DNA of 64,000 nt from contig NZ_CP117167.1 of NCBI RefSeq assembly GCF_028596025.1, forward strand, positions 372,001-436,000. The letters run 5' to 3'. The number at the start of each line of letters is the position of its first letter. Position 1 is the first letter of the stretch. The notes under the pieces are model-generated. The model was not told the origin of the DNA. It did no database searches and worked only from the letters and a program-made list of their open reading frames with translations. The translations under genes and the position numbers were made by a program. Positions 1 to 64,000 of the stretch are shown in pieces. Source of the stretch: Mucilaginibacter jinjuensis (GTDB taxonomy: Bacteria; Bacteroidota; Bacteroidia; Sphingobacteriales; Sphingobacteriaceae).

Positions 1-2
1 AT

Positions 3-530
3 GTAAAGTTCGGCAACCTTACTGCCAAAGATCTGTCTAACCCAATGAACGAGATCAACGTAAAATTTGGCGACGCCACCATCGCAAACTTAAACAGCGA
101 CGAGTTTAACATCAGCTACGGAACCGCTAAAATTGGTACTGCCGATAAGCTGAAAGCCAAAGTAAGCTTTGCAGGTTTAGATGTGGATAAGCTAACCTCA
201 TCAGGCGACATCACCTTAAAATATACCCGCGGTGGTACTGGTTTTAAAGTGGGCGAACTGGATAAAAACCTGAAGAGCCTCAACATTGATGCATCTTTCA
301 GCAAAGTGGTACTTAACCCGAAAGACAATTTCGATTTTGATATTAGCACAAAAATGGGCGGCTTTAATTACGATGACTCTGCCGTAAGTGTAACCAACAC
401 TACCCCCACAGATGGCGAACGCAAATACTACAACCCTAACAAAACCTACAAAGGCCACGCCGGTAAAGGTGGTTCGGCCAAAACGGTTACTATTAAATCA
501 AACTTCACCAGTATTAAGTTTGATCAGTAA
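3..530 (+). CDS. C-terminal part of a secreted beta-strand-repeat (putative adhesin, DUF4097-like) protein
   Basis: The frame is open from the first bases of the window, so this is the 3' end of a longer gene and its start lies outside. The 175 visible residues are low in Cys and rich in Lys, Asp, Asn, Gly and Thr. They show repeated alternating strands such as VKFGNLTAKDL followed by VKFGDATIANL, the pattern of right-handed beta-helix or DUF4097-type proteins. The tail (TVTIKSNFTSIKFDQ) resembles the last strand of those proteins. No catalytic motif is visible. It ends just before a terminator hairpin at 570-605. The family assignment is inferred from pattern only; the exact role is unknown. 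Confidence 0.6.
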   Translation, partial: VKFGNLTAKDLSNPMNEINVKFGDATIANLNSDEFNISYGTAKIGTADKLKAKVSFAGLDVDKLTSSGDITLKYTRGGTGFKVGELDKNLKSLNIDASFSKVVLNPKDNFDFDISTKMGGFNYDDSAVSVTNTTPTDGERKYYNPNKTYKGHAGKGGSAKTVTIKSNFTSIKFDQ

Positions 531-569
531 GCGGCTGTTGAAGAAGCGTTATGATTAGTTTGTTTTTGC

Positions 570-605
570 AAGCCCTGCCGTAAAAAGCAGGGTTTACTTT
601 TTAAA
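570..605 (+). terminator. Intrinsic terminator after the partial first gene
   Basis: AAGCCCTGC (570-578) pairs with GCAGGGTTT (587-595) with one G-U pair, an 8-base loop, and is followed by ACTTTTTAAA. It lies 40 bases after the stop codon. Confidence 0.7.
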
Positions 606-613
606 GGTCGGCC

Positions 614-683
614 TGTCATGCTGAGGCACTCGAAGCATAAGCGTCGGCCCTCTGCACCATGCTTCGAGTGCCTCAGCATGACA
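614..683. repeat. Perfect 25-bp inverted repeat, family B
   Basis: The arms at 614-638 and 659-683 are exact reverse complements over 25 bases, with a 20-base spacer. The core is GTCATGCTGAGG...CTCGAAGCAT. A related single arm is embedded at 769-790 and another at about 13406-13428, so it belongs to a dispersed family. It lies between convergent genes and could fold as a hairpin in both transcripts. Confidence 0.8.
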
Positions 684-708
684 ATGCGCTTAAGTCATGA
701 ACTATTAC

Positions 709-814
709 CGTCATTGCGAGGTACGAAGCAATCGCGAACTATACAGAGCGGCTCTGCAAGTCGGGTGCTTCGACGGAGCTCAGCATGACAAACGCTTCGT
801 TCCTCGCAATGACG
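709..814. repeat. Composite hairpin repeat, family A with a family B arm inside
   Basis: The left arm begins with CGTCATTGCGAGGTACGAAG (709-728) and the right arm ends with CGTTCCTCGCAATGACG (798-814). Between them is the family's internal palindrome (CAGAGCGGCTCTG, 744-756), followed by a family B segment (TGCTTCGACGGAGCTCAGCA) that replaces the expected inner part of the right arm. Copies of the same family are at 18441-18522, 24048-24143 and elsewhere. The stretch 531-858 otherwise holds only a terminator, the family B repeat and, at 816-860, a short-word array (CCGAAATC/CCGACTTC); I see no gene in it. Confidence 0.75.
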
Positions 815-858
815 ATTTTCTTGAAAAATCCGAAATCGAAAATCCGACTTCCGAAATC

Positions 859-2049
859 CTACAACACCCTACACAACAATCCCTTCAAATACTCCCCTTC
901 CGGGAACGAAGCCCTAACCGGGTGATCCTCCGGCTGGCAAAATTGGTAGATAAATTGCACTTCCTTACCTGCATCCAATGCCGCCCAGGCCAGTACTTGT
1001 TTAAAGTTATCGATATCCATAGCGCCAGAGCATGAATAGGTAGCCAGCAAGCCGCCTTTGTTCAGCAACAGCATGGCAATACGGTTCAAATCTTTGTAAG
1101 CACGTGCAGCACGATCAAGCGCCGAGCGTGATGGCGCATATTTAGGTGGATCGAGAACGATCAGATCGAACGTCTCGCCATCTTCTTTAAACTTGCGCAG
1201 TTGCTTGTTTACGTCGGATTGGAAAGCTCTATGTATATCGGCATTCAGACCGTTCAGTTCAATATTTTGTTTCAGGGTTTCTATCGCCAGTGCCGAACTA
1301 TCTACACTGGTAACCGAAACTGCGCCTTGCTTTAGGCTATTTAAGGTGAAGCCGCCGGTATAGCAAAAGCAATCCAACACCTTTTTGCCTTTGGTATGCG
1401 CAGCCACAATATGGCGGTTATCCCGCTGATCGCAGTAGAAACCAGACTTCTGGCCTTCGGCGATGTTGATGCCGTAAACTACATTGTTCTCTTTCACTTC
1501 CACAATTTCGGGTGGATGGGCACCGGCCAGTACGCCGCCGTTTGATGCACCAAGTCCCTCATGCTCGCGCGATGAAGCGTCACTTTTATCGAAGATGCCT
1601 TTAGGTTGCAACAGTTTCTCCAGCTCATCAATAATAACAGCTTTATTGTTTTCGATACCCGATGTGAGGATCTGTAAAGAAAGATAATCAGCATATTTAT
1701 CAACGATTAACCCCGGCAGGTAATCAGCCTCGCTGAAAATTAAGCGGCAGGTATTGGTGCTGCCATCGGACAATAATTCGGCACGACTTGCTACTGCCAC
1801 TGCCACTTTCTTACGGAACCAGTCGCCATCAATAGCCACATCCTCGTTCCACTCCAGCAGTCGCAGCGCCACGCGCGATTGATCGTTGTAAAAGCCGTAA
1901 GCCATAAACTTACCATCCGTACTCAGCAGGCGCACCACATCGCCATTGGCCGGTTTGCCCTTCACCTTATCTATCGCACCCGAGAACAACCATGGGTGCC
2001 TTTGCATTACCGCTTTTTCTTTCCCTTTTTTAAGGATCACATCAATCAT
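859..2049 (-). CDS. rlmI: Class I rRNA (cytosine-C5) large-subunit methyltransferase, RlmI-like
   Basis: Predicted S-adenosylmethionine-dependent enzyme that methylates a cytosine of 23S rRNA. Residues 1-75 form a PUA-like RNA-binding domain. KSGFYCDQRDNR (201-212) and CFCYTGGF (227-234, SAM-binding motif I) open the Rossmann fold. DPPKYAPS (300-307, motif IV) and the Cys in TYSCSG (338-342) match the catalytic region of RlmI/RlmO-type enzymes. The 396-residue length is normal for the family. The ATG lies only four bases after a TATCTTTG promoter box, which fixes this start. A stretch around 150-180 (rich in Ser, Glu and Gly) looks like an insertion. The exact target base is inferred from family. 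Confidence 0.9.
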   Translation of the reverse strand: MIDVILKKGKEKAVMQRHPWLFSGAIDKVKGKPANGDVVRLLSTDGKFMAYGFYNDQSRVALRLLEWNEDVAIDGDWFRKKVAVAVASRAELLSDGSTNTCRLIFSEADYLPGLIVDKYADYLSLQILTSGIENNKAVIIDELEKLLQPKGIFDKSDASSREHEGLGASNGGVLAGAHPPEIVEVKENNVVYGINIAEGQKSGFYCDQRDNRHIVAAHTKGKKVLDCFCYTGGFTLNSLKQGAVSVTSVDSSALAIETLKQNIELNGLNADIHRAFQSDVNKQLRKFKEDGETFDLIVLDPPKYAPSRSALDRAARAYKDLNRIAMLLLNKGGLLATYSCSGAMDIDNFKQVLAWAALDAGKEVQFIYQFCQPEDHPVRASFPEGEYLKGLLCRVL

Positions 2050-2053
2050 GGTG

Positions 2054-2061
2054 CAAAGATA
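2054..2061 (-). promoter_or_regulatory. -7 promoter box of rlmI (TATCTTTG)
   Basis: On the minus strand TATCTTTG is followed by CACC and the rlmI ATG, so the transcript must have an extremely short or absent 5' leader. It matches the Bacteroidota sigma-ABfr -7 consensus TAnnTTTG. No clear TTG -33 element was found at the usual distance. Confidence 0.6.
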
Positions 2062-2067
2062 AGATTT

Positions 2068-2102
2068 GGTTGGCAGTTGTCGGTTATCAGTTGTCGGTAC
2101 AA
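2068..2102. repeat. Short-word array, left flank of the lipoprotein gene
   Basis: Words GTTGTCGG and GTTATCAG alternate. The reverse-complement version occurs at 3044-3072 on the far side of the same gene. Confidence 0.6.
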
Positions 2103-2148
2103 TGATTTTCGTCGTGAGAGATTTATATATTTATCGAAATCTTTCATA

Positions 2149-3012
2149 ATGTATAATTATCATATCAAACCCTTTATACTTTTAGTTTTTACTGTATTCG
2201 TTTGGGGCTCCTGCAAAAGCAAATCATCACATAATACGCTTAGCAATACCACTACGACATCTGCTAAAACAGCTCCAACTGAAGAAGCTCAACAATTAAT
2301 TAAAAAATTTGGCCCTATTATTAACGGTGTCTGGGTAAAGCAAGATTATATTGATAAGGTGATTAAAACTAAGTCTCCTTTTGAGGCAATGGACTTGGCA
2401 ATTGGATTAACGACCTTTAAAGTTAGTTTAGACTCAATTAGAGGCGATAGCCTGGTAGCACATGGTGGTTGGGATAATCATGAAGGTGCTGATATGAAGA
2501 TAAAATTCCATAGCGGTAAAAGGGCTTCAACCATATTGTTAAATGGAAGTGAGCTGGGCTATGAAATTCACGGAAGGGATACGATGCTAATACTTTATAA
2601 AACTAAAACCGATGATGTTCCTACAACAATGTATATCAGAGTATTAAAAAGACCTTTTAAACATGATGGCGATTTAGATGATGGTCTTGTTTATCTAATG
2701 AATAAAGGCTTGGTGGCCGGAAAATATTTTGTAATTGACAGCCTTGGCAAGAAAGCCGATGTTGTTTTAAGTCCTTTCGGGAAAATTACAGGGTTGTCTT
2801 CATTTAAAAGCTATATGATTGATTATGATCTTGGCGGTGAACCGATGAATAATTTAGATGGATTTACATTTGATATATACACCAAACATCAACAGTCTTA
2901 TACATTTAAAATAATGGCCGATACATTAAGCCTTTATGAAACGCGTCCCAATGCCGATTCAACCCTGCTCTTAGTAGATAAGCTGAAATATAAACTGATT
3001 AGAAAGCGATAA
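2149..3012 (+). CDS. Lipoprotein of unknown function
   Basis: A 287-residue protein beginning MYNYHIKPFILLVFTVF, with a lipobox WGSC that would leave Cys20 as the first mature residue. A linker rich in Ser, Thr and Asn follows, then a mixed alpha/beta body with no motif I recognise. The open frame extends upstream to 1879, but that part overlaps rlmI antisense and has no signal sequence, so I place the start at 2149. The coding sequence is more AT-rich than its neighbours, and word arrays of the type GTTGTCGGTTATC lie on both sides (2068-2100 and, inverted, 3044-3072), so it may have arrived separately. Confidence 0.65.
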   Translation: MYNYHIKPFILLVFTVFVWGSCKSKSSHNTLSNTTTTSAKTAPTEEAQQLIKKFGPIINGVWVKQDYIDKVIKTKSPFEAMDLAIGLTTFKVSLDSIRGDSLVAHGGWDNHEGADMKIKFHSGKRASTILLNGSELGYEIHGRDTMLILYKTKTDDVPTTMYIRVLKRPFKHDGDLDDGLVYLMNKGLVAGKYFVIDSLGKKADVVLSPFGKITGLSSFKSYMIDYDLGGEPMNNLDGFTFDIYTKHQQSYTFKIMADTLSLYETRPNADSTLLLVDKLKYKLIRKR

Positions 3013-3043
3013 TCCACTTATGAGTAAGATGAAGTAGCCCTCT

Positions 3044-3072
3044 CAACAACAGACAACCGATAACAGACAACC
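3044..3072. repeat. Short-word array, right flank of the lipoprotein gene (inverted)
   Basis: CAACAACAGACAACCGATAA and what follows are an inverted, imperfect counterpart of the array at 2068-2102. Confidence 0.6.
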
Positions 3073-3080
3073 AAAAAAAC

Positions 3081-3088
3081 TATCTTTG
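3081..3088 (+). promoter_or_regulatory. -7 promoter box of csaA (TATCTTTG)
   Basis: TATCTTTG lies five bases before the csaA ATG and matches TAnnTTTG. The arrangement is nearly identical to that at rlmI, at 16004 and at yicC. Confidence 0.6.
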
Positions 3089-3093
3089 CCTCC

Positions 3094-3429
3094 ATGGAAA
3101 CCATCACCTGGAACGATTTTGAAAAGGTAGCCCTGCATGCTGGCACCATACTGGAAGCGATTGATTATCCCGAAGCACGTAAACCTGCTTATAAGGTAAG
3201 GGTTGATTTTGGCGAACACGGCATCAAATGGTCGAGTGCGCAGATTACGAAACATTATACGAAAGAAGAGTTGGTTGGCCGTCAAATTTTGGGTGTGATT
3301 AATTTCCCTAAAAAACAGATCGGTAAATTTATGTCGGAGTTTCTGGTAACAGGACTGGCTGACGAGAACGGCGATATCGTACTAACGGCAATTGAACGCC
3401 CGGTACCCAACGGAAGCAAACTAATATGA
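3094..3429 (+). CDS. csaA: tRNA-binding protein CsaA
   Basis: A 111-residue single-domain OB-fold protein of the CsaA family. These dimeric proteins bind tRNA and have been described as export-related chaperones in Bacillus. Family signatures run the whole length: PEARKPAYKVRVDFG (26-40), KWSSAQITKHY (45-55), INFPKKQIGKFMSEFLV (69-85). The length is exactly typical. Its stop overlaps the start of the deaminase gene in ATGA at 3426-3429, so the two are probably translated together. Confidence 0.92.
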   Translation: METITWNDFEKVALHAGTILEAIDYPEARKPAYKVRVDFGEHGIKWSSAQITKHYTKEELVGRQILGVINFPKKQIGKFMSEFLVTGLADENGDIVLTAIERPVPNGSKLI

Positions 3430-3902
3430 GGTATATCAATTTTGAGGGCGAAGCCATCATTTCGCCCGATGATTTTTTCATGAACGAAGCCATCCGCGAA
3501 GCCAAACTGGCTTTGGCCGAAGATGAGATCCCTATTGGTGCCATTGTGGTTTGCAAAGGGCAGATCATCGGTCGCGGGCATAACTTAACCGAGCGGCTAA
3601 ATGATGTTTCGGCCCATGCAGAAATGCAGGCTCTAACAGCCGCAGCCAATTATATGGGCGGCAAGTATTTACCCGAGTGTACCCTATATGTAACCATGGA
3701 ACCCTGCGTTATGTGCGCAGGTGCATCGTACTGGTTCCAGGTTGGCCGCATTGTTTTTGGGGCTTATGATGCCCGGCTGGGTTTCGGCAGGTTGAACCAG
3801 AAAATCACCCATCCCAAAACATTAATTACCGGTGGCATTCGCGAAAATGAGTGCGGGCAGATGGTGAAAGACTTCTTTAAAAGCCGCCGCCAGAAAACTT
3901 GA
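3426..3902 (+). CDS. tadA: Nucleoside/tRNA adenosine deaminase, TadA-like
   Basis: Zinc-dependent cytidine/deoxycytidylate deaminase fold. HAE (64-66) supplies the first zinc ligand and the catalytic glutamate, and PCVMC (93-97) the two cysteine ligands. The context IPIGAIVV and VTMEPCVMCAGA is typical of TadA, which converts adenosine-34 to inosine in tRNA-Arg. A related free-nucleoside deaminase cannot be excluded. The 158-residue form includes about 18 residues before MNEAIREAKLAL; the start at 3426 is favoured because it forms an ATGA overlap with csaA. Confidence 0.82.
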   Translation: MRYINFEGEAIISPDDFFMNEAIREAKLALAEDEIPIGAIVVCKGQIIGRGHNLTERLNDVSAHAEMQALTAAANYMGGKYLPECTLYVTMEPCVMCAGASYWFQVGRIVFGAYDARLGFGRLNQKITHPKTLITGGIRENECGQMVKDFFKSRRQKT

Positions 3903-3934
3903 CATTAACAGAACAAATAATGAACATAGGGCTT

Positions 3935-3942
3935 TATATTTG
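3935..3942 (+). promoter_or_regulatory. -7 promoter box of the superoxide dismutase gene (TATATTTG)
   Basis: TATATTTG lies 33 bases before the ATG and matches TAnnTTTG; no clear -33 TTG is present. The leader also carries the AT-rich TTTAAAAATA stretch often seen before Bacteroidota starts. Confidence 0.5.
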
Positions 3943-3975
3943 TAACACATTCTTTTAACCTTTAAAAATACGATT

Positions 3976-4584
3976 ATGGCATTCGAACTACCGGCGCTAT
4001 CATACGCAACCGACGCACTGGAACCACACATTGATAAATTGACTATGGAAATTCACCATGGCAAACATCACCAGGCTTATGTTACTAACCTTAACAAAGC
4101 GCTTGAGGGTAAACCAGAAGCAACCAGCAATATTGAAGATATCGTTAAAAATATTTCAAAATTCCCTGCAGCAGTACGCAACAACGGCGGTGGCCACTAT
4201 AACCACTCTTTGTTCTGGACCTGGCTTTCACCTAACGGTGGCGGCGAGCCTACAGGCGCACTGGCTGATGCAATTAAAAGCACTTTCGGTTCATTCGCCG
4301 ATTTTAAAACTAAAGTAAGCGAAGCCGGTGCAACCCGTTTCGGTTCTGGCTGGGCATGGTTAATTGTTACGCCTGATAAAAAACTGGCTATCACCTCAAC
4401 CCCTAACCAGGATAGCCCTTTAATGGACATCGCTGAGGTAAAAGGTACTCCAATTTTCGGTATCGATGTTTGGGAGCACGCTTACTACCTTAAATATCAG
4501 AACCGTCGCCCGGACTACCTTGCAGCTATCTGGAATGTAGTGAACTGGAACCACGTTGCTGAATTATACGCAAAAGCGGTTTAA
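3976..4584 (+). CDS. sodA: Superoxide dismutase, Mn/Fe type
   Basis: A cytosolic enzyme converting superoxide to oxygen and hydrogen peroxide. Its 202 residues span the normal two-domain length. The four metal ligands are visible as H27 (in MEIHHGKHH), H77 (in [11 protein letters not shown]), D164 and H168 (in DVWEHAYY). GGGH before the second ligand is more typical of Mn-type enzymes, though cambialistic use of iron is possible. No signal peptide is present. It has its own promoter box and is followed by a perfect terminator hairpin, so it is probably monocistronic. Confidence 0.96.
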
Positions 4585-4623
4585 CCCCCCGGCCCCCTAA
4601 AGGGGGTGTAAGGAAATATAAGG

Positions 4624-4660
4624 ACACCATTGCACACAAATGCAATGGTGTTCTTGTTTA
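4624..4660 (+). terminator. Intrinsic terminator after sodA
   Basis: ACACCATTGCA (4624-4634) pairs perfectly with TGCAATGGTGT (4641-4651) around a 6-base loop, followed by TCTTGTTTA. A smaller hairpin TCCGCC/GGCGGA sits at 4701-4716 just before the next gene. Confidence 0.75.
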
Positions 4661-4733
4661 ATGACTATTAGTAACACATTAATAAATTTAACCATTCTCA
4701 TCCGCCTTACGGCGGAGGCAAGGGGGCGAGGCT

Positions 4734-5729
4734 ATGAAAGCAGTAGTATTAGAAAGCGCCGAAAGGCCAATTGTATATAAAGAGATTGATAAACCGGTTT
4801 TAGGCCCGGGCGAAGCCTTAGTTCAGATTAAAGCCGCTGCGTTGAACCGCCGCGATTACTGGATTACCATTGGCAAGTATGCCGGGATTAAATATCCTTC
4901 GGTATTGGGTTCTGATGGTTCGGGTATTGTGACTGAGGTTTTTGATGAGACCGACAAGCATTGGCTAAACCAGGAAGTAATCATCAACCCAAGTAATAAC
5001 TGGGGAGATAGTGCGAGTTATAAATCAGACGATTTTAAAATTCTTGGCCTGCCAGATTATGGCACATTGGCCGAATATGTAAAGGTGGAAGTCAAATACT
5101 TGCATTACAAACCGGCACACCTGAGCTGGGAACAGGCTGCGGCTATTCCCTTGGCTGGGTTGACTACCTATCGTGCGCTGTTCACTAAAGGGCAGGCTAA
5201 AAAAGGTGATAAGGTGCTGATAGTTGGTGTAGGATCTGGCACAGGGACATTCGCTTTGCAATGGGCTGTGGCTGCGGGTTGCCAGGTATTTGTAACATCG
5301 GGCAACGGCGAAAAGATAGATCGTGCAAGGCACTTAGGCGCGGCGGCCGGTGTAAACTATAAAGCACAGGATTGGGCTGAAGAACTGAAACACATGGCAG
5401 GTGGTTTTGATGTGGTAATTGATAGTGCGCTGGGAAATGATTTTGCCAAGGTGATTGATCTGTGTAACCCCGGAGCGCGAATTGTTACATTTGGCGGTAC
5501 GGCTGGCAATATCCCGGCGTTTAATGCCCGTCCGCTTTTCTGGAAGCAGCTGCAATTGCTTGGTACTACTATGGGCACGCCCGAGGAGTTTGAAGCCATG
5601 CTGAAACTGGTAAACGATAAAAAGATTATCCCGGTAATTGACGAGGTATTTACGATGGCCGATGCCGAAAAAGCTTTTGGTAAAATGGAAAATTCATCAC
5701 AATTTGGTAAGCTTGTACTCACCAACTAA
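4734..5729 (+). CDS. Zinc-binding-type alcohol dehydrogenase / quinone oxidoreductase-like MDR protein
   Basis: A 331-residue medium-chain dehydrogenase/reductase. The N-terminal GroES-like domain includes RRDYWITIGKYAGIKYPSVLG and the typical GSDGSGIV turn. A Rossmann domain follows, with VLIVGVGSGTGTFALQWA near residues 160-177 binding NAD(P)H. The structural-zinc cysteines of classical alcohol dehydrogenases are absent, which points to the quinone-oxidoreductase branch. The next gene, a flavin/iron-sulfur reductase, starts on the base after its stop codon. The substrate cannot be told from sequence. Confidence 0.85.
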   Translation: MKAVVLESAERPIVYKEIDKPVLGPGEALVQIKAAALNRRDYWITIGKYAGIKYPSVLGSDGSGIVTEVFDETDKHWLNQEVIINPSNNWGDSASYKSDDFKILGLPDYGTLAEYVKVEVKYLHYKPAHLSWEQAAAIPLAGLTTYRALFTKGQAKKGDKVLIVGVGSGTGTFALQWAVAAGCQVFVTSGNGEKIDRARHLGAAAGVNYKAQDWAEELKHMAGGFDVVIDSALGNDFAKVIDLCNPGARIVTFGGTAGNIPAFNARPLFWKQLQLLGTTMGTPEEFEAMLKLVNDKKIIPVIDEVFTMADAEKAFGKMENSSQFGKLVLTN

Positions 5730-6749
5730 ATGAATACCATCCAGCTGATTGTTGACAGCATAAAACAGGAAACCCGCGATACGGCTACTTTTTACCTCCG
5801 CCCTGCTAATGGCGAGCAGATAATTTATCAGGCCGGGCAGTTTATTACGCTGATATTTACGCATCATGATGAGGAGATTACGCGATCTTATTCGTTGAGT
5901 TCATCACCTCATGAAGAGTTGTTGTCGATCACGGTTAAGCGGATTTCAAACGGTGAAATTTCCCGGTTTATGCTGGCTCATGTAAAGGCAGGCGATACGT
6001 TGACGGCTATTCGACCCGCTGGTAGGTTTGTATTACCTGAGAATCTAAGCCATCGCCAACTGATTTACTTTTCAGCAGGTAGCGGCATTGTGCCTGTTTT
6101 TGCTCAGTTGAAATATGCTTTGGCGGAGGGAATGGATTTGCGGTTTACGTTGATCTATAGCAGCCAGTCTACTACCGATATTATCTTTAAAGCACAGCTG
6201 GATGAGTTATCACTTAGCCATCCAAATCAATTGTCAATTAAATACCTCATCAGCGACGAAGCCAATCGCCTCAATAATTTGATGGTAGAAAAACTGGTGA
6301 AACAACTCACCAACGGCCATTACGATGATACGTTATTTTACATCTGCGGACCGTTTCCCTATATGCGGATGATCCAGTTTGCGTTGCATTATATGGGTGT
6401 ACATTCGGGCAATATCCATAAGGAAAACTTTGTGCTCGAAACCATCCCGGTAACCAGCAGCATCACCAATTTCCCGCCCCATAAAATTAAGATCCATTTA
6501 AAAAATGAGTGGTACGATCTGATGGTGGGCGAAAATCAATCTATACTGCAAGCTGCGCTGCAAAATAATATCCAGTTACCTTATAGTTGCCGAAGCGGTG
6601 CATGCTCGGCCTGTTTCGCCAGATGTACCAACGGCAAGGTTGAAGTAGCCAGTAACGAAGTACTGACACCTGATGATATGAGGAATGGTTACATACTAAC
6701 CTGTACCGGCCACCCGCTTGATGATGATGTAGTGATTGAGTTTAATTAA
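5730..6749 (+). CDS. FAD/NAD(P)- and 2Fe-2S-containing oxidoreductase (PaaE-like reductase)
   Basis: Electron-transfer reductase with three modules. An FAD-binding barrel carries RSYSLSSSP (52-60). An NAD(P)-binding domain carries SAGSGIVPV (115-123) and CGPFPYM (206-212). A plant-type ferredoxin domain at the C terminus has the four cluster cysteines C287, C292, C295 and C325. This order is that of phenylacetate-CoA oxygenase reductase PaaE and similar oxygenase reductases. No oxygenase component lies nearby, so the partner is unknown. It overlaps the end of pnuC by eight bases, tail to tail. Confidence 0.88.
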   Translation: MNTIQLIVDSIKQETRDTATFYLRPANGEQIIYQAGQFITLIFTHHDEEITRSYSLSSSPHEELLSITVKRISNGEISRFMLAHVKAGDTLTAIRPAGRFVLPENLSHRQLIYFSAGSGIVPVFAQLKYALAEGMDLRFTLIYSSQSTTDIIFKAQLDELSLSHPNQLSIKYLISDEANRLNNLMVEKLVKQLTNGHYDDTLFYICGPFPYMRMIQFALHYMGVHSGNIHKENFVLETIPVTSSITNFPPHKIKIHLKNEWYDLMVGENQSILQAALQNNIQLPYSCRSGACSACFARCTNGKVEVASNEVLTPDDMRNGYILTCTGHPLDDDVVIEFN

Positions 6750-7338
6750 GCTTTGCTTGTTGTTTGTTAAACTCCTTACGCCAGTCCAGGTAGCCCATAA
6801 AAGCAATAACGGCGTAAATGGCATACATAATTGCTGTGGGCTGCAGGTGTTTGATGAAGTAAACTCCGATATAGATCAGATCAACAAATACCCACATCAG
6901 CCAGTTCTGGTAAATTTTGCGGGCCATAAATAGCTGGGCTATCAGGCTCACGGCTGTACAAAAACTATCGAGATATGGGTAAGCGGCGGGTTTATAATGT
7001 AGAATGGGGGAAAGTTTAATCAGCGTATAACCTAATGAAGGTGTGATTAAAGCAATAGCAATTATAGTCCAGATAATTTGCTTGCTAGTGATAGATACTA
7101 CCGGAATCTTAACCTCCGGTTCTTTCTTATGGCTCCAAAAATACCAGCCGTAAATATTAGCCCCTAAAAAATAAAACTGCAAACCCATATCTGCATACAG
7201 GCGGGCTTCAAAAAAAATGAAGATATAAAGCGTTACGCTGATTATGGCGAAAGGCCAGTTCCAGATGTTATTAATGGCAGCCAGGTAAACGCACAGCAAA
7301 CCCGTAATAACACCAATCAGCTCTATATAATTTGTCAA
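6742..7338 (-). CDS. pnuC: Nicotinamide riboside transporter PnuC
   Basis: A 198-residue inner-membrane protein with seven likely hydrophobic segments. It contains the family signatures NNIWNWPFAIISV near residues 23-35, YGWYFW (63-68) and a conserved NWLMWVFVDLIYIGVY stretch. PnuC proteins carry nicotinamide riboside (or, in some relatives, thiamine) down its gradient, with trapping by phosphorylation. No TPP riboswitch was recognised upstream, so the nicotinamide riboside assignment is slightly favoured. It is downstream of the M13 peptidase gene on the same strand, separated by a large inverted word array. Confidence 0.88.
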   Translation of the reverse strand: MTNYIELIGVITGLLCVYLAAINNIWNWPFAIISVTLYIFIFFEARLYADMGLQFYFLGANIYGWYFWSHKKEPEVKIPVVSITSKQIIWTIIAIALITPSLGYTLIKLSPILHYKPAAYPYLDSFCTAVSLIAQLFMARKIYQNWLMWVFVDLIYIGVYFIKHLQPTAIMYAIYAVIAFMGYLDWRKEFNKQQAKLN

Positions 7339-7457
7339 TTTGTTAATTCGGCAATTTGTTAATTAATTTGTCAATTAGCCAATTCGGCAATTTGTCAATG
7401 AGAAATTCTACACATAGCGTTCATTGACAAATTGCCGAATTAACAAATTGGCTAATT
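7337..7457. repeat. Word array and long inverted repeat between pnuC and the M13 peptidase gene
   Basis: Words such as AATTTGTTAATTCGGC and AATTTGTCAATTAGCC repeat in the left half. The right half (about 7421-7457) carries their reverse complement, starting CATTGACAAATTGCCGAATT. The two halves can form a long stem. A copy of the right half recurs at about 23087-23126. Confidence 0.75.
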
Positions 7458-7459
7458 AT

Positions 7460-9511
7460 CTACCAGATCTTCACCCGTTTATCAGGATCAACCCACATTT
7501 TGTCGCCTTTTTTAATACCGAAGGCTTCGTAAAACTCGGGTACATTGGCAAACGGACCATTTACTCGTAAAAAGCCTGGGGCATGTACGTCGGTAACAAT
7601 CTGGTTTTTCAGGGCTTCTTCACGCTCTTCGCCCAGCCAGCCTAAGGCATAACCCAGGAAGAAACGCTGCATCGGTGTTAATCCATTGATTTTTTTACCT
7701 TCTTTATATTGCTCGGTTTTCTTGAATGCATCAACTCCGATTACAATACCACCTAAGTCGGCAATATTTTCGCCTTGTGAAGCCTTGCCGTTAACATGCA
7801 GGCCGTATACGGTAAAGTTGTTAAACTGATCGATGATAACCTGTGCGCGTTGCGTAAACTTAGCAGAATCCTGCAAAGTCCACCATGCTTTCAGGTTTCC
7901 TTTGGCATCAAACTGGCGGCCTTCATCATCAAAACCATGGGTAATTTCGTGGCCGATGGTTGATGCTGCTGCATAACCATAAACTACGGCATCATCCACA
8001 TCCTCATCCTTAACACCGGGGATCATAAACTGGGCTGCCGGCAATACAATCTCGTTGTTAGATGGATTGTAATATGCATTGTAGGTTTGCGGTGTCATAT
8101 CCCATTCGGTACGGTCAACTGGTTTACCCAGTTTGCCGGCCTCGCGTTTGTGCCAGAAAAGAGCGGCATTAATTACGTTTTGGGCATAAGGGCTTTTCAC
8201 GATGGTTAAGTCAGAGAAATCTTTCCATTTATCAGGATAGCCAACCTTAGGGTTTACTTTCGATAGTTTATCCAGTGCTTTCGTTTTGGTTGCGCTGCTC
8301 ATCCAGTCCAGTTTCTCAATATGCTCTTTAAAGCTGCTGCGGATGGCTTCAACCAATTTTACATAACGCTCTTTGGTTTGCTCCGGGAAGTATTCTTTCA
8401 CAAATAACTGGCCCAGTACTTCGCCCATCAGGCTGTTTTCTGCGTCAATAACCTGTTTCCAGCGTGGTAACTGTGTTTTCTTACCGGAAATTACCTGTCC
8501 GTTAAAACGGAAGTTTTCGTCACGGAATGATTTGCTTAGCTGTGAGCTAAACTCGCTTACCAGGTTTTTGCGCAGGTAAACTTTCCAGTCGGCAATGCTG
8601 TAAGTAGTCAGTGCTTTGCTTAGGGCACGGTAGTACTCCGGCTGACCAACAATAACAGTATCTACTTTTTTATAGTCCATTTTCTCAAACAGATCTTTCC
8701 AGTCTATTTGTGGCGTTAACTTGCTCAGCTCAGCCACCGGCATTTTGTTGTAATTTTTGTACGGGTCGCGCAGGTCTTCCAATTTGCGTGAGCTGTCTGC
8801 CAAAAATTTCTCCAGGTCATAAACCTTCTGTGTTCCGGCAGTAGCGGCGGCATCATCCAGTCCTGATAGTTTTAAAACAGCAGGTAAATGCGTTTGCTGA
8901 TAGTCGGTACGGATCTTGGCGCTCTGCTCGTCTTTATTAAAATAATAATCGCGGTTAGGCAGGCCGATACCCGATTGATACAACTGAAGCATCATTTTAT
9001 CGCTGTTTTTGGCATCCTGACCAACGTAAGCACCAATAGGTGTGGTTACGCCAATGTTTGATAAATGCGCAAATTCATCCAGTAATGATTTGGTGTCCTT
9101 TACTGCCTCAATCTTATCCAGTTCAGCTTTTAATGGCGATAGGCCCTGTTTTTCAATACCTACGGTATCCATACCGCTATAGTAGAAATCGCCAATTTTT
9201 TGCGAATTGGTGCCTTTTGCGGCATTTTCTTTCAGCGCGTCTTCGTTGATCTTCTTTAAGCGGTCGCGTAGTTCATCGCTAACCAGGTTGCCAATACCCC
9301 AGCGCGAGTAAGCCGGAGGGATGGGGTTCTTTTTTATCCAGCCACCGTTGGCATACTTAAAAAAGTCGTCGCCGGGTTTAACGGTAGTGTCCAGATTTTT
9401 ATATACCGCATCATTTGCAGCATAATCTGGTGTTGCATTATTGTGGCATGCGCTTAATAGCATCAATGCAGCGGCCGCGCATAGCGGGCCTGAGAGTATC
9501 TTTTTATTCAT
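7460..9511 (-). CDS. M13 family metallopeptidase (neprilysin/PepO-like) lipoprotein
   Basis: A 683-residue secreted zinc endopeptidase. The N terminus is a lipoprotein signal (LLSAC, Cys22). The long M13 N-terminal domain runs to about residue 440. The catalytic domain contains HEITH (521-525) and ENIAD (581-585), giving two His and one Glu zinc ligand, plus NAYYNPSNNEIVLPAAQ, the typical substrate-binding strand. The family usually ends in CxxW; here the end is VKIW with no Cys, as is common for bacterial members. Probably degrades small peptides at the outer face of the envelope. Confidence 0.93.
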   Translation of the reverse strand: MNKKILSGPLCAAAALMLLSACHNNATPDYAANDAVYKNLDTTVKPGDDFFKYANGGWIKKNPIPPAYSRWGIGNLVSDELRDRLKKINEDALKENAAKGTNSQKIGDFYYSGMDTVGIEKQGLSPLKAELDKIEAVKDTKSLLDEFAHLSNIGVTTPIGAYVGQDAKNSDKMMLQLYQSGIGLPNRDYYFNKDEQSAKIRTDYQQTHLPAVLKLSGLDDAAATAGTQKVYDLEKFLADSSRKLEDLRDPYKNYNKMPVAELSKLTPQIDWKDLFEKMDYKKVDTVIVGQPEYYRALSKALTTYSIADWKVYLRKNLVSEFSSQLSKSFRDENFRFNGQVISGKKTQLPRWKQVIDAENSLMGEVLGQLFVKEYFPEQTKERYVKLVEAIRSSFKEHIEKLDWMSSATKTKALDKLSKVNPKVGYPDKWKDFSDLTIVKSPYAQNVINAALFWHKREAGKLGKPVDRTEWDMTPQTYNAYYNPSNNEIVLPAAQFMIPGVKDEDVDDAVVYGYAAASTIGHEITHGFDDEGRQFDAKGNLKAWWTLQDSAKFTQRAQVIIDQFNNFTVYGLHVNGKASQGENIADLGGIVIGVDAFKKTEQYKEGKKINGLTPMQRFFLGYALGWLGEEREEALKNQIVTDVHAPGFLRVNGPFANVPEFYEAFGIKKGDKMWVDPDKRVKIW

Positions 9512-9605
9512 TTTGATAGATTGTATTTGGTTCTGTACACAATTTAGGAATTGCTGTATAGAAAAATGGAATTGTTTTTAAAATACTACACTAAAAATTA
9601 GTGTT

Positions 9606-9848
9606 TTAATAAATACCCTGGAAAAAACCTGATAAAGAAACGTCAAAATAGTAGCAAATTTTGCGTAGCGTGTCTAACCTAACGTCAATTTTGCCCGATT
9701 CCAGTCGTGCAATATTAATACTGGTTTCGCTGTAGAACCGCTCCTGTGTAACCTGGTTTTGGCGGCGAAGACGCTTAATTTGCAATGCAACCTTCTTTTT
9801 AAAGGCATCTTCTGAATTGTTAAGGTATTCAAAATCAGTTAGTAACAT
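9606..9848 (-). CDS. Small XRE-family helix-turn-helix regulator
   Basis: An 80-residue single-domain DNA-binding protein. The segment VALQIKRLRRQNQVTQERFYSETSINIARLESGKIDVRLDTLRKICYYFDVSLSGFF is a Cro/C1-type HTH, with the usual TQERF and ARLESG helices. There is no effector domain. It lies 94 bases upstream of the M13 peptidase gene on the same strand, but whether it regulates that gene is unknown. Confidence 0.8.
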   Translation of the reverse strand: MLLTDFEYLNNSEDAFKKKVALQIKRLRRQNQVTQERFYSETSINIARLESGKIDVRLDTLRKICYYFDVSLSGFFQGIY

Positions 9849-10007
9849 ATTTTACTTTTATTTTTTAGGGGTCATCTTAATAATTCGCTGCCGCTGCAAA
9901 TTAGTTAATATGGTTTCGCAGAAAGCAATAAAATATAAGGTGAAAATAGTAAATTCTGACGTATTAGTAAGGATATAATTAAAATTGTGGCTTTACTTTT
10001 GTAATGT

Positions 10008-10178
10008 TCTTAATGACTCTACATCATCTATGAAAAACAACATCTACCTGTAGAAAATTTGTTTTTGAATTCTCAGACGCCCAAGCTGAGGTTTTTTGTT
10101 CTTTGTTTTGGGTTTAATCAATAGTTTAAATTAATTAGGGGAAAGGGAGCTTCGCAAGAGCTCTCTTTTTTTTGCGTC
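10008..10178 (+). ncRNA. Candidate small RNA or leader transcript
   Basis: The box TACTTTTG (9994-10001) could start a transcript near 10008. It would pass a tiny ORF (MKNNIYL, 10030-10053), a short stem with T-run near 10090-10096, and end at the hairpin at 10147-10178. The nearest downstream gene begins after this terminator and has its own promoter box, which argues for an independent RNA. Evidence is positional only. Confidence 0.3.
10147..10178 (+). terminator. Intrinsic terminator
   Basis: GGGAGCT pairs with AGCTCTC (one G-U pair) around a 7-base loop and runs straight into a stretch of eight T residues. It sits upstream of the acyl-CoA dehydrogenase gene with no protein gene before it on this strand. 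Confidence 0.7.
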
Positions 10179-10208
10179 TAAATTTTACTATGCATGCATA
10201 GTATTCCA

Positions 10209-10216
10209 TATCTTTG
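10209..10216 (+). promoter_or_regulatory. -7 promoter box of the acyl-CoA dehydrogenase gene (TATCTTTG)
   Basis: TATCTTTG lies 22 bases before the ATG at 10239. No convincing -33 TTG was found. Confidence 0.45.
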
Positions 10217-10238
10217 AATACCAATATATACCGCATAT

Positions 10239-11378
10239 ATGAATTTCGAATTTACTGAAGAACAACTGATGATTCGCCAGGCTGCGCGCGATTTTGCGCA
10301 AAATGAATTAAAGCCCGGTGTGATTGACCGCGACGAACACCAAAAGTTTCCTGCCGAACAAATGAAGAAACTGGGCGAACTCGGTTTTTTAGGCATGATG
10401 GTATCGCCCCAATATGGCGGTGGTGGTTTGGATACCATATCGTATGTACTGGCGATGGAAGAGCTATCTAAAATTGATGCTTCAGCATCGGTAGTAGTTT
10501 CGGTTAATAATTCGCTGGTATGCTATGGATTGGAGAAATATGGCAGCGAAGAGCAAAAACAAAAATATTTGGTACCATTAGCCAAAGGAGAAGTGATAGG
10601 TGCTTTTTGCCTTTCGGAACCCGAGGCAGGATCAGACGCTACATCGCAGCATACCACCGCTATTGATATGGGCGATTATTACCTGCTTAACGGTACCAAA
10701 AACTGGATCACCAACGGCAGCTCGGCATCTACCTATATCGTTATTGCACAAACACGTGCCGAAAAACGCGGTAAGGGAATCAACGCGCTTATTGTTGAGC
10801 GTGGCATGGAAGGCTTTACCATCGGCCCCAAAGAAAACAAAATGGGTATCCGTGGCTCAGATACACACTCGATCATGTTTACAGATGTTAAAGTGCCCAA
10901 AGCAAACCGTATTGGCGAAGATGGTTCGGGCTTCCCTTTTGCCATGAAAGTGCTGGAGGGTGGCCGCATCGGGATTGCGGCACAGGCCTTGGGTATTGCA
11001 TCGGGTGCTTATGAGCTAGCGCTGAATTACTCGAAAGAACGCAAAACTTTTGGTAAGCCATTATCAGACCACCAGGCCATTCAGTTTAAACTGGCTGATA
11101 TGGCTACCGAGATTGACGCTGCCCGTTTGCTTTGCCTGCGTGCCGCCTGGTTAAAAGATCATGGACAACCTTATGGCTCGGCAAGTGCTATGGCTAAGCT
11201 GTTTGCATCAGAAGCGGCTATGAAAGTTGCTGTAGAAGCAGTACAGATACACGGTGGCTATGGCTTTGTAAAAGAGTACCATGTAGAGCGATTGATGCGT
11301 GATGCCAAGATCACACAAATTTATGAGGGTACGTCTGAGATTCAGAAAATTGTCATATCGCGCGAATTATTGAAATAA
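10239..11378 (+). CDS. Acyl-CoA dehydrogenase (short/branched-chain type)
   Basis: A 379-residue FAD enzyme introducing the first double bond in fatty acid beta-oxidation or branched amino acid breakdown. Signatures are CLSEPEAGSDATS (residues about 126-138, FAD/substrate loop), KNWITNGSSA, GRIGIAAQALGIA and, at the C terminus, YEGTSEIQ, where E363 is the catalytic base in the position used by short-chain enzymes. The length matches the family closely. It appears to be transcribed alone. Chain-length preference cannot be read from the sequence. Confidence 0.94.
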   Translation: MNFEFTEEQLMIRQAARDFAQNELKPGVIDRDEHQKFPAEQMKKLGELGFLGMMVSPQYGGGGLDTISYVLAMEELSKIDASASVVVSVNNSLVCYGLEKYGSEEQKQKYLVPLAKGEVIGAFCLSEPEAGSDATSQHTTAIDMGDYYLLNGTKNWITNGSSASTYIVIAQTRAEKRGKGINALIVERGMEGFTIGPKENKMGIRGSDTHSIMFTDVKVPKANRIGEDGSGFPFAMKVLEGGRIGIAAQALGIASGAYELALNYSKERKTFGKPLSDHQAIQFKLADMATEIDAARLLCLRAAWLKDHGQPYGSASAMAKLFASEAAMKVAVEAVQIHGGYGFVKEYHVERLMRDAKITQIYEGTSEIQKIVISRELLK

Positions 11379-11500
11379 TTGGCCGCTGTTATTACCTTTG
11401 CTAAGACTACTGTTTTGGTAGACTATACGTTTGCCCCCGGCTTTAAAAAAACAACCATTGCTCGTGGCATATCGTTATATTTAAAAAACAAACTCTTGCA

Positions 11501-12703
11501 ATGAAAATCCGCATCGTACTCTTAGCCCTGCTGTTAATAAGCGCCAGCACTTTTGCACAACAAAAATTAACCAAAGGTATTTGGAGGGGTACGTTACAGA
11601 TACCTTCCGGCGAACTGCCTTTTAATTTTGAGGTTAAGGATACTGCCGGGCACCAGCAAATAGCTATTATTAATGGCAGCGAGCGCTTTAGGGTTAATAA
11701 TATTAAAATTAAGGACGATTCGGTATTGATCCAGATGCCGCTGTTTGACTCAGAATTTAAGCTGAAGTTTGAAGGAGCGAGCCTAAAAGGAAACTGGGTC
11801 CGCCACCTGGGCGAACGTGATGTGCTGATCCCTTTTGCGGCAGAGCCGGGCGTAGCTTATCGTTTTAAAGAGAGTGAGCCTACTAAGTATAGCATTGCCG
11901 GCACGTGGTCGGCCATTATTGGGGTTGATCAGCCTGATACCACTGTGGCTATATTTAAACAAACCGGCAGTAAAGTAACCGGCACGTTTTTAACCACCAC
12001 CGGCGATTACCGCTATTTGGAGGGATCACTCTCGGGTAATAAGCTATCCCTGTCGTGCTTTGATGGCGGCCATGCATTTTTGTTCACCGCTACTTTAAAA
12101 GATGAGTATACGCTGGTTGATGGCCTTTTCGGTAAAACGCCGTGGCATGCGGTACGTAACGAGAATGCTAAACTACCGGATGCCTACTCGCTTACCTTCC
12201 TGAAACCGAGTTATAAAAAACTGGAGTTCTCGTTCCCTGATCTGGACGGTAACAAAGTATCCTTAAGCGATGCCCGCTTTAAAAATAAGGTTGTGATTGT
12301 AGAAATTATGGGTTCGTGGTGCCCTAACTGTATGGATCAAACCGCTTACCTGGTAAACTATTATAAAAAATACCACAACAAAGGCGTAGAGGTGGTTGAC
12401 CTTGCTTACGAGCGCACTACAGATTTCAACAAATCGAAGGCATCACTGCTACGCGAGAAAAATCACTTCAATATACCCTACCCGATATTAATTACCGGCC
12501 ATACCAGCAACAAAAAGGAAACCGGCGAAAGCCTGCCCGCGCTGGCCAATTTCTTCTCGTTCCCAACCACGCTTATCATCGATAAAAAAGGCGACGTGCG
12601 TAAAATTTATACCGGCTTTAGCGGCCCCGGTACCGGTGAGTATTACACCGAGTTTATCAGCCAGTTTGAGAAAATAACGCAGGATTTGTTGGCAGAGAAA
12701 TAG
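11501..12703 (+). CDS. Secreted TlpA-like thioredoxin-fold protein
   Basis: A 400-residue protein with a signal peptide (cleavage likely after STFAQ). Residues about 25-225 form an N-terminal beta-rich region of two similar parts, each beginning with a GxW segment (GIWRGTL near 26 and GTWSAII near 134). The C-terminal domain (about 240-395) is a TlpA/ResA-like thioredoxin fold with the active site WCPNC (273-277) and a cis-Pro loop FPTTLIID. It probably acts in the periplasm on protein thiols or in cytochrome maturation or stress. A second TlpA-like gene lies at 43312-44481. Confidence 0.88.
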   Translation: MKIRIVLLALLLISASTFAQQKLTKGIWRGTLQIPSGELPFNFEVKDTAGHQQIAIINGSERFRVNNIKIKDDSVLIQMPLFDSEFKLKFEGASLKGNWVRHLGERDVLIPFAAEPGVAYRFKESEPTKYSIAGTWSAIIGVDQPDTTVAIFKQTGSKVTGTFLTTTGDYRYLEGSLSGNKLSLSCFDGGHAFLFTATLKDEYTLVDGLFGKTPWHAVRNENAKLPDAYSLTFLKPSYKKLEFSFPDLDGNKVSLSDARFKNKVVIVEIMGSWCPNCMDQTAYLVNYYKKYHNKGVEVVDLAYERTTDFNKSKASLLREKNHFNIPYPILITGHTSNKKETGESLPALANFFSFPTTLIIDKKGDVRKIYTGFSGPGTGEYYTEFISQFEKITQDLLAEK

Positions 12704-12725
12704 TTTTGGTAGAGAGACGTAAGAT

Positions 12726-12768
12726 AAATAAGAAAGGCGATTGCATACAATCGCCTTTCTTATTTAAA
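12726..12768 (+). terminator. Strong terminator with a perfect 18-bp stem
   Basis: The 18 bases at 12726-12743 (ending AAAGGCGATTG) pair exactly with 12748-12765 around the loop CATA. The ends are A-rich and T-rich, so it works on either strand. Confidence 0.85.
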
Positions 12769-12783
12769 TCGATGACCACCTGC

Positions 12784-12814
12784 CGTCATTGCGAGGAACG
12801 AAGCAATCCCCGAC
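12784..12814. repeat. Half copy of the family A repeat
   Basis: CGTCATTGCGAGGAACGAAG followed by CAATCCCCGAC matches one arm of the copies at 18441 and 24048. The opposite arm is missing. Confidence 0.75.
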
Positions 12815-12907
12815 CTACAGAGACAGTGCTTTGATTAACGCAATAACTGTGATCATTTGTTTGTGCTGTAACGTACGTTAGCCCCGCTCAATCGCCGCGG
12901 GTTGGCT

Positions 12908-12935
12908 GTTACTTTTGGCTTGATCCAAAAGTAAC
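12908..12935. repeat. Short palindrome
   Basis: GTTACTTTTGG (12908-12918) and CCAAAAGTAAC (12925-12935) are exact reverse complements around CTTGAT. A similar but imperfect palindrome built on GTTACTCTTTC lies at 31507-31539. Confidence 0.7.
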
Positions 12936-13281
12936 CAATACTTAGCGCAGCGATTTCATGAACACCTATTAAAAACAATTAAAGTGTGAATAACATCAAG
13001 ACGCAAAAAAGCTCCACCGCACACATCCACTCCACGGCCACGCTTTTGCGTCCGGGCCACCGCTTCTTTTGATTGTCCTAATGCTTCTCTTTTTTGACTT
13101 TGATCTTGTTTCTTGACTCTCGATTCTTGGCTCTCTTTTTCTGACAAACAGCTTCGGCCAAAAGCGGGCAGAACATGGCGGCCTTGTGTGCTCGTCGCCA
13201 TTGTTGGTGTTGTCACCAACAATTATTAACTATTCACTCATCAAGTGTTGTTGGTAACAACACCAACAACGGCGAGTAAAA

Positions 13282-13361
13282 TTGTCATTTCGACGATAGG
13301 AGAAATCTTATACGACAGAACTTCTAAGCGCAGAAGATCTCTCCTATCGTCGAGATGACAA
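13282..13361. repeat. 28-bp inverted repeat, family C
   Basis: The arms 13282-13309 and 13334-13361 match at 26 of 28 positions (core TTTCGACGATAGGAGAAATC). Both mismatches are C/T or A/G changes that keep G-U pairing possible on one strand. The 24-base spacer has its own small hairpin CTTCT/AGAAG. Confidence 0.8.
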
Positions 13362-13481
13362 ATGGGTACAGGCTTCGCTATGCCATAGCAAAGCCCTGAT
13401 GCCTATGCTTCGACGGGGCTCAGCATGAAAAATATTTTTAAAGGGGTAAAGTTGTTATTAATAGGATGATTAGCTAAGGTT

Positions 13482-13751
13482 TTATCCAACCAGAGCTTCG
13501 CGGGCAAACAGCTTGGAGTTTACGGTTTCCAGGAACTGTCGTCGCGGTTTTAGGCCTTGCGTCGATCGCAGGCCTGCGGCAATAGCATAAATAATTTCTT
13601 TTTCGGATTTAACCGGACAATGCTTTTTGAAAAGATCTATCAGGTATTCAACCTCATAAATTTCTTCGCACGTGATAAACCCGCGGTCCTCCGGTTTCTT
13701 TTTTTCATCAACCCACGACCAGTCCTCGCTTAGAATTTTTTGTATTGACAT
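13482..13751 (-). CDS. Small hypothetical protein
   Basis: An 89-residue soluble, charged protein starting MSIQKILSEDWSWVDEKKKP. The frame extends to 13859, but the extra residues are hydrophobic and unlike the rest, so 13751 is chosen. Mainly helical, with Lys/Glu-rich segments; the tail (STQGLKPRRQFLETVN) is basic. No signal peptide, membrane segment or known motif. Possibly a lineage-specific family. Confidence 0.5.
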   Translation of the reverse strand: MSIQKILSEDWSWVDEKKKPEDRGFITCEEIYEVEYLIDLFKKHCPVKSEKEIIYAIAAGLRSTQGLKPRRQFLETVNSKLFAREALVG

Positions 13752-13884
13752 GATGATAAAGATTTTAGGGAGCGTTAAGTAAATTAGTGTATTAAAGGTA
13801 ACTATTAACTCCAACGAAATCAACCCGTGAAAACACCTGTTTAATAGGTTATTATCCACCTTTGTTTATAGAAAGGAACTTATA

Positions 13885-14000
13885 AGGAGAAGAGGTTATA
13901 CGTTATACGGGCGGCGTTATATGTTTGATTCTAAGTAATCAACTACCATACGCTATCCCAGAAAACGTATAACGTAATACGTCCAACGTTAAACGATATA
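13885..14000. repeat. Short-word array with inverted halves
   Basis: The words ACGTTATACG, CGTTATATG, ACGTATAACG, CGTAATACG and ACGTTAAACG alternate around gene-free sequence. The left half (ATACGTTATACG) and right half (CGTATAACGTAATACG) are approximate reverse complements. Confidence 0.6.
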
Positions 14001-14867
14001 CTATTTAAAATAAGCCTCGTATTGCGCAGGTAAAGCGGTAATTTGCTGAATCTGAATGTCTTTATAATACACCTCCGCCGATTCGCTTTGCAGCTGAATT
14101 TTACCATGGGTAAGCGGTTTAATCACATCGCCATCTTTGTAACGCGAGTTCGATAATGCCATAGCCACGTGCCCGTTCACAATATGCAAAGCTTTATCGC
14201 CGAATACAATCAATTCCAATTCTGTCCATGCGCCGGGGCCTTTGGTTTCGTAATCGGCAATGGCCTGGCAGTAGCCGCCGTAATCGTGCTTCTCACCTTT
14301 GGGGTCGAAGATATAAGTTGTGGTATCACGTCTTTTGGTAGAGCGGATGTCTATATGCGATGATGCAATCGGCCAGTAATCGCCCATCGTACCCTCGCCC
14401 ACCTGGAACTCCTGCCCCAACATCCACGAGTGCCAGTAATCAACCCCGGCAGGGCCCTGCGAGTTGTAGAGTACGCCCGAGTCCATATAATCATGCAAAC
14501 GCGGGACGAATTTATTTTTGCCCCATCTAATCTTCAGTTTCAGGCGATAATTTGCAAAATCCTGCTTCGTAAATACACAGCCATAGATCTCGCCGCTGAT
14601 GCGCAACACTGGTTGGCCGTTTTCCATCACTACAGAAAATACATGGGCGGTATCTTTATTGTAGCCGATAGCTTTTATATCGTTACCCTGGGCATCTTTA
14701 GGTATTTTGCCACCGTCGCCATCAGTGTGCTTAAAGCTGAGGTACTTGTCCCACCGGCTCATGTTTTTATCTAACAAATTCACCCACTTACCAGCCGGTT
14801 GAAAAGAGGTACAGAACAGCAGGCAAGCACCCGCGCAAAAGCTAATTGATAGAGATTTCATGATCAT
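14001..14867 (-). CDS. DUF1080 (3-keto-disaccharide hydrolase fold) secreted protein
   Basis: A 286-288-residue protein with a signal peptide. The start is ATG at 14867 or, more likely for the signal peptide MKSLSISFCAGACLL, 14861. The body is a concanavalin-like beta-sandwich of the DUF1080 family: LLDKNMSRWDKYL near the N terminus (usually LFDGKTLxGW), KIRWGKNKF, YMDSGVLYNSQGP and VYYKDIQIQQI at the C terminus. The family is linked to breakdown of modified sugars. A second, more canonical member is at 42582-43277. The substrate is unknown. Confidence 0.82.
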   Translation of the reverse strand: MIMKSLSISFCAGACLLFCTSFQPAGKWVNLLDKNMSRWDKYLSFKHTDGDGGKIPKDAQGNDIKAIGYNKDTAHVFSVVMENGQPVLRISGEIYGCVFTKQDFANYRLKLKIRWGKNKFVPRLHDYMDSGVLYNSQGPAGVDYWHSWMLGQEFQVGEGTMGDYWPIASSHIDIRSTKRRDTTTYIFDPKGEKHDYGGYCQAIADYETKGPGAWTELELIVFGDKALHIVNGHVAMALSNSRYKDGDVIKPLTHGKIQLQSESAEVYYKDIQIQQITALPAQYEAYFK

Positions 14868-14948
14868 GAGGTTTGTACAAACTTAGTTATTCGCAAGCCG
14901 CAATTGTGCTGATATTTTAACAAAACATCCGCTAATAATTGCCTGATG

Positions 14949-15962
14949 TTAGATGAGTTTTAAGCCGAGGCCGGGTTCGTTGTTCAGGATCCATTTACCA
15001 TCGGCAAAATTGGGGTTCACAAAAGGATTGTTGCTGGTCAGAAAAGGGCCATCCAGATCGGCCCAGTCGCATTGTGGTGCCAATGCTGCCGCGGCTAAAG
15101 TAGCGCAACTGGTTTCGCTCATGCAACCGATCAGGATTTTTAGGTTCAATTCCCGCGCTTTGGCAATCATGCGTTGAGCCTCAAAAATCCCTGCCGATTT
15201 CATGAGTTTAATGTTGATACCGTGATATATACCCTCAGCCTTAGCTACATCGTCTAGGCGCTGTACGGCCTCATCAGCAATAATGGGGATGGGGCTGCGT
15301 TCGGTGAGCCAGGCATTGCTATCTAAGTCGGTTTTGGGCATGGGTTGCTCAATTAATACTACGCCGTGTTCGTGCAGCCAGTGAGTCATATCGAGGCTTT
15401 GCTGCAAATCTGTCCAGCCCTGGTTGGCATCAACATAGAGTGGTTTGTCGGTGATGGAGCGGATGGTATTGATCAGTTCCTTATCACTGTCTCTGCCGAG
15501 TTTTACTTTTATCACCTTACAATTATCTGCCCCTTTAATTTTTTCGCGGATCACTTCCGGCGTGTCAATGCCAACGGTAAAACTGGTGACCGGCATTAGT
15601 GCCGGGTCGCTGCCAAAAATTTGCCAGCAGGGTTTGCCTTGTAATTTTCCATCGAGATCGTGCAGAGCCATATCGATCGCGGCCTTGATGGCGGGCTGCC
15701 CCGGAGCAAGGCTATCCAGGTAGTTTAATGTGCTCTCAAAGTCGAATGGATAGCTAAAACTCGCCATTTCTACCTTACTTAAATAAGTAATAGCCGATTG
15801 GTGATTTTCGCCCATATACGGCACCATCGAAGCCTCGCCATAGCCTGTAAGTCCCTCATGTTCAATCTGTAATAAAATGATTGGGGTAGAGGTTCGCGAA
15901 AATTTAGCGATGGTAAAGCGATGTTTCAGTTCGAGCTCGTATGTGCGATAAGTCAGTTTCAT
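14949..15962 (-). CDS. Dipeptide epimerase (L-Ala-D/L-Glu epimerase-like), enolase superfamily
   Basis: A 337-residue enzyme with the enolase N-terminal capping domain (1-125) and a TIM barrel. The catalytic residues of the muconate lactonizing/dipeptide epimerase branch are visible: K152 and K154 (KVK), metal ligands D178 (DAN), E205 (EQP) and D230 (ADE), K252, and the DLD motif (302-304) that binds the dipeptide amino group. It probably epimerises Ala-Glu or a similar dipeptide from peptidoglycan turnover. It is transcribed divergently from the next gene. Confidence 0.88.
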   Translation of the reverse strand: MKLTYRTYELELKHRFTIAKFSRTSTPIILLQIEHEGLTGYGEASMVPYMGENHQSAITYLSKVEMASFSYPFDFESTLNYLDSLAPGQPAIKAAIDMALHDLDGKLQGKPCWQIFGSDPALMPVTSFTVGIDTPEVIREKIKGADNCKVIKVKLGRDSDKELINTIRSITDKPLYVDANQGWTDLQQSLDMTHWLHEHGVVLIEQPMPKTDLDSNAWLTERSPIPIIADEAVQRLDDVAKAEGIYHGINIKLMKSAGIFEAQRMIAKARELNLKILIGCMSETSCATLAAAALAPQCDWADLDGPFLTSNNPFVNPNFADGKWILNNEPGLGLKLI

Positions 15963-16003
15963 GTTAAAAAGTAAAGCTAAAAATTTAAGGTAAAAATCAT
16001 GTT

Positions 16004-16011
16004 TATCTTTG
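16004..16011 (+). promoter_or_regulatory. -7 promoter box (TATCTTTG) four bases before an ATG
   Basis: TATCTTTGCACC is followed directly by the ATG at 16016. This is the same arrangement as at rlmI and implies a near-leaderless transcript. Confidence 0.6.
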
Positions 16012-16015
16012 CACC

Positions 16016-17008
16016 ATGGCCGAGCAAATTTATTACCCGTTTCAAAGCTTTAAAGCAAGTAAAAAGTTATGTTTTTTAACGGGAAAACCACTAAATAGTT
16101 CTGAAGAACAGATAACCGTTTTCCCGCAATGGCTCATGAGCCGTTATAAGCTGGAAGATCAGCCCTTTAAGTTACTCGATGAAAGCATCCTGACCTATAA
16201 AGACCTCAAATTACCTTGTAGCGCTGAAGCTAACGAACTTTATGTTGAACCTTTAGAGCGCGAAATTGAAGCAGCCTTTACTAAAGGCTACGATGCTGTA
16301 AAAGAACTGGATGAGCTCCGTATATTTCAATGGGCTGCCAAGTGGCTGCACGGTATTATATTTAATGAGCTACAAGCCGCCATGCGCCAGCAAAATGCAG
16401 AGGGTGAAGAGTTTAGCGTATCGCAATCTATTTTGCAGCGCTTTACCAATTTGCATGTGATGCTGCAAACGCTTAACCTGTCCATTAAGTTCGAAGAGGA
16501 TTTTAAGCCTTATAGCCTTTTCTTATTTAAGGTGGATAATGCAGAGAATGAGTTTGCCTATCGCGATGAAGTAAGTACGGTAACATTCTCCCTGAGAATC
16601 AATGATTTTGGCCTGATTATCAATCTGCAAGATAACGGCACCATCGGCCGTTATAACCAGGCGATATACGATAAGATCAAAGATCAAACCCTTCACCCTA
16701 TCCAGTTCGAGGAGTTTTCGGCGAGGGTGTTTTATTCGGCATACCTGTTTAACCGTTTGCCGAATTATGATATTATGCCGGTTGGCGACGAGATCTATAT
16801 AGAGCCCCAGCAACTGCGTGGCACCAGCCCTAAGCCCATGTTTGATGAATGGCAGGTAAAAACATACGGACAGGTGCTCGAAAATTTCTGGGAAAAATGG
16901 GGCTACCTGTTACTGGAGATCATCAAAGACCCAGATAACCCGGTAAGCCATTTATTTGATGCCGAAGGTAATTTTAAACCTGCCGACAGCTTAGGATTAG
17001 AAAAATAA
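16016..17008 (+). CDS. Conserved-looking hypothetical protein
   Basis: A 330-residue soluble protein with no signal peptide. The N terminus has CFLTGKPL, which looks like half of a zinc knuckle but lacks a second Cys pair. The middle is helical and acidic, and the C-terminal part has DEWQVKTYGQVLENFWEKWGYLLLEI. Codon use and composition match neighbouring core genes. I do not recognise the family. It is probably a Bacteroidota-specific cytosolic protein, transcribed alone from the promoter at 16004. Confidence 0.7.
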   Translation: MAEQIYYPFQSFKASKKLCFLTGKPLNSSEEQITVFPQWLMSRYKLEDQPFKLLDESILTYKDLKLPCSAEANELYVEPLEREIEAAFTKGYDAVKELDELRIFQWAAKWLHGIIFNELQAAMRQQNAEGEEFSVSQSILQRFTNLHVMLQTLNLSIKFEEDFKPYSLFLFKVDNAENEFAYRDEVSTVTFSLRINDFGLIINLQDNGTIGRYNQAIYDKIKDQTLHPIQFEEFSARVFYSAYLFNRLPNYDIMPVGDEIYIEPQQLRGTSPKPMFDEWQVKTYGQVLENFWEKWGYLLLEIIKDPDNPVSHLFDAEGNFKPADSLGLEK

Positions 17009-17019
17009 GCCCCAAAAGC

Positions 17020-17163
17020 TTATTTAACCTTAGTATGGTTATGATGGTGTGTAACCCTGTGCCTGTTGAAATGAACAGAACGGTTACGCACCATTTGTGC
17101 TGATGCGGTATTGTAGCCTAAAGCTACCAAAAGGGCAATGCTTGTTATTTTAGCGAGTTTCAT
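17020..17163 (-). CDS. Small secreted His/Arg-rich peptide
   Basis: A 47-codon frame starting ATG at 17163 and stopping at 17020. The product begins MKLAKITSIALLVALGYNTA, a clear signal peptide with likely cleavage after ASA (residues 20-22). That leaves a 25-residue basic tail with six His and four Arg, including HHHNH near the C terminus. It is convergent with the gene ending at 17008. The signal-peptide pattern makes chance unlikely, but no homology could be tested. Metal binding or envelope association is only a guess. Confidence 0.6.
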   Translation of the reverse strand: MKLAKITSIALLVALGYNTASAQMVRNRSVHFNRHRVTHHHNHTKVK

Positions 17164-17299
17164 AATAATAGTATGGGGCATTGAATTAATAATAATACGT
17201 TGATTGGGAAAAAATATTACGTTAAATGCTGTATTTCAGATAATAAATTTAAAACCGATAAGTTAAAACAGGGTATATAGTTATATAATAATACCCCCG

Positions 17300-18421
17300 A
17301 TGAAAAAAACTACTTACTATTTCCCTGCGCTGTTATTGCTGATCATTTTTTTTGCGTCCTGTAAAAAAGATAATACTGACAATATTACCAATAATACCAA
17401 TACGCTTGTAAACACGCCAACGCCTACCAAATTGGGCCTTTACGAGTCAGATTCATCTATTTATAAGTTGCTTTTTATTGCGGTGCCTAAAATTGGCACG
17501 CAAACGGTAAACCAGTTCATGATATTTGATACCGGCTCGGGAGGGATGGTGATTGATGCGCATGAAGTTTTACCCGCCTCTATGGTTACCAGTAGCGGGT
17601 TTAATTTTACCGGCGACTCGACCGTGGTTGATGGTATTACGATCACCAACCAAACTTCTACTATCTCTTATGGGGCAGATGATGCCACCACAGAAAAAGT
17701 ATACGGCAACCTGGCTTACGCCACAGTAACCATTGGCGACCATGACGGTACCATTTCTGTGAAACGATTGCCTTTCTTTTTATACTATAAAGGCACCGAT
17801 AGCCAGGGTAAAACTGAGGATGTAGGCGCGTTTGATATTTTCGGCGTAGATTCTGAGTATGATGTAACCTTCAATAATGGCGCTTATATCACCAGTCCGC
17901 TTAGTTATTTTGTGCCGGCTACCGGGCTTACCAAAGGGTTTAAAATGGCCGCGCTGGGTACAAGCAACTTTTCGGTAAATGGTACTTATGTACCCAATGT
18001 GCTTTCACTTGGCCTTACCTCGTCCGATCTGAGCTCTACATCGGGCTTCACCATGCATACCTTAACGTCCGATCCGGGTTATGGCTATTCGGTTGTTATT
18101 CCGGGCAGTTATACTTATGGCGGCAAAACGGTTTCTAAGGCTTATGAAGTATTTGATACGGGTACCGAACCTTACTCGTACTTCCAGGACCCAACCGCAG
18201 CCAGCAAAGTTACCTTGTTACCAACCGGTACCAATGTGTCTGTTACCACCAGCAGTAATTTTAATTACAGTTTCAATACAACAGCCACCGATTATTTAAC
18301 TTATGTAGAAAACCCAAATTCGTCGGGAGGGGCTGTATCGATTATCAGTTTGGAGTATTTTCTGAATAACGCGTATATGTTAGATTATGATGATCATAAA
18401 CTGGGGTTGAAGAATAATTAA
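17300..18421 (+). CDS. Pepsin-like (A1-type) aspartic protease lipoprotein
   Basis: A 373-residue lipoprotein (FFASC, Cys21). It shows the two-lobe layout of pepsin: FMIFDTGSGGMVID (D77) in lobe 1, a flap-like ISYGADD (Y124, 47 residues after the Asp; 43 in pepsin), GAFDIFGVDSEYD matching PFDGILGL, then EVFDTGTEPYS (D286) in lobe 2, and a final FLNNAYMLDYDDHKLGL matching the FxRxYxxxFDxxxxxxGLA ending of pepsins. Pepsin homologues are known but rare in bacteria. The call rests on motif order and spacing, not on a database match. It is probably anchored in the outer membrane or periplasm. Confidence 0.7.
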   Translation: MKKTTYYFPALLLLIIFFASCKKDNTDNITNNTNTLVNTPTPTKLGLYESDSSIYKLLFIAVPKIGTQTVNQFMIFDTGSGGMVIDAHEVLPASMVTSSGFNFTGDSTVVDGITITNQTSTISYGADDATTEKVYGNLAYATVTIGDHDGTISVKRLPFFLYYKGTDSQGKTEDVGAFDIFGVDSEYDVTFNNGAYITSPLSYFVPATGLTKGFKMAALGTSNFSVNGTYVPNVLSLGLTSSDLSSTSGFTMHTLTSDPGYGYSVVIPGSYTYGGKTVSKAYEVFDTGTEPYSYFQDPTAASKVTLLPTGTNVSVTTSSNFNYSFNTTATDYLTYVENPNSSGGAVSIISLEYFLNNAYMLDYDDHKLGLKNN

Positions 18422-18440
18422 GAACCTCAATATAAACCCA

Positions 18441-18522
18441 CGTCATTGCGAGGTACGAAGCAATCCCCGACTTGCAGAGCGGCTCTGTATAGTTCGCGAT
18501 TGCTTCGTTCCTCGCAATGACG
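18441..18522. repeat. Complete family A hairpin repeat
   Basis: The left arm CGTCATTGCGAGGTACGAAG and right arm CTTCGTTCCTCGCAATGACG enclose CCCCGACTTG, the palindrome CAGAGCGGCTCTG and TATAGTTCGCG. The whole unit can fold as one long hairpin. It lies between convergent genes. Confidence 0.85.
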
Positions 18523-18568
18523 GTGAGGGGACATGGTGGTCTTGTTTCCTGTTTTTTGCTTCTATTCC

Positions 18569-19183
18569 CTACAATCCAAACTGCTGTAAAAACATCGGAA
18601 TAATATGCGGATATAATATAATGGTAATAGCCAAACCGCTGATGGCGCCAAAAAAGTGAGCATCGTGGTTAATGTTATCGCGCGAGTTTTTAGAGGCCCA
18701 GGCACAGTACACCAGGTAAAGCACACCGAATAAGATGGCCGGAATTGGCACCGGGATAAACATCAGGTACATTTTACTTAGCGGGCTAAATAAAATAAAG
18801 CTAAAAATTACCGCGCTGATAGCACCCGATGCGCCGAGGCTATGGTACCACAAATCGTTTTTGTGTTTTTGCACCGTTGGCAAATCGCTCAGTATTAAGC
18901 TGGCTGCGTATAGTACCCCAAACTGCCAATGCCCCAGATAACCTGCCTCGAGTTGAAAGGCAAAAAAGTAGAACGACAGCATATTGAAAAACAAATGGCT
19001 CCAATCGCGGTGAATTAAGCCGCTGGTGATCAGGGTATAAATACGGGTTCCGCGCGATACACTGTATGGATGCAGCGTAGCACGGGAGTAAAACTCTTCG
19101 TTATAAAAAGCAAATAAAGAGGTAATTAGTGTTATGGCAAATATGGCCGAAGCAACCGGCGCAGCAATAAGATATTCGAGCAT
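18569..19183 (-). CDS. Rhomboid-family intramembrane serine protease
   Basis: A 204-residue protein with six likely membrane segments. The catalytic Ser is S119 in GASGA, the catalytic His is H176 in HDAHFFGAISG, and HLFFN (63-67) matches the oxyanion-side HxxxN motif. All key residues are present, so it should be active in cleaving membrane-anchored substrates. It follows the M14 peptidase gene on the same strand with a one-base gap, so the two are probably one operon. Confidence 0.9.
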   Translation of the reverse strand: MLEYLIAAPVASAIFAITLITSLFAFYNEEFYSRATLHPYSVSRGTRIYTLITSGLIHRDWSHLFFNMLSFYFFAFQLEAGYLGHWQFGVLYAASLILSDLPTVQKHKNDLWYHSLGASGAISAVIFSFILFSPLSKMYLMFIPVPIPAILFGVLYLVYCAWASKNSRDNINHDAHFFGAISGLAITIILYPHIIPMFLQQFGL

Positions 19184-19184
19184 G

Positions 19185-20936
19185 TTAGTTTAAATCAAGT
19201 TTGGTATCGGTAAGCAAACGGCTCACCGGGTAACGAAGATAGGTTTTTTCGAACCATGGCGAATTATGGTATACAAATTCTAACTGCATGGATGCACTGG
19301 CAGCCAGTTTAGGGTTCTTCGCTTTTTCGGCTTCCAGTTTCTTTTGCAGATCGGGGTTGTTTTTTAGGTACTCAGCAGCAGTGTCTTCAAACACATAATC
19401 AGAGTAATGTTCCTTTTGGCCAAGCACCGAATCAAAGAAATTCCAGGCAAAGAATGAATCCACGCCCTGCGGTTCCAGGGTTTCTACAATATAACGGTTA
19501 ATGGCTTGGTTGGTGTATACTACATAATCACCTGCGTAAAACTTAATGCTGCTTTGTATCGGGTTCAGCTTCACATCGCTATGCAGGTAATGGCCTTCGT
19601 AGGGGCGCTGGCCGGTTTTGTAATCGGCTATGTAGTACATCTGCAAATTGAGGGTGGTATCGTGGCTTAACCTGTGCATCGCTACCTTGTTCAGCTTAAA
19701 CAGATCAATCACTTTGCCCCAGGCTTGCGGGATTATATAAGCCACCGGTTTATCGGCAAAGGCAGTAGCTTTATAAGTGTTATAATACTTTATAGTTTTT
19801 GTATATGGCTTGTTGCGGTCGTAATATAGACGAGGCAAACCGCTTATTTCGCTCGGCTTATGGCCAAACTCATAACCTTTAAAGGTGATGGTATCGAAAT
19901 GCTCCTGATCCAGATCCCAGTTGAGGGCGAATGTTTTTTGTTTGGCGACAGATGCATCTACCTGCTGTTTTAACTGGCCGATCAGGACATGGTCGCGCTC
20001 CACGATGCTGATGAGATGATCCATAAAATCATAAGTCGAATACACGCGTTTGTCATACTGTTTCAGCATGTGTGTTTCTGTTATATAACTGATGATGTTA
20101 TGTTGGGCAGTATAGCCGGTGCAAAAACGAGGGGTTTCCAGGAAAGATACAATGCCCGAATCCGGCGTACCCTTTTCACTCTCCACATAAGGGATCATTT
20201 CATAACCGCTTTTTTTCATTCGTTTGTATAGCTCGGGCGATAAGGTCTCTGAAGTATACTTAGCCAATATCGGGTTTTGCTTGTCTTTCTGCGTTTCAAT
20301 CAGCGTCATTACATACTGGTAATCTGCGCCATCGCTGGTGTGGTTATCCAGAAAAACTTCGGGCTGCCAGGTGTTTAAAATCTGCTCAAAAGCCAATGCG
20401 TTACGGCTATCGGCCTTAATAAAATCGCGGTTCAGATCCAGGTTGCGAGAGTTGCCACGAAAACCATAAGCACGCGGACCATTCTGACTAATCCTCGATA
20501 CGCCTCTATTTAAACAACCATCAATATTGTAAACGGCAATTATACAAACAACCACATCATTGGGCAGCTTGTTATTCTTCAGCAAATCGCGGCTCAACAT
20601 CATGCTGGCATCAATACCCTCCGGCTCGCCGGGATGGATGCCGTTATTGATCAAAAGCACGCGCTTGTTTTGCTTCTTGATTTGTGCCGGGTCAAACACT
20701 TTATCTTTCGAAAGCACGATTAGGGTTAACGGCTTGCCAATATCTGTCATCCCATAATTAATCAGCTTCATTTGCGGATATTTGGCCGCCAGCTGATGGT
20801 AATAGGCAATAACTTCCGCGTAATTGGCAGTATAGTTTTTATCCTTGCTGAGCTCAAATGGGGTGAGTTGGGCATAAGAGACGAAAGGAATTAAGGACGA
20901 AAAGAGGAAGGAGAAGAGGAGTATGTGTTTTTTCAT
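19185..20936 (-). CDS. M14 family zinc carboxypeptidase, secreted
   Basis: A 583-residue protein with a signal peptide (cleavage near SYAQ). The M14 domain covers about residues 35-300: zinc ligands H101 and E104 (in NNGIHPGEPEG) and H199 (in FLDNHTSDG), with a conserved RNLDLNRDF stretch around 164-172. The C-terminal part (about 350-580) is longer than the catalytic domain needs and is probably beta-rich. It is the first gene of a two-gene unit with the rhomboid protease. It likely trims peptides in the periplasm. Confidence 0.88.
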   Translation of the reverse strand: MKKHILLFSFLFSSLIPFVSYAQLTPFELSKDKNYTANYAEVIAYYHQLAAKYPQMKLINYGMTDIGKPLTLIVLSKDKVFDPAQIKKQNKRVLLINNGIHPGEPEGIDASMMLSRDLLKNNKLPNDVVVCIIAVYNIDGCLNRGVSRISQNGPRAYGFRGNSRNLDLNRDFIKADSRNALAFEQILNTWQPEVFLDNHTSDGADYQYVMTLIETQKDKQNPILAKYTSETLSPELYKRMKKSGYEMIPYVESEKGTPDSGIVSFLETPRFCTGYTAQHNIISYITETHMLKQYDKRVYSTYDFMDHLISIVERDHVLIGQLKQQVDASVAKQKTFALNWDLDQEHFDTITFKGYEFGHKPSEISGLPRLYYDRNKPYTKTIKYYNTYKATAFADKPVAYIIPQAWGKVIDLFKLNKVAMHRLSHDTTLNLQMYYIADYKTGQRPYEGHYLHSDVKLNPIQSSIKFYAGDYVVYTNQAINRYIVETLEPQGVDSFFAWNFFDSVLGQKEHYSDYVFEDTAAEYLKNNPDLQKKLEAEKAKNPKLAASASMQLEFVYHNSPWFEKTYLRYPVSRLLTDTKLDLN

Positions 20937-20966
20937 GTGTTAGAAATAATCTGTAGTTAATAATCC

Positions 20967-21348
20967 AATTTGTCATTGCGAGGTACGAAGCAATCTCGTC
21001 GCTAATCATACCAATCACTGCTTAAGTCATTCCAGGCCGGATTCTCACTGACAATTAAATCGATTTTACTTTGTCGTGAACCGCCTTTTAATTGTTTTTC
21101 TCTGGCAATGGCATCTTGTATCCATTGAAATTCTTCAAAGTAAACTAACTTATTACAATCGTATTTGGCACTGAACCCTTTAAATACTTTTTGTTTGTGC
21201 TCCCAAATTCTGCCTTGTAAGTCACTTGTTACACCGACGTATAAAACGGTATTGGCTTTGTTGCAAATTATATAAACGTTATAGTTATGTACCTTCATGT
21301 TTGCCTGGTATAGCTACGAGATTGCTTCGTACCTCGCAATGACAAATT
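20967..21348. mobile_element. Candidate minimal mobile element: GIY-YIG gene inside 38-bp terminal inverted repeats
   Basis: The segment 20967-21004 and the reverse complement of 21311-21348 agree at 37 of 38 positions. Both arms contain the family A core CATTGCGAGGTACGAAGC. The only gene inside is the GIY-YIG nuclease. The left arm contains its stop codon, and the right arm ends 12 bases before its start codon. The bases just outside are TAATCC and TTATCC, which could be a 6-bp target duplication with one change or chance. The structure resembles an insertion sequence, but mobility is inferred. Confidence 0.6.
21002..21298 (-). CDS. Small GIY-YIG endonuclease-domain protein
   Basis: A 98-residue single-domain nuclease of the UPF0213/YhbQ-like group. 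Expected catalytic positions are present: Y9 (in NVYI, the GIY strand), Y20 (in LYVGVT, the YIG strand), R30 (QGRIWEH), H34 and E67 (AREKQLK). It lacks any added DNA-binding domain. The gene sits between two inverted arms of a dispersed repeat (20967-21004 and 21311-21348), which suggests that the nuclease and the repeat family belong together. Such small GIY-YIG genes are often multicopy in Bacteroidota; whether this one is must be checked in the whole genome. Confidence 0.88.
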   Translation of the reverse strand: MKVHNYNVYIICNKANTVLYVGVTSDLQGRIWEHKQKVFKGFSAKYDCNKLVYFEEFQWIQDAIAREKQLKGGSRQSKIDLIVSENPAWNDLSSDWYD

Positions 21349-21365
21349 TTATCCATGCGGGCGAA

Positions 21366-21719
21366 TCAATCCCCCGCCAGCTCCGCCTGCACCTTCTTGG
21401 GCAAACTTTTAACAATCAGGGCGTACGAATGATCAATCATTCCATAGATCTGCTTATACGTGAGTGAACCATCAATAAAAACCGTATTCCAATGCGTTTT
21501 ATTCATGTGGTAACCGGGCTGTACTTCGGTGTGTTGCTCGCGCAGCTCAATGGCCAGTTCGGGGTCGCACTTTACGTTGAATCGGTTGCCCTGTTCGAGG
21601 CCGATCAACAGAAATATTTTACCGGCTACTTTAAAAACCAGGGTGTCTTCGCCGAAGGGCAAACCTTCGGTGGTGGCGGGCTTTTGCATGCAGTAATCGC
21701 GGACTTCTTCAACATTCAT
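21366..21719 (-). CDS. MmcQ/YjbR family protein
   Basis: A 117-residue protein of the YjbR fold, described as DNA-binding-like (double-wing). Typical family features are an early CMQKPATTEGLPFGEDTLVFKVAGKIF, then FNVKCDPELAIELRE, and HMNKTHWNTVFIDGSL near residues 71-86. The length is normal. No signal or membrane segment. The cellular role of the family is not well established. A more divergent relative is at 41971-42318. Confidence 0.88.
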   Translation of the reverse strand: MNVEEVRDYCMQKPATTEGLPFGEDTLVFKVAGKIFLLIGLEQGNRFNVKCDPELAIELREQHTEVQPGYHMNKTHWNTVFIDGSLTYKQIYGMIDHSYALIVKSLPKKVQAELAGD

Positions 21720-21789
21720 GGGTAGCTGTTTTTAAAATGAATTGACAGAGCTGCAAATAAAGCCCTAATTTGCACAATATTTTTTGCGT

Positions 21790-23037
21790 ATGAACAGCCA
21801 ATTAAATTTTACTGTAGCCGAGCGTTTTCTGCGCTACGTAACCATAGATACCCAGTCGGACGGCGAATCGCCAACCTGCCCATCAACAGAAAAACAAAAG
21901 AATTTAGGTAGACTTTTAGTTGAAGAACTATTAGCCATTGGCCTTACTGATGCCGAAATAGATGAGAACGGTTATGTATATGCCACCATTCCGGCCACGA
22001 GCGATAAAGATAATATCTCGGTACTGTGTTTCTGCTCGCACATGGATACTTCGCCCGATTGCAGCGGCGAGAACGTGAAACCCTTAGTGCACAAAAACTA
22101 CCAGGGACAGGATTTGGTTTTGCCGGATGACAATAGCATTGTGCTGAAAATGGCAGAACATCCTGATTTGAAAAACCAGATAGGTAATGATGTAATTACT
22201 GCCAGCGGTACAACCTTATTGGGTGCCGATAATAAAGCAGGCCTTGCCGAAATTATGGATGCAGCCTATCAGCTTATTAATCACCCTGAAATTAAACACG
22301 GTAAGATCAGGATATTGTTTACACCTGATGAAGAGATTGGCCGTGGCGTAGATAAAGCCGACCTGAAAAAATTAGGTGCCGATGTGGGCTATACCATGGA
22401 CGGTGAAAGCGCAGGCCATTTCGAGAATGAAACATTCTCTGCCGATGGTGCTAAATTGATTATCAACGGTATTAGCTCACACCCTGGTTTTGCCAAAGGT
22501 AATATGCAAAGCGCTATTAAAATTGCGGGAAAGATTATTGCTGCCCTGCCACACGAACTTTCGCCCGAAGGCACCGAAGGTATGGAAGGTTTTGTGCACC
22601 CGGTATCGGTAAGCGGCCACGCCGAGCAGGCGGTGATTGATTTTATTATCCGCGATTTTGAGGATGAAAAATTGGTTGACTATGCCAACGTGATTCGCAG
22701 TATTGCTAATGGGGTAATTAAAAGTTTCCCGGGTACGACGTTTGATCTACAAGTGAAGGAACAATACCGAAACATGAAAAAGGTACTGGATCAACATCCT
22801 AAAATTACCGAATATGGTTTAGAGGCTATTAAACGTGCCGGATTAAAACCAGAGCTGAAAAGCATCCGTGGTGGTACTGATGGTTCGCGCTTATCATTTA
22901 TGGGATTGCCTTGCCCTAATATTTTTGCCGGCGAGCATGCGTTTCATGGTAAACAGGAATGGGTTTCTATACAGGATATGCAAAAGGCAGTGGAAGTTAT
23001 TTTGAACCTGGCAGAGGTTTGGGAAGAAAATAGTTAA
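21790..23037 (+). CDS. pepT: Peptidase T (tripeptidase)
   Basis: A 415-residue cytosolic M20B aminotripeptidase that releases N-terminal residues from tripeptides. The two-zinc site is visible: H84 and D86 (CSHMDT), D147 (GADNKAG), the DEEIG pair (180-184), MDGE, and the C-terminal GEHAFHG. The dimerisation domain lies about 208-320. The first in-frame start is a TTG at 21784; I choose the ATG at 21790 (MNSQLNFTVAERFLRYV), which matches family N termini. Confidence 0.94.
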   Translation: MNSQLNFTVAERFLRYVTIDTQSDGESPTCPSTEKQKNLGRLLVEELLAIGLTDAEIDENGYVYATIPATSDKDNISVLCFCSHMDTSPDCSGENVKPLVHKNYQGQDLVLPDDNSIVLKMAEHPDLKNQIGNDVITASGTTLLGADNKAGLAEIMDAAYQLINHPEIKHGKIRILFTPDEEIGRGVDKADLKKLGADVGYTMDGESAGHFENETFSADGAKLIINGISSHPGFAKGNMQSAIKIAGKIIAALPHELSPEGTEGMEGFVHPVSVSGHAEQAVIDFIIRDFEDEKLVDYANVIRSIANGVIKSFPGTTFDLQVKEQYRNMKKVLDQHPKITEYGLEAIKRAGLKPELKSIRGGTDGSRLSFMGLPCPNIFAGEHAFHGKQEWVSIQDMQKAVEVILNLAEVWEENS

Positions 23038-23086
23038 GGTTTGGGGATTAACATTTTAAGCTATATTAATTGGGCCACGATAAGGC

Positions 23087-23126
23087 ATTGACAAATTGTC
23101 GAATTAACAAATTGGCTAATTGAATT
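23087..23126. repeat. Copy of the AATTTGTC/AATTCGGC word array
   Basis: CATTGACAAATTGTCGAATT and the following AACAAATTGGCTAATT match the right half of the array at 7337-7457 with one base change. Here there is no inverted partner. Confidence 0.65.
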
Positions 23127-23194
23127 AAAACCAGTCCGGTATTTCTTCCGAAGATTGTAACAAATCGCTATATTAGTAAGTATACGCTAATTGG

Positions 23195-23671
23195 ATGAAA
23201 TACCGGGTGCTTCCATATACTTTAAAAGTTTGGCTTACCAGCGTAGCCGTAGCGCCTGTGCTGCAAATCATCGTGCAATTAATAACGCAGATACCCTACA
23301 AATTTGCTTCGGTGCACGATACCATAATTTACCTGCTGTATATGCTGATATGCGGTTGGTTATTTTCTATACCCTGCTGGTTTTTGCTTTGGCTGAGTGC
23401 CTGGTTAACCAATCAGTTTACTGCTAATATCCGCTTCATAAAAATTACATTGACACTTGCAGGTGTAGTGATAGCCCTGCTCCCATTTGTAACCTACGCG
23501 GGCGACTCATTGCCCCACTATACCAATCCCGATTTTATTTGGGTGATGTTTTATCCCATTACTATTGCTGCCGGGATTTGGGTGTATAAGTTTGAGCCGA
23601 TGGCCGAAAGTATGGATGCTCATCATGAAGAAACCTCTCTTCATGACCCCGACGGGCCGATAATTACCTGA
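23195..23671 (+). CDS. Small integral membrane protein of unknown function
   Basis: A 158-residue protein with four likely membrane helices (about 10-30, 43-68, 80-100 and 112-130), and a hydrophilic, acidic, His-containing C-terminal tail (SMDAHHEETSLHDPDGP). No family was recognised. It stands alone, with a short-word array just upstream. Confidence 0.65.
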   Translation: MKYRVLPYTLKVWLTSVAVAPVLQIIVQLITQIPYKFASVHDTIIYLLYMLICGWLFSIPCWFLLWLSAWLTNQFTANIRFIKITLTLAGVVIALLPFVTYAGDSLPHYTNPDFIWVMFYPITIAAGIWVYKFEPMAESMDAHHEETSLHDPDGPIIT

Positions 23672-23730
23672 TTCGGCTCATAAACATTTATCAGGTTTTA
23701 ACATCCATTTGCCAATATTCCTCGAATACG

Positions 23731-23868
23731 ATGCGCAAATACATACTTATGCGTCAGAAAATTCAAAGTTTCAATAATAATATTAATGGCAGGAATAATA
23801 AGCGGCGTGGAATGCAGTTAACAGCTAAAAGAAAATTATTTCGAAACTTTAAAAGGCACAATCGGTAA
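23731..23868 (+). CDS. Possible small, very basic peptide
   Basis: A 45-codon frame giving MRKYILMRQKIQSF followed by an Asn-rich part (NNNINGRNNK) and a Lys/Arg-rich end (KRKLFRNFKRHNR). About one residue in three is Lys or Arg and none is acidic. It is followed about 110 bases later by a terminator. No promoter box or strong ribosome site was seen, and AT-rich DNA can give such frames by chance, so it is only a candidate. Confidence 0.3.
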   Translation: MRKYILMRQKIQSFNNNINGRNNKRRGMQLTAKRKLFRNFKRHNR

Positions 23869-23979
23869 CATTTCCAAATTTACTGCGTCTGTTAAAAAGT
23901 GGATAAAAAATACATAGGGTAGGGTTAGCTATCCTTCATGCGTTCTTTATAGTTTGTTTAATTAAGTTTCCTAACAATA

Positions 23980-24010
23980 AAAAGCCCCGGGGAGCCGGGG
24001 CTTTTGAATT
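23980..24010 (+). terminator. Intrinsic terminator with an 11-bp stem
   Basis: AAAAGCCCCGG (23980-23990) pairs exactly with CCGGGGCTTTT (23995-24005) around GGAG. It is bidirectional by composition. Confidence 0.85.
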
Positions 24011-24047
24011 TTATAAGATTTTCCTCTGGATTGTTATAATACCAACG

Positions 24048-24143
24048 CGTCATTGCGAGGTACGAACCAATCCCCGACTCTGCAGTTCAACTATACAGAG
24101 CCACTCTGTACAGTTCGCGATTGCTTCGTACCTCGCAATGACG
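24048..24143. repeat. Complete family A hairpin repeat
   Basis: The arms begin CGTCATTGCGAGGTACGAAC and end TTCGTACCTCGCAATGACG. The middle again has CCCCGACT, a CTCTG-containing palindrome and AGTTCGCG. It is slightly longer than the copy at 18441 because of a partial duplication of the inner part. Confidence 0.85.
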
Positions 24144-24192
24144 AACGGGTGACGCTGTAATTAAGCATCTCGATTCTTGCCTCTCTCCCCAA

Positions 24193-25095
24193 CTATTTAT
24201 CGCTTAAAATAATCGGGTTCTTCCCTCCGCCCATAATAATCACTTTGGCATTAGGCGAAAGGGCAATTTCCTTTTGCGCTTTAATACTTTCGTATTGCAG
24301 TTGCTTGTCAGATAAACCTGTCGACAGGATCTTCTGATAATCGGCTATACCTTGAGCTTCTACGCGTTTACGGTCGGCTTCCTGGCGTTCTTTGGCAAGC
24401 ACGAATTGCATTTTCTGCGATTCCTGCTCTGCATTGATCTTTGATTCGATGCTGGCCTTTACAGATGCCGGTAAACTTACGTTACGTACCAAGATCTGCT
24501 GCAACACTAACCCGTTTTTAGCAAAGTTGGCCATAATGGTACGGTTTATCCTTTCCTGAAACTCCTGGCGTTTTACCGAATACAGATCAACTGCCTGGTA
24601 GTTAACCGCATTATCTCTAATGGCGGTACGCGTAACCGGGCGAACGATCTTCTCTACATACTCGGGGCCGATATTCTGATAAATAAAAGGCGCCTTATTA
24701 GGGTCAACCTTGTATAAAACAGATAGGTCGATGGTAACCTCCAGCCCGTCAGAAGAAAGTACCCTGATTGCATCATCACCCTCTTTTTGTCCCTCACTGT
24801 TTACTGCGCTCATGGTGTAGTTTTCGGTCTGGATGCTAAAAGTGGTGATATCAACCAGCGGGTTAATAATGTGCAACCCGCTGGGTAATACCTCATCCTG
24901 CACCTTGCCGAAAAGCGTTTGCACGCCCACCTTGCCGGGATCAATTATTTTAAATGACGCGAGTATCACGCCAAGCGCAATAATGGCGATCCCTACTTTG
25001 GTAATCAGCCCGCCGTAATGGCTGGCATCAGAGGGCGAACGTTTTACCCCAAAGCCTGCTATAAGCACTATGAGGCCAACAATTGCAATGAACAT
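24193..25095 (-). CDS. Prohibitin-like SPFH-domain membrane protein
   Basis: A 300-residue protein with two N-terminal hydrophobic segments (1-15 and about 32-50). An SPFH/band-7 domain (about 48-230) follows, containing IDPGKVGVQTLFGKVQDEVLPSGLHIINP and the typical RPVTRTAIRDN. A helical Glu/Arg/Lys/Gln coiled-coil region comes next, then a short C-terminal strand. Prohibitin relatives form ring-shaped membrane assemblies that regulate proteases. It is the last gene of a three-gene unit with a small membrane protein and a rhodanese. Confidence 0.88.
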   Translation of the reverse strand: MFIAIVGLIVLIAGFGVKRSPSDASHYGGLITKVGIAIIALGVILASFKIIDPGKVGVQTLFGKVQDEVLPSGLHIINPLVDITTFSIQTENYTMSAVNSEGQKEGDDAIRVLSSDGLEVTIDLSVLYKVDPNKAPFIYQNIGPEYVEKIVRPVTRTAIRDNAVNYQAVDLYSVKRQEFQERINRTIMANFAKNGLVLQQILVRNVSLPASVKASIESKINAEQESQKMQFVLAKERQEADRKRVEAQGIADYQKILSTGLSDKQLQYESIKAQKEIALSPNAKVIIMGGGKNPIILSDK

Positions 25096-25119
25096 GGTTT
25101 AGGGGATTTAAAGGTTAAA

Positions 25120-25311
25120 TTATTTTTTACTGTTGATGATGCCGCGTACTTCTTTAAGCAGCTTAATTTTTAGTACAACAAATACAGCTGCAAGCAATGC
25201 GGCAGCCATTACAAACTCGTAGCGGTTGTTTTGTACACCCCATATTAATATAGCTATACAAACCACTATACCTACAGTATACACTGTATTGAGGAGCATT
25301 TTCTTACCCAT
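25120..25311 (-). CDS. Small two-helix membrane protein
   Basis: A 63-residue protein with two hydrophobic helices (about 9-25 and 33-48) separated by NNRYEF, and a basic C terminus (KLLKEVRGIINSKK). It sits one base after the stop codon of the rhodanese gene and 24 bases before the SPFH gene on the same strand, so it is almost certainly expressed with them. It resembles small Sphingobacteriaceae membrane proteins (perhaps DUF6358; not verified). Confidence 0.7.
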   Translation of the reverse strand: MGKKMLLNTVYTVGIVVCIAILIWGVQNNRYEFVMAAALLAAVFVVLKIKLLKEVRGIINSKK

Positions 25312-25312
25312 A

Positions 25313-25627
25313 TTAATATACAGTTATAGTTGGATCGATATCTTGTTGCCAGGCCAGTATGCCGCCTTGCAGATTGGATAAATTAGTATAACCTTGTTGC
25401 TCTAACTGGTATAAAGCTACCGCGCTGCGTTTGCCGCTACGGCACATAATAACCACCGGTTTATCATGGCTTATTTTATCTGTTTCGATTAAAATGCCAC
25501 CCAGCGGAATGTTCTCGCCATCAAGGTTCGACATTTGGTATTCAAAGTCTTCGCGCACATCTATCAATTGAAAGTCTGCACCGCTATCTTTCATTTCTTT
25601 TAGTTCCTGTACTGATATTTCTTTCAT
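25313..25627 (-). CDS. Single-domain rhodanese-like protein
   Basis: A 104-residue cytosolic sulfurtransferase-type domain. It shows QLIDVREDFEYQ (CH2A-like), and the active-site loop CRSGKRS with the catalytic Cys near residue 62, followed by LQGGILAWQ. Loop length and residues are normal for an active persulfide-forming rhodanese. It is the first gene of the 25627-24193 unit. Confidence 0.9.
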   Translation of the reverse strand: MKEISVQELKEMKDSGADFQLIDVREDFEYQMSNLDGENIPLGGILIETDKISHDKPVVIMCRSGKRSAVALYQLEQQGYTNLSNLQGGILAWQQDIDPTITVY

Positions 25628-25748
25628 GGTTAAATATTATAAATCAAAGGTATACTTTTTTAGGATTAAATATTGCGGCAGGAGTTTTGTAACAATCAGG
25701 GGGTAAGAGCGTTTTAATATAACAAATGTGTTTTAACATATTATTACC

Positions 25749-26867
25749 ATGAATAAAATCACCCGTTTCTTTTGGTTCTGTTCGGGCGCACATATAGGTA
25801 CACTAAAAAAATACCCTATCGAACATAATAAGTATGTTGGTATAGGGGCTACTATATTCTTTACAGCGCTTTTTGCGTCGCTTTCGGGCGGTTACGCAAT
25901 GTATTTTGTTTTCAGCGGTAATGCTTTTGCCGTTGGGTTTGCTATATTGTTTGGCTTACTCTGGGGCACGGCCATTTTTAATATGGACCGCTACATTGTA
26001 TCCAGCATTAATAAACAAGGCAGTACTAATTCGCAGATTTTACAAGCTTCACCGCGTATTTTACTGGCCATAATGATTGGTGTGGTGATCTCCCGTCCAC
26101 TTGAATTGAAGATCTTTGACAAAGAAATTCGGCAGAAATTGAAAACGGCTTACATGAAGGGCCAGCACAGCAAAATTGATACGCTGCAAAAAACGTATCA
26201 GCAAAAATATGCGATGGAGCTTGGCCACAACCTCGACCTGAAGAAAGAAAAAGATTCATTGGAAAAAGACATTAACCACTCACGCTACGAGTTAAACCAG
26301 GAAGTTTTTGGCGATAAAACCAACCAAACTTCGGGCATTTCGGGCTACGGTACTTACGCTAAACAAAAGCAGGCCGTATTACAGGAAAAAGAAGCGAGGC
26401 TGAAAACCGTTACTGACGATCTGGGTAAAATGGACAACTACCTGGGCCAGAGAAAAAATTACGAAGGGTTAAACAACCTCCGCTTATTCTCAGATCAACA
26501 GTTGGATAGTTTGGCCAATGTGGCCGGTTTTGCCGACCGTAACTGGGCTTTAGGTCAGCTCTCATATAATGCCAATGGCACCCGCGATCTTGATACTTAT
26601 CTTGCCGAATCATTTATTGGATACCTGTTTATCTTGTTCGAGTGTTTGCCGGTATTTGTTAAGCTGATGTCGCCCAAAGGCCCTTATGATGTTGCCCTTG
26701 CCAAGATCTCCGAAGCCAACATGCACTTTGCCGAGCGCGACAAAGACCGCGACATGGCCGTTACCGACGAGGTTTACGATTACCAGTTAGCCAATGATGT
26801 AGAGCACCGAAAAAAACTCATTACCGGGCAATCTGAATATGATTTGGGGCGGCATAGTTATGAGTAG
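25749..26867 (+). CDS. DUF4407 domain membrane protein
   Basis: A 372-residue protein. The N terminus (MNKITRFFWFCSGAHIGTLKKYP) and two paired hydrophobic segments (about 30-75) match the DUF4407 pattern, with FNMDRYIVSS in the connecting region. A third hydrophobic segment is near 98-112. A long charged helical region (about 115-245, probably coiled coil) precedes a fourth membrane segment near 290-305 (SFIGYLFILFECLPVFVKLMSP). The C-terminal tail is highly charged. Function is unknown for the family. Confidence 0.82.
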   Translation: MNKITRFFWFCSGAHIGTLKKYPIEHNKYVGIGATIFFTALFASLSGGYAMYFVFSGNAFAVGFAILFGLLWGTAIFNMDRYIVSSINKQGSTNSQILQASPRILLAIMIGVVISRPLELKIFDKEIRQKLKTAYMKGQHSKIDTLQKTYQQKYAMELGHNLDLKKEKDSLEKDINHSRYELNQEVFGDKTNQTSGISGYGTYAKQKQAVLQEKEARLKTVTDDLGKMDNYLGQRKNYEGLNNLRLFSDQQLDSLANVAGFADRNWALGQLSYNANGTRDLDTYLAESFIGYLFILFECLPVFVKLMSPKGPYDVALAKISEANMHFAERDKDRDMAVTDEVYDYQLANDVEHRKKLITGQSEYDLGRHSYE

Positions 26868-26883
26868 AGAATTTACCTATTAT

Positions 26884-26913
26884 TGGTAAATAAATTCTAT
26901 TTGTTTATATTTG
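26884..26913 (+). promoter_or_regulatory. Promoter of the higBA toxin-antitoxin operon
   Basis: TTGG (26884-26887) and TATATTTG (26906-26913) are separated by 19 bases between TTG and the box, close to the Bacteroidota sigma consensus. The expected transcription start is about 11 bases before the toxin ATG. Confidence 0.65.
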
Positions 26914-26930
26914 AATAAATCAAAATTTAA

Positions 26931-27245
26931 ATGCGCGTCATTATTGAAGACGACTATTTAGCTAACCTATATCACAATGGTAAAAGCAGTGGAAAGCCCA
27001 GATTTAATATAGATATTGAATTAGGTTTTATTAAGCGTATAACTCAAATGGAGCAAGCCCAAAGCACAAATGATTTACGTGTTTTAAAGTCTCTTCATTT
27101 CGAGAAATTAAGTGGTGATTTGTCTGGCAAATATTCAATCAGGGTTAATAAAGCTTTTCGTATTGTTTTCAGAATTGAAAAGGATGGTAATAATACAAGG
27201 GTTGAAATTATTTGTGTAGAAGAGTTAAATAATCATTATTCATAA
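26931..27245 (+). CDS. higB: HigB-like toxin (RelE/ParE superfamily mRNA endonuclease)
   Basis: A 104-residue toxin of the HigB group, whose members cleave mRNA in the ribosome A site. Family features are GFIKRITQMEQAQSTNDLRVLKSLHFEKLSGDLSGKYSIRVNKAFRIVFRIE, with the conserved basic pattern of the RelE fold, and VEIICVEELNNHY at the end. The antitoxin gene follows seven bases after the stop. The toxin-first order is typical of higBA. The gene is AT-rich compared with its neighbours, in keeping with transfer. Confidence 0.88.
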   Translation: MRVIIEDDYLANLYHNGKSSGKPRFNIDIELGFIKRITQMEQAQSTNDLRVLKSLHFEKLSGDLSGKYSIRVNKAFRIVFRIEKDGNNTRVEIICVEELNNHYS

Positions 27246-27252
27246 GGTTGCT

Positions 27253-27546
27253 ATGGCAAATGTATTTGATAAAGAAGGTAACGAGATAAAAACATCGGTA
27301 GCATTTCATCCGGGCGAATTTTTGCTGGAAGAGGTAGAAGAGCGTGGTTTAAAGAAAACTGAATTCGCAAAAGAGATTGGCATGTTACCCGGTAATTTAA
27401 GCGAATTATTTAAAGGCAAACGTAATATTAATGCCCGCATTGCGGTTAAATTGGAGAAAGCTCTTGGTGTCAGTGCTGAATATTGGCTTGGCCTGCAATC
27501 GGCTTTTGACCTAATGCATGCCCGTGAGCAGGAGCATGCTGCTTAG
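27253..27546 (+). CDS. higA: HigA-like antitoxin
   Basis: A 97-residue protein of the HigA addiction-module family. It has the signature FHPGEFLLEEVEERGLKKTEFAKEIGMLPGNLSELFKGKRNI, where the second half is the HTH, and a YWLGLQSAFDL segment near the C terminus that is characteristic of HigA. It should neutralise HigB and repress the shared promoter at 26884-26913. The short N-terminal VFDKEGNEIKTSVA arm is slightly longer than in minimal HigA. Confidence 0.9.
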   Translation: MANVFDKEGNEIKTSVAFHPGEFLLEEVEERGLKKTEFAKEIGMLPGNLSELFKGKRNINARIAVKLEKALGVSAEYWLGLQSAFDLMHAREQEHAA

Positions 27547-27635
27547 CCTCCTACAAAATATCTGCGACAATCATCCTTATACACATCAATTATTAGGATA
27601 ATCTCTTAAATTCGAGACCTATTGATTGTGTCTCA

Positions 27636-29504
27636 ATGAAAAAACTATTACTTGCTGTTAGCGCCCTCGGGCTATGGTCGGCGGCTGCGGTTGCGCAGGA
27701 GAGCCCCGTATACTACTCTATCGCGTTCCCCAATGCGGTGCATCACGAAGCCGAAATCAGCATGCGTTTAACTCAGGTGCCAAGCGGTCCGTTAAAATTC
27801 AGGATGAGCCGTTCGTCGCCGGGCAGGTATGCAACGCACGAGTTCGGTAAAAATGTGTACAACGTAAAAGCTGTAGATAAAAACGAAAAGCCACTTGTTG
27901 TTAACCAACTGGAAGGCGATGTATACGAAATACAAAACCATGATGACGGCGTAAAGATAACGTATACCCTTTTTGGTAACTGGGTTGATGGTACCTATGT
28001 GGGCATCGACGAAAGCCATGCCCACCTTAACATGCCCGCCACGCTGATGTGGGCTATAGGGATGGATAAACGTCCTATCCACATCCAGTTCCCTGATGTG
28101 GAGAAACATGGCTGGAAAGTAGCTACCCAACTAAAATCAGAAGGTTATAATACCTACATGGCCACCGATCTGCAATATGTAATGGATAGCCCAACCGAAC
28201 TATCTAACTACAAAGAATATAGTTGGGAAGTGGTGAATACCGATGGCAAGAAAGAGCCGATCCACTTAACCAGCCACTCTGATGATGACCAGGCTACGGT
28301 TGATGCTTTCGGCAAAATGGTACAGCGTGTAGTGCTTGAAGAAAAAGCCGTTTACGGCGAATTGCCTACTTACGATTTTGGCGAATACACATTTATACAG
28401 GATGTATACCCAACAGATTCTGGCGATGGTATGGAGCACCGCAACTCTACCTGTATCACGCAGCCAGCAGCTAAAATTGCGGGCAATGAAAAACGTTTGT
28501 TAGGTACATTCTCGCACGAATATTTTCACAGCTGGAATGTGGAACGCATCCGCCCTAAAACCCTGGAGCCATTTAATTTTGAGCATGCCAACATGAGCAA
28601 CGAGCTTTGGTTTGCCGAAGGTTTTACCCAATATTATGGCGAGCTATTATTAAGCCGTGCCGGTTTTAACACCAATGAAGATTTTTATAAAAGCGCAGCC
28701 GGATTGATCAATTCGGTATTAAATACGCCGGGAGGTACTAACTATTCGGCAGTACAGGCCAGTCGTTACGCGGTGTTTGCAGATGCTGGTGTAGCCATCG
28801 ATCCAACCAATAAAAACAATATTTTTAATAGCTATTACAGCTACGGAGGTGCAGTTGCCCTGGCGCTCGATCTGCGTTTACGTAGCGAGTTTAACATCAC
28901 TTTGGATGATTATATGCGCCAGGTATGGCTGGCACATGGCAAGGTAGAAAAAGCTTATACCATCCCAGATCTGCAAAAGGTATTGGCTAACCTTACTAAG
29001 AACCCAACTTTTGCTGCCAACTTTTATAAGAAATACGTTTACGGTTTAGAGAAAAACGATTACGCTGCTTTATTGGATAAAGCCGGTTTAATATTACAAC
29101 GTGCCAACCCGGGTAAAGCATGGGCTGGCCGTATTGCTGCACCATCGTTTCGTGGAAGCGAGGGACAGTCGCGCAGCGCAGGTAGCGATGGTTTGCTGAT
29201 TACTTCGAGCACACAAGTAGGCACACCGGCATACAAAGCAGGCTTAGATGGTGGTGACAGGATTACCCAGGCCGATGGCCAACCGATAAAAGATGGTGCA
29301 TCATTCAATACCATTGTAGCTGCCAAAAAGCCGGGCGATAAAATAGAAGTAGTTTATAGCAACCGTACCGGCGAGCATAAAACAACCATTGCTTTAGAAG
29401 AAGACCCAACTTACGAAGTTGTAGCTTACGAGAAAGCTGGTAAAACACCAACCGAATCACAATTGGCTTTGCGTAACGCATGGCTATCAACCAAAGTAAA
29501 ATGA
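27636..29504 (+). CDS. M61 family metallopeptidase with PDZ domain, secreted
   Basis: A 622-residue periplasmic or secreted peptidase of the glycyl-aminopeptidase family. Signal peptide MKKLLLAVSALGLWSAAAVAQ. An N-terminal beta domain (about 25-230) contains SSPGRYATHEF. The catalytic domain has HEYFHSWNVERIRPK (294-308) and the third zinc ligand E328 (LWFAEG). A PDZ domain follows (about 510-590; GTPAYKAGLDGGDRI). Its stop codon overlaps the start of the M28 gene (ATGA at 29501), so the two peptidases are made together. Confidence 0.94.
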   Translation: MKKLLLAVSALGLWSAAAVAQESPVYYSIAFPNAVHHEAEISMRLTQVPSGPLKFRMSRSSPGRYATHEFGKNVYNVKAVDKNEKPLVVNQLEGDVYEIQNHDDGVKITYTLFGNWVDGTYVGIDESHAHLNMPATLMWAIGMDKRPIHIQFPDVEKHGWKVATQLKSEGYNTYMATDLQYVMDSPTELSNYKEYSWEVVNTDGKKEPIHLTSHSDDDQATVDAFGKMVQRVVLEEKAVYGELPTYDFGEYTFIQDVYPTDSGDGMEHRNSTCITQPAAKIAGNEKRLLGTFSHEYFHSWNVERIRPKTLEPFNFEHANMSNELWFAEGFTQYYGELLLSRAGFNTNEDFYKSAAGLINSVLNTPGGTNYSAVQASRYAVFADAGVAIDPTNKNNIFNSYYSYGGAVALALDLRLRSEFNITLDDYMRQVWLAHGKVEKAYTIPDLQKVLANLTKNPTFAANFYKKYVYGLEKNDYAALLDKAGLILQRANPGKAWAGRIAAPSFRGSEGQSRSAGSDGLLITSSTQVGTPAYKAGLDGGDRITQADGQPIKDGASFNTIVAAKKPGDKIEVVYSNRTGEHKTTIALEEDPTYEVVAYEKAGKTPTESQLALRNAWLSTKVK

Positions 29505-30808
29505 TGATGAAGAAAACCCTTATAGCAACGGCGCTTGTATTAAGCAGCGCTTATGGCTTTAGTCAGGATGTAAACAAACTGATTAAGGAAGATGATGTAC
29601 GCAAAGTGATCAGCACGCTGGCCGATGATAACATGCAGGGCCGCGCAACTTTTACACCCGGTATTGAGAAAGCCGCACAGTTTATTGAAGGCGAATACAA
29701 AAAAGCAGGTTTAGAGCCATTGCCGGGGAATGCAGATTTTCGTCAGAATTTTAAAATGACGCACGTTACGCCGGTAAAATTGCAGGCCAGTATTAATGGA
29801 GCAGATGTACCAGCTGATCACATCGTTGCCATGAGCAACAGTACCATTAACTGGGCTAACAATGCCGATATCCCTGTAATAAAAGTTGGAGCAGATCAAA
29901 ACTTCCAAACCGAGTTCCGCAATATCCGCAAGAACGGTAAAAGCGCACTGGTGCTGGTTGATCCAAAATTTGCAGACTATTTTAGCCGTATCCACAACGC
30001 ATTTGGAAAAGGCACAAACTCGTTAAAGCCGGCCGAAGGCGGGCCTCAGATTGTATTTGTACTGGGCACTTTTGATGATGTAAAATCGTACACGGTTAAT
30101 GTTGAAATCAAAAGCGAGCAATTGCCATTATTCAATGTTACAGGTATGATTAAAGGCAAAACCAAACCGGATGAGTATGTGATCTTCGGCGGCCATTATG
30201 ATCACCTGGGTATCCTTAAACCGATGGAAGGTGATAGTATTGCCAATGGCGCTGATGATGATGCATCTGGTACTACCGCGGTTATTACTTTGGCTAAATA
30301 CTTCAAGAAACTGAACAACAATGCCCGCACTATCATCTTCGTAGCATTTACTGCCGAAGAGATTGGCGAGTACGGCTCACAATATTTTGCTACTCAGGTT
30401 GATCCTCAAAAAGTATCGGCTATGTTTAATATTGAAATGATTGGTAAAGCATCGAAATTCGGCGAGAACTCAGCCTTTATTACAGGTTATGAGCGATCTG
30501 ATTTTGGTAAGATCTTACAAAAGAATCTGGAGGGAACCCAATTTAAATTTTATCCCGATCCATACACAGAACAAAACCTATTTTACCGCAGTGATAATGC
30601 TTCATTAGCCCGTGTAGGCGTACCGGCGCATACTATCTCAACAGATCAGATTGATATTGATAAATATTATCACACGGTTAAAGATGAGCTGAGCACTTTG
30701 GATGTTGCCAATATTACTTCAACCATTCGTGCGATAGCGTTAAGTTCCCAAACTATTATTGCAGGTAAAGATACACCAACACGCATCCCGCCCGCAACGG
30801 TAAATTAA
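29501..30808 (+). CDS. M28 family zinc aminopeptidase, secreted
   Basis: A 435-residue protein starting in the run ATGATGATG (29501-29509); the exact start may be the third ATG. A signal peptide ends near GFSQ. The M28 catalytic domain (about 200-430) has H232 (GGHYDHLG), the Asp run GADDDASG (250-257), E286/E287 (FTAEEIGEYGS) and a late YHTVKDELSTLD that carries the last His. An inserted apical/PA-like region spans about 95-200. It is translationally coupled to the M61 peptidase and overlaps the next gene's stop by four bases. Confidence 0.92.
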   Translation: MMMKKTLIATALVLSSAYGFSQDVNKLIKEDDVRKVISTLADDNMQGRATFTPGIEKAAQFIEGEYKKAGLEPLPGNADFRQNFKMTHVTPVKLQASINGADVPADHIVAMSNSTINWANNADIPVIKVGADQNFQTEFRNIRKNGKSALVLVDPKFADYFSRIHNAFGKGTNSLKPAEGGPQIVFVLGTFDDVKSYTVNVEIKSEQLPLFNVTGMIKGKTKPDEYVIFGGHYDHLGILKPMEGDSIANGADDDASGTTAVITLAKYFKKLNNNARTIIFVAFTAEEIGEYGSQYFATQVDPQKVSAMFNIEMIGKASKFGENSAFITGYERSDFGKILQKNLEGTQFKFYPDPYTEQNLFYRSDNASLARVGVPAHTISTDQIDIDKYYHTVKDELSTLDVANITSTIRAIALSSQTIIAGKDTPTRIPPATVN

Positions 30809-31305
30809 GGGATTAGCGGTTTCTGCATTATATAATCATTCATCCAATATGGGCCTATGGCAATGTCCTCTTCACGGGCAATGCCGAAGCCCATTTTTTG
30901 GTAAAAAGAGAGTGATTTATTATAGCGGTTAACGTTCAACAATAGTTTACTTGCCCCGGCATCGGCAGCAATGCGGCTCACGGTATCAATCAGCACACGG
31001 CCATAACCTTTGCCCTGGGTTTCAGGCAGGCAATAAAGTTTATGCAGTTTATATGTAGCAGCTTCCCCATCATAAGGCGAGTAACCTGCAAATGCTACGG
31101 CTTTATCACCTTCTTTCAACAATAAAAATATTTGCTCGCTGTTCGTTATTTGCCTTTCCAGTCCCTCTGCATTATATATCAGATCGAGCATAAAACGGAT
31201 CTGTTCCTCCTCCAGTATAGGTGAGTAAGTAGGCCACCAGGTAGCTTCAGCGAGCTGACGGATAGTTTCAACATCTTGTATGGTGGCGGTGGTAATAGTG
31301 TACAT
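30805..31305 (-). CDS. GNAT family N-acetyltransferase
   Basis: A 166-residue acetyl-CoA-dependent transferase. The acetyl-CoA loop LPETQGKGYGRVLI (about 97-110) matches the QxxGxG/A motif, and LNVNRYNKSLSFYQKMGF is the typical GNAT C-terminal strand-helix. The substrate is unknown. Its stop codon shares TTAA with the stop of the convergent M28 gene. Confidence 0.88.
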   Translation of the reverse strand: MYTITTATIQDVETIRQLAEATWWPTYSPILEEEQIRFMLDLIYNAEGLERQITNSEQIFLLLKEGDKAVAFAGYSPYDGEAATYKLHKLYCLPETQGKGYGRVLIDTVSRIAADAGASKLLLNVNRYNKSLSFYQKMGFGIAREEDIAIGPYWMNDYIMQKPLIP

Positions 31306-31674
31306 AATGCTAAAGTAGAAAGATTAGAATCAAGAGCCAAGAGACAGGAAACAAGATGTCTGTCTAAAGAAAAAAATAATAAAATTGGAAGCTATCTGCA
31401 CGAACCGAAAATAACCTAATAAATGTGGCATCTTAATTTTCGGATAGCACATGTTGGCCACAGCACACCCTTTCATAGAAAATTGAGCAGCCACGAGTTT
31501 TCTTTGGTTACTCTTTCTTTTGCGGAAAAAGAAAGTAACATCCACTGACTATTCATATAGTTACCCTACCATTCCTAATGGAAAACGGATTTCTGCGATA
31601 TTGAAGTCAGTACCTTGTAGGTCTGAGATTGCTTCGTTCCTCGCAATGACGCGAGTGGAGGTTAATGGCGATGT
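31306..31674. other. Gene-free region with repeats
   Basis: These 369 bases hold a short-word array (AGAATCAAGAGCCAAGAGAC, 31326-31345 and beyond), an imperfect palindrome built on GTTACTCTTTC (31507-31539, with loop GCGG) and half of a family A repeat (31626-31651). The short frames here look accidental. Confidence 0.6.
31626..31651. repeat. Half copy of the family A repeat
   Basis: AGATTGCTTCGTTCCTCGCA followed by ATGACG matches the right arm of the copies at 18441 and 20967-21348. No left arm was found nearby. Confidence 0.75.
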
Positions 31675-32382
31675 CTATACCACTTGCCCTCCCACAGCAA
31701 AATAAGCCTCTAACTCTGCTAATGTTGATGAATTAGTTTCAATGTCCTTAATAATCTTACCTTTCTCCATGAGTAAGATCCGGTCGCAAACATCGGTTAC
31801 GTGGTTTAAATCGTGGCTCGATACCAGGGTGGTTACACCTTTGCCGTTGAGCTCTTTTAAAATATTTTTAAGGCGGATCTGCGTACTTGGGTCGATATTG
31901 GCGAAGGGTTCATCCAGCATTAAAAACTCTGGGTTTTGCAGCAGGCAAGATGCAACGCCAACTTTACATTGATTTCCTTTGGATAAGTCGCGGATGTATT
32001 TACCGCGTTTCAGGATCTCGCCGTTAAAAAAATCGGCCATGCTTGCCAGGTACTCATCAACCTGGGCGCGGGTATATTTGTGCAGGCCGCCTATGAAGTA
32101 GAAGTATTCTTCGGGGGTAAGGTAATCAATCAGGAAACCTTCGTCGAGGTAAGCGGCGGTAAAGTTCTTCCAATGCTCATGTCCGGCAACAGGTTCGCCG
32201 TTTGAAATTACTTCGCCTTGCTCGGGGCGGATCAGATCAAGCATCATCCTGAACAGCGTGGTTTTACCCGCGCCGTTATTGCCTATCAAACCAATGCTTT
32301 CGCCTTTGGCAATACTTAACTCCGGTATGTTTACAACAGCAACACCTGCGTAAACTTTCTTTAAATCTTTTACTTCAATCAT
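31675..32382 (-). CDS. ABC transporter ATP-binding protein
   Basis: A 235-residue ATPase. Walker A is GNNGAGKT (34-41), Walker B with the catalytic Glu is FLMLDEPF (153-160), and the switch His is H190 (SSHDL). The signature motif reads LSKGN (133-137) rather than LSGGQ, which is seen in gliding/Bacteroidota-type exporter ATPases. It follows its permease gene by two bases on the same strand. It is probably an exporter; the substrate is unknown. Confidence 0.92.
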   Translation of the reverse strand: MIEVKDLKKVYAGVAVVNIPELSIAKGESIGLIGNNGAGKTTLFRMMLDLIRPEQGEVISNGEPVAGHEHWKNFTAAYLDEGFLIDYLTPEEYFYFIGGLHKYTRAQVDEYLASMADFFNGEILKRGKYIRDLSKGNQCKVGVASCLLQNPEFLMLDEPFANIDPSTQIRLKNILKELNGKGVTTLVSSHDLNHVTDVCDRILLMEKGKIIKDIETNSSTLAELEAYFAVGGQVV

Positions 32383-32384
32383 GA

Positions 32385-33866
32385 TTATTTATTTCTGAAG
32401 CCTTCGGCTATGGTATATCTTTTGGTCATAAAATCTTTTTCGAGCAGCTTAACCCAGTAACTGCGGGTTGCTATAAATAGCAGGCCTATTATCCCTAAAG
32501 CTATAAATGCAATATCGGCATGCCCCAGTAATGAGAATGGCCAGTAAATAAGATAAGGGCCAATCATCAACGGGAAACTGAGCAGTAATTGGGTTGCACC
32601 AACACCTTCCCAGTTAAATGATGCGCCTTTAGATAGGTCGATACGCTTATAGTTGCGGTTCGCAAAAAACAGCACAATGGTTGCATTAATGCCCAGATTC
32701 CAGAGAAACATGGCAAATTGCACAAGCAGGATATGCCAGCCATAATATACATAAGGGATGGTAAGTATAAATACAATGGTTGATACGAGCGAAAATAACA
32801 GGTATTTAGCCCGGAGGAAATCCTTAAAATCAACCTTGCTTACCAGTATACCATCGAAATGGCTGGCTTGCCAGCTAAACATGTATTGCCCGTAGCTGAT
32901 GATGAAAATGCCCGTCATTAATAAAGCTGGTAATAACTTAATGCCGGGCATGTTTTGGTAATGTGGATTGGCATAAAATATAATTCCATAGAACATAAAT
33001 AACAACGAAACCACCAGTGATGAGCGGGGGCGCTTATTACGAAGAATCAATTTAATCTCATTAGCTGCCAGATCACCAATGTGGCCGAAATATCCCAGCA
33101 AAGGAATTTCTGTGCTGCTTTTATAGGCTGATGCCTTGCGCGAACCCAACTCTTCGAGGTAAAGGTTATCTTTAAGATACAGGAAGTTGAAGTAATACAT
33201 CACCCCGCCTAATAACAACGGTAACAACACCCAAACCGGCTGCGCAATTAAATGCCCGAACAAAAAGCCTGATGCCTTGCTGATAGAGTACAGGTGCCAC
33301 GAAAAATCGCCTATGCCGGCTAATATCAATACGGCGGCAGCTACTAAAAACACCCAGCCGTTTAAGTTCGATTTACGTTTGATGTATAGCGCCAGGTAAT
33401 TATTAAATATAGTTAAACCGATGATGCCCAGCATGAATACCGTTGCTACTCCGGCACCGTTTTCATGCGCGATGATCTTAAATGTAAAGGGCGTAAACAG
33501 GATAAGCGGCCACAGGTTAAATACCGATAATATGGCTGTAAATGATAAGTAACCCACCAGCGTATTGCGCTTAATAGGCAAGGTTAAATAAGGCTGTACG
33601 CGCAGGGTGGGCAGTTCCTGCAGTTGCAGGCGCATCAGCAGATCGAACAGGTAATAGTAGAGGATGATGCCACAAAATGCAGGGATCAGGTCTTCATCCG
33701 GTAAAACCTTATCGAGGATCTTATCCATATAAAAGGCAACCACCAGTATGTTAAGCAGCAGGTATAATACCAGTATAGCCATTACAATGCGTATGGCAAT
33801 AGTTTTGCCTGTATTTTTAGATCGCCAAAAGGCTTTTAGTTCGTGTTGTGCAAAGGTTGATATCAT
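32385..33866 (-). CDS. ABC transporter permease (DUF5687-like)
   Basis: A 493-residue membrane protein with about twelve hydrophobic segments. The N terminus (TFAQHELKAFWRSKNTGKTIAIRIVMAILVLYLLL) resembles DUF5687 permeases of Bacteroidota. The first half (1-225) and the second half (265-493) each begin with a cytosolic helix facing a set of about six membrane helices, as in fused ABC-2 permeases. It is the first gene of a two-gene exporter unit with the ATPase at 31675-32382. Confidence 0.82.
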   Translation of the reverse strand: MISTFAQHELKAFWRSKNTGKTIAIRIVMAILVLYLLLNILVVAFYMDKILDKVLPDEDLIPAFCGIILYYYLFDLLMRLQLQELPTLRVQPYLTLPIKRNTLVGYLSFTAILSVFNLWPLILFTPFTFKIIAHENGAGVATVFMLGIIGLTIFNNYLALYIKRKSNLNGWVFLVAAAVLILAGIGDFSWHLYSISKASGFLFGHLIAQPVWVLLPLLLGGVMYYFNFLYLKDNLYLEELGSRKASAYKSSTEIPLLGYFGHIGDLAANEIKLILRNKRPRSSLVVSLLFMFYGIIFYANPHYQNMPGIKLLPALLMTGIFIISYGQYMFSWQASHFDGILVSKVDFKDFLRAKYLLFSLVSTIVFILTIPYVYYGWHILLVQFAMFLWNLGINATIVLFFANRNYKRIDLSKGASFNWEGVGATQLLLSFPLMIGPYLIYWPFSLLGHADIAFIALGIIGLLFIATRSYWVKLLEKDFMTKRYTIAEGFRNK

Positions 33867-34082
33867 TTATATAAAGGCAGGTTTGTGTTAAGTTTAAATT
33901 AATCAGCGCTCAAGATAATTAATAAAATAAACACAACCTAAGGTGGTGCAGGCTTTTTTTAATCGAAACAAAATAAAGACTTAATGCTTAGTTATCCAGT
34001 AACTTAGAAGCAGTATGTTATCCCTTCGTCACATTAATCTAACAGACTGAATTTACCGACTTAACATTGAAACATTTATTTT

Positions 34083-34090
34083 TACGTTTG
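34083..34090 (+). promoter_or_regulatory. -7 promoter-like box (TACGTTTG) of the glycosidase gene
   Basis: TACGTTTG lies 19 bases before the ATG. A TTG occurs at 34067-34069, but the 13-base spacing is short, so only the -7 box is supported. Confidence 0.4.
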
Positions 34091-34109
34091 CGTAAACCTC
34101 TGCCTGTAC

Positions 34110-35846
34110 ATGAATAAGCACCCTATTTTAATTAAACCAATATTGATCTCTTTTTTACTCTTTCTGGGTTTGCAGGCCTGTACCAAAAGCGCAAGCCTGA
34201 AGTCGGATGGCATAAAGCCAGATAGTGGTATTGTTGTCACTAAACCAACTGATCCTGCTATTGCTGCCACGCAAGGCTTCTTTTTAGATAACTGGCAGCC
34301 CAAAAGCTTAGTTGTACCCATGTTTACTGATGTGGAAACGGTGCCAACCGGCGTTGTTGACGCCACAGTAACCATTGATGCCAAAGATGTAATTACTAAA
34401 GTATCGCCATACCTGTTCGGCAATAATATTAACACTTTTATGAGCCAGGTAGTAACCGAACCTGCGCTTATTAAAAATATAACCAACCTGGCGCCAAAGA
34501 TTGTCCGCGCACCGGGCGGTAGCTTATCTGATCTGTTTTTCTGGAGCGCCGTTCCCAGCGTAAAGCCAACGGATGTACCGGCTACTATTACGGTAATGGG
34601 TAATAAGCTGGGCACGGATACCGCTTTCTGGTATGGAAAAAACACTGCCCCGTGGACTTTGAGCGTAGATAATTACTACCAAACCCTGCAAACCACTAAC
34701 AGCACAGGTATTATTACCATTAACTATGGTTATGCCCGTTATGGCACCAGCGCCCACCCCGACCAAACTGCTGCCCACATGGCAGCCGAATGGGTGCGTT
34801 ACGACAGGGGTCGCACCAAATTCTGGGAAATTGGTAACGAAAACTACGGTATGTGGGAAGCAGGTTATAAAATAGATGTTACCCAAAATAAAGACGGCCA
34901 GCCCGAAACCCTGACCGGCGCATTATACGGCCAGCACTTTAAAGTATTTGCCGATTCGATGCGCAAAGCTGCCGCCGAAGTAAACAGTACCATTAAAATT
35001 GGTGCAGTGATGACGGCCAGCGCCGTATTGGGCGGAACCATCATCCCTAACTGGAATGCTGATGTATTAAGCGCCATTAATAGCTATGCCGATTTCTACG
35101 TGGTACACAACTACTACACCCCGTTTGCCGAAAACTCGACAGCTGCAACCATCCTCAATACCCCTGCTACCGAAACACGCAATATGATGACCTATATCCA
35201 GGAGTCAACCAGCGTAGCTCCCAAGCCTATTGCATTAAGCGAATGGAATATCCAGGCCGTAGGAAATAACCAGGATGTATCGAACATTGCAGGCTTACAT
35301 GCAGCGATGGTTTTGGGCGAAGTTATCCAGTCCAAATATGGTGAGGCCAGCCGATGGGCACTGGCCGGTGTATGGAATAAAGGTGATGATATGGGCATGT
35401 TTAATGCAGGCGATGAGCCAGGTGGAGCTGCTAAGTGGTCGCCGCGGCCCGCATTTTTTTACATGTATTATTTCCAGAAATATTTTGGCGACCGCATGGT
35501 GGCTTCAACCGTTACCGGAAGTACGGATGTGATGAGCTATGCATCTACCTTTAATTCTGGCCAGGCGGGTGTGGTACTTGTTAATAAAGGGACTGCCGAC
35601 CATGTGGTTACGCTGGATATGAAGAACTTTAAACCAGGCGCACGTTTTTACTACTACACCTTAAAAGGAGGTACGGATGCTACCTTCTCGCGCCAGGTTA
35701 TTGTGAATGGTATCGGGCCATCAGGGGTATCGGGCGGGCCGGATGATTATGTTTCGGTGAAACCATTCTCCACCAATGTGGCCAAAGGCTTAAAAGTTAA
35801 TGTGCCTGCTTATGGTGCTGTATTTTTAGCTGTTGAAGGTAAATAG
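34110..35846 (+). CDS. Clan-A glycoside hydrolase lipoprotein, alpha-L-arabinofuranosidase-like
   Basis: A 578-residue lipoprotein (LGLQAC, Cys24). After a linker comes a TIM-barrel domain (about 95-470) with APGGSLSD, the acid/base Glu in WEIGNENYGMWE (E244) and the nucleophile in ALSEWN (E378), as in GH51/GH30-like clan-A enzymes. A C-terminal beta-sandwich (about 475-578) includes GVVLVNKGTADHVVTLDM. The layout agrees with arabinofuranosidase-type enzymes, but the exact GH family and substrate were not verified. No SusC/SusD pair is nearby. Confidence 0.8.
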   Translation: MNKHPILIKPILISFLLFLGLQACTKSASLKSDGIKPDSGIVVTKPTDPAIAATQGFFLDNWQPKSLVVPMFTDVETVPTGVVDATVTIDAKDVITKVSPYLFGNNINTFMSQVVTEPALIKNITNLAPKIVRAPGGSLSDLFFWSAVPSVKPTDVPATITVMGNKLGTDTAFWYGKNTAPWTLSVDNYYQTLQTTNSTGIITINYGYARYGTSAHPDQTAAHMAAEWVRYDRGRTKFWEIGNENYGMWEAGYKIDVTQNKDGQPETLTGALYGQHFKVFADSMRKAAAEVNSTIKIGAVMTASAVLGGTIIPNWNADVLSAINSYADFYVVHNYYTPFAENSTAATILNTPATETRNMMTYIQESTSVAPKPIALSEWNIQAVGNNQDVSNIAGLHAAMVLGEVIQSKYGEASRWALAGVWNKGDDMGMFNAGDEPGGAAKWSPRPAFFYMYYFQKYFGDRMVASTVTGSTDVMSYASTFNSGQAGVVLVNKGTADHVVTLDMKNFKPGARFYYYTLKGGTDATFSRQVIVNGIGPSGVSGGPDDYVSVKPFSTNVAKGLKVNVPAYGAVFLAVEGK

Positions 35847-35867
35847 TATGCACGAACAGAAAGTGCT

Positions 35868-35875
35868 TATCTTCG
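35868..35875 (+). promoter_or_regulatory. -7 promoter-like box (TATCTTCG) of truC
   Basis: TATCTTCG lies seven bases before the ATG and differs from TAnnTTTG at one position. Confidence 0.4.
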
Positions 35876-35882
35876 CAAACTT

Positions 35883-36560
35883 ATGCTGAGTATTTTATAT
35901 CGCGATGAGCACCTGATTGCCATTAACAAACCCCACGGCCTGCTGGTGCACCGCTCTAAAATTGCCGACGATACGGATGTGTTCGCCTTGCAATTACTGC
36001 GCGATCAAATTGGTCAGCCGGTTTACCCTGTGCATCGCCTCGATCGCAAAACTGCCGGGATATTGCTTTTTGCGTTAGATAAACCCACCGATATCAGCAT
36101 GCAGCAACAGTTTATGAACAAGGCTGTAGTAAAAAAGTACCTTGCCATTGTGCGTGGTTATACAGATCCCATTGGCGAAATTGATTACCCATTACGTAAA
36201 GAGAACGGTACTTTACAAGATGCCTTTACGGCTTACACTACATTAAAGCAGTCGGAACTGCCGGTTGCTTTCGGTAATCACCCTACTTCGCGTTATTCAT
36301 TAGTGGAAGCCACGCCAACAACCGGCCGTATGCACCAGTTGCGCAAGCATTTCAAGCATATTTTTCACCCCATTATCGGCGACCGTACACATGGCTGTAA
36401 TAAGCAGAACAAACTGTTTCTGGAACAATGGGAAATGGAAACCATGCTACTCCACGCATCTTACCTGAAATTTACACATCCCCTAACCGGCGAGATTGTG
36501 GAGATTGAAGCCCCGGTGCATGATGAGTTTAACAGGGTTATGAATTTGATGAACTGGTAG
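35883..36560 (+). CDS. truC: tRNA pseudouridine synthase, TruC-like
   Basis: A 225-residue RluA-family enzyme. The catalytic motif HRLDRKTAG (51-59) contains D54. The compact single-domain form without an S4 domain, starting MLSILYRDEHLIAINKPHGLLVH, matches TruC, which modifies uridine-65 of some tRNAs. RMHQLRKHFKHI is the conserved RNA-contacting motif. Assignment of the exact site is by family. Confidence 0.9.
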   Translation: MLSILYRDEHLIAINKPHGLLVHRSKIADDTDVFALQLLRDQIGQPVYPVHRLDRKTAGILLFALDKPTDISMQQQFMNKAVVKKYLAIVRGYTDPIGEIDYPLRKENGTLQDAFTAYTTLKQSELPVAFGNHPTSRYSLVEATPTTGRMHQLRKHFKHIFHPIIGDRTHGCNKQNKLFLEQWEMETMLLHASYLKFTHPLTGEIVEIEAPVHDEFNRVMNLMNW

Positions 36561-36573
36561 GCTATCGCTATCG

Positions 36574-36681
36574 TCCCGATTAACATCGGGATGGTAAAAC
36601 TATGGTAAGGTTTCACCTTACCGTAAGCTGAAAGCTTACAACTGTACTGTCACAAGTTACGCTGCGCTAAACTTGCGACAG
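36574..36681. repeat. Tandem set of four hairpins
   Basis: The four consecutive stems are TCCCGAT/ATCGGGA (36574-36591), GGTAAGG/CCTTACC (36604-36622), GTAAGCT/AGCTTAC (36623-36639) and CTGTCACAAGTT/AACTTGCGACAG (36647-36681, one G-U pair). They fill the space between convergent truC and the hydrolase gene and end at the latter's stop codon. Confidence 0.8.
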
Positions 36682-36682
36682 C

Positions 36683-37546
36683 TTAAGACAGCGTATCGTT
36701 TATCATTTCAACCACATCGGCAATCATATTCGGTTCTATCAAAATTTTATCGTGGCCTGCGCCGTTGTAGGCTTTGGTTTTGATGAAATTTCGGGTTGAT
36801 AGAAATTCTTGCAAGTATTGGTATGGTGCAATCCTATCCGTTTCATCATAGGCAATCCAGTGGTTCAGGCTGGCATCATGTTTATAACGGGCATCTAAGG
36901 TAAAATTGGCAAACTTATCATTAAACACGCGCCTGAAATCGGCATAGAAAACTTCCTGTGCTTCAACCGGTACTTCATTAGCGTTCATGGTGGCTTTAAA
37001 GTTTTCTTTTAAATGTACCAAAGGTGTAAGGCTGATGAGTAGTTTAGGCCTGATACCGGTTTCATTAATGGTAATCACATTGCCTATAGCACCAAGGGAA
37101 TGTCCGATCAAAATATCGGGCTCGCCATACTCGCGGATTATCGCTTTAGTCGCCTGCACATACATTAACAAGTTGGCTAAATCGCCCTCAGAACTACCGT
37201 TTCCCGGTGCGTCAAAAGCGATGATCTGGGTATCTGGGATGGTACGCAGTTGGGTAATCAGCTCATAAAAATCTGCCGCTTTGGATGCCCAGCCGTGGGT
37301 TAAGAGAATTTTCCTTCGGCCTGCTCCCCAGATAAAACCGTTAAAGTTAAGCTCCGATTTGGTGAAGAAGGCATCGAGTGCTTTCAGCGTAAATTTGTGG
37401 GCCTCGTCCAAAAGCAAATTTACCGGGTAGCGTACCGGCATTTTAGGCGAGTAGCAGATCAGCTGCCAAAGCAGTTGGTTATACTCCGGCGTAGTTTTGT
37501 CGGTGGCAGTTTTTATATCGTTAATGATGCTCTTCAGCTTTTTCAT
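36683..37546 (-). CDS. Alpha/beta hydrolase
   Basis: A 287-residue cytosolic protein with a hydrolase core: oxyanion-hole HGW (84-86), nucleophile elbow GHSLG (148-152, S150), an acid residue in YDETDRIAPYQ (about 233-236) and the catalytic His in GAGHDKIL (about H264). A helical N-terminal extension of about 65 residues precedes the core. Probably an esterase or lipase-like enzyme; the substrate is unknown. Confidence 0.86.
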   Translation of the reverse strand: MKKLKSIINDIKTATDKTTPEYNQLLWQLICYSPKMPVRYPVNLLLDEAHKFTLKALDAFFTKSELNFNGFIWGAGRRKILLTHGWASKAADFYELITQLRTIPDTQIIAFDAPGNGSSEGDLANLLMYVQATKAIIREYGEPDILIGHSLGAIGNVITINETGIRPKLLISLTPLVHLKENFKATMNANEVPVEAQEVFYADFRRVFNDKFANFTLDARYKHDASLNHWIAYDETDRIAPYQYLQEFLSTRNFIKTKAYNGAGHDKILIEPNMIADVVEMINDTLS

Positions 37547-37644
37547 AGGCTCAGCAAATAGAAAGGTGCATTACAAAGCTAAAATAATGGTTCGCTTTGC
37601 AATGCACCTGTTCAGGTTTCTGACAATATACTGATCGGGAAAGC

Positions 37645-39615
37645 TTATGCTTCCATCTCCACCCGTTTCAATTTGATATTGCTTAACGGGTTTACAACCA
37701 GTGGTATTTTCTCAATCCGGGTTTCACTGGTATCCAAACCAAAGGCTTTGGCTTCGCTTTGAGCCAAGCTTTTAATAGCAAAATAACTATTGAGGATAAA
37801 TCCTTCTTTAACGCTGAAGTTGTTATTGTACGACAGGAATTTTTCCATAATGATAAACTGGAAATCGGCAGGCAGGTTGTAGCTGCTCAGCGATTCGTAC
37901 TTGCTGGTAATATCCAGTTCGCCGCGGCTTATCATATCTTCAACCACCTTGCGGAACAGTACATTGATTCTCGGTTGGATCCTGAATCCTAAACGGAACT
38001 CCACACGGATCACTTTATCATCTTCAAGCTCCTGTACGCTGTACTCCATGGTGTATGGATCGTCCATGCGTTCAATGTGGATGAACCAGTAAACATCGGC
38101 GCGTTTAGGTTTACGGCTTAATATCGAATAGATGATCTTTTGCTCAATCTGCTTACTATTATTAGCTTTAGTGAGGTAGATTAAGTGAGTAGCATATTTC
38201 GGGATCCCCTGGTCGTTACTCATAGCTTGCAGCATCGGGATGTAATCCTTCAGATCAACAAAGTTTAAGAAACGGTTGTTGATCTTACGTGCACGGTACC
38301 AGATGTACATGGTAAATATCAAGCCGATCTCGAATACCAGGAAGAATAATCTTTTCAGCAATTTAACGGCGTTGGCTACAAAGAATGAGAACTCTACAGT
38401 CAGGAATATAGAAACGATAATCACCACCAGCCACAGCGGCCAGTGCTTTACATAACGCATAAAGTAATACATCAATATCGTGGTCATGATCATGGCTACG
38501 GTGATAGAGAAACCATAAGCTGCCGTCATATTCTCTGAAGTACGGAAATACATCGTAACCGCAATACAACCGAAACACAATAACCAGTTAATGCTCGGGA
38601 TATAAATTTGCCCGCGAATGTTTGATGGATATTTAATGGTGATCCTCGGCCAGAAATTCATGCTCACAGCCTCACTAATCAATGTAAATGAACCACTGAT
38701 TAAAGCCTGGCTGGCAATAATAGTAGCCAATGTAGCAATACCGATAGACGGGATTAAAAAGAAATGCGGAACAATTTCGAAGAATGGATTTACACCCGCA
38801 AAGTTGACATATTTATGTTGGGTTAAAACCCATGCGCCCTGCCCTAAGTAGTTTAATACCAGAGTGGTTTTAACAAAGATCCAGCTTACCTGGATGTTTT
38901 TACGGCCGCAATGGCCAAGGTCTGAATACAAAGCCTCGGCACCTGTGGTACATAAAAATACAGCACCCAATAGCCAGAAACCACGTGGATGTTCGCGCAG
39001 TAAATGGAAACCATACATCGGGTTCAATGCTTTGAAAATTTCGGGGAAATGAACAATTTGCATCATCCCCAATGTGCCCAGCATTACAAACCAGATGAGC
39101 ATTATCGGCCCGAATAATGAACCAACCACATTGGTGCCAAATTGCTGAACAAAAAACAGCAGCAATATGATACCGATAACAATACCCAATATAAGCATAT
39201 TGCCCGGCACGAAATCTTTAGCCAGCGATGGCACCAGGCCCAAACCCTCGATAGCTGAGGTTACCGAGATAGGCGGGGTAATAATACCATCGGCCAGCAA
39301 CGTACCTGCACCAACTATGGATGGGATAGCCAGCCATTTACCATAACGGCGCACCAAGGCATAAAGGGAAAAGATACCACCTTCGCCACGGTTATCGGCT
39401 TGTAGGGTAATAAAGATGTACTTGAAGGTAGTTTGCAGCGTAAGTGTCCAGAACACGCAGGAGATTGCGCCCAGAACGAGGAACTCGCCGTGGCTGCCGC
39501 CTTCTTTTAATAATGTTTGAAATGTGTATAGTGGCGAAGTACCAATATCACCAAAGATGATGCCCAGCGTAATTAACACGCCGGCGGCTGATAGCTTTCT
39601 GACGTGTGAGCTCAT
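37645..39615 (-). CDS. kup: KUP-family potassium uptake protein
   Basis: A 656-residue inner-membrane K+ transporter. It opens with the family motif GVLITLGIIFGDIGTSPLYTFQTLL (13-37), including the conserved GDIGTSPLY, and has about twelve membrane helices up to residue 450. The hydrophilic C-terminal domain is about 200 residues long. DNRGEGGIFSLYAL and TGAEALYSDLGHCG are further family signatures. The length is normal. A stem-loop lies in its leader at 39634-39661. It is transcribed alone. Confidence 0.95.
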   Translation of the reverse strand: MSSHVRKLSAAGVLITLGIIFGDIGTSPLYTFQTLLKEGGSHGEFLVLGAISCVFWTLTLQTTFKYIFITLQADNRGEGGIFSLYALVRRYGKWLAIPSIVGAGTLLADGIITPPISVTSAIEGLGLVPSLAKDFVPGNMLILGIVIGIILLLFFVQQFGTNVVGSLFGPIMLIWFVMLGTLGMMQIVHFPEIFKALNPMYGFHLLREHPRGFWLLGAVFLCTTGAEALYSDLGHCGRKNIQVSWIFVKTTLVLNYLGQGAWVLTQHKYVNFAGVNPFFEIVPHFFLIPSIGIATLATIIASQALISGSFTLISEAVSMNFWPRITIKYPSNIRGQIYIPSINWLLCFGCIAVTMYFRTSENMTAAYGFSITVAMIMTTILMYYFMRYVKHWPLWLVVIIVSIFLTVEFSFFVANAVKLLKRLFFLVFEIGLIFTMYIWYRARKINNRFLNFVDLKDYIPMLQAMSNDQGIPKYATHLIYLTKANNSKQIEQKIIYSILSRKPKRADVYWFIHIERMDDPYTMEYSVQELEDDKVIRVEFRLGFRIQPRINVLFRKVVEDMISRGELDITSKYESLSSYNLPADFQFIIMEKFLSYNNNFSVKEGFILNSYFAIKSLAQSEAKAFGLDTSETRIEKIPLVVNPLSNIKLKRVEMEA

Positions 39616-39633
39616 GAATGGGGAGAAATATTA

Positions 39634-39661
39634 GAACAGCTGCCAGACAGGCAAACTGTTC
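39634..39661 (-). promoter_or_regulatory. Stem-loop in the kup leader
   Basis: GAACAGCTGCC (39634-39644) can pair with GGCAAACTGTTC (39650-39661) with a small internal loop. It ends about 18 bases before the kup ATG, so it would be in the untranslated leader. No known riboswitch class was recognised. Confidence 0.35.
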
Positions 39662-39782
39662 TTGTGATTAAATAGGGGAATTGTAAATACATAACAATCG
39701 CCCATGTTCAACCACCATGCCATTTTGAAAAAATATGCCCTTGATGTTATTTAAACGAGGATTTGCTTTTTAGTAAATTTAA

Positions 39783-39827
39783 AACCCTACCAAAATGGAG
39801 TGGTTTTATTTCCATTTTGGTAGGGTT
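39783..39827 (-). terminator. Terminator with a 17-bp stem
   Basis: The 17 bases at 39783-39799 pair exactly with 39811-39827 (core CCCTACCAAAATGGA). Read on the minus strand the stem is followed by TTTTAAATTT, so it terminates the gene at 39826-40035, whose stop codon it includes. Confidence 0.8.
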
Positions 39828-40035
39828 AATCTAAGATATAGCACTCAAAACCATTTGTTTTGAGGAGTTCGGCTATCTTAACAGGGCAAAATTCGTCGCC
39901 CTGGATGCGGAGTATTTTATCGCAATCGTCCAGGTCAAAATTAGCCCTGCTTTTTGGGAAGTACTGCCGCAGTAAAGTGAGCAAGCCCTGGGCTTGCGAT
40001 TGGTATTTTACATTGGTTTTAAATACTTCTACCAT
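39826..40035 (-). CDS. Small conserved-looking protein with a ferredoxin-like pattern
   Basis: A 69-residue protein (MVEVFKTNVKYQSQAQGLLTLL...). The beta-alpha-beta-beta-alpha-beta order of its predicted elements and length match the HMA/ferredoxin-like fold, but the CxxC metal motif is missing; only two separate Cys remain. It ends FECYILD. It lies eight bases after the stop codon of the next VOC gene on the same strand, so it may be cotranscribed with it. Function unknown. Confidence 0.65.
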   Translation of the reverse strand: MVEVFKTNVKYQSQAQGLLTLLRQYFPKSRANFDLDDCDKILRIQGDEFCPVKIAELLKTNGFECYILD

Positions 40036-40043
40036 CTTAAATG

Positions 40044-40481
40044 TTAGGTGTGCTGGGTAGTAAAGCGCGGGTCGTAGCTAATCATCCATTGTATACCAAA
40101 TTTGTCTGTAAGCTGTCCGTAGTAGGCACCCCAAAACATATCCTGCATGGGCAGCGTTTTCTCTCCGCCTGCTGAAAGTTTGGTATAAAGGTCGTCTGAT
40201 TCTTCTTTGCTTTCTGTGCCTAATGTTAAATGAAAGTTATTACCGACGGTTAACTGCTGGCCCATTGAGCCCAGTACATCTGTGCCCATTATCATATTGC
40301 CTTTAACAGGCAAAGCGATGTGCATAATTTTTTGCTTGTCTTCATCGCTCATATTTTCAGAACCGTCCATGCCGTCAAAGCGCATGATCATGGCAAAATC
40401 GCCACCGAAAATCGATTTGTAAAAATTGAAAGCTTCTTCGGTAGTACCGTCGAAGTTTAAATACGGGTTAATTGCTATCAT
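40044..40481 (-). CDS. VOC-fold protein, PhnB/DUF3335-like glyoxalase superfamily
   Basis: A 145-residue protein with two paired beta-alpha-beta-beta-beta modules. It has the PhnB-type opening INPYLNFDGTTEEAFNFYKSIFGG, then IMHIALPVKGNMIMGTD and a C-terminal WGAYYGQLTDKFGIQWMISYD. Members of this group are annotated as PhnB or 3-demethylubiquinone methyltransferase-like, but the activity is usually unknown. It belongs to the 41856-40044 run of small genes. Confidence 0.85.
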   Translation of the reverse strand: MIAINPYLNFDGTTEEAFNFYKSIFGGDFAMIMRFDGMDGSENMSDEDKQKIMHIALPVKGNMIMGTDVLGSMGQQLTVGNNFHLTLGTESKEESDDLYTKLSAGGEKTLPMQDMFWGAYYGQLTDKFGIQWMISYDPRFTTQHT

Positions 40482-40499
40482 AATTGTAGATTTTAGTGT

Positions 40500-41039
40500 T
40501 TATGCTTCTAATACATTTTTCAGGTTAACAAGTCCGGTTTCAAGGTCGCCGCCTATCATTTTATCCATGTTCATAAATAGCAGCATAATATTCATAGGGT
40601 AAGCCATTTTGCTGGTGAATGTCCATGTTACTTTAGTTTTATTGAGTGGCAGTGCATCGGTAATCATGCTGGCTTTGGCCAGTCCTTCAAAAGGTTTAAT
40701 AAAGTGGATTTCGCTGTTCAGCATTTCGCCTTCGTTAATGCCGGTAATGGTTTGTTCGCCCTGGCCTACCTTTTTATTATCGCTGTTCCAACTGGATTTA
40801 AATCCAACCGTACCATCCGTGCCGGTGTATTCCTTCTTCATCCCAGGGTCCATCATCACCCATACACTGTAGTTGTCCTGATTTTTAAGATATTTGATAT
40901 AATCGAAAACTACCTGTTTGGGCTGATCGATCACTACACTTCGTGTTACCGTATATTCGCTTTTGGTAACGGCGGCCAGTAATAAAAACACAGCCACAAC
41001 AATGGCTATGCTGATAACTATGTATAGTAGTGCACTCAT
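40500..41039 (-). CDS. SRPBCC-family protein with N-terminal membrane anchor
   Basis: A 179-residue protein with one N-terminal membrane helix (about 4-25), followed by a START/polyketide-cyclase-like domain: VTRSVVIDQPKQVVFDYIKYLKNQDNYSVWV and a long hydrophobic C-terminal helix. This is the common YndB/SRPBCC layout. The ligand is unknown. Its first base is shared with the stop of the DoxX gene upstream. Confidence 0.85.
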   Translation of the reverse strand: MSALLYIVISIAIVVAVFLLLAAVTKSEYTVTRSVVIDQPKQVVFDYIKYLKNQDNYSVWVMMDPGMKKEYTGTDGTVGFKSSWNSDNKKVGQGEQTITGINEGEMLNSEIHFIKPFEGLAKASMITDALPLNKTKVTWTFTSKMAYPMNIMLLFMNMDKMIGGDLETGLVNLKNVLEA

Positions 41040-41437
41040 TATACATTTGATTTAAAGGGTGCGTATATTTTATGGTAGGTAATGTATGATACCAGCAGGA
41101 TAACCATACCTACAATTGGCAGTATAGCACCTTTGGGGCCGTCCATCACCACATCGCCCACCAGGGCCGAGATTAATGAGATGCCGAAACCTACATATCC
41201 CCATTCTTTATACCGCGGTGGTATCATCGGCAGAATTAATAATATACCGCCGATAATTTTACCGATAGAAAGTTCGATCCTGAAATAATCGGGGTAGCCT
41301 AAGTGGGCTATACCCGCTTTTGCAAGCGGGCTGTTGAAGGTAAGGGCGGGTATTACAGAATCTAACAGAACAAAAATTGTGGTAAATATCCAGTATATAA
41401 CCCGGGTTGATTTTGTGCTTTGGGGTGCGGTTGCCAT
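41039..41437 (-). CDS. DoxX-like small membrane protein
   Basis: A 132-residue protein with four membrane helices (about 12-30, 52-72, 78-96 and 103-122). The motif FRIELSIGKIIGGILLILPMIPPRYKEWGYVGFG is typical of DoxX-like proteins. It overlaps the SRPBCC gene by one base and is therefore coupled to it. Function unknown; members are often linked to redox or quinone-related processes. Confidence 0.85.
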   Translation of the reverse strand: MATAPQSTKSTRVIYWIFTTIFVLLDSVIPALTFNSPLAKAGIAHLGYPDYFRIELSIGKIIGGILLILPMIPPRYKEWGYVGFGISLISALVGDVVMDGPKGAILPIVGMVILLVSYITYHKIYAPFKSNV

Positions 41438-41472
41438 AATTTAAGAAGTGATTGTTTTAGATTTATAATTGC

Positions 41473-41856
41473 CTATTCCTGTATTACGGATAAAATATTC
41501 CCTGCCGGATCTGTAAACCAGGCAATGAGCGGGCCACCGTCCCGGAAAATATTATCGTCGTCGGTTTTAAAGCCGGGCCAGTCGTAGCTTTCAAATTTTA
41601 CGCCTTTGGCTTTAAGTTGCTTTACAGCTTCGGCCACATCAGCTACCGGGAAGTTGAGTATAGTAAAGCTGGCCGGGGTATGGTTGGGCTTGGGGTAAAT
41701 AATTATTTTACCACCGCCAGCAATGTGCAAGGTTAGTATGCCCTGCATTTCGGGGTTCTCTTCAACCTCCAATCCTAATATATCGCTGTAAAATGCTTTG
41801 GCAGCGGCTACATCATTTACCGAAAATCCGCTGAATGCTTTTGTGTCTTTAAACAT
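41473..41856 (-). CDS. VOC-family (glyoxalase-like) protein
   Basis: A 127-residue single VOC domain. [26 protein letters not shown] opens the domain, and [20 protein letters not shown] closes it in the manner of glyoxalase/bleomycin-resistance proteins. It is the first gene of the minus-strand group with DoxX, SRPBCC and PhnB-like genes. The substrate is unknown. Confidence 0.88.
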
Positions 41857-41970
41857 AATTTATGTTTTTATTAATTGGTTTAATTAGAGGTTATTACAAA
41901 CATATTATCATTTACGCAAACCCGGCAGGGGCAAATACGACAATCTAAGGGGCTGATTGTGCAAATCGTA

Positions 41971-42318
41971 CTACACCTTTTCGAATGCCTTTAATTGTGT
42001 TTTACTGGCCTTTAACTTCCATGCGTTAATCAACAGTGGTTTAAGGTCGTCGTCAGTAATCAGGGGTAGATTAATGAGTACAGATGGCCAGTTTTTATAA
42101 TGATCGGTTGTGAAATAAATATCGGGGTTAATGACAATCAGCTCGTCGCGGTCGTGGTGATAGAGGTACATAGTTACACCGTCGGGCTTTAAGGTACACA
42201 GCAATTTCTTTTGGATATAGAAAGCTGTTGCGCCAAAGCAAATACCCTCGCGGGTGCCGGGCAAGGGCAATAAAGTTTCCCTTATCACTTGAAGTATATG
42301 CTCCGCGTTATAGGACAT
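41971..42318 (-). CDS. YjbR-like (MmcQ family) protein
   Basis: A 115-residue protein with the YjbR-type pattern: LLPLPGTREGICFGATAFYIQKKLLCTLKPDGVTMYL in the first half and DHYKNWPSVLINLPLITDDDLKPLLINAWKLKA in the second. It is more divergent than the copy at 21366-21719. No motif indicates an enzyme activity. Confidence 0.75.
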   Translation of the reverse strand: MSYNAEHILQVIRETLLPLPGTREGICFGATAFYIQKKLLCTLKPDGVTMYLYHHDRDELIVINPDIYFTTDHYKNWPSVLINLPLITDDDLKPLLINAWKLKASKTQLKAFEKV

Positions 42319-42359
42319 GGTTCTTATTAAATTAATATCTCAATTTAACTAAAGTTGTA

Positions 42360-42481
42360 CCCATCTAAATTTTACCCCTTATTAATGTTGCTGCAAGTTG
42401 CACAGGCAGTAGTGTTCCCCTTTAAAGGAGAAGGCAATGGCCCTGCTAACACTACCTACTTTAATAAGGGGTAGAAATGGG
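42360..42481. repeat. Compound inverted repeat before the DUF1080 gene
   Basis: TACCCCTTATTAA on the left (about 42373-42385) and TTAATAAGGGGTA on the right (42461-42473) are exact reverse complements, with CCCAT/ATGGG at the ends and an inner GTAGTGTT/AACACTAC pair (about 42409-42455). It can fold as a long branched hairpin about 100 bases upstream of the gene. No second copy was seen in this window. Confidence 0.6.
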
Positions 42482-42581
42482 ATGATAATTCACACCTATC
42501 TTCACCAAGTTAAAACTCTCATTGCGATATTGCAATTAACTGTATATCTTACAAGCATCTTTTATACCTAAAAAATTGATA

Positions 42582-43277
42582 ATGAAAAACATGTTTGCAT
42601 TGCTTTGCGCTTTAGCTGTTACATACAGCGCATCGGCACAAAACCAACTAACTAAAAAAGAACAAAAAGAAGGCTGGCATTTATTGTTTGATGGTAAAAC
42701 CACCACAGGCTGGCACTCTTATTTAAAACCAACAGCAAGCCCTGCCTGGAAAGTAGAAGGCGGCGTATTACAATTAGACCCCAAAGCTCCAGACCAGGGC
42801 GATTTAGTAACTGACAAAGAATATGAGAACTACGAACTTTCGGTAGAGTGGAAGATCTCTCCGGAAGGTAATAGCGGCATCATCTTCGGCGTGCATGAGG
42901 ATGCTTCCTTAAACCAAACTTATTTAAGTGGTATTGAAATGCAGGTGCTGGATAATGAAAAAGCCGAAGACAATAAAAAAGCTAACCACCTTGCAGGTTC
43001 ATTGTATGATATGAAAGCACCATCATCATCTGTAGCCAAACCAGCGGGTGAATGGAACGTAGCCAAGATCTCGAAAAAAGATGGCCACCTCATATTCTGG
43101 CTGAATGGTACCGAGATCATCAACGTGCAAATGGGCAGCCCCGAGTGGAATGAACTCTTGAATAACAGCAAGTTTAAAACCTGGGCCAACTTTGCCAAAT
43201 ACCCTAAAGGTAAAATAGCCTTACAGGACCATGGGCATGTGGTTGCCTTTAAAAATATTAAGATTAAAGAATTGTAA
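42582..43277 (+). CDS. DUF1080 (3-keto-disaccharide hydrolase-type) secreted protein
   Basis: A 231-residue protein with a signal peptide ending near SASAQ. It shows the canonical DUF1080 opening GWHLLFDGKTTTGWHSY, then YENYELSVEWKISPEGNSGIIFGVHED, and the ending GHVVAFKNIKIKEL. The upstream TTG in the same frame at 42576 is less likely than this ATG. The fold is a concanavalin-like sandwich; family members act on disaccharide derivatives. It is followed at once by a strong terminator. Confidence 0.92.
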   Translation: MKNMFALLCALAVTYSASAQNQLTKKEQKEGWHLLFDGKTTTGWHSYLKPTASPAWKVEGGVLQLDPKAPDQGDLVTDKEYENYELSVEWKISPEGNSGIIFGVHEDASLNQTYLSGIEMQVLDNEKAEDNKKANHLAGSLYDMKAPSSSVAKPAGEWNVAKISKKDGHLIFWLNGTEIINVQMGSPEWNELLNNSKFKTWANFAKYPKGKIALQDHGHVVAFKNIKIKEL

Positions 43278-43282
43278 AAGAG

Positions 43283-43308
43283 AAAGGCCCCGGTTAGGGG
43301 CCTTTTTA
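43283..43308 (+). terminator. Bidirectional terminator between convergent genes
   Basis: AAAGGCCCC (43283-43291) pairs exactly with GGGGCCTTT (43297-43305) around GGTTA, followed by TTA. It separates the DUF1080 gene from the TlpA-like gene that ends at 43312. Confidence 0.85.
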
Positions 43309-43311
43309 CTT

Positions 43312-44481
43312 TTATAGCTGTTTTGTTATTAGCTGTTCTATCTGTGTTTTACTGTCTTTTCCAAAAGTTCCTGCAAAAATAACTTTGCCACTTTTATCAA
43401 CTAATATAGCTTGCGGATAGCTATATATGCCTAAATCTTTTGCCAATGCTTGGCCTGCGTACAACATTTTGTAAGCCGGTTTTTCCCGATTGTAGAAAAA
43501 GCCTATTTCTTTAGGTGAGTCGTAAGCGTTTATGGTTATTATCTGCACATTGGCGGCGTTAAACTTTTGCTGAAGCTCTTTTAAGTATGTAAATGATTCC
43601 ATACAATAGCTGCAGTTTTTAATCCAAAACTCCATTAGTATAACTTTACCTTTTAAGCTGCTGTTTTGCAGCGTAGTTAAGGTATCACCTTTGTAAACAG
43701 GGAGCTGCCAATCTGGAAGTATTGCCCCTGCGGCTATCATCGGTTTGTTGGCTATTTTTTTCTCTGGTTGATATTCTTTGGTATAGGTAGAATAATACCA
43801 CGATGTTTCTTGAGGTTTATTAGGGCTAATATTTATATCGGTATATGTAACCTTGGTAATATCAGTTTTTTCGTGACTGTTGCGCTCTATAATTTGGTAA
43901 GGTAAACTGCTGGCAGGGTCAATAATTATGTCGTAGTACATAGCCATAACCGTTGTGAAATTTCTGAAACTCCCCAGATAATCTATCCCCTTATTTTGCA
44001 TAGCCAGGCTCACAATGTGGTAAGGTTTATTTGCTATTACTGTATCGCGGGTTGTTTTACTAATAGAATCATCCCGGATAATCTGATACAATATACTCCT
44101 GAACGATGGGATAGAATTGTAGAAATAAGAGAAAGAATTAAATGCTTTACCATCCGGCTGCTCTTTCAACTCATAAGTTTTGGCTTTTTTATCAAGCGAA
44201 AAATATTCGGTACCGTTATAAACCTGGAAGGTTGCTTCTGAATTTAATTGAAACTTCGAAACCTTTTCTTTATCAAATTCAAGATAACATTGAGCAGATG
44301 CCTTTGAATGATAGTTTTCTTTTGGATAGCTAATGTCTCGTTCATAATGATAGCTTACCGTTTGTATGCTTAATAACTTGTCGGCCGTTTGTGTTAATAT
44401 TTTATTGGCTTCGTTATTATGGTTTGATGCAAGGGCAGGTACAGTAAATAGTGTGAGTAATAAGAATAGGTTATTTTTCAT
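43312..44481 (-). CDS. Secreted TlpA-like thioredoxin-fold protein
   Basis: A 389-residue protein starting at 44481 (MKNNLFLLLTLFTVPALAS, a signal peptide). The frame reaches 44511, but the extra residues precede the signal. An N-terminal beta-rich domain (about 25-240) resembles LolA/DUF-type lipid-binding barrels. The C-terminal thioredoxin domain (about 245-385) has the active site NCSYC near residue 285 and a cis-Pro loop SYPQAILVDKSG. It probably reduces or oxidises envelope proteins. It is more AT-rich than its neighbours. Confidence 0.85.
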   Translation of the reverse strand: MKNNLFLLLTLFTVPALASNHNNEANKILTQTADKLLSIQTVSYHYERDISYPKENYHSKASAQCYLEFDKEKVSKFQLNSEATFQVYNGTEYFSLDKKAKTYELKEQPDGKAFNSFSYFYNSIPSFRSILYQIIRDDSISKTTRDTVIANKPYHIVSLAMQNKGIDYLGSFRNFTTVMAMYYDIIIDPASSLPYQIIERNSHEKTDITKVTYTDINISPNKPQETSWYYSTYTKEYQPEKKIANKPMIAAGAILPDWQLPVYKGDTLTTLQNSSLKGKVILMEFWIKNCSYCMESFTYLKELQQKFNAANVQIITINAYDSPKEIGFFYNREKPAYKMLYAGQALAKDLGIYSYPQAILVDKSGKVIFAGTFGKDSKTQIEQLITKQL

Positions 44482-44665
44482 TGTGATATTCGGTTTACGC
44501 AATATAAACATAGTTAATCTGGATCAGTAAAATCAATTGATGTTTATACAACCTGTGGCTCTGATAAAAGTTGTTACATTTTAACCTGTTGCTTGTTAAG
44601 TCTCGTATATCTTACTAATAGATATCAATTAAATTTAAGGGCCTTACTTTATTACGATAGTCTCA

Positions 44666-44902
44666 ATGAAAGCTTTGTGTGACGATAGAACCAGAACGGT
44701 GGCTGCTCATATCCGCAAGATAAGAGAAGACAGGAATTATACGCAGGATTATCTGGCAGCAAAGCTGGAGATGTCGCAAAATGCCTATAGCAAAATTGAA
44801 CTCGGGCAAAGCAATATTACCATTAACCGTTTAATGTGTATTGCCGATATATTGGAGGTTGATGTGGTAAACATTATCAGGCCCCAAATGCTTGCTGTTT
44901 AG
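44666..44902 (+). CDS. Small XRE-family HTH regulator
   Basis: A 78-residue Cro/C1-type protein: VAAHIRKIREDRNYTQDYLAAKLEMSQNAYSKIELGQSNITINRLMCIADILEVDVVNII. All five helices of the HTH_3 fold are present and no effector domain is attached. It is transcribed divergently from the TlpA-like gene, and its last four bases overlap the end of the convergent kinase gene. Confidence 0.85.
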   Translation: MKALCDDRTRTVAAHIRKIREDRNYTQDYLAAKLEMSQNAYSKIELGQSNITINRLMCIADILEVDVVNIIRPQMLAV

Positions 44903-45774
44903 CACTTTTTCTCGTTCAAGAACGCAATCACGTCTTCTTCAGTACCTGTAAACGGTCCTGAAGACTGGATCTTTAAGCCTGCCATAGCCGACGCAAATTC
45001 GCCAGCTTCTTGTATGCCTGCTCCTTTAATACGTTTGTATAGGTAGCCTGCCATATAGGTATCGCCGCAACCGGTAGCATCAACAACTCTCAATGGTTTA
45101 CAAACGGGGATGGTATAAAATATATCATCAGCATAAATAACCGAACCTTTGCTACCCAAGGTAATGGCTACTTCTTTAACGCCCCAGTCGGCCAGTATTT
45201 TTGCACCTTCTTTGATGTCTTTCACCCCTGTAAGTACTTCCATTTCGTGGTCGTTTACTTTTAAGGTGTGGATATAGGCAAGGGCTTCTTGTTTGGCAAC
45301 CCAGTCGATAGGGTGTACTTTTTGATGTTTAACATCACGCAAATAACCTTGTGCATCTAACGATACCTGGCCACGGGTAGATAGATCTTTAATCAAATCA
45401 ACTGGAATGTCACCTGCAAGCAGCGGACCGAGGTGAAATATTTTAGCTTCAATATCTTTTAATTGCTCAATAGTAAAGGGATCCGCTTCCTGCAAAACAC
45501 GCTGAGTGCGGTGATCCTGGTCAATGCCGTAGGTGTTTTCGAAATATACAGTATAGGTACTTGGTAATGCCTTTACCTCAATGCCTTTTGATCGCAGGTC
45601 CTTTACATAGTGCATTTCGCTCAGGGCAACGGCAGTTACCAGGGTATAGCTCACATCCATCTGGTTAATGGCGTTCGAAAAGTAGAACGATGTGCCGCCT
45701 GCCATATACTTTTTAGAGTGGCTGGTAACTACTTTATCGAGAGTGATGTGGCCTATGCAGCAAATGTCGAACAT
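44899..45774 (-). CDS. PfkB-family carbohydrate kinase
   Basis: A 291-residue ribokinase-fold sugar or nucleoside kinase. The anion-hole motif DATGCGDTYMAGYLYKRI (232-249) includes the catalytic Asp at 238 and replaces the usual GAGD with GCGD. AGGTSFYFSNAINQM near 25-39 corresponds to the N-terminal substrate region. The phosphate acceptor cannot be named from sequence. Confidence 0.86.
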   Translation of the reverse strand: MFDICCIGHITLDKVVTSHSKKYMAGGTSFYFSNAINQMDVSYTLVTAVALSEMHYVKDLRSKGIEVKALPSTYTVYFENTYGIDQDHRTQRVLQEADPFTIEQLKDIEAKIFHLGPLLAGDIPVDLIKDLSTRGQVSLDAQGYLRDVKHQKVHPIDWVAKQEALAYIHTLKVNDHEMEVLTGVKDIKEGAKILADWGVKEVAITLGSKGSVIYADDIFYTIPVCKPLRVVDATGCGDTYMAGYLYKRIKGAGIQEAGEFASAMAGLKIQSSGPFTGTEEDVIAFLNEKKC

Positions 45775-45915
45775 GATTTCGGGACTGAAGATTTATAATC
45801 GGGCAAAATAAAGATTTTTAACCTATATTTTATTAATGGTTAATGTTGTGCTATTCGGTTTATAAGCAAGCCAACTTAATTTATATATTTTTACGGGCAT
45901 TTTAAGCATTAAGCT

Positions 45916-46977
45916 GTGACACACCAACCATCGATATTAGTAACTTTTGATTCTATGAAGAATGCCAACAGTGGATACTTCTACTTTGGTAAAGGGTTGG
46001 GTAATGGCTTAATTAATAATAATCACGATAGGTTTCATCTCGAATTTTACTTGCATCAAAGGACGGCTTACCGGTTTGATGATAAAGTTGATATTCTGCA
46101 ACTCTCCAAATGGCATCAGCTTTATTTTCCTAATCGTAATAAATATGATTTAGTACACATTACCGATGATATGTGCCGCTTAAACCCTGCCTGGGTTAAC
46201 GCGAAGAAGATCATGACCATTCATGATATGAACAGGGTACACGTAGAAACCAGTACGCCGGAAGAGATAGAGAAGTATCTTCAAAAGTTAAGAAAGAATA
46301 TTGAACAGGTTGATCACATTGTGGCTATATCACAATTTGTGGCTAACGATATCCAACACTATTTCCCCCAAACTAAAGACAAAGTAACTGTAATTTATAA
46401 TGGCGCGGATGCGTTGACAGTGCCCGATGGTTACAAACCGGTTGTTGCACCAACTAAACCGTTCCTTTTTACAATCGGTCTGCTTTCGCGGCAAAAAAAC
46501 TTTCACTTATTACCTGCTTTATTACAGGATAACGAATTAGAACTGGTTATTGCCGGGATTGAAACACCACACGTAAATGTGATTATAGCGGAAGCTAAAA
46601 AGTTTGGCTGTTTAGACCGGCTTCATATCACCGGCCCGGTATCTGATGAGGCCAAGGCCTGGTATTATCAAAATTGTACTGCTTTTCTATTTCCTTCAAG
46701 AACGGAGGGTTTTGGTTTGCCTGTTATTGAGGCCATGCATTTCGGGAAACCGGTATTTCTGTCGAAGTATACCTCCTTGCCCGAGGTTGGTGGAGACGTT
46801 GCCTATTATTTCGACAGCTTAGAACCTGCTGCCATGCAGCAAACATTTAAGAATGGTATGGACGATTTTCTCAGCAGAAACCTATCCTGGGAAATCAAAC
46901 AACAAGCCATGAAATTTTCGTGGGACCGTGCGGCTCAGCAATACCTGCAGCTTTACGAACAAATCTTAAGCAAATAA
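45916..46977 (+). CDS. Glycosyltransferase family 4-type protein
   Basis: A 353-residue GT-B fold glycosyltransferase. The N-terminal half includes HDMNRVHVETSTPEEIEKYL. The C-terminal donor-binding half has TIGLLSRQKNFHLLPALLQ and PSRTEGFGLPVIEAMHFGKPVFLS, the EX7E-type motif. The start is GTG at 45916, since the strand SILVTFDS directly follows; the next ATG would remove this strand. It probably transfers a sugar in surface polysaccharide or glycan synthesis, though no cluster surrounds it. Confidence 0.88.
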   Translation: MTHQPSILVTFDSMKNANSGYFYFGKGLGNGLINNNHDRFHLEFYLHQRTAYRFDDKVDILQLSKWHQLYFPNRNKYDLVHITDDMCRLNPAWVNAKKIMTIHDMNRVHVETSTPEEIEKYLQKLRKNIEQVDHIVAISQFVANDIQHYFPQTKDKVTVIYNGADALTVPDGYKPVVAPTKPFLFTIGLLSRQKNFHLLPALLQDNELELVIAGIETPHVNVIIAEAKKFGCLDRLHITGPVSDEAKAWYYQNCTAFLFPSRTEGFGLPVIEAMHFGKPVFLSKYTSLPEVGGDVAYYFDSLEPAAMQQTFKNGMDDFLSRNLSWEIKQQAMKFSWDRAAQQYLQLYEQILSK

Positions 46978-47143
46978 TTGCCTGTATTTTATCAATAGTT
47001 AATGTTGCGGCATTCATCTATACATAAGGCTTGTTTAGCGATACATCATTGCTGTAGCCTATAGCAATTGCCACCTTTAAAACATAGCAGGGGATTATTG
47101 TATGCGATTCGAGTTTTTCCCTGGTATGTTTTCATAGAAGATG

Positions 47144-47175
47144 GCGCCTGCTGAAAAGCAGGCGCTTATTTGTAA
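47144..47175 (+). terminator. Hairpin terminator upstream of porP
   Basis: GCGCCTGC (47144-47151) pairs exactly with GCAGGCGC (47158-47165) around TGAAAA, followed by TTATTTG. It is 167 bases after the glycosyltransferase stop. The gap 46978-47143 has no recognised gene. Confidence 0.6.
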
Positions 47176-47192
47176 AAAGCTGGGCGGTATAC

Positions 47193-48212
47193 ATGAAGAG
47201 AGTTTTTAACCTGATTATAATTTTTTCTATTGCAGCAAATATTGGTTTAGCACAACAGCGCCCGCAGTATACCCAATACGTTTTTAATAACTACCTGCTT
47301 AACCCTGCCGTAACTGGTATTGAAAATTATACCGATCTTAAAATGGGTTACCGCAAACAATGGACTGGCCTCGACGGCGCACCAACTACATCATACTTAA
47401 CCTTTAATATGCCCATCGGCAATCAATTTTTGAATGGTGATGCTGCTGGCTCGCCAGCCGGAGGCACCGAAAACCCTATGAGCCGTTCGTACGTGCAGGA
47501 TTACCAGGCCGCCGCCCCGCACCACGGTATAGGTATGACGATTGTGAGCGATAAAGCAGGCCCGTTAACCGAAACTAACATTGATGCTACTTATGCTTAT
47601 CATATCGGCTTAAGCCCAAAATGGAACATGGCGGTAGGTGTTGCGGCTGGTGTTAGTTATGTAGGCTTAAACACATCGGCAATTACGTTGGAGGTTGATA
47701 ACGACCCGGCCATTACCAACGGTATTGCCGGTCAGTGGAAACCCGACTTGGGCGCCGGGATCTGGATTTATACTTCTAATTTTTATGTGGGCGCATCGGC
47801 GCAGCAATTGCTTAAATCAAATTTATATTTCAGCACTAATACATCTACCTATAATCAAAGCCAAACAGTGCCGCATTATTTCTTTACCTCGGGTGTGAAG
47901 CTGCCGGTATCTGATGATGTTTCTTTTATGCCCTCGATAATGCTGAAGGTGATTAACCCGGTACCTGTATCCTACGACATTACCGGCAAACTGGCCTTCC
48001 GCGACAGGTTCTGGATCGGTGGTTCGTACCGGCACAATGATTCGTTCTCTGCATTGGCAGGTTTAAATATCAGCTCGTTTATTAATATTGGCTACTCGTA
48101 CGATTTAACTACTTCTACTCTCAACACGGTAAGCAACGGTACGCACGAGATTGTAATTGGCATCTTGCTAAACAACCGCTACAAAGTTACCTGCCCTATG
48201 CGGACGTTTTAG
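47193..48212 (+). CDS. PorP/SprF-family type IX secretion-associated outer membrane protein
   Basis: A 339-residue protein with a signal peptide (ending near GLAQ), then the family signature QYTQYVFNNYLLNPAVTGIENYTDLKMGYRKQWTGLDGAP. A beta-barrel with many aromatic-ended strands fills the rest, finishing with EIVIGILLNNRYK. PorP/SprF proteins belong to the type IX secretion/gliding system, where they aid display of specific cargo. No adhesin cargo gene lies directly beside it. It is probably transcribed alone. Confidence 0.93.
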   Translation: MKRVFNLIIIFSIAANIGLAQQRPQYTQYVFNNYLLNPAVTGIENYTDLKMGYRKQWTGLDGAPTTSYLTFNMPIGNQFLNGDAAGSPAGGTENPMSRSYVQDYQAAAPHHGIGMTIVSDKAGPLTETNIDATYAYHIGLSPKWNMAVGVAAGVSYVGLNTSAITLEVDNDPAITNGIAGQWKPDLGAGIWIYTSNFYVGASAQQLLKSNLYFSTNTSTYNQSQTVPHYFFTSGVKLPVSDDVSFMPSIMLKVINPVPVSYDITGKLAFRDRFWIGGSYRHNDSFSALAGLNISSFINIGYSYDLTTSTLNTVSNGTHEIVIGILLNNRYKVTCPMRTF

Positions 48213-48224
48213 GGGGGAGGAGTA

Positions 48225-48447
48225 GTAATAGCAGTGGCAAGTGGCAGGAAGAGAAAAGGCGAAAAGAAAAATGAGAATAGACAAAAGAGTAGCAGTGGCG
48301 AGTGGCAGCAGCAGGAGTGTAAAAGACGAAAAGAAGAATGAGCAAAAGGTTTGTTACATCCTTAAGCCATTCTCCTTTCGTTTCTTTTATCCTTCAGTCC
48401 TTTATCTTTCGTCGGTAGAGACTGCCACTGCCACTAACCCCTGCCAC
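48225..48447. repeat. Short-word array (GTGGCAAGTGGCAG type)
   Basis: AGCAGTGGCAAGTGGCAGGA (48230-48249) recurs as AGCAGTGGCGAGTGGCAGCA (about 48290-48309). The reverse-complement words CTGCCACTGCCACT and CTGCCACT follow at about 48421-48448, so the two ends can pair. It separates convergent porP and the metallo-beta-lactamase gene; a 69-codon frame within it is not a gene. Confidence 0.65.
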
Positions 48448-49844
48448 TAAATCTCTACGCGCTGGTGCTGGTACGGTATCTCTACCTGTTCAAACCCAAC
48501 ATCCTGTAGTTTTTTGGCGAAGTGTTGCTGTACATCGTATTCGCCATGTACTAAAAATACTTTCTTTACCAGTTTAGGGTCCTGGCACGACATGAATTTG
48601 AGCAGATCCTCATAATCGCCATGCGCACTCATTGATTTAATGGAACGTACTTCGGCTTTCACATCGTAGTCTTCATGGAAGATGTTAACCACTTTATCGC
48701 CGCGCAGCAGGTGGCCGCCCAGTGATGATGGCTCGCAGTAACCTACAATCAGTATGGTGTTTCTTTCTTTGTCGATGTTGTTACGGATATGGTGCCTCAC
48801 CCTGCCTGCCTCGGCCATGCCCGATGAAGAGATAATGACACATGGGCGCGGATCATTGTTTAAGGCGATAGATTCTTCCGTTGATTGGGTAAAGCGCAAA
48901 CCCTTAAAGCTGAACGGATCAGCATCTACCTTCATTACCTTCTCTACTTCGCTATTATAAACTTCGGGGTGTTCTTTTAATACCTGTGTGGCCTGGTCGG
49001 CCAGCGGGCTATCCACATAATAAGGTACATCCGGTAGGCGGCCTTGTAATTCCAGGGCATTAAGGGCATATAATAGTTCCTGCGTACGGCCAACGCTAAA
49101 GGCCGGGATAATTACCTTGCCGTGCCTTACCATGCAAGTGTGTTGGATAATATCGTGCAGGGCATTCTCAATAGGTTTCAGGTCTTTGTGCAACGAATCG
49201 CCATAGGTTGATTCCAGCAAAATATAATCAGCCTGCGGGAATTTCTCCGGGCTTCTTAATATCATATCGCCATATCGGCCAACATCACCGCTAAAGGTAA
49301 GCTGGGTGTATTTACCATCTTCCAGAATATTGAGGTGCACGGCGGCGCTGCCCAGCAAATGCCCGGCATCGGTAAATAATACTTTTACACGCGGGGTGAT
49401 CTCAAACTCTTCATTATACTCCACCACCTTAAACTGACCAAGTGCCTTCATCGCATCTTCTTCGGTATAAAGCGGTTCTTCTAAGGGCAGGCCTTTTCGC
49501 TCACGATAAGTATTGGCGTACTCGGCATCAGAAGTCTGGATACGTGCCGAATCTGCCATCAAGATTCGCGCAAGGTTCATGGTGGGCGGGGTACAGTAAA
49601 TCGGGCCTTTAAAACCTTCGGCAACCAGACGGGGTATTAAGCCGCAATGGTCGATGTGGGCGTGCGATAAAACCATATAATCAACCGTATCCGGACGGAA
49701 ACCGAAGTGTCCGTTTAAATCATCAGCGTTTTCGAGTCCCTGAAACATACCGCAATCGAGCAATATATTGGTGCCATCGTTTAATTGTACCATGTGTTTG
49801 CTGCCGGTTACATTGCGTGCCGCACCATGAAAAGTAATATGCAT
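48447..49844 (-). CDS. MBL-fold beta-CASP RNA-processing-type hydrolase
   Basis: A 465-residue metallo-beta-lactamase/beta-CASP protein. Zinc motif HAHIDHCG (61-68), DAGHLLGSA for motif 3, FSGDVGRYG for motif 4, then the beta-CASP cap with VSFSVGRTQELLYAL-type motif A-C residues, SSSGMAEAGRVRHHI and MSAHGDYEDLL. This is the YsmB/CPSF-73-like group that acts on RNA or nucleic acids. No signal peptide. It is divergent from the BlaI gene. Confidence 0.92.
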   Translation of the reverse strand: MHITFHGAARNVTGSKHMVQLNDGTNILLDCGMFQGLENADDLNGHFGFRPDTVDYMVLSHAHIDHCGLIPRLVAEGFKGPIYCTPPTMNLARILMADSARIQTSDAEYANTYRERKGLPLEEPLYTEEDAMKALGQFKVVEYNEEFEITPRVKVLFTDAGHLLGSAAVHLNILEDGKYTQLTFSGDVGRYGDMILRSPEKFPQADYILLESTYGDSLHKDLKPIENALHDIIQHTCMVRHGKVIIPAFSVGRTQELLYALNALELQGRLPDVPYYVDSPLADQATQVLKEHPEVYNSEVEKVMKVDADPFSFKGLRFTQSTEESIALNNDPRPCVIISSSGMAEAGRVRHHIRNNIDKERNTILIVGYCEPSSLGGHLLRGDKVVNIFHEDYDVKAEVRSIKSMSAHGDYEDLLKFMSCQDPKLVKKVFLVHGEYDVQQHFAKKLQDVGFEQVEIPYQHQRVEI

Positions 49845-50028
49845 TAGTATAATTTAAGTTTAACGTGATTGATAACCACGTATGCAAGATAATGTTCTTA
49901 AATATAAATTTGGATAACTAATGCATTAGTTGCAACTTTATAGAGCGCAATAAAATAATACAGCTGCAAACACAAGGTTTGCATATTGAGATCCGATTGT
50001 TTTTTGAGGATGCCATTAAACTAAAATT

Positions 50029-50400
50029 ATGGAAATGAAAGAACTAACACGTGCAGAAGAACAACTGATGCAGGTGCTTTGGCAATTAAAAAAAGCTTAC
50101 GTAAAGGACATTATCGACCAGTTGCCCGAGCCTAAACCGGCGTACAATACGGTGTCGACTTTTATCCGGATACTGGAAACCAAGGGCTTTGTAGGCCATA
50201 CCGCCTTTGGTAAAAGCCATGAGTATCATCCGCTCATCAGCAAGGAGCAATACCAGAACTTTGCGACCGATAAATTACTGAACGGCTATTTTGATAATTC
50301 GGTAAAACGCATGTTCTCGTTTTTTGTGCAGAAAGAAAAGATTGACATGAAAGAGGCTGATGAGATTTTGAAATTGATTGAAAAGTTGAAAGACAAATAA
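50029..50400 (+). CDS. BlaI/MecI-type transcriptional repressor
   Basis: A 123-residue winged-helix regulator. The family opening LTRAEEQLMQVLWQLKKAYVKDIIDQLPEPKPAYNTVSTFIRILETKGFVGH carries the recognition helix, and the C-terminal half contains the dimerisation helices. In the Bla/Mec systems the repressor is inactivated by the BlaR1/MecR1 protease. The cognate M56 gene follows nine bases after the stop, so the pair forms the usual sensor-repressor operon. Confidence 0.92.
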   Translation: MEMKELTRAEEQLMQVLWQLKKAYVKDIIDQLPEPKPAYNTVSTFIRILETKGFVGHTAFGKSHEYHPLISKEQYQNFATDKLLNGYFDNSVKRMFSFFVQKEKIDMKEADEILKLIEKLKDK

Positions 50401-50409
50401 TAACATTTT

Positions 50410-52134
50410 ATGACCTGGTGGCAATATCTGATACTGGCGAATGTTTACCTGATTTTGTTTTACGGGTTTTATGCCCTGCTGCTTCGCCGCGAAACGTTTT
50501 TTCAATTAAACAGGTTTTACCTGGTAGGTTCGGCCATATTATCATTTATGCTGCCTTTGGTACAGGCCGAATGGGCTCGTAACCTGTTTATAACACAGCA
50601 GCTTAAACAAACCATTTATCATCTCGATCCGGTGGTAATTTACCAGATCCCTGCAGCACCAAGTCAGCACCTCACCGTTGGGCAGGTATTAGCCATTGTT
50701 TACGTAGGCGGTATTATACTACTCGCTTCGCGTTTTATTTTGCAATTAATGGTGTTGCGCTACAATATTAAATATAATGAAAGTGAAGATGCCTACTCTT
50801 TTTTTAAAACCATTAAGCTGGGCGAAACCGTTAATAGCCGCAATGTAATTATGGCGCACGAAGAAGTGCATGCCCGGCAATGGCACTCGGCCGATGTAAT
50901 GTTGATCGAGGCTATTATGATCATCAACTGGTTTAATCCGGCTGTGTATTTCTATCGCAAAGCTATCAAACACATTCATGAGTTTATTGCCGATCGTAAT
51001 GCCCTGAAAGCCGGTACCAGCAAACAGGAATATGCCCTGCTGTTATTGAGTGAAACCTTTAAAACCCCGGCACACGAGCTGGTTAATCCTTTCTTTAATC
51101 ACAGCTTGCTGAAGCAACGGATATTGATGCTGCAGAAAAATAACTCGCAGCGTACGGCATTGTTAAAATATGGATTATCGGCGCCATTGTTTGCCTTGAT
51201 GCTGATATTATCATCAGCTACAACCCGCACCAATTTGGCCATTACTATTATTAGTGATAAAGCAGAGCAAATAATGATGGTACCTGCCGCACCGCCTGCT
51301 TTGCAAAATGTGTACACCACGGTTACATCAACTGCTACACATGGCAAATTAGCTACAGGGCTTTCTGTTATACCAGAGGTGAAAGATTTTAAACCGGAAG
51401 CGAGGCCGGTTCCATCAAAAGGAATTAAAATTGATACCGTAAAAGATACCCGGTTATTAACGGTGACGGCAAGTCCGGCTTCTTTTAAAGGAGGCTTACC
51501 GGAATTCTCAAAGTATCTTGGTCAAAACATCAGGTACCCGGCAGAGTGGCGTGAAAAGCATCATGAGGCCAGGGTAGTTGTGTCGTTTTTTGTTGAAAAA
51601 GACGGTTCATTGTCAGATATTAAACCTTTAACAGAGCTAAATACAATTGGCGCCCAGGAGGCTGTACGCGTTATAAGCGCTTCGCCAAAATGGAACCCTG
51701 GTGTACAGGATGGTGCCACGATAAGATCGCGGATGATAATACCGATAAGCTTTAAATTGGAAGATGATAAAATAGCACAGCACACTGCTGATACAATGGT
51801 AACCCGTAAGCACGATAATCAAATGATCTATGTGCAAAGCAATCCATTACAATATAATAGCAGCCCTTCTACCGTCTTTTCAACCGTAACTTATACGCGC
51901 AGGCAGGGTGATACCACATCTAAAGCCGTTTATAAGATACAGACCAACTCTATAAAGGTAACTTCATCACCACCGCTGTATTATCTGGATGATAAGGAAA
52001 TTACACTTGCCGAGATGAAAGGTGTTAAGGCTGAAAATATTGAACGTATTAACGTGTTTAAAGATGGAGACCCGAATATATACGGCGAACGGGGTGTAAA
52101 TGGTGTTATTTTAATTACTACTAAAAAGCATTAA
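50410..52134 (+). CDS. M56 (BlaR1-like) membrane peptidase fused to TonB-type and plug-like domains
   Basis: A 574-residue protein with four membrane segments (about 5-25, 37-52, 92-115 and 255-270) and the M56 zinc motif HEEVH (150-154) with a later Glu in HEFIADRNA (190-198). Its periplasmic part has no beta-lactam-sensor domain. Instead it has a TonB C-terminal-type domain (about 358-452: QNIRYPAEWREKHHEARVVVSFFVEKDGS) and a plug-like tail (about 540-572) with INVFKDGDPNIYGERGVNGVILITTK. It probably senses an envelope signal and cleaves the BlaI repressor. Confidence 0.86.
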   Translation: MTWWQYLILANVYLILFYGFYALLLRRETFFQLNRFYLVGSAILSFMLPLVQAEWARNLFITQQLKQTIYHLDPVVIYQIPAAPSQHLTVGQVLAIVYVGGIILLASRFILQLMVLRYNIKYNESEDAYSFFKTIKLGETVNSRNVIMAHEEVHARQWHSADVMLIEAIMIINWFNPAVYFYRKAIKHIHEFIADRNALKAGTSKQEYALLLLSETFKTPAHELVNPFFNHSLLKQRILMLQKNNSQRTALLKYGLSAPLFALMLILSSATTRTNLAITIISDKAEQIMMVPAAPPALQNVYTTVTSTATHGKLATGLSVIPEVKDFKPEARPVPSKGIKIDTVKDTRLLTVTASPASFKGGLPEFSKYLGQNIRYPAEWREKHHEARVVVSFFVEKDGSLSDIKPLTELNTIGAQEAVRVISASPKWNPGVQDGATIRSRMIIPISFKLEDDKIAQHTADTMVTRKHDNQMIYVQSNPLQYNSSPSTVFSTVTYTRRQGDTTSKAVYKIQTNSIKVTSSPPLYYLDDKEITLAEMKGVKAENIERINVFKDGDPNIYGERGVNGVILITTKKH

Positions 52135-52922
52135 TTAAATCTCTTTAAGAGATCTTGCGCAATGCCGGGCTGCTTAATTTTATAGCGGTACATGCCGTTA
52201 TAAAAATCTTCTTCTTTTAGCAGCTCGTGGTTCTTTTTGCTGATCCAGTAAGTCTCGGTGTAAGGGGTACCGTTGGATAACTTGCCTTCTGTAAATAGTT
52301 TCCAGCAGTCTATGTTTTTATTGTCGTTAAGGCTTACAGTTTCGTTGCCAATTACTTTGTAAATAACATAAGCCGGGGGAGTTAAGCCTGCATCGTAAAA
52401 ATAAATAGCAAACACTTTATTTGCGGCAAGCGGCAGCATTTCAAAGGTTTCTATATCCAGGTTCCAGTTTAGGTTGGCACGATCAAAATTTAGTGAAAAG
52501 CCTTTGGCTGAATTATCTGCTACCGTATCGGCACCCGTAATTTTTGTTGCAGCCCAGTTATAGGCCTTTAACTTTCCGCCTGCTTTTTCCTCGTGAAATA
52601 CAGGGGCAAAATCAGCTTTCTTATTGATCGATCTAAAGGTGCGATAGCTTGCCGTATCAGGGCTGTACCAATGCTGGGTGGTTACAAATACATCTTCCCC
52701 ATTTATTTTTTCAACAGCAATATTGCGGAGCCATAAAGAAAGCCTTAATATTTTAGGCTGCTTAGGTACCTGAAAATATACCAGGTATTGCCTGAGCCCG
52801 GGCTTAAGCTGGGCTGTAATGAGTTTATGATTGTCGGCCGTGATGGTGTCTGTTTGTGCAAATACTGTGAAGCTTGTGCACAGTAACAGCACGAGGGCAA
52901 AAGTGTATTTGTTAATTTTCAT
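52131..52922 (-). CDS. Secreted hypothetical protein
   Basis: A 263-residue protein with a signal peptide (ending near VFAQ). The remainder is beta-rich, with repeated strands such as KLITAQLKPGLRQYLVYFQV and a C-terminal CWKLFTEGKLSNGTPYTETYWISKKNHELLKEED. It resembles DUF3108-type lipoprotein-like periplasmic proteins, but this is not verified. Its stop codon shares TTAA with the stop of the convergent M56 gene. Confidence 0.7.
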   Translation of the reverse strand: MKINKYTFALVLLLCTSFTVFAQTDTITADNHKLITAQLKPGLRQYLVYFQVPKQPKILRLSLWLRNIAVEKINGEDVFVTTQHWYSPDTASYRTFRSINKKADFAPVFHEEKAGGKLKAYNWAATKITGADTVADNSAKGFSLNFDRANLNWNLDIETFEMLPLAANKVFAIYFYDAGLTPPAYVIYKVIGNETVSLNDNKNIDCWKLFTEGKLSNGTPYTETYWISKKNHELLKEEDFYNGMYRYKIKQPGIAQDLLKRFN

Positions 52923-53197
52923 GAGAAGTGCTTATGTCTCTTTTAGAGAAGCAGTTAAATAGAAATGTTACAAAATCGAGAAATGAATAAAATGAACAAA
53001 AGTGAGCAGGTGTTGCAATGGTAAATAAATTATCTTAATAGTTATTTACAATGCTTGAATTTAATCCAAATTGATTTTTGACATCTTTTAGAGATATTAA
53101 AATAACTAATAGTTTATATTTATATATGTAATAAGAAACTTTTATAAAAGCTATCCGTAGAAAGCGAATAAATTTATTTACTGATAGTTAATTTTTT

Positions 53198-55306
53198 ATG
53201 AACAGATTCCTTACTTTTTGCCTGATTGCGGGTGTGGCGGTTTTTACATCGTGCAAAAAGGATCACTCGAATGGCGATGGTCCAACCACGCCGGTGAACA
53301 AAATTGCTCCCGATGGGTTCAATTTTGCTACTTCAAAAGATGTAAGCTTAAACCTTACACTTCAGGATAATAGCAATGGCCCACTAGCCGGTGTTGTTGT
53401 AAGCGTATATGCGCCGGGTAGTACCAACCCAAGTGCAGCCATATTTAGGGCTGTATCAGATAAATCTGGTAAGGTTACAGCTAAAATAACTGTCCCGGCT
53501 TATTATGGCAGCCTGGTGATAGATCCGGCTTATATCGGCTTGTTACATAATGCCACGGCTGTTATTAACAACAATGCAGTTACAGCTACTATTGGTGGTA
53601 AAACAGGCTACAGCGGCGACATTACACCCGATGCCATTAACAATATCCCAACCGGCTCTTCATCAACTGGGAGAATCAGCATTAATGGCTTGCTGAACAC
53701 TGATATTGGTTACCCAACCGGCTATACGTCATCAAATGCATTTACCAGCCCAACTAACCTGGGCCGCCCGGCTTATCTGGAAGCAACGGGTGATGTGGTG
53801 CCTGCTTCGTTACTTTCGTATGTAAATGCATCCCTGCCAGAAGGTACCCCGGTAACTACATCGCATCCATCATACCTGGCTACTACGGCAGTTAACACCA
53901 TCAACGTAACTGCTACATCAGATGTATGGGTTACGTTCGTATCAGAAGGTGCAGGTTACCAAAATACACTGGCTTACTATACCTATCAAACAAGCAACCC
54001 GCCGGGTTTATCTTCGGGTGGCACACTGCTAGGCGGTATCGATAAAATCACTTATATCTTCCCTAATGCTTCGGCATCCGGTTCGGGCGGTGGTTTGGTT
54101 TCGGGCGATAAAGTTAAGCTGGGTACATTCAGCGCAGGTACTTCTATCGGTTTTGTATTGCTACAAAATGCGTGGACAGGCAGCGGTGTTAATACCAACG
54201 CAACCAAATTCTATACCCAGGATAGCTTTAACCCTGAAACTACTACATCATTAAAAAGACATACTGTAATGTTATATGATGATGTACATAAGCTTTACTT
54301 AATGGGCTTTGAAGATACCAACAGGCAAACCGGTGGTTCTGATAACGATTTTAATGATTTAGTGGTATACGCAACTGCCAATCCAATTACGGCTATATCA
54401 ACCACGGGCGTATCTACCATTGACAGAGGTGGCGATACCGACGGTGATGGTGTTGCCGATGCACAGGATGCTTTCCCTAATGATCCAAATCGTGCTTATA
54501 TCAGCTACTATCCGTCGTCAACAACATTCTCTACCATTGCGTTCGAGGATAACTTCCCAACCAAAGGCGATTATGATATGAATGATTTAGTGGTAAACTA
54601 CCAATACGCCTTTATCAGCAATGCCTCTAACCAGGTTGTTGAGTTAAAGGGTAATTTTAACGTAGGTGCCGCGGGTGCGTCATTCCACAATGGTTTCGGT
54701 GTGCAGTTACCTATTCCGGCTTCGGCAGTGGCTTCGGTAACAGGGCAGCAAGCTATTAGTAATTATATCACCTTCGCATCTAACGGTGTAGAAGCAGGGC
54801 AATCAAAGGCAGTAATTATTCCATTTGATAATCACGAGGCATTGATCAAAAATCCGGATGCTTCATTCTTTATCAATACCTTAACCACTAAAGATAAGGT
54901 TACAAACGGTACCACCGCAGCAGTTGATATTAATTTTAACACGCCTATTGCTGCATCAACCTTAACGGTATCAGCATTTAACCCATTCCTGATCAGCAAC
55001 CTGCGCCGTGGCTATGAGGCACACTTGCCGGGCTATGCACCAACAGATAAAGCCAATACGGCCTTATTTGGTACGGGTGATGATAGCTCTACACCAGCAA
55101 CAGGACGTTACTATCTATCGAAAGAAAACTGGCCATGGGCTATCAACTTTAGCCAGCCATTTAGCTGGCCAATTGAAACCGTGCCAATTAACCAGGCATA
55201 CCTGCATTTCTCTGATTGGGCTTCGTCAAGCGGCGCTAATTATGTAGACTGGTATACCAATACAACATCAGGCTATCGTAACTCGAGTAACATCTATAGC
55301 AAGTAA
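53198..55306 (+). CDS. LruC-domain lipoprotein
   Basis: A 702-residue lipoprotein (FTSC, Cys19). After a short linker comes an Ig-like region (about 45-130). The middle part carries a DUF4114-type segment with GGSDNDFNDLVVYATANP (about 388-405). The C-terminal half has the calcium-binding run DTDGDGVADAQDAFPNDPN (about 417-435) and the LruC domain with FEDNFPTKGDYDMNDLVVNYQY. LruC proteins are surface lipoproteins of Bacteroidota related to the leptospiral LruC; their role is unknown. It is followed by a good terminator. Confidence 0.9.
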   Translation: MNRFLTFCLIAGVAVFTSCKKDHSNGDGPTTPVNKIAPDGFNFATSKDVSLNLTLQDNSNGPLAGVVVSVYAPGSTNPSAAIFRAVSDKSGKVTAKITVPAYYGSLVIDPAYIGLLHNATAVINNNAVTATIGGKTGYSGDITPDAINNIPTGSSSTGRISINGLLNTDIGYPTGYTSSNAFTSPTNLGRPAYLEATGDVVPASLLSYVNASLPEGTPVTTSHPSYLATTAVNTINVTATSDVWVTFVSEGAGYQNTLAYYTYQTSNPPGLSSGGTLLGGIDKITYIFPNASASGSGGGLVSGDKVKLGTFSAGTSIGFVLLQNAWTGSGVNTNATKFYTQDSFNPETTTSLKRHTVMLYDDVHKLYLMGFEDTNRQTGGSDNDFNDLVVYATANPITAISTTGVSTIDRGGDTDGDGVADAQDAFPNDPNRAYISYYPSSTTFSTIAFEDNFPTKGDYDMNDLVVNYQYAFISNASNQVVELKGNFNVGAAGASFHNGFGVQLPIPASAVASVTGQQAISNYITFASNGVEAGQSKAVIIPFDNHEALIKNPDASFFINTLTTKDKVTNGTTAAVDINFNTPIAASTLTVSAFNPFLISNLRRGYEAHLPGYAPTDKANTALFGTGDDSSTPATGRYYLSKENWPWAINFSQPFSWPIETVPINQAYLHFSDWASSSGANYVDWYTNTTSGYRNSSNIYSK

Positions 55307-55328
55307 ACTAACAGATTAACTATTGATT

Positions 55329-55365
55329 AGCCATCCTGACAAACCGTTGGGATGGCTTTTTATTT
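55329..55365 (+). terminator. Intrinsic terminator after the LruC gene
   Basis: AGCCATCC (55329-55336) pairs with GGATGGCT (55350-55357) around a 13-base loop, followed by TTTTATTTT. It is 22 bases after the stop. Confidence 0.8.
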
Positions 55366-55378
55366 TGTAGGGCTTTAA

Positions 55379-56008
55379 TTAAAATGTGATACCGATGTTA
55401 AAGCTCGACACGCTGTTGTTAACAGATGAATCGAAATTGTTTTTAAATACATCGCCAACACCTCCCTGGCCAAGGTATTCTATAAAGAATTTAGAACCCT
55501 CGCCGATCGGGAATTTTACGCCAATACCCACGGCCAAACCACCATCTGGGTTATTGATATAGGGTTTTACATCTGTATTTTTTGCGCTCTCTTTGGCGTT
55601 TAACAAAATACCGATGTAAGGGCCAAAGTTAAGATACCAGTTTCTGGTGCGGCCAAAATGCCAGTTAGCCATAACCGGGATGGTAAGGTAGTTGAGCTTA
55701 TAATCGGTAGCATAACTACTATTGTCATTAAATGAAATATAGCCGCTATTCCAGCCTTTTTGGTCGTAAATTAGTTTGGCTTTAAGGCTCCAGCGATCAG
55801 AGAAGTAATGATCGGCAGTGAGGCCTACGTTAAACCCTACCCTATAATCAGGGTTGGTATAGCCATAGTAGCCGTAACCACTGTTTGTAAAAACGGTTGA
55901 GGTATTTAAACCCACATTAATCCCGAATTCTGTATTCCCTTTTGTTTGGGCGGATGCAGCGGTATAAATACCGAAAGCAAGTAAAAGTGTAAAGATTGGT
56001 TTAAGCAT
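55379..56008 (-). CDS. Outer membrane beta-barrel (PorT/OmpW-like) protein
   Basis: A 209-residue protein with a signal peptide (TAASAQ). Eight to ten amphipathic strands follow, with alternating hydrophobic residues and aromatic ends, and the C-terminal strand SFNIGITF is a typical barrel-assembly signal. YRVGFNVGLTADHYFSDRWSLKAKLIY is the pattern of the Bacteroidota 'outer membrane beta-barrel domain' family. Ligand unknown. Confidence 0.86.
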   Translation of the reverse strand: MLKPIFTLLLAFGIYTAASAQTKGNTEFGINVGLNTSTVFTNSGYGYYGYTNPDYRVGFNVGLTADHYFSDRWSLKAKLIYDQKGWNSGYISFNDNSSYATDYKLNYLTIPVMANWHFGRTRNWYLNFGPYIGILLNAKESAKNTDVKPYINNPDGGLAVGIGVKFPIGEGSKFFIEYLGQGGVGDVFKNNFDSSVNNSVSSFNIGITF

Positions 56009-56070
56009 GAGCGTGATTTATTTAAGTTTTTGAAAGGTAATATTTCCAGTTAATTTTTATGATCTGTTCA

Positions 56071-56097
56071 CAAAAAAGCCCCGCTTGCGACGGGGCC
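56071..56097 (-). terminator. Minus-strand intrinsic terminator
   Basis: GCCCCG (56078-56083) and CGGGGC (56091-56096) pair exactly. On the minus strand the stem is followed by TTTTTTG. No protein gene upstream on that strand within 600 bases would need it, which supports a small RNA. Confidence 0.7.
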
Positions 56098-56287
56098 CAC
56101 ACATTAGACTAACTTATTTATATAACAAAAGCTTGAACCATGGCAAGCCCGCGCTTTTGCAGCAGATAGGGGCTAATGGATATTTATTATGTAACACAAT
56201 AGTTGCCGTGTTAATGCTTTATCGAAACGTTAAAACTGTGTTAAAATAAAGTAACCGGTAAATCAATCAGAGGAAATTAACAGGGGC
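56072..56287 (-). ncRNA. Candidate small RNA on the minus strand
   Basis: The minus strand carries TAAATTTG (56294-56301), matching TAnnTTTG, with a CTG 19 bases upstream in place of TTG. A transcript starting near 56287 would end at the terminator at 56071-56097 after about 215 bases. It holds no open frame of note and has GC-rich patches (GCGCGGGCTTGCCATGG). It is positional evidence only; no Rfam family was recognised. Confidence 0.35.
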
Positions 56288-56431
56288 TTATCTCAAATTT
56301 ATCCTTCTAAGGCATTGGTGCAGTTTTGGAGTTATCAACACGTGTTTGTAAAAGGGCTTGTATTGATGAAATTTTAAATTTATTAGCCTGATTTATAGTG
56401 CATTAATTCTGTTGAAAACTATTAGCTTAGA

Positions 56432-56460
56432 TTGTATTTAAGAAATTTTTCATACTTTCG
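56432..56460 (+). promoter_or_regulatory. Promoter of a candidate plus-strand small transcript
   Basis: TTG (56432-56434) and TACTTTCG (56453-56460) are 18 bases apart; the box differs from TAnnTTTG at one base. It is the only promoter-like site on this strand before the small frame at 56544. Confidence 0.5.
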
Positions 56461-56543
56461 CCATGTTAAAGCACTAAATATTATAGCATGCTTTAAACCA
56501 TTGTTTTAATTATTGGTCAAAAGCATTACTAAAACACGGCGTT

Positions 56544-56630
56544 ATGAGTATATTAAGAATGTATTGGGATTATCGCTTTGCGAAAATTGGTAAACTACAA
56601 GGAAAGGTTTTTAGAGCCGAAGTTTATTAA
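56544..56630 (+). CDS. Possible 28-residue peptide
   Basis: ATG at 56544 opens a 28-codon frame (MSILRMYWDYRFAKIGKLQG and eight more residues, ending EVY). It is rich in aromatic and basic residues and lies 77 bases after the likely transcription start, inside a roughly 300-base transcript that ends at the terminator at 56734-56765. It could equally be a non-coding RNA. Confidence 0.3.
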   Translation: MSILRMYWDYRFAKIGKLQGKVFRAEVY

Positions 56631-56733
56631 GCAAAGAGACGGAATCCTTACCCCCACAGGTCGTTAATTGCAGATAAATAGTTTATCGCAGGCCAAAGAC
56701 AAAAACACCGGTAAACAGGCCGGTAAAAAATAA

Positions 56734-56766
56734 AAAAGGGAATGATCTTATGATCATTCCCTTTTC
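56734..56766 (-). terminator. Bidirectional terminator of pyk
   Basis: AAAAGGGAATGATC (56734-56747) pairs exactly with GATCATTCCCTTTT (56752-56765) around TTAT. It lies 18 bases after the pyk stop on the minus strand and can also end a plus-strand transcript. Confidence 0.85.
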
Positions 56767-56783
56767 TTGCTTAGTGGTACCGG

Positions 56784-58220
56784 TTATTCAATAACAGTTA
56801 CTTTCAGCATGTTAGTTTTGCCTTGTGCAGCAATTGGCACAGCGGCAGTGTTAATTACTACATCACCAGCTTCGATCAGGTTCTCAGCTTTAAGGATAGC
56901 ATTAACATCGGCAATAGTTTTATCAGTACTTTCTAAACCATCGTAGTAGAAAGTTTTAACGCCCCAAAGTAAGCTTAGTGCATTTAATAAGTTTCTGTTA
57001 GATGTGAATATATAAGTGCCGGCAAACGGTCTGTAAGATGAAATTTCAAACGCAGTGTAACCAGAAGTAGTCATTGATACAATACCTGATGCATTGGTAT
57101 GTTCAGCTAAGTAAACAGCCGAACCGCAAAGTGCATCACTCAGGTAGTTTTGCGAAGTAGTATCCTGGCTTACTTCTTTATTGCTATTATATGGGTAGCC
57201 TTTTTCTTCAACGTTACGTACAATTTTAGCCATTGTTTCGATAACAATAACCGGGAACTCACCAACTGAAGTTTCTCCGCTTAGCATTACTGCATCAGCA
57301 CCATCCAGTACAGAGTTGGCAACGTCGTTAACCTCGGCACGTGTTGGGCGCGGGGTAGTGATCATTGATTCTAACATCTGGGTAGCAACGATAACCGGTT
57401 TAGAAGCCGCACGGCATTTACGTGCAATCATTTTTTGCAGCAAAGGCACTTCTTCTAAAGGCATTTCAACGCCCAAATCTCCACGGGCAACCATTACGCC
57501 GTCTGTAACAGCAATAATTGCGTCGATATTATCGATAGCTTCTGGTTTCTCAATTTTAGCAATAACGCGTGATGCTTTATTGTTTTTTGCAATAATACGT
57601 TTCAGGTCAACGATATCCTCTGCGTTACGAACGAAAGAAAGGCCGATCCACTCCACATCATTTGCTAAAGCCTGCTCCAGGTTAACTAAATCTTCTTCGG
57701 TTAAGCTTGGGATAGATACTTTAGTGTTTGGCAGGTTAACGCCTTTACGTGAGGTTAAGATACCTCCGTGTAATACTTCACATATTACGGTATCTTTTCT
57801 GTTGGTTTCAATTACTTTAAGCTGCAGTTTACCGTCATCTAATAAGATGGTTTCGCCGGCATGTACATCCTGTGGGAAGGTATCATAAGTAATGTAGATC
57901 TGCTCATCATCACCAATACACTCATTGGTAGTGATTTTGATATGTTTGCCATTAACTAAATTGATACCGCCGTCTTTTACCAAACCAATACGGATTTTTG
58001 GTCCTTGTAAATCTGCCAGGATACCGATGTTTAATTTGTACTGCGCGTTAATTTCGCGGATAGTATCAATAACTTTCTGGTGATCTTCTGCTTTTCCATG
58101 CGAAAAGTTTAAGCGGCAAATGTTTACACCTGCTTTTACCATGGCCAGTAAAGTTTCTTTTTTTGCCGAAGCAGGGCCCATGGTAGCCACAATCTTAGTT
58201 CTGTTATAGGATAATTTCAT
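56784..58220 (-). CDS. pyk: Pyruvate kinase
   Basis: A 478-residue glycolytic enzyme transferring phosphate from phosphoenolpyruvate to ADP. It opens RTKIVATMGPAS and has the substrate/metal motifs CRLNFSHG (about 35-42), ADLQGPKIR, IGLSFVRNAEDI, VIAKIEKPEAIDN (catalytic Lys) and GDLGVEMP, plus the MLESMITTPRPTRAEVNDVAN segment. The C-terminal effector-type domain (about 350-478) is present. Full length and apparently intact. Confidence 0.97.
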   Translation of the reverse strand: MKLSYNRTKIVATMGPASAKKETLLAMVKAGVNICRLNFSHGKAEDHQKVIDTIREINAQYKLNIGILADLQGPKIRIGLVKDGGINLVNGKHIKITTNECIGDDEQIYITYDTFPQDVHAGETILLDDGKLQLKVIETNRKDTVICEVLHGGILTSRKGVNLPNTKVSIPSLTEEDLVNLEQALANDVEWIGLSFVRNAEDIVDLKRIIAKNNKASRVIAKIEKPEAIDNIDAIIAVTDGVMVARGDLGVEMPLEEVPLLQKMIARKCRAASKPVIVATQMLESMITTPRPTRAEVNDVANSVLDGADAVMLSGETSVGEFPVIVIETMAKIVRNVEEKGYPYNSNKEVSQDTTSQNYLSDALCGSAVYLAEHTNASGIVSMTTSGYTAFEISSYRPFAGTYIFTSNRNLLNALSLLWGVKTFYYDGLESTDKTIADVNAILKAENLIEAGDVVINTAAVPIAAQGKTNMLKVTVIE

Positions 58221-58294
58221 ATTAATGCGGGGGTTAAACTGGCTGTACTATATAATGTAAAGTCGTTATACTGTAGTATTTTTTAAAATTTGCG

Positions 58295-58720
58295 CTAAAA
58301 TAAAAGATTTTCACGGGATTTTATTTTTTTAGGATCAATCTTTACAGCCGCCACTATCTCGGGCAACTTATTTAACTGTGTAATCATGTCTTCCAAATCT
58401 CGTGGATCGATGTAATTTTTTATCATTAAGAAGTAATCAACGCTACGCATCTCGGGTATTAAAAGGCCGTCTGAGCCCTTATTTGCAATAAAATAGAAAT
58501 CTGTTTCGCTTGCTTCCCAATAATGGTGAAAGATAGAAAAAAGTACCGGATCATTACTATGATGAATATCAACACCCAGATCTGGTTGCCTGATGAAGTT
58601 AAAATTTAACTGTTTATTAATATAGTAGCAGATGCGATAGTCCTTCAATGACGAAGTTATCGCGATTAAAATGAAATCCAGGTCGATCTCAAACTTTAAA
58701 ATCCGCTTATTTAAAACCAC
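58295..58720 (-). CDS. IPExxxVDY family protein
   Basis: A 141-residue cytosolic protein of a Bacteroidota-specific family. The defining motif is present as LLIPEMRSVDYFLMI (residues about 86-100). The N-terminal half contains FEIDLDFILIAITSSLKDYRICYYINKQLNFNF. The family is regularly found next to pyk or acpP-fabF-rnc, as it is here, but its function is not known. Confidence 0.93.
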   Translation of the reverse strand: MVLNKRILKFEIDLDFILIAITSSLKDYRICYYINKQLNFNFIRQPDLGVDIHHSNDPVLFSIFHHYWEASETDFYFIANKGSDGLLIPEMRSVDYFLMIKNYIDPRDLEDMITQLNKLPEIVAAVKIDPKKIKSRENLLF

Positions 58721-58802
58721 TATATAATATATAACCCGGTAAAATTACTAATACAAACCGTAGCACTAAAAATTTGTTATGAATTATGCATAGATTTTTA
58801 GA

Positions 58803-58833
58803 TTTGATATTTAATAGAATTTGACTTTCTTTG
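58803..58833 (+). promoter_or_regulatory. Promoter of acpP-fabF-rnc
   Basis: TTTG (58803-58806) and TTTCTTTG (58826-58833) are 19 bases apart, close to the Bacteroidota consensus. About 37 bases of leader separate the box from the acpP ATG. Confidence 0.65.
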
Positions 58834-58870
58834 CACAGAAAATTTATTAATCAATTAAACATCAAAGACC

Positions 58871-59107
58871 ATGTCTGATATCGCTTCAAGAGTAAAAGCT
58901 ATTATCGTAGAAAAATTAGGTGTTGACGAAAGTGAAGTTACACCAGAAGCAAGCTTCACCAACGACCTGGGTGCAGATTCATTAGACACCGTGGAATTAA
59001 TCATGGAGTTTGAAAAAGAATTTAACGTGGCTATTCCTGACGATCAGGCTGAAACAATTGGTACTGTTGGCCAGGCTATCGCTTACCTTGAAAAAAACGT
59101 TAAATAA
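58871..59107 (+). CDS. acpP: Acyl carrier protein
   Basis: A 78-residue acidic four-helix protein. The phosphopantetheine attachment site is S37 in [13 protein letters not shown]. It carries the growing chain in fatty acid synthesis. It is followed 20 bases later by fabF and then rnc, the standard Bacteroidota order. The promoter is at 58803-58833. Confidence 0.98.
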
Positions 59108-59127
59108 GCTCCTCTTACTACGTTTAA

Positions 59128-60381
59128 ATGGAGTTTAAAAGAGTTGTAGTAACCGGGCTTGGCGCACTTACTCCAATTGGCAATAGCGTTCCAGAATACT
59201 GGGACGGTTTGATCAATGGAGTGAGTGGGGCTGCCTTTATTAAAAGTTTTGACGTAACCAACTTCAAAACTAAGTTTGCCTGCGAGGTAAAAAACTTTGA
59301 TGCCGATGCTTTTTTGGGCCGCAAAGATGCCCGCAAGTTAGATCCTTTTGTGCAATACGCACTATATTCAACCGAAGAAGCGGTTAAAGATGCTGGCCTT
59401 GACTTTGATAAACTGGATACCAACCGTATAGGTGTTATCTGGGGATCAGGTATTGGCGGTCTTAAAACGTTTCTGGATGAGGTAGTTGCTTTTGCTAAAG
59501 GTGATGGTACACCGCGTTTTAATCCTTTCTTTATCCCTAAAATGATTGCCGATATTGCCCCAGGCCATATCTCTATTAAATACGGGTTACGCGGACCGAA
59601 CTTTACCACAGTTTCGGCATGTGCCTCTTCAAATAATTCGCTTATCGATGCCTTTAACTATATCCGTTTAGGCAAAGCAAATATGTTTATCAGCGGTGGT
59701 TCTGAGGCTATTATTAACGAGGCTGGTATTGGTGGCTTTAACGCCATGCATGCATTATCAACCCGTAATGATGACCCGGCAACGGCTTCACGCCCGTTTG
59801 ATCTTGACCGCGACGGCTTTGTAGCCGGCGAAGGTGCAGGTACCATTATACTGGAAGAACTGGAACACGCTAAAGCGCGTGGTGCTAAAATTTATGCAGA
59901 AATGATGGGCGGCGGCATGAGTGCCGATGCTTACCACATGACTGCACCGCACCCCGAAGGTTTAGGCGCCGCTTTAGTAATGAAAGCCGCTTTAGAAGAT
60001 GCTAACATGACCCCTGCAGATATCGACTATGTGAATGTACACGGTACATCTACACCAATAGGCGATCCGCAAGAGGTTAAGGCCATTACAGAGGCTTACG
60101 GTGAGCATATTCATCGTATTAACATTAGCTCTACCAAATCAATGACAGGTCACCTTTTAGGTGCTGCCGGTGCGGTTGAAGCTATTGCTGCTATTCTGGC
60201 TGTTAAAAATGACATTATTCCGCCTACCATCAACCATTTTACTGATGATCCGGCGTTCGACCCTAAGATCAACTTTACCTTTAATAAAGCTCAGAAACGT
60301 GTAGTGCGTGCTGCGCAAAGTAATGGTTTTGGTTTTGGCGGCCATAATGCTTCTGTGATATTTAAAAAGTACGAAGACTAA
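59128..60381 (+). CDS. fabF: 3-oxoacyl-ACP synthase II
   Basis: A 417-residue condensing enzyme extending acyl-ACP with malonyl-ACP. The catalytic triad is C165 (VSACASSNN), H305 (NVHGTSTP) and H342 (KSMTGHLLGAAGA). GFGFGGHNASVIF near the end is the glycine-rich substrate loop. Full length and cotranscribed with acpP and rnc. Confidence 0.98.
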   Translation: MEFKRVVVTGLGALTPIGNSVPEYWDGLINGVSGAAFIKSFDVTNFKTKFACEVKNFDADAFLGRKDARKLDPFVQYALYSTEEAVKDAGLDFDKLDTNRIGVIWGSGIGGLKTFLDEVVAFAKGDGTPRFNPFFIPKMIADIAPGHISIKYGLRGPNFTTVSACASSNNSLIDAFNYIRLGKANMFISGGSEAIINEAGIGGFNAMHALSTRNDDPATASRPFDLDRDGFVAGEGAGTIILEELEHAKARGAKIYAEMMGGGMSADAYHMTAPHPEGLGAALVMKAALEDANMTPADIDYVNVHGTSTPIGDPQEVKAITEAYGEHIHRINISSTKSMTGHLLGAAGAVEAIAAILAVKNDIIPPTINHFTDDPAFDPKINFTFNKAQKRVVRAAQSNGFGFGGHNASVIFKKYED

Positions 60382-60392
60382 TTAACGGTTTA

Positions 60393-61118
60393 ATGCCAGT
60401 AAGACGGTTTTATAAGCTTTATCTATCACCAAGCAGAAAGTACGTAAAAACATTAAAGAATTTGCTCGGCTTTGTGCCGGGCAATTTGTCTTTATACCGG
60501 TTGGCATTTCGCCATAAATCGGTTGCACAAAACGTTAAGAAAGGTGTTAAGAACAGCAACGAACGGCTCGAATTTTTGGGCGATGCCGTTTTAGGCAGCG
60601 TTGTAGCCGAAGTTTTGTTTAAACTTTACCCCTACAAAGACGAAGGTTTTTTAACCGAACTACGTTCAAAAATTGTTAACCGTGCTAATTTAAACCAGCT
60701 GGCCCGCAAACTGGGTTTTGATAAACTGGTTGAGTATGATAACCGCATGATCAGCGCCACCCGGCAGGGATCATTATTAGGAGATGCTTTTGAAGCATTG
60801 GTTGGTGCTGTTTACCTGGATAAGGGTTACGATTTCACCAAGAACTTCCTGATCAATCACATTATCAAGTCGCACATCGACATCCATACGCTGGAGCAGA
60901 CCGAAACTAACTTTAAAAGTAAGCTGATTGAGTGGTGCCAGCGCCACGGCAAAGACATCGTTTTTGAGCAGATTACTAACCAGGAAGGTGAAAGTAACAA
61001 ACTTTTTACCATCTCGGTAAACATAGATGGCGAGGTGATGGGCAGCGGCAAAGAATTCAGCAAAAAGCTGGCCGAAAAATTGGCTGCCGAAAAGGCCTGC
61101 GAAGCGCTTGGGATCTAA
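60393..61118 (+). CDS. rnc: Ribonuclease III
   Basis: A 241-residue double-strand-specific endoribonuclease. The RNase III signature NERLEFLGDAVLG (56-68) carries E60 and D64, and D131 and E134 complete the metal site. A dsRNA-binding domain occupies about 172-240 (TNFKSKLIEWCQRHGKDIVFEQI...). It matures rRNA and degrades structured RNA. It overlaps the convergent gene by four bases (CTAA) at the stop codons. Confidence 0.97.
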   Translation: MPVRRFYKLYLSPSRKYVKTLKNLLGFVPGNLSLYRLAFRHKSVAQNVKKGVKNSNERLEFLGDAVLGSVVAEVLFKLYPYKDEGFLTELRSKIVNRANLNQLARKLGFDKLVEYDNRMISATRQGSLLGDAFEALVGAVYLDKGYDFTKNFLINHIIKSHIDIHTLEQTETNFKSKLIEWCQRHGKDIVFEQITNQEGESNKLFTISVNIDGEVMGSGKEFSKKLAEKLAAEKACEALGI

Positions 61119-61864
61119 TTATTGCTCGGTTGTTTAAAGATATTAACCGGTACAATAGCTCCGTTTTTCTTGAAAGAAGCGTACGATTTTTTGATATACA
61201 GGATAATCTCATAATCGTCCCATTTGGCAATATCATCGTGTGATGGGCGGTAGCTCAGCATAAATAATCGAACGCTGTCTCCCTGCATACCTGTGGTGCG
61301 TGATACTATTTCAGGCGTATATTTTTTATCCACCTCAGTTGCTTCCTGTTCTGTCTTGGCAAAGCGGGCAAAATTTCTGGCCTGGCTCGGTGCTTTACCA
61401 AAGGCCTCGTATAACGAAGTGATGGGATTGGTAATATAATTAAGTACCGATGGTTTGCCATCGTAATAAATGCCTTTACTGCGGTAATCGTTCATAAAAC
61501 CGCTCAATTCCTGCTTTTTGGTTTGTCCTTTTACCTGCACCTCGTTAAGCGCAATAACGGGTAATAAACTAATATAAAGCGTACTGAAATTTCCGATAGC
61601 CTGCTTAAAAGGGGTATATCCATCTTTTATAATCAGCAACGTATCGCCCACACTCACCTTGGCATTAAATTCGCCGTATAGGTTGCTTGATGTGGTAACA
61701 TTAGTTTTTAAGTTGGTAATGTTAGCTCCCGCGATTTTCTCGAGCATACCTTTTTTAAACACAATTCCACGTATTGCCTCTACCTGTTGCCCATAGCTTA
61801 GCATAGGTAAAAAGCAGATGTAAAGTATTAAGCTCTTGAAAATTCCCCTCAACATATCGTACAA
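61115..61864 (-). CDS. Secreted carboxypeptidase-regulatory-like domain protein
   Basis: A 249-residue protein with an N-terminal signal (membrane segment MLRGIFKSLILYICFLPML and cleavage near YGQQ). Residues about 30-100 form a CarboxypepD_reg-like beta-sandwich: IRGIVFKKGMLEKIAGANITNLKTNVTTSSNLYGEFNAKVSVGDTLLIIKDGY. The C-terminal part is helical and charged, and ends in a YEIILYIKKSYASFKKNG strand region. It is a common Bacteroidota periplasmic layout; the role is unknown. Confidence 0.8.
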   Translation of the reverse strand: MYDMLRGIFKSLILYICFLPMLSYGQQVEAIRGIVFKKGMLEKIAGANITNLKTNVTTSSNLYGEFNAKVSVGDTLLIIKDGYTPFKQAIGNFSTLYISLLPVIALNEVQVKGQTKKQELSGFMNDYRSKGIYYDGKPSVLNYITNPITSLYEAFGKAPSQARNFARFAKTEQEATEVDKKYTPEIVSRTTGMQGDSVRLFMLSYRPSHDDIAKWDDYEIILYIKKSYASFKKNGAIVPVNIFKQPSNN

Positions 61865-61904
61865 AGGTAGCCATAACCATGTAATTGAATTGTGAAAAAG
61901 TGTT

Positions 61905-62061
61905 AAAGGTTAGTGAGTGGTTGGAGTGAGTTAAGTAAGTTGATTGTTGATTGAGTTGGATTAAGTTCTGTATTATATAACTTAATCAACTACTTAACAT
62001 GTCAACCCCAATCAACTAAAGCCCTAACTCAATCAACGTATTCCAACTTAATCAACAAAAC
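61905..62061. repeat. Short-word array with inverted halves (GATTGAGTT/AACTTAATC type)
   Basis: GAGTGGTTGGAGTGAGTTAA and GATTGAGTTGGATTAAGTTC on the left are matched on the right by AACTTAATCAACTACTTAAC and AACTCAATCAACG-type words. It fills the space between the divergent gene at 61864 and yicC. No gene was seen. Confidence 0.65.
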
Positions 62062-62063
62062 TG

Positions 62064-62071
62064 TATCTTTG
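62064..62071 (+). promoter_or_regulatory. -7 promoter box of yicC (TATCTTTG)
   Basis: TATCTTTGCAC is followed at once by the yicC ATG, with three bases between the box and the start codon. Confidence 0.6.
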
Positions 62072-62074
62072 CAC

Positions 62075-62950
62075 ATGATAAAGTCAATGACAGGGTACGG
62101 CATCGCTGTTTCCGACTCTGGCAGCACCAAATACACAGTTGAGATTAAATCGCTCAACAGCAAGTTCCTCGAGTTGTCGCTGCGCATGCCCAAAGCTTTT
62201 TCCGAAAAAGAGTTTCAATTACGTACGGACTGTAACAAGCAGATCGAGCGTGGTAAAGTAAACCTCAGCATTAATATTGAGCAAGCTGACAAGCAAGCCA
62301 AAGCTGCAGGTATCGATACCGTTTTGTTGAAACACTATTATGATCAGCTTAAATCGGTAAGCGAAAGCCTAAACGAACCTACCAGTAACCTGCTGCAACT
62401 GGCATTAGGCTTACCAGAGGTGGTTAAGTTTGATGAAGAAACCCTATCAGACGAGCAATGGAAAGAAGCCGATAAAACCTTTAAGCAGGCTATGGCAGCA
62501 TTTCAGCAGTTCAGGATTGATGAAGGCGCTGTTTTGGAGAACGAAGTGCGTGGCCGCATTGCTATCATACTGCAAAACCTGGAGCAGGTAGTTTTAGAAG
62601 AACCAAAGCGTGTTGCCCAGGTTCGCGAACGTTTGCAAACCTTCCTTTCTGATGCCGTTGGCCGTGAAAACGTTGACCAGAACCGCCTGGAGCAGGAACT
62701 GATCTATTACATCGACAAATTTGATGTTACCGAAGAAAAAGTAAGGCTAAAAAGCCATTGCGACTACTTTTTGGAAACCCTGAAAAGTGATGATGCCAAT
62801 GGTAAAAAACTTGGCTTTATATCGCAGGAAATAGGCCGGGAAATTAATACCCTGGGCTCAAAAGCCAATGACGCTGCCATCCAAAAGCTGGTAGTAGGCA
62901 TGAAAGAAGAACTTGAAAAAATTAAAGAACAACTATTAAACGTGTTGTAG
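62075..62950 (+). CDS. yicC: YicC family protein (endoribonuclease-associated)
   Basis: A 291-residue protein starting IKSMTGYG, the family's invariant opening. An upstream TTG frame would add MH, but it lies inside the promoter box, so the ATG at 62075 is chosen. The middle is helical and charged. The C-terminal half contains YYIDKFDVTEEKVRLKSHCDYFLETL and a final GFISQEIGREINTLGSKANDAAIQ. YicC proteins are linked to small-RNA and stationary-phase control and are described as RNases. It starts the yicC-gmk-nadD group. Confidence 0.95.
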   Translation: MIKSMTGYGIAVSDSGSTKYTVEIKSLNSKFLELSLRMPKAFSEKEFQLRTDCNKQIERGKVNLSINIEQADKQAKAAGIDTVLLKHYYDQLKSVSESLNEPTSNLLQLALGLPEVVKFDEETLSDEQWKEADKTFKQAMAAFQQFRIDEGAVLENEVRGRIAIILQNLEQVVLEEPKRVAQVRERLQTFLSDAVGRENVDQNRLEQELIYYIDKFDVTEEKVRLKSHCDYFLETLKSDDANGKKLGFISQEIGREINTLGSKANDAAIQKLVVGMKEELEKIKEQLLNVL

Positions 62951-62951
62951 T

Positions 62952-63045
62952 GGATAGTTAGTGAGTTAGTGAGTGTTGAGTTGTGAATGTCAAGCTCACC
63001 ATTCGATATAACTCACTAACTCACTCATTCACTAACTCAAAACTA
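62952..63045. repeat. Short-word array with inverted halves (AGTTAGTGAGTT type)
   Basis: AGTTAGTGAGTTAGTGAGTG on the left is matched by ACTCACTAACTCACTCATTC and ACTAACTC on the right. The stem lies between yicC and gmk. Confidence 0.7.
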
Positions 63046-63049
63046 TATT

Positions 63050-63619
63050 ATGACCCAAGGCAAACTGGTTATATTTTCTGCACCGTCGGGAGCCGGTAAA
63101 ACTACCATAGTACATCACCTGCTATCTAAAATGTCCGAGCTGGAGTTTTCTATCTCGGCAACTACGCGCGAAGCACGAGGCGACGAGCGTAACGGAACCG
63201 ATTATTATTTTATTAGTGTAGAAGAATTTTTGCACCGTATTGCCAAAAAGCATTTTGTTGAGTTTGAGGAAGTATATAGCGGCACGTTTTACGGTACGCT
63301 GCGCGAAGAAATTGAACGTATCTGGAAAACTGGTAAAACCGTGATATTTGATATTGATGTTGAGGGCGGCTTGCACCTTAAGCGCAAGTATGGCAACCAG
63401 GCTTTGGCCATATTTGTTCAGCCACCATCACTGGAGGTATTGAAAGAAAGATTAACCGGCCGCGGTACCGATAGCGTTAAAAAGCTGGAAGAGCGATTTG
63501 AGAAAGCAGAAAAGGAATTAAACTACGCACCACGCTTTGATGTGATACTAAAAAATCACGACCTTGAAACTGCCTGTAAAGAAGCAGAGCAGTTGGTAAA
63601 AGATTTTATAAAGGAATAA
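63050..63619 (+). CDS. gmk: Guanylate kinase
   Basis: A 189-residue enzyme phosphorylating GMP to GDP. The P-loop SAPSGAGKTTIV starts near residue 10. The GMP-binding segment includes SISATTREARGDERNGTDYYFIS and FVEFEEVYSGTFYGT. Full length. It lies between yicC and nadD on the same strand. Confidence 0.97.
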   Translation: MTQGKLVIFSAPSGAGKTTIVHHLLSKMSELEFSISATTREARGDERNGTDYYFISVEEFLHRIAKKHFVEFEEVYSGTFYGTLREEIERIWKTGKTVIFDIDVEGGLHLKRKYGNQALAIFVQPPSLEVLKERLTGRGTDSVKKLEERFEKAEKELNYAPRFDVILKNHDLETACKEAEQLVKDFIKE

Positions 63620-63712
63620 GCTGTTTGGTTTGATATTATTAAACACTTAGTTGTTTTCTTAATGGAATTATAATATATTGCCTATATAATTCAAAATCCG
63701 GTATTGTAGAAA

Positions 63713-64000
63713 ATGAAGATAGGCTTGTTGTTCGGCTCTTTTAACCCTATACATATAGGCCATTTAATTATTGCTAATTATATGGCCAACCATACCGAAC
63801 TTGATAAAGTTTGGCTGGTAGTATCGCCGCAAAACCCCTTCAAGAAGCTGGGCGACCTGATTAATACCTACGACCGCCTTGAGATGGCGCGCCTGGCTAC
63901 AGATAATTCGGAGAATATTTCGGTTAGCGATATTGAGCTTAAAATGCCGCAACCATCGTACACCATCGATACCCTTACCCTGCTTAAAGAGAAATATCCC
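63713..64000 (+). CDS. nadD: Nicotinate-nucleotide adenylyltransferase (5' part; cut by the window end)
   Basis: The ATG at 63713 opens a frame that is still open at 64000; 96 codons are visible. The product begins MKIGLLFGSFNPIHIGHLII, with the nucleotidyltransferase GSFNPIHIGH motif, followed by WLVVSPQNPFKK, a NadD-typical loop. It makes NaAD from nicotinate mononucleotide and ATP in NAD synthesis. It comes third after yicC and gmk. Confidence 0.95.
   Translation, partial: MKIGLLFGSFNPIHIGHLIIANYMANHTELDKVWLVVSPQNPFKKLGDLINTYDRLEMARLATDNSENISVSDIELKMPQPSYTIDTLTLLKEKYP

Follow-up and report, generated by a model that had tools for sequence, protein, structure and literature searches.

A putative lipoprotein of Mucilaginibacter jinjuensis with a predicted two-lobed pepsin fold and two conserved DTG motifs

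The gene and its product

The window, by which we mean the whole 64,000-nucleotide stretch of Mucilaginibacter jinjuensis DNA that was analysed (NZ_CP117167.1, positions 372,001 to 436,000), carries on its forward strand an open reading frame at positions 17300-18421 that starts with ATG and encodes 373 amino acids. The product begins with a hydrophobic signal, MKKTTYYFPALLLLIIFFAS-C, reading FFAS-C21-KKDN around the lipobox; a linker of ∼20 residues follows, and then a single globular domain (Table 1). Within this domain the sequences IFDTGS and VFDTGT provide, twice, the hydrophobic-x-D-T/S-G-S/T pattern of family A1, and both are conserved in the relatives described below. The chain ends in LDYDDHKLGLKNN, where the spacing from Asp to Gly (D362-x6-G369-L370) equals that in the FDRANNKVGLAPVA of pepsin.

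An initial annotation of this sequence had placed two DTG motifs 209 residues apart, a flap-like YG 47 residues beyond the first motif and a pepsin-like ending. Its counts are exact (D77, D286 and Y124-G125), and the ending has the spacing of pepsin. The same annotation took TE to replace the Ser/Thr that is usual after the second DTG, and this holds only in part: the Thr is present, as T289 (pepsin Thr218), while the odd residue is the next one, E290, a non-standard residue at the position of pepsin Ser219, where most relatives have Pro. The first residue of pepsin lines up with residue 42 or so of the protein, leaving no space for a normal prosegment, and pepsin Trp39 has, by position, no counterpart.

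Table 1. Features of the gene, in window coordinates, with the basis of each assignment (fractions are of 103 distinct relatives)
Feature	Coordinates	Strand	Basis
Whole gene: putative lipoprotein with a predicted bilobed pepsin-fold aspartic protease domain	17300..18421	+	ORF; model and fold; relatives; dN/dS ∼0.07-0.11 (rough)
Predicted type II signal peptide, residues 1-20, ending FFAS before the lipobox Cys	17300..17359	+	Sequence; N-terminus conserved in the family alignment
Lipobox C21 (+1), followed by KKD	17360..17362	+	Cys 100/103; Lys at +3 101/103
Linker, residues 22-41, low confidence	17363..17422	+	pLDDT <70 in blocks 1-40; model residue 42 ∼ pepsin residue 1
First predicted catalytic motif, D77-T78-G79-S80, N lobe	17528..17539	+	D77 102/103, S80 103/103; D77 = pepsin Asp32 in the alignment
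Flap Y124-G125 (pepsin Tyr75-Gly76)	17669..17674	+	Tyr 87/103, Phe 15/103; aligned with pepsin ITYG
First psi-loop hydrophobic-hydrophobic-Gly, I180-F181-G182	17837..17845	+	G182 103/103; position from sequence order (pepsin DGILGL), the profile alignment being inexact there
Second predicted catalytic motif, D286-T287-G288-T289, C lobe	18155..18166	+	D286 102/103, T289 91/103; = pepsin Asp215-Thr218
Second psi-loop I348-I349-S350, Ser for the usual Gly	18341..18349	+	Ser 81, Gly 19, Ala 3 of 103; Gly in a divergent subfamily
C-terminal strand D362...G369-L370, compare pepsin FDRANNKVGL	18383..18409	+	G369 103/103, L370 99/103; aligned with the pepsin C-terminus

A predicted pepsin fold

The AlphaFold2 model, built from 63 sequences, is a single two-lobed domain with a pLDDT of 90.6 and a pTM of 0.86. 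Foldseek returned 539 matches to it in the PDB at E≤0.001, and the 50 of these that were listed are all pepsin-type aspartic proteinases. Aligned with VIA-align, residues 41/42-373 of the model span residues 1-325 of pepsin with Z values of 20.6-22.0, among them 22.0 for Candida Sapp2, 21.2 for human pepsin and 20.9 for the mycobacterial PE_PGRS16 domain (4EHC), differences of less than 1 in Z being treated as ties. The lowest VIA-align rmsd among the matches listed is that to the PE_PGRS16 domain, at 2.9 Å over 257/280 residues. The Foldseek rmsd to pepsins is high, at 6-8 Å, which suggests that in the model the angle between the lobes differs from that of the pepsins. Thus the model supports a complete pepsin fold, as the initial annotation had proposed from the order of the motifs, and shows neither the single lobe nor the non-pepsin fold that the annotation had named as refuting it.

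Sequence evidence at the profile level agrees with this fold, but is weaker. Profile-profile comparison of the family with porcine pepsin by hhalign (using a pepsin sequence identical to PDB 1f34) gives an E of 1.7e-4 over 94 columns that include the flap, scoring 37.9, where 60 shuffled sequences reach at most 27.6 and the reversed sequence 18.1. A global profile alignment brings both DTG motifs (D77 and D286), the flap and the C-terminal end into line with those of the porcine enzyme. Searching PDB sequences with the family profile returned three pepsin entries as its sole matches, weak ones (E ∼2.2) with DTG and flap in register, while a search of the PDB with the single sequence returned no match at E≤10 and hence no pepsin. 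Against Pfam the protein matches no family at E≤10, neither PF00026 nor PF13650; PF00026 weakly matches 3 of 40 relatives, though not the protein itself. Matches of the protein to NCBIfam were set aside as signal-peptide noise. Judged by these searches, the family is one that had not been labelled before, with no Pfam family for the protein.

Conservation of the predicted active site

Conservation was counted in 103 distinct full-length relatives gathered from genomes. Both Asp and the flap Tyr/Phe are kept in 102 of them, down to ∼30% identity, and, counted one by one, D77, D286, Tyr/Phe at the flap and the Gly near the C-terminus each reach at least 102. Taken together with the complete predicted pepsin fold, this conservation argues that the arrangement of the motifs is not due to chance. 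L037 (2962-4074, +), a second copy in genome G050, has Ser, Ser and His at the positions of the catalytic Asp, Asp and flap, retains the rest of the fold pattern, and is likely a pseudo-protease. Since the three positions are lost jointly in L037 and kept elsewhere, the pattern is the one expected of an active enzyme, and points to selection on the catalytic set. Comparison with three relatives gives dN/dS of 0.075, 0.106 and 0.068, values that are rough because synonymous divergence is close to saturation or beyond it.

The second psi-loop, overlooked by the initial annotation, departs from the pattern of active A1 enzymes. The Gly of its hydrophobic-hydrophobic-Gly motif is conserved in all active A1 members according to Rawlings and Bateman (PMC2761423); the protein reads IIS, with Ser350 in place of Gly, and Gly is present in 19/103 relatives, while the first loop is kept (IFG). 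Because this hallmark is absent, we call the protein pepsin-fold and A1-like instead of counting it as an ordinary A1 member, although it should work like one. Members of a divergent subfamily (L148, 1595-2785, −; L036, 2944-4125, +; L035, 2992-4077, −), whose lobe 1 motif is FDTGS and lobe 2 motif DSG, all retain Gly in the second psi-loop, so that Ser looks derived. In L036 and L148 the N-terminus resembles a signal sequence but has no lipobox Cys.

Predicted lipid anchor and orientation

The near-invariant lipobox Cys (Table 1) supports a lipid anchor, in agreement with the initial annotation of the product as a lipoprotein. SusD-like proteins, presumed by homology to be surface lipoproteins, are encoded at 30 loci of the same genome, and Lys stands at +3 in 20/20 of those with a readable lipobox. 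Among periplasm-facing BamD orthologs from the genus, 25/27 show Ser at +3, a count drawn from one ortholog group; for two of its sequences the wrong Cys was taken as the lipobox. In Capnocytophaga, lipoproteins are sent outwards by K-(D/E)2 following the Cys, K-D alone being a weak signal (PMC5080379). The C-K-K-D of the protein resembles the SusD-like lipoproteins of its genome and differs from BamD, but it has only one of the two acidic residues that the Capnocytophaga rule asks for, so that by this rule the outward signal is incomplete. On this comparison, outward exposure on the cell surface is likely.

Distribution of the family

In a first sample, 41/100 genomes match and every one is Mucilaginibacter; as this is 41 of the 61 Mucilaginibacter genomes in the sample, the gene appears to be dispensable. 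A family-wide sample gave matches in 46/301 genomes, of which 38 are strong and full-length (35 Mucilaginibacter and 3 of a sister genus), and a phylum sample gave full-length matches in Mucilaginibacter alone. Searching the phylum with the divergent L148 returned nothing outside the genus, and searching plasmids for the family returned nothing. Named relatives, among the best 80 of 109, are Mucilaginibacter species or Sphingobacteriaceae or Bacteroidetes bins. Across the genomes sampled, no full-length member came from outside Mucilaginibacter and one sister genus.

The remaining eight matches of the family-wide sample are weak and lie at the N-terminus. Weak profile matches in other genera from the family-wide and phylum samples (G219, G566, G525 and five more) cover the N-terminus only; three of them were read, two from the family-wide and one from the phylum sample, and are other lipoproteins, two of 450-460 aa, repeat-rich and β-helix-like in appearance, and one of 144 aa. 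On this basis the weak matches were rejected as family members and put down to shared lipoprotein signals. Some genomes have two or three copies of the gene, sometimes adjacent (G002, G051), and the M. jinjuensis genome itself carries a further copy that is 38% identical. L143 (G674 C11:94848-95945) has an in-frame TAA within the match and may be a decayed copy or reflect a sequencing error.

A proposed envelope pepsin and its alternatives

Our reading of these results is that the product is a lipoprotein of the cell envelope and an aspartic endopeptidase of pepsin type, complete with both lobes in one chain, probably an outward-facing digester; we give this reading a probability of about 0.7. 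Signal peptidase II would expose Cys21, which would then be lipidated, and the flexible linker of ∼20 residues would carry the protease domain (∼42-373). D77 of the N lobe and D286 of the C lobe would act as the catalytic pair that activates water, with the Y124 flap closing over the substrate. As there is no prosegment, zymogen cleavage should not be needed, and the enzyme would be governed by pH; an acid optimum is suggested by T289, which is kept here, unlike in marine bacterial pepsins. The host is a soil bacterium. The most likely location is the outward face of the outer membrane, where the enzyme would cleave proteins from outside the cell in acidic surroundings (soil, moss or lichen), and the cell would take up the resulting peptides.

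Several known systems invite comparison. With pepsin family A1 (porcine and human pepsin, candidapepsins, penicillopepsin) the protein has in common a predicted bilobed fold along the full length of the chain, the motifs DTGS and DTGT, the flap YG, the first psi-loop motif and the C-terminal GL strand; it differs in the absence of a PF00026 match, in the Ser of the second psi-loop, in having a lipobox anchor and no prosegment, and in that the domain columns are without cysteine in 91/104 aligned sequences of the family. PE_PGRS16 and PecA (4EHC) are, like the protein, bacterial and at the cell surface, with a pepsin fold and two D(T/S)G motifs. Their protease domains, however, are preceded by PE and PGRS regions and rely on type VII secretion, whereas the protein is a predicted lipoprotein without either region, and searches of PDB sequences and by profile gave no sequence match to them. 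PecA has protease activity at the cell surface, where it cleaves both itself and surface proteins, and it processes PE_PGRS proteins (PMC6819658). The PE_PGRS16 domain is reported in the same source to have shown no activity in vitro, which, given the common fold, counts against catalysis by the protein. Shewasins and their marine homologues are likewise two-lobed, found in Gram-negative hosts and without prosegment (PMC2761423, PMC4814920), but they lack a signal peptide (shewasin D is found mostly in the cytoplasm), in contrast to the type II signal and lipobox found here, and they have Ala after the second D-T/S-G (PMC4814920), where the protein keeps Thr.

The likeness to PecA raises the question of whether an active pepsin-like lipoprotein would be a narrow processing enzyme, acting on surface or periplasmic proteins as PecA does, rather than a general digester. 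That the PecA-like PE_PGRS16 domain is the closest by rmsd among the structures listed is consistent with such a role, and the tandem copies in G051 and G002 could mean several substrates. We consider it unlikely, since the gene is dispensable and often duplicated, and since no conserved neighbour offers a candidate substrate; on these grounds we somewhat favour broad digestion.

Retropepsin-like Asp_protease_2 proteins are ordinary in Bacteroidota, and the family could in principle derive from tandem proteins of this kind, having reached pepsin size independently of the eukaryotic pepsins. PF13650 does match 12/40 members weakly (best E 0.0098), and the same genome encodes four PF13650 proteins (L216-L219), some with two DTG motifs. 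These belong to the same aspartic protease clan, but they have smaller lobes, are ordinary or PDZ-bearing, and are less similar to the family by profile than pepsin is: E lies between 0.015 and 0.44 over short stretches, against 1.7e-4 for pepsin. As the protein itself has no PF13650 match, and the PDB matches listed are full pepsins, descent from the PF13650 proteins is less well supported and to our minds quite improbable; the two groups may be distant cousins in one clan.

Family A1 includes non-catalytic members, the xylanase inhibitors and pregnancy-associated glycoproteins. The idea that the protein is likewise a non-catalytic pepsin fold, binding peptides or inhibiting another enzyme, would suit the Ser of the second psi-loop, the missing Trp39 and a paralog, L037, without either Asp, but the conservation of the active site in 102/103 relatives and its joint loss in L037 make it very improbable.

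Two-lobed pepsins were once held to be eukaryotic. A survey in 2009 found them in seven bacterial species, none with a signal peptide (PMC2761423), and pepsin relatives are uncommon in bacteria (PMC2761423; PMC4814920), in keeping with what the initial annotation had said of them. Our own search for PF00026 in Bacteroidota gave 0/296 genomes, but as control genomes were equally silent this is no proof of absence. In the literature searched, which mostly omits subscription journals, there was no report of a lipid-anchored pepsin or of a pepsin in Bacteroidota. The well-conserved, putatively lipid-anchored Mucilaginibacter family would be a third bacterial setting of pepsins, beside the signal-less pepsins and the surface protein PecA. 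It supplies more than 100 natural variants, including what is likely a catalytically dead paralog, in a tractable environmental genus in which one can ask what a bacterial pepsin does. Going further, one might see here a genus-level group of outward-facing, acid-active, lipid-tied Bacteroidota pepsins, possibly acquired from fungi or other eukaryotes, whose psi-loop is active with Ser in place of Gly, but we hold this fuller picture to be doubtful; the fold scores to fungal, vertebrate and mycobacterial enzymes lie within ∼1 Z of each other, so the origin is not decided by them.

Gene neighbourhood

Flanking genes are common to L050 and L051, the two nearest relatives, alone, and comparison of the flanks across the relatives gave no conserved neighbour pointing to function or substrate. 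A rhomboid protease gene and, next to it, one for an M14-type carboxypeptidase (18569-20936, −) run convergently to the pepsin-like gene, in an order also seen in M. polytrichastri. We rejected these two peptidases as functional partners because the flanks are conserved only in L050 and L051. The upstream gene (16016-17008, +) encodes a protein of 330 aa with no Pfam match, whose counterparts in the two nearest relatives share 90-97% identity with it. Just 3' of the pepsin-like gene is a pair of short inverted repeats, CGTCATTGCGAGGWACGAAGCAATC, at 18441-18465 (+) and 18498-18522 (−). The repeat has 144 and 139 matches in the genome, against 0 for a reversed control, many of them in inverted pairs whose starts are ∼57 bases apart, and is a REP-like element.
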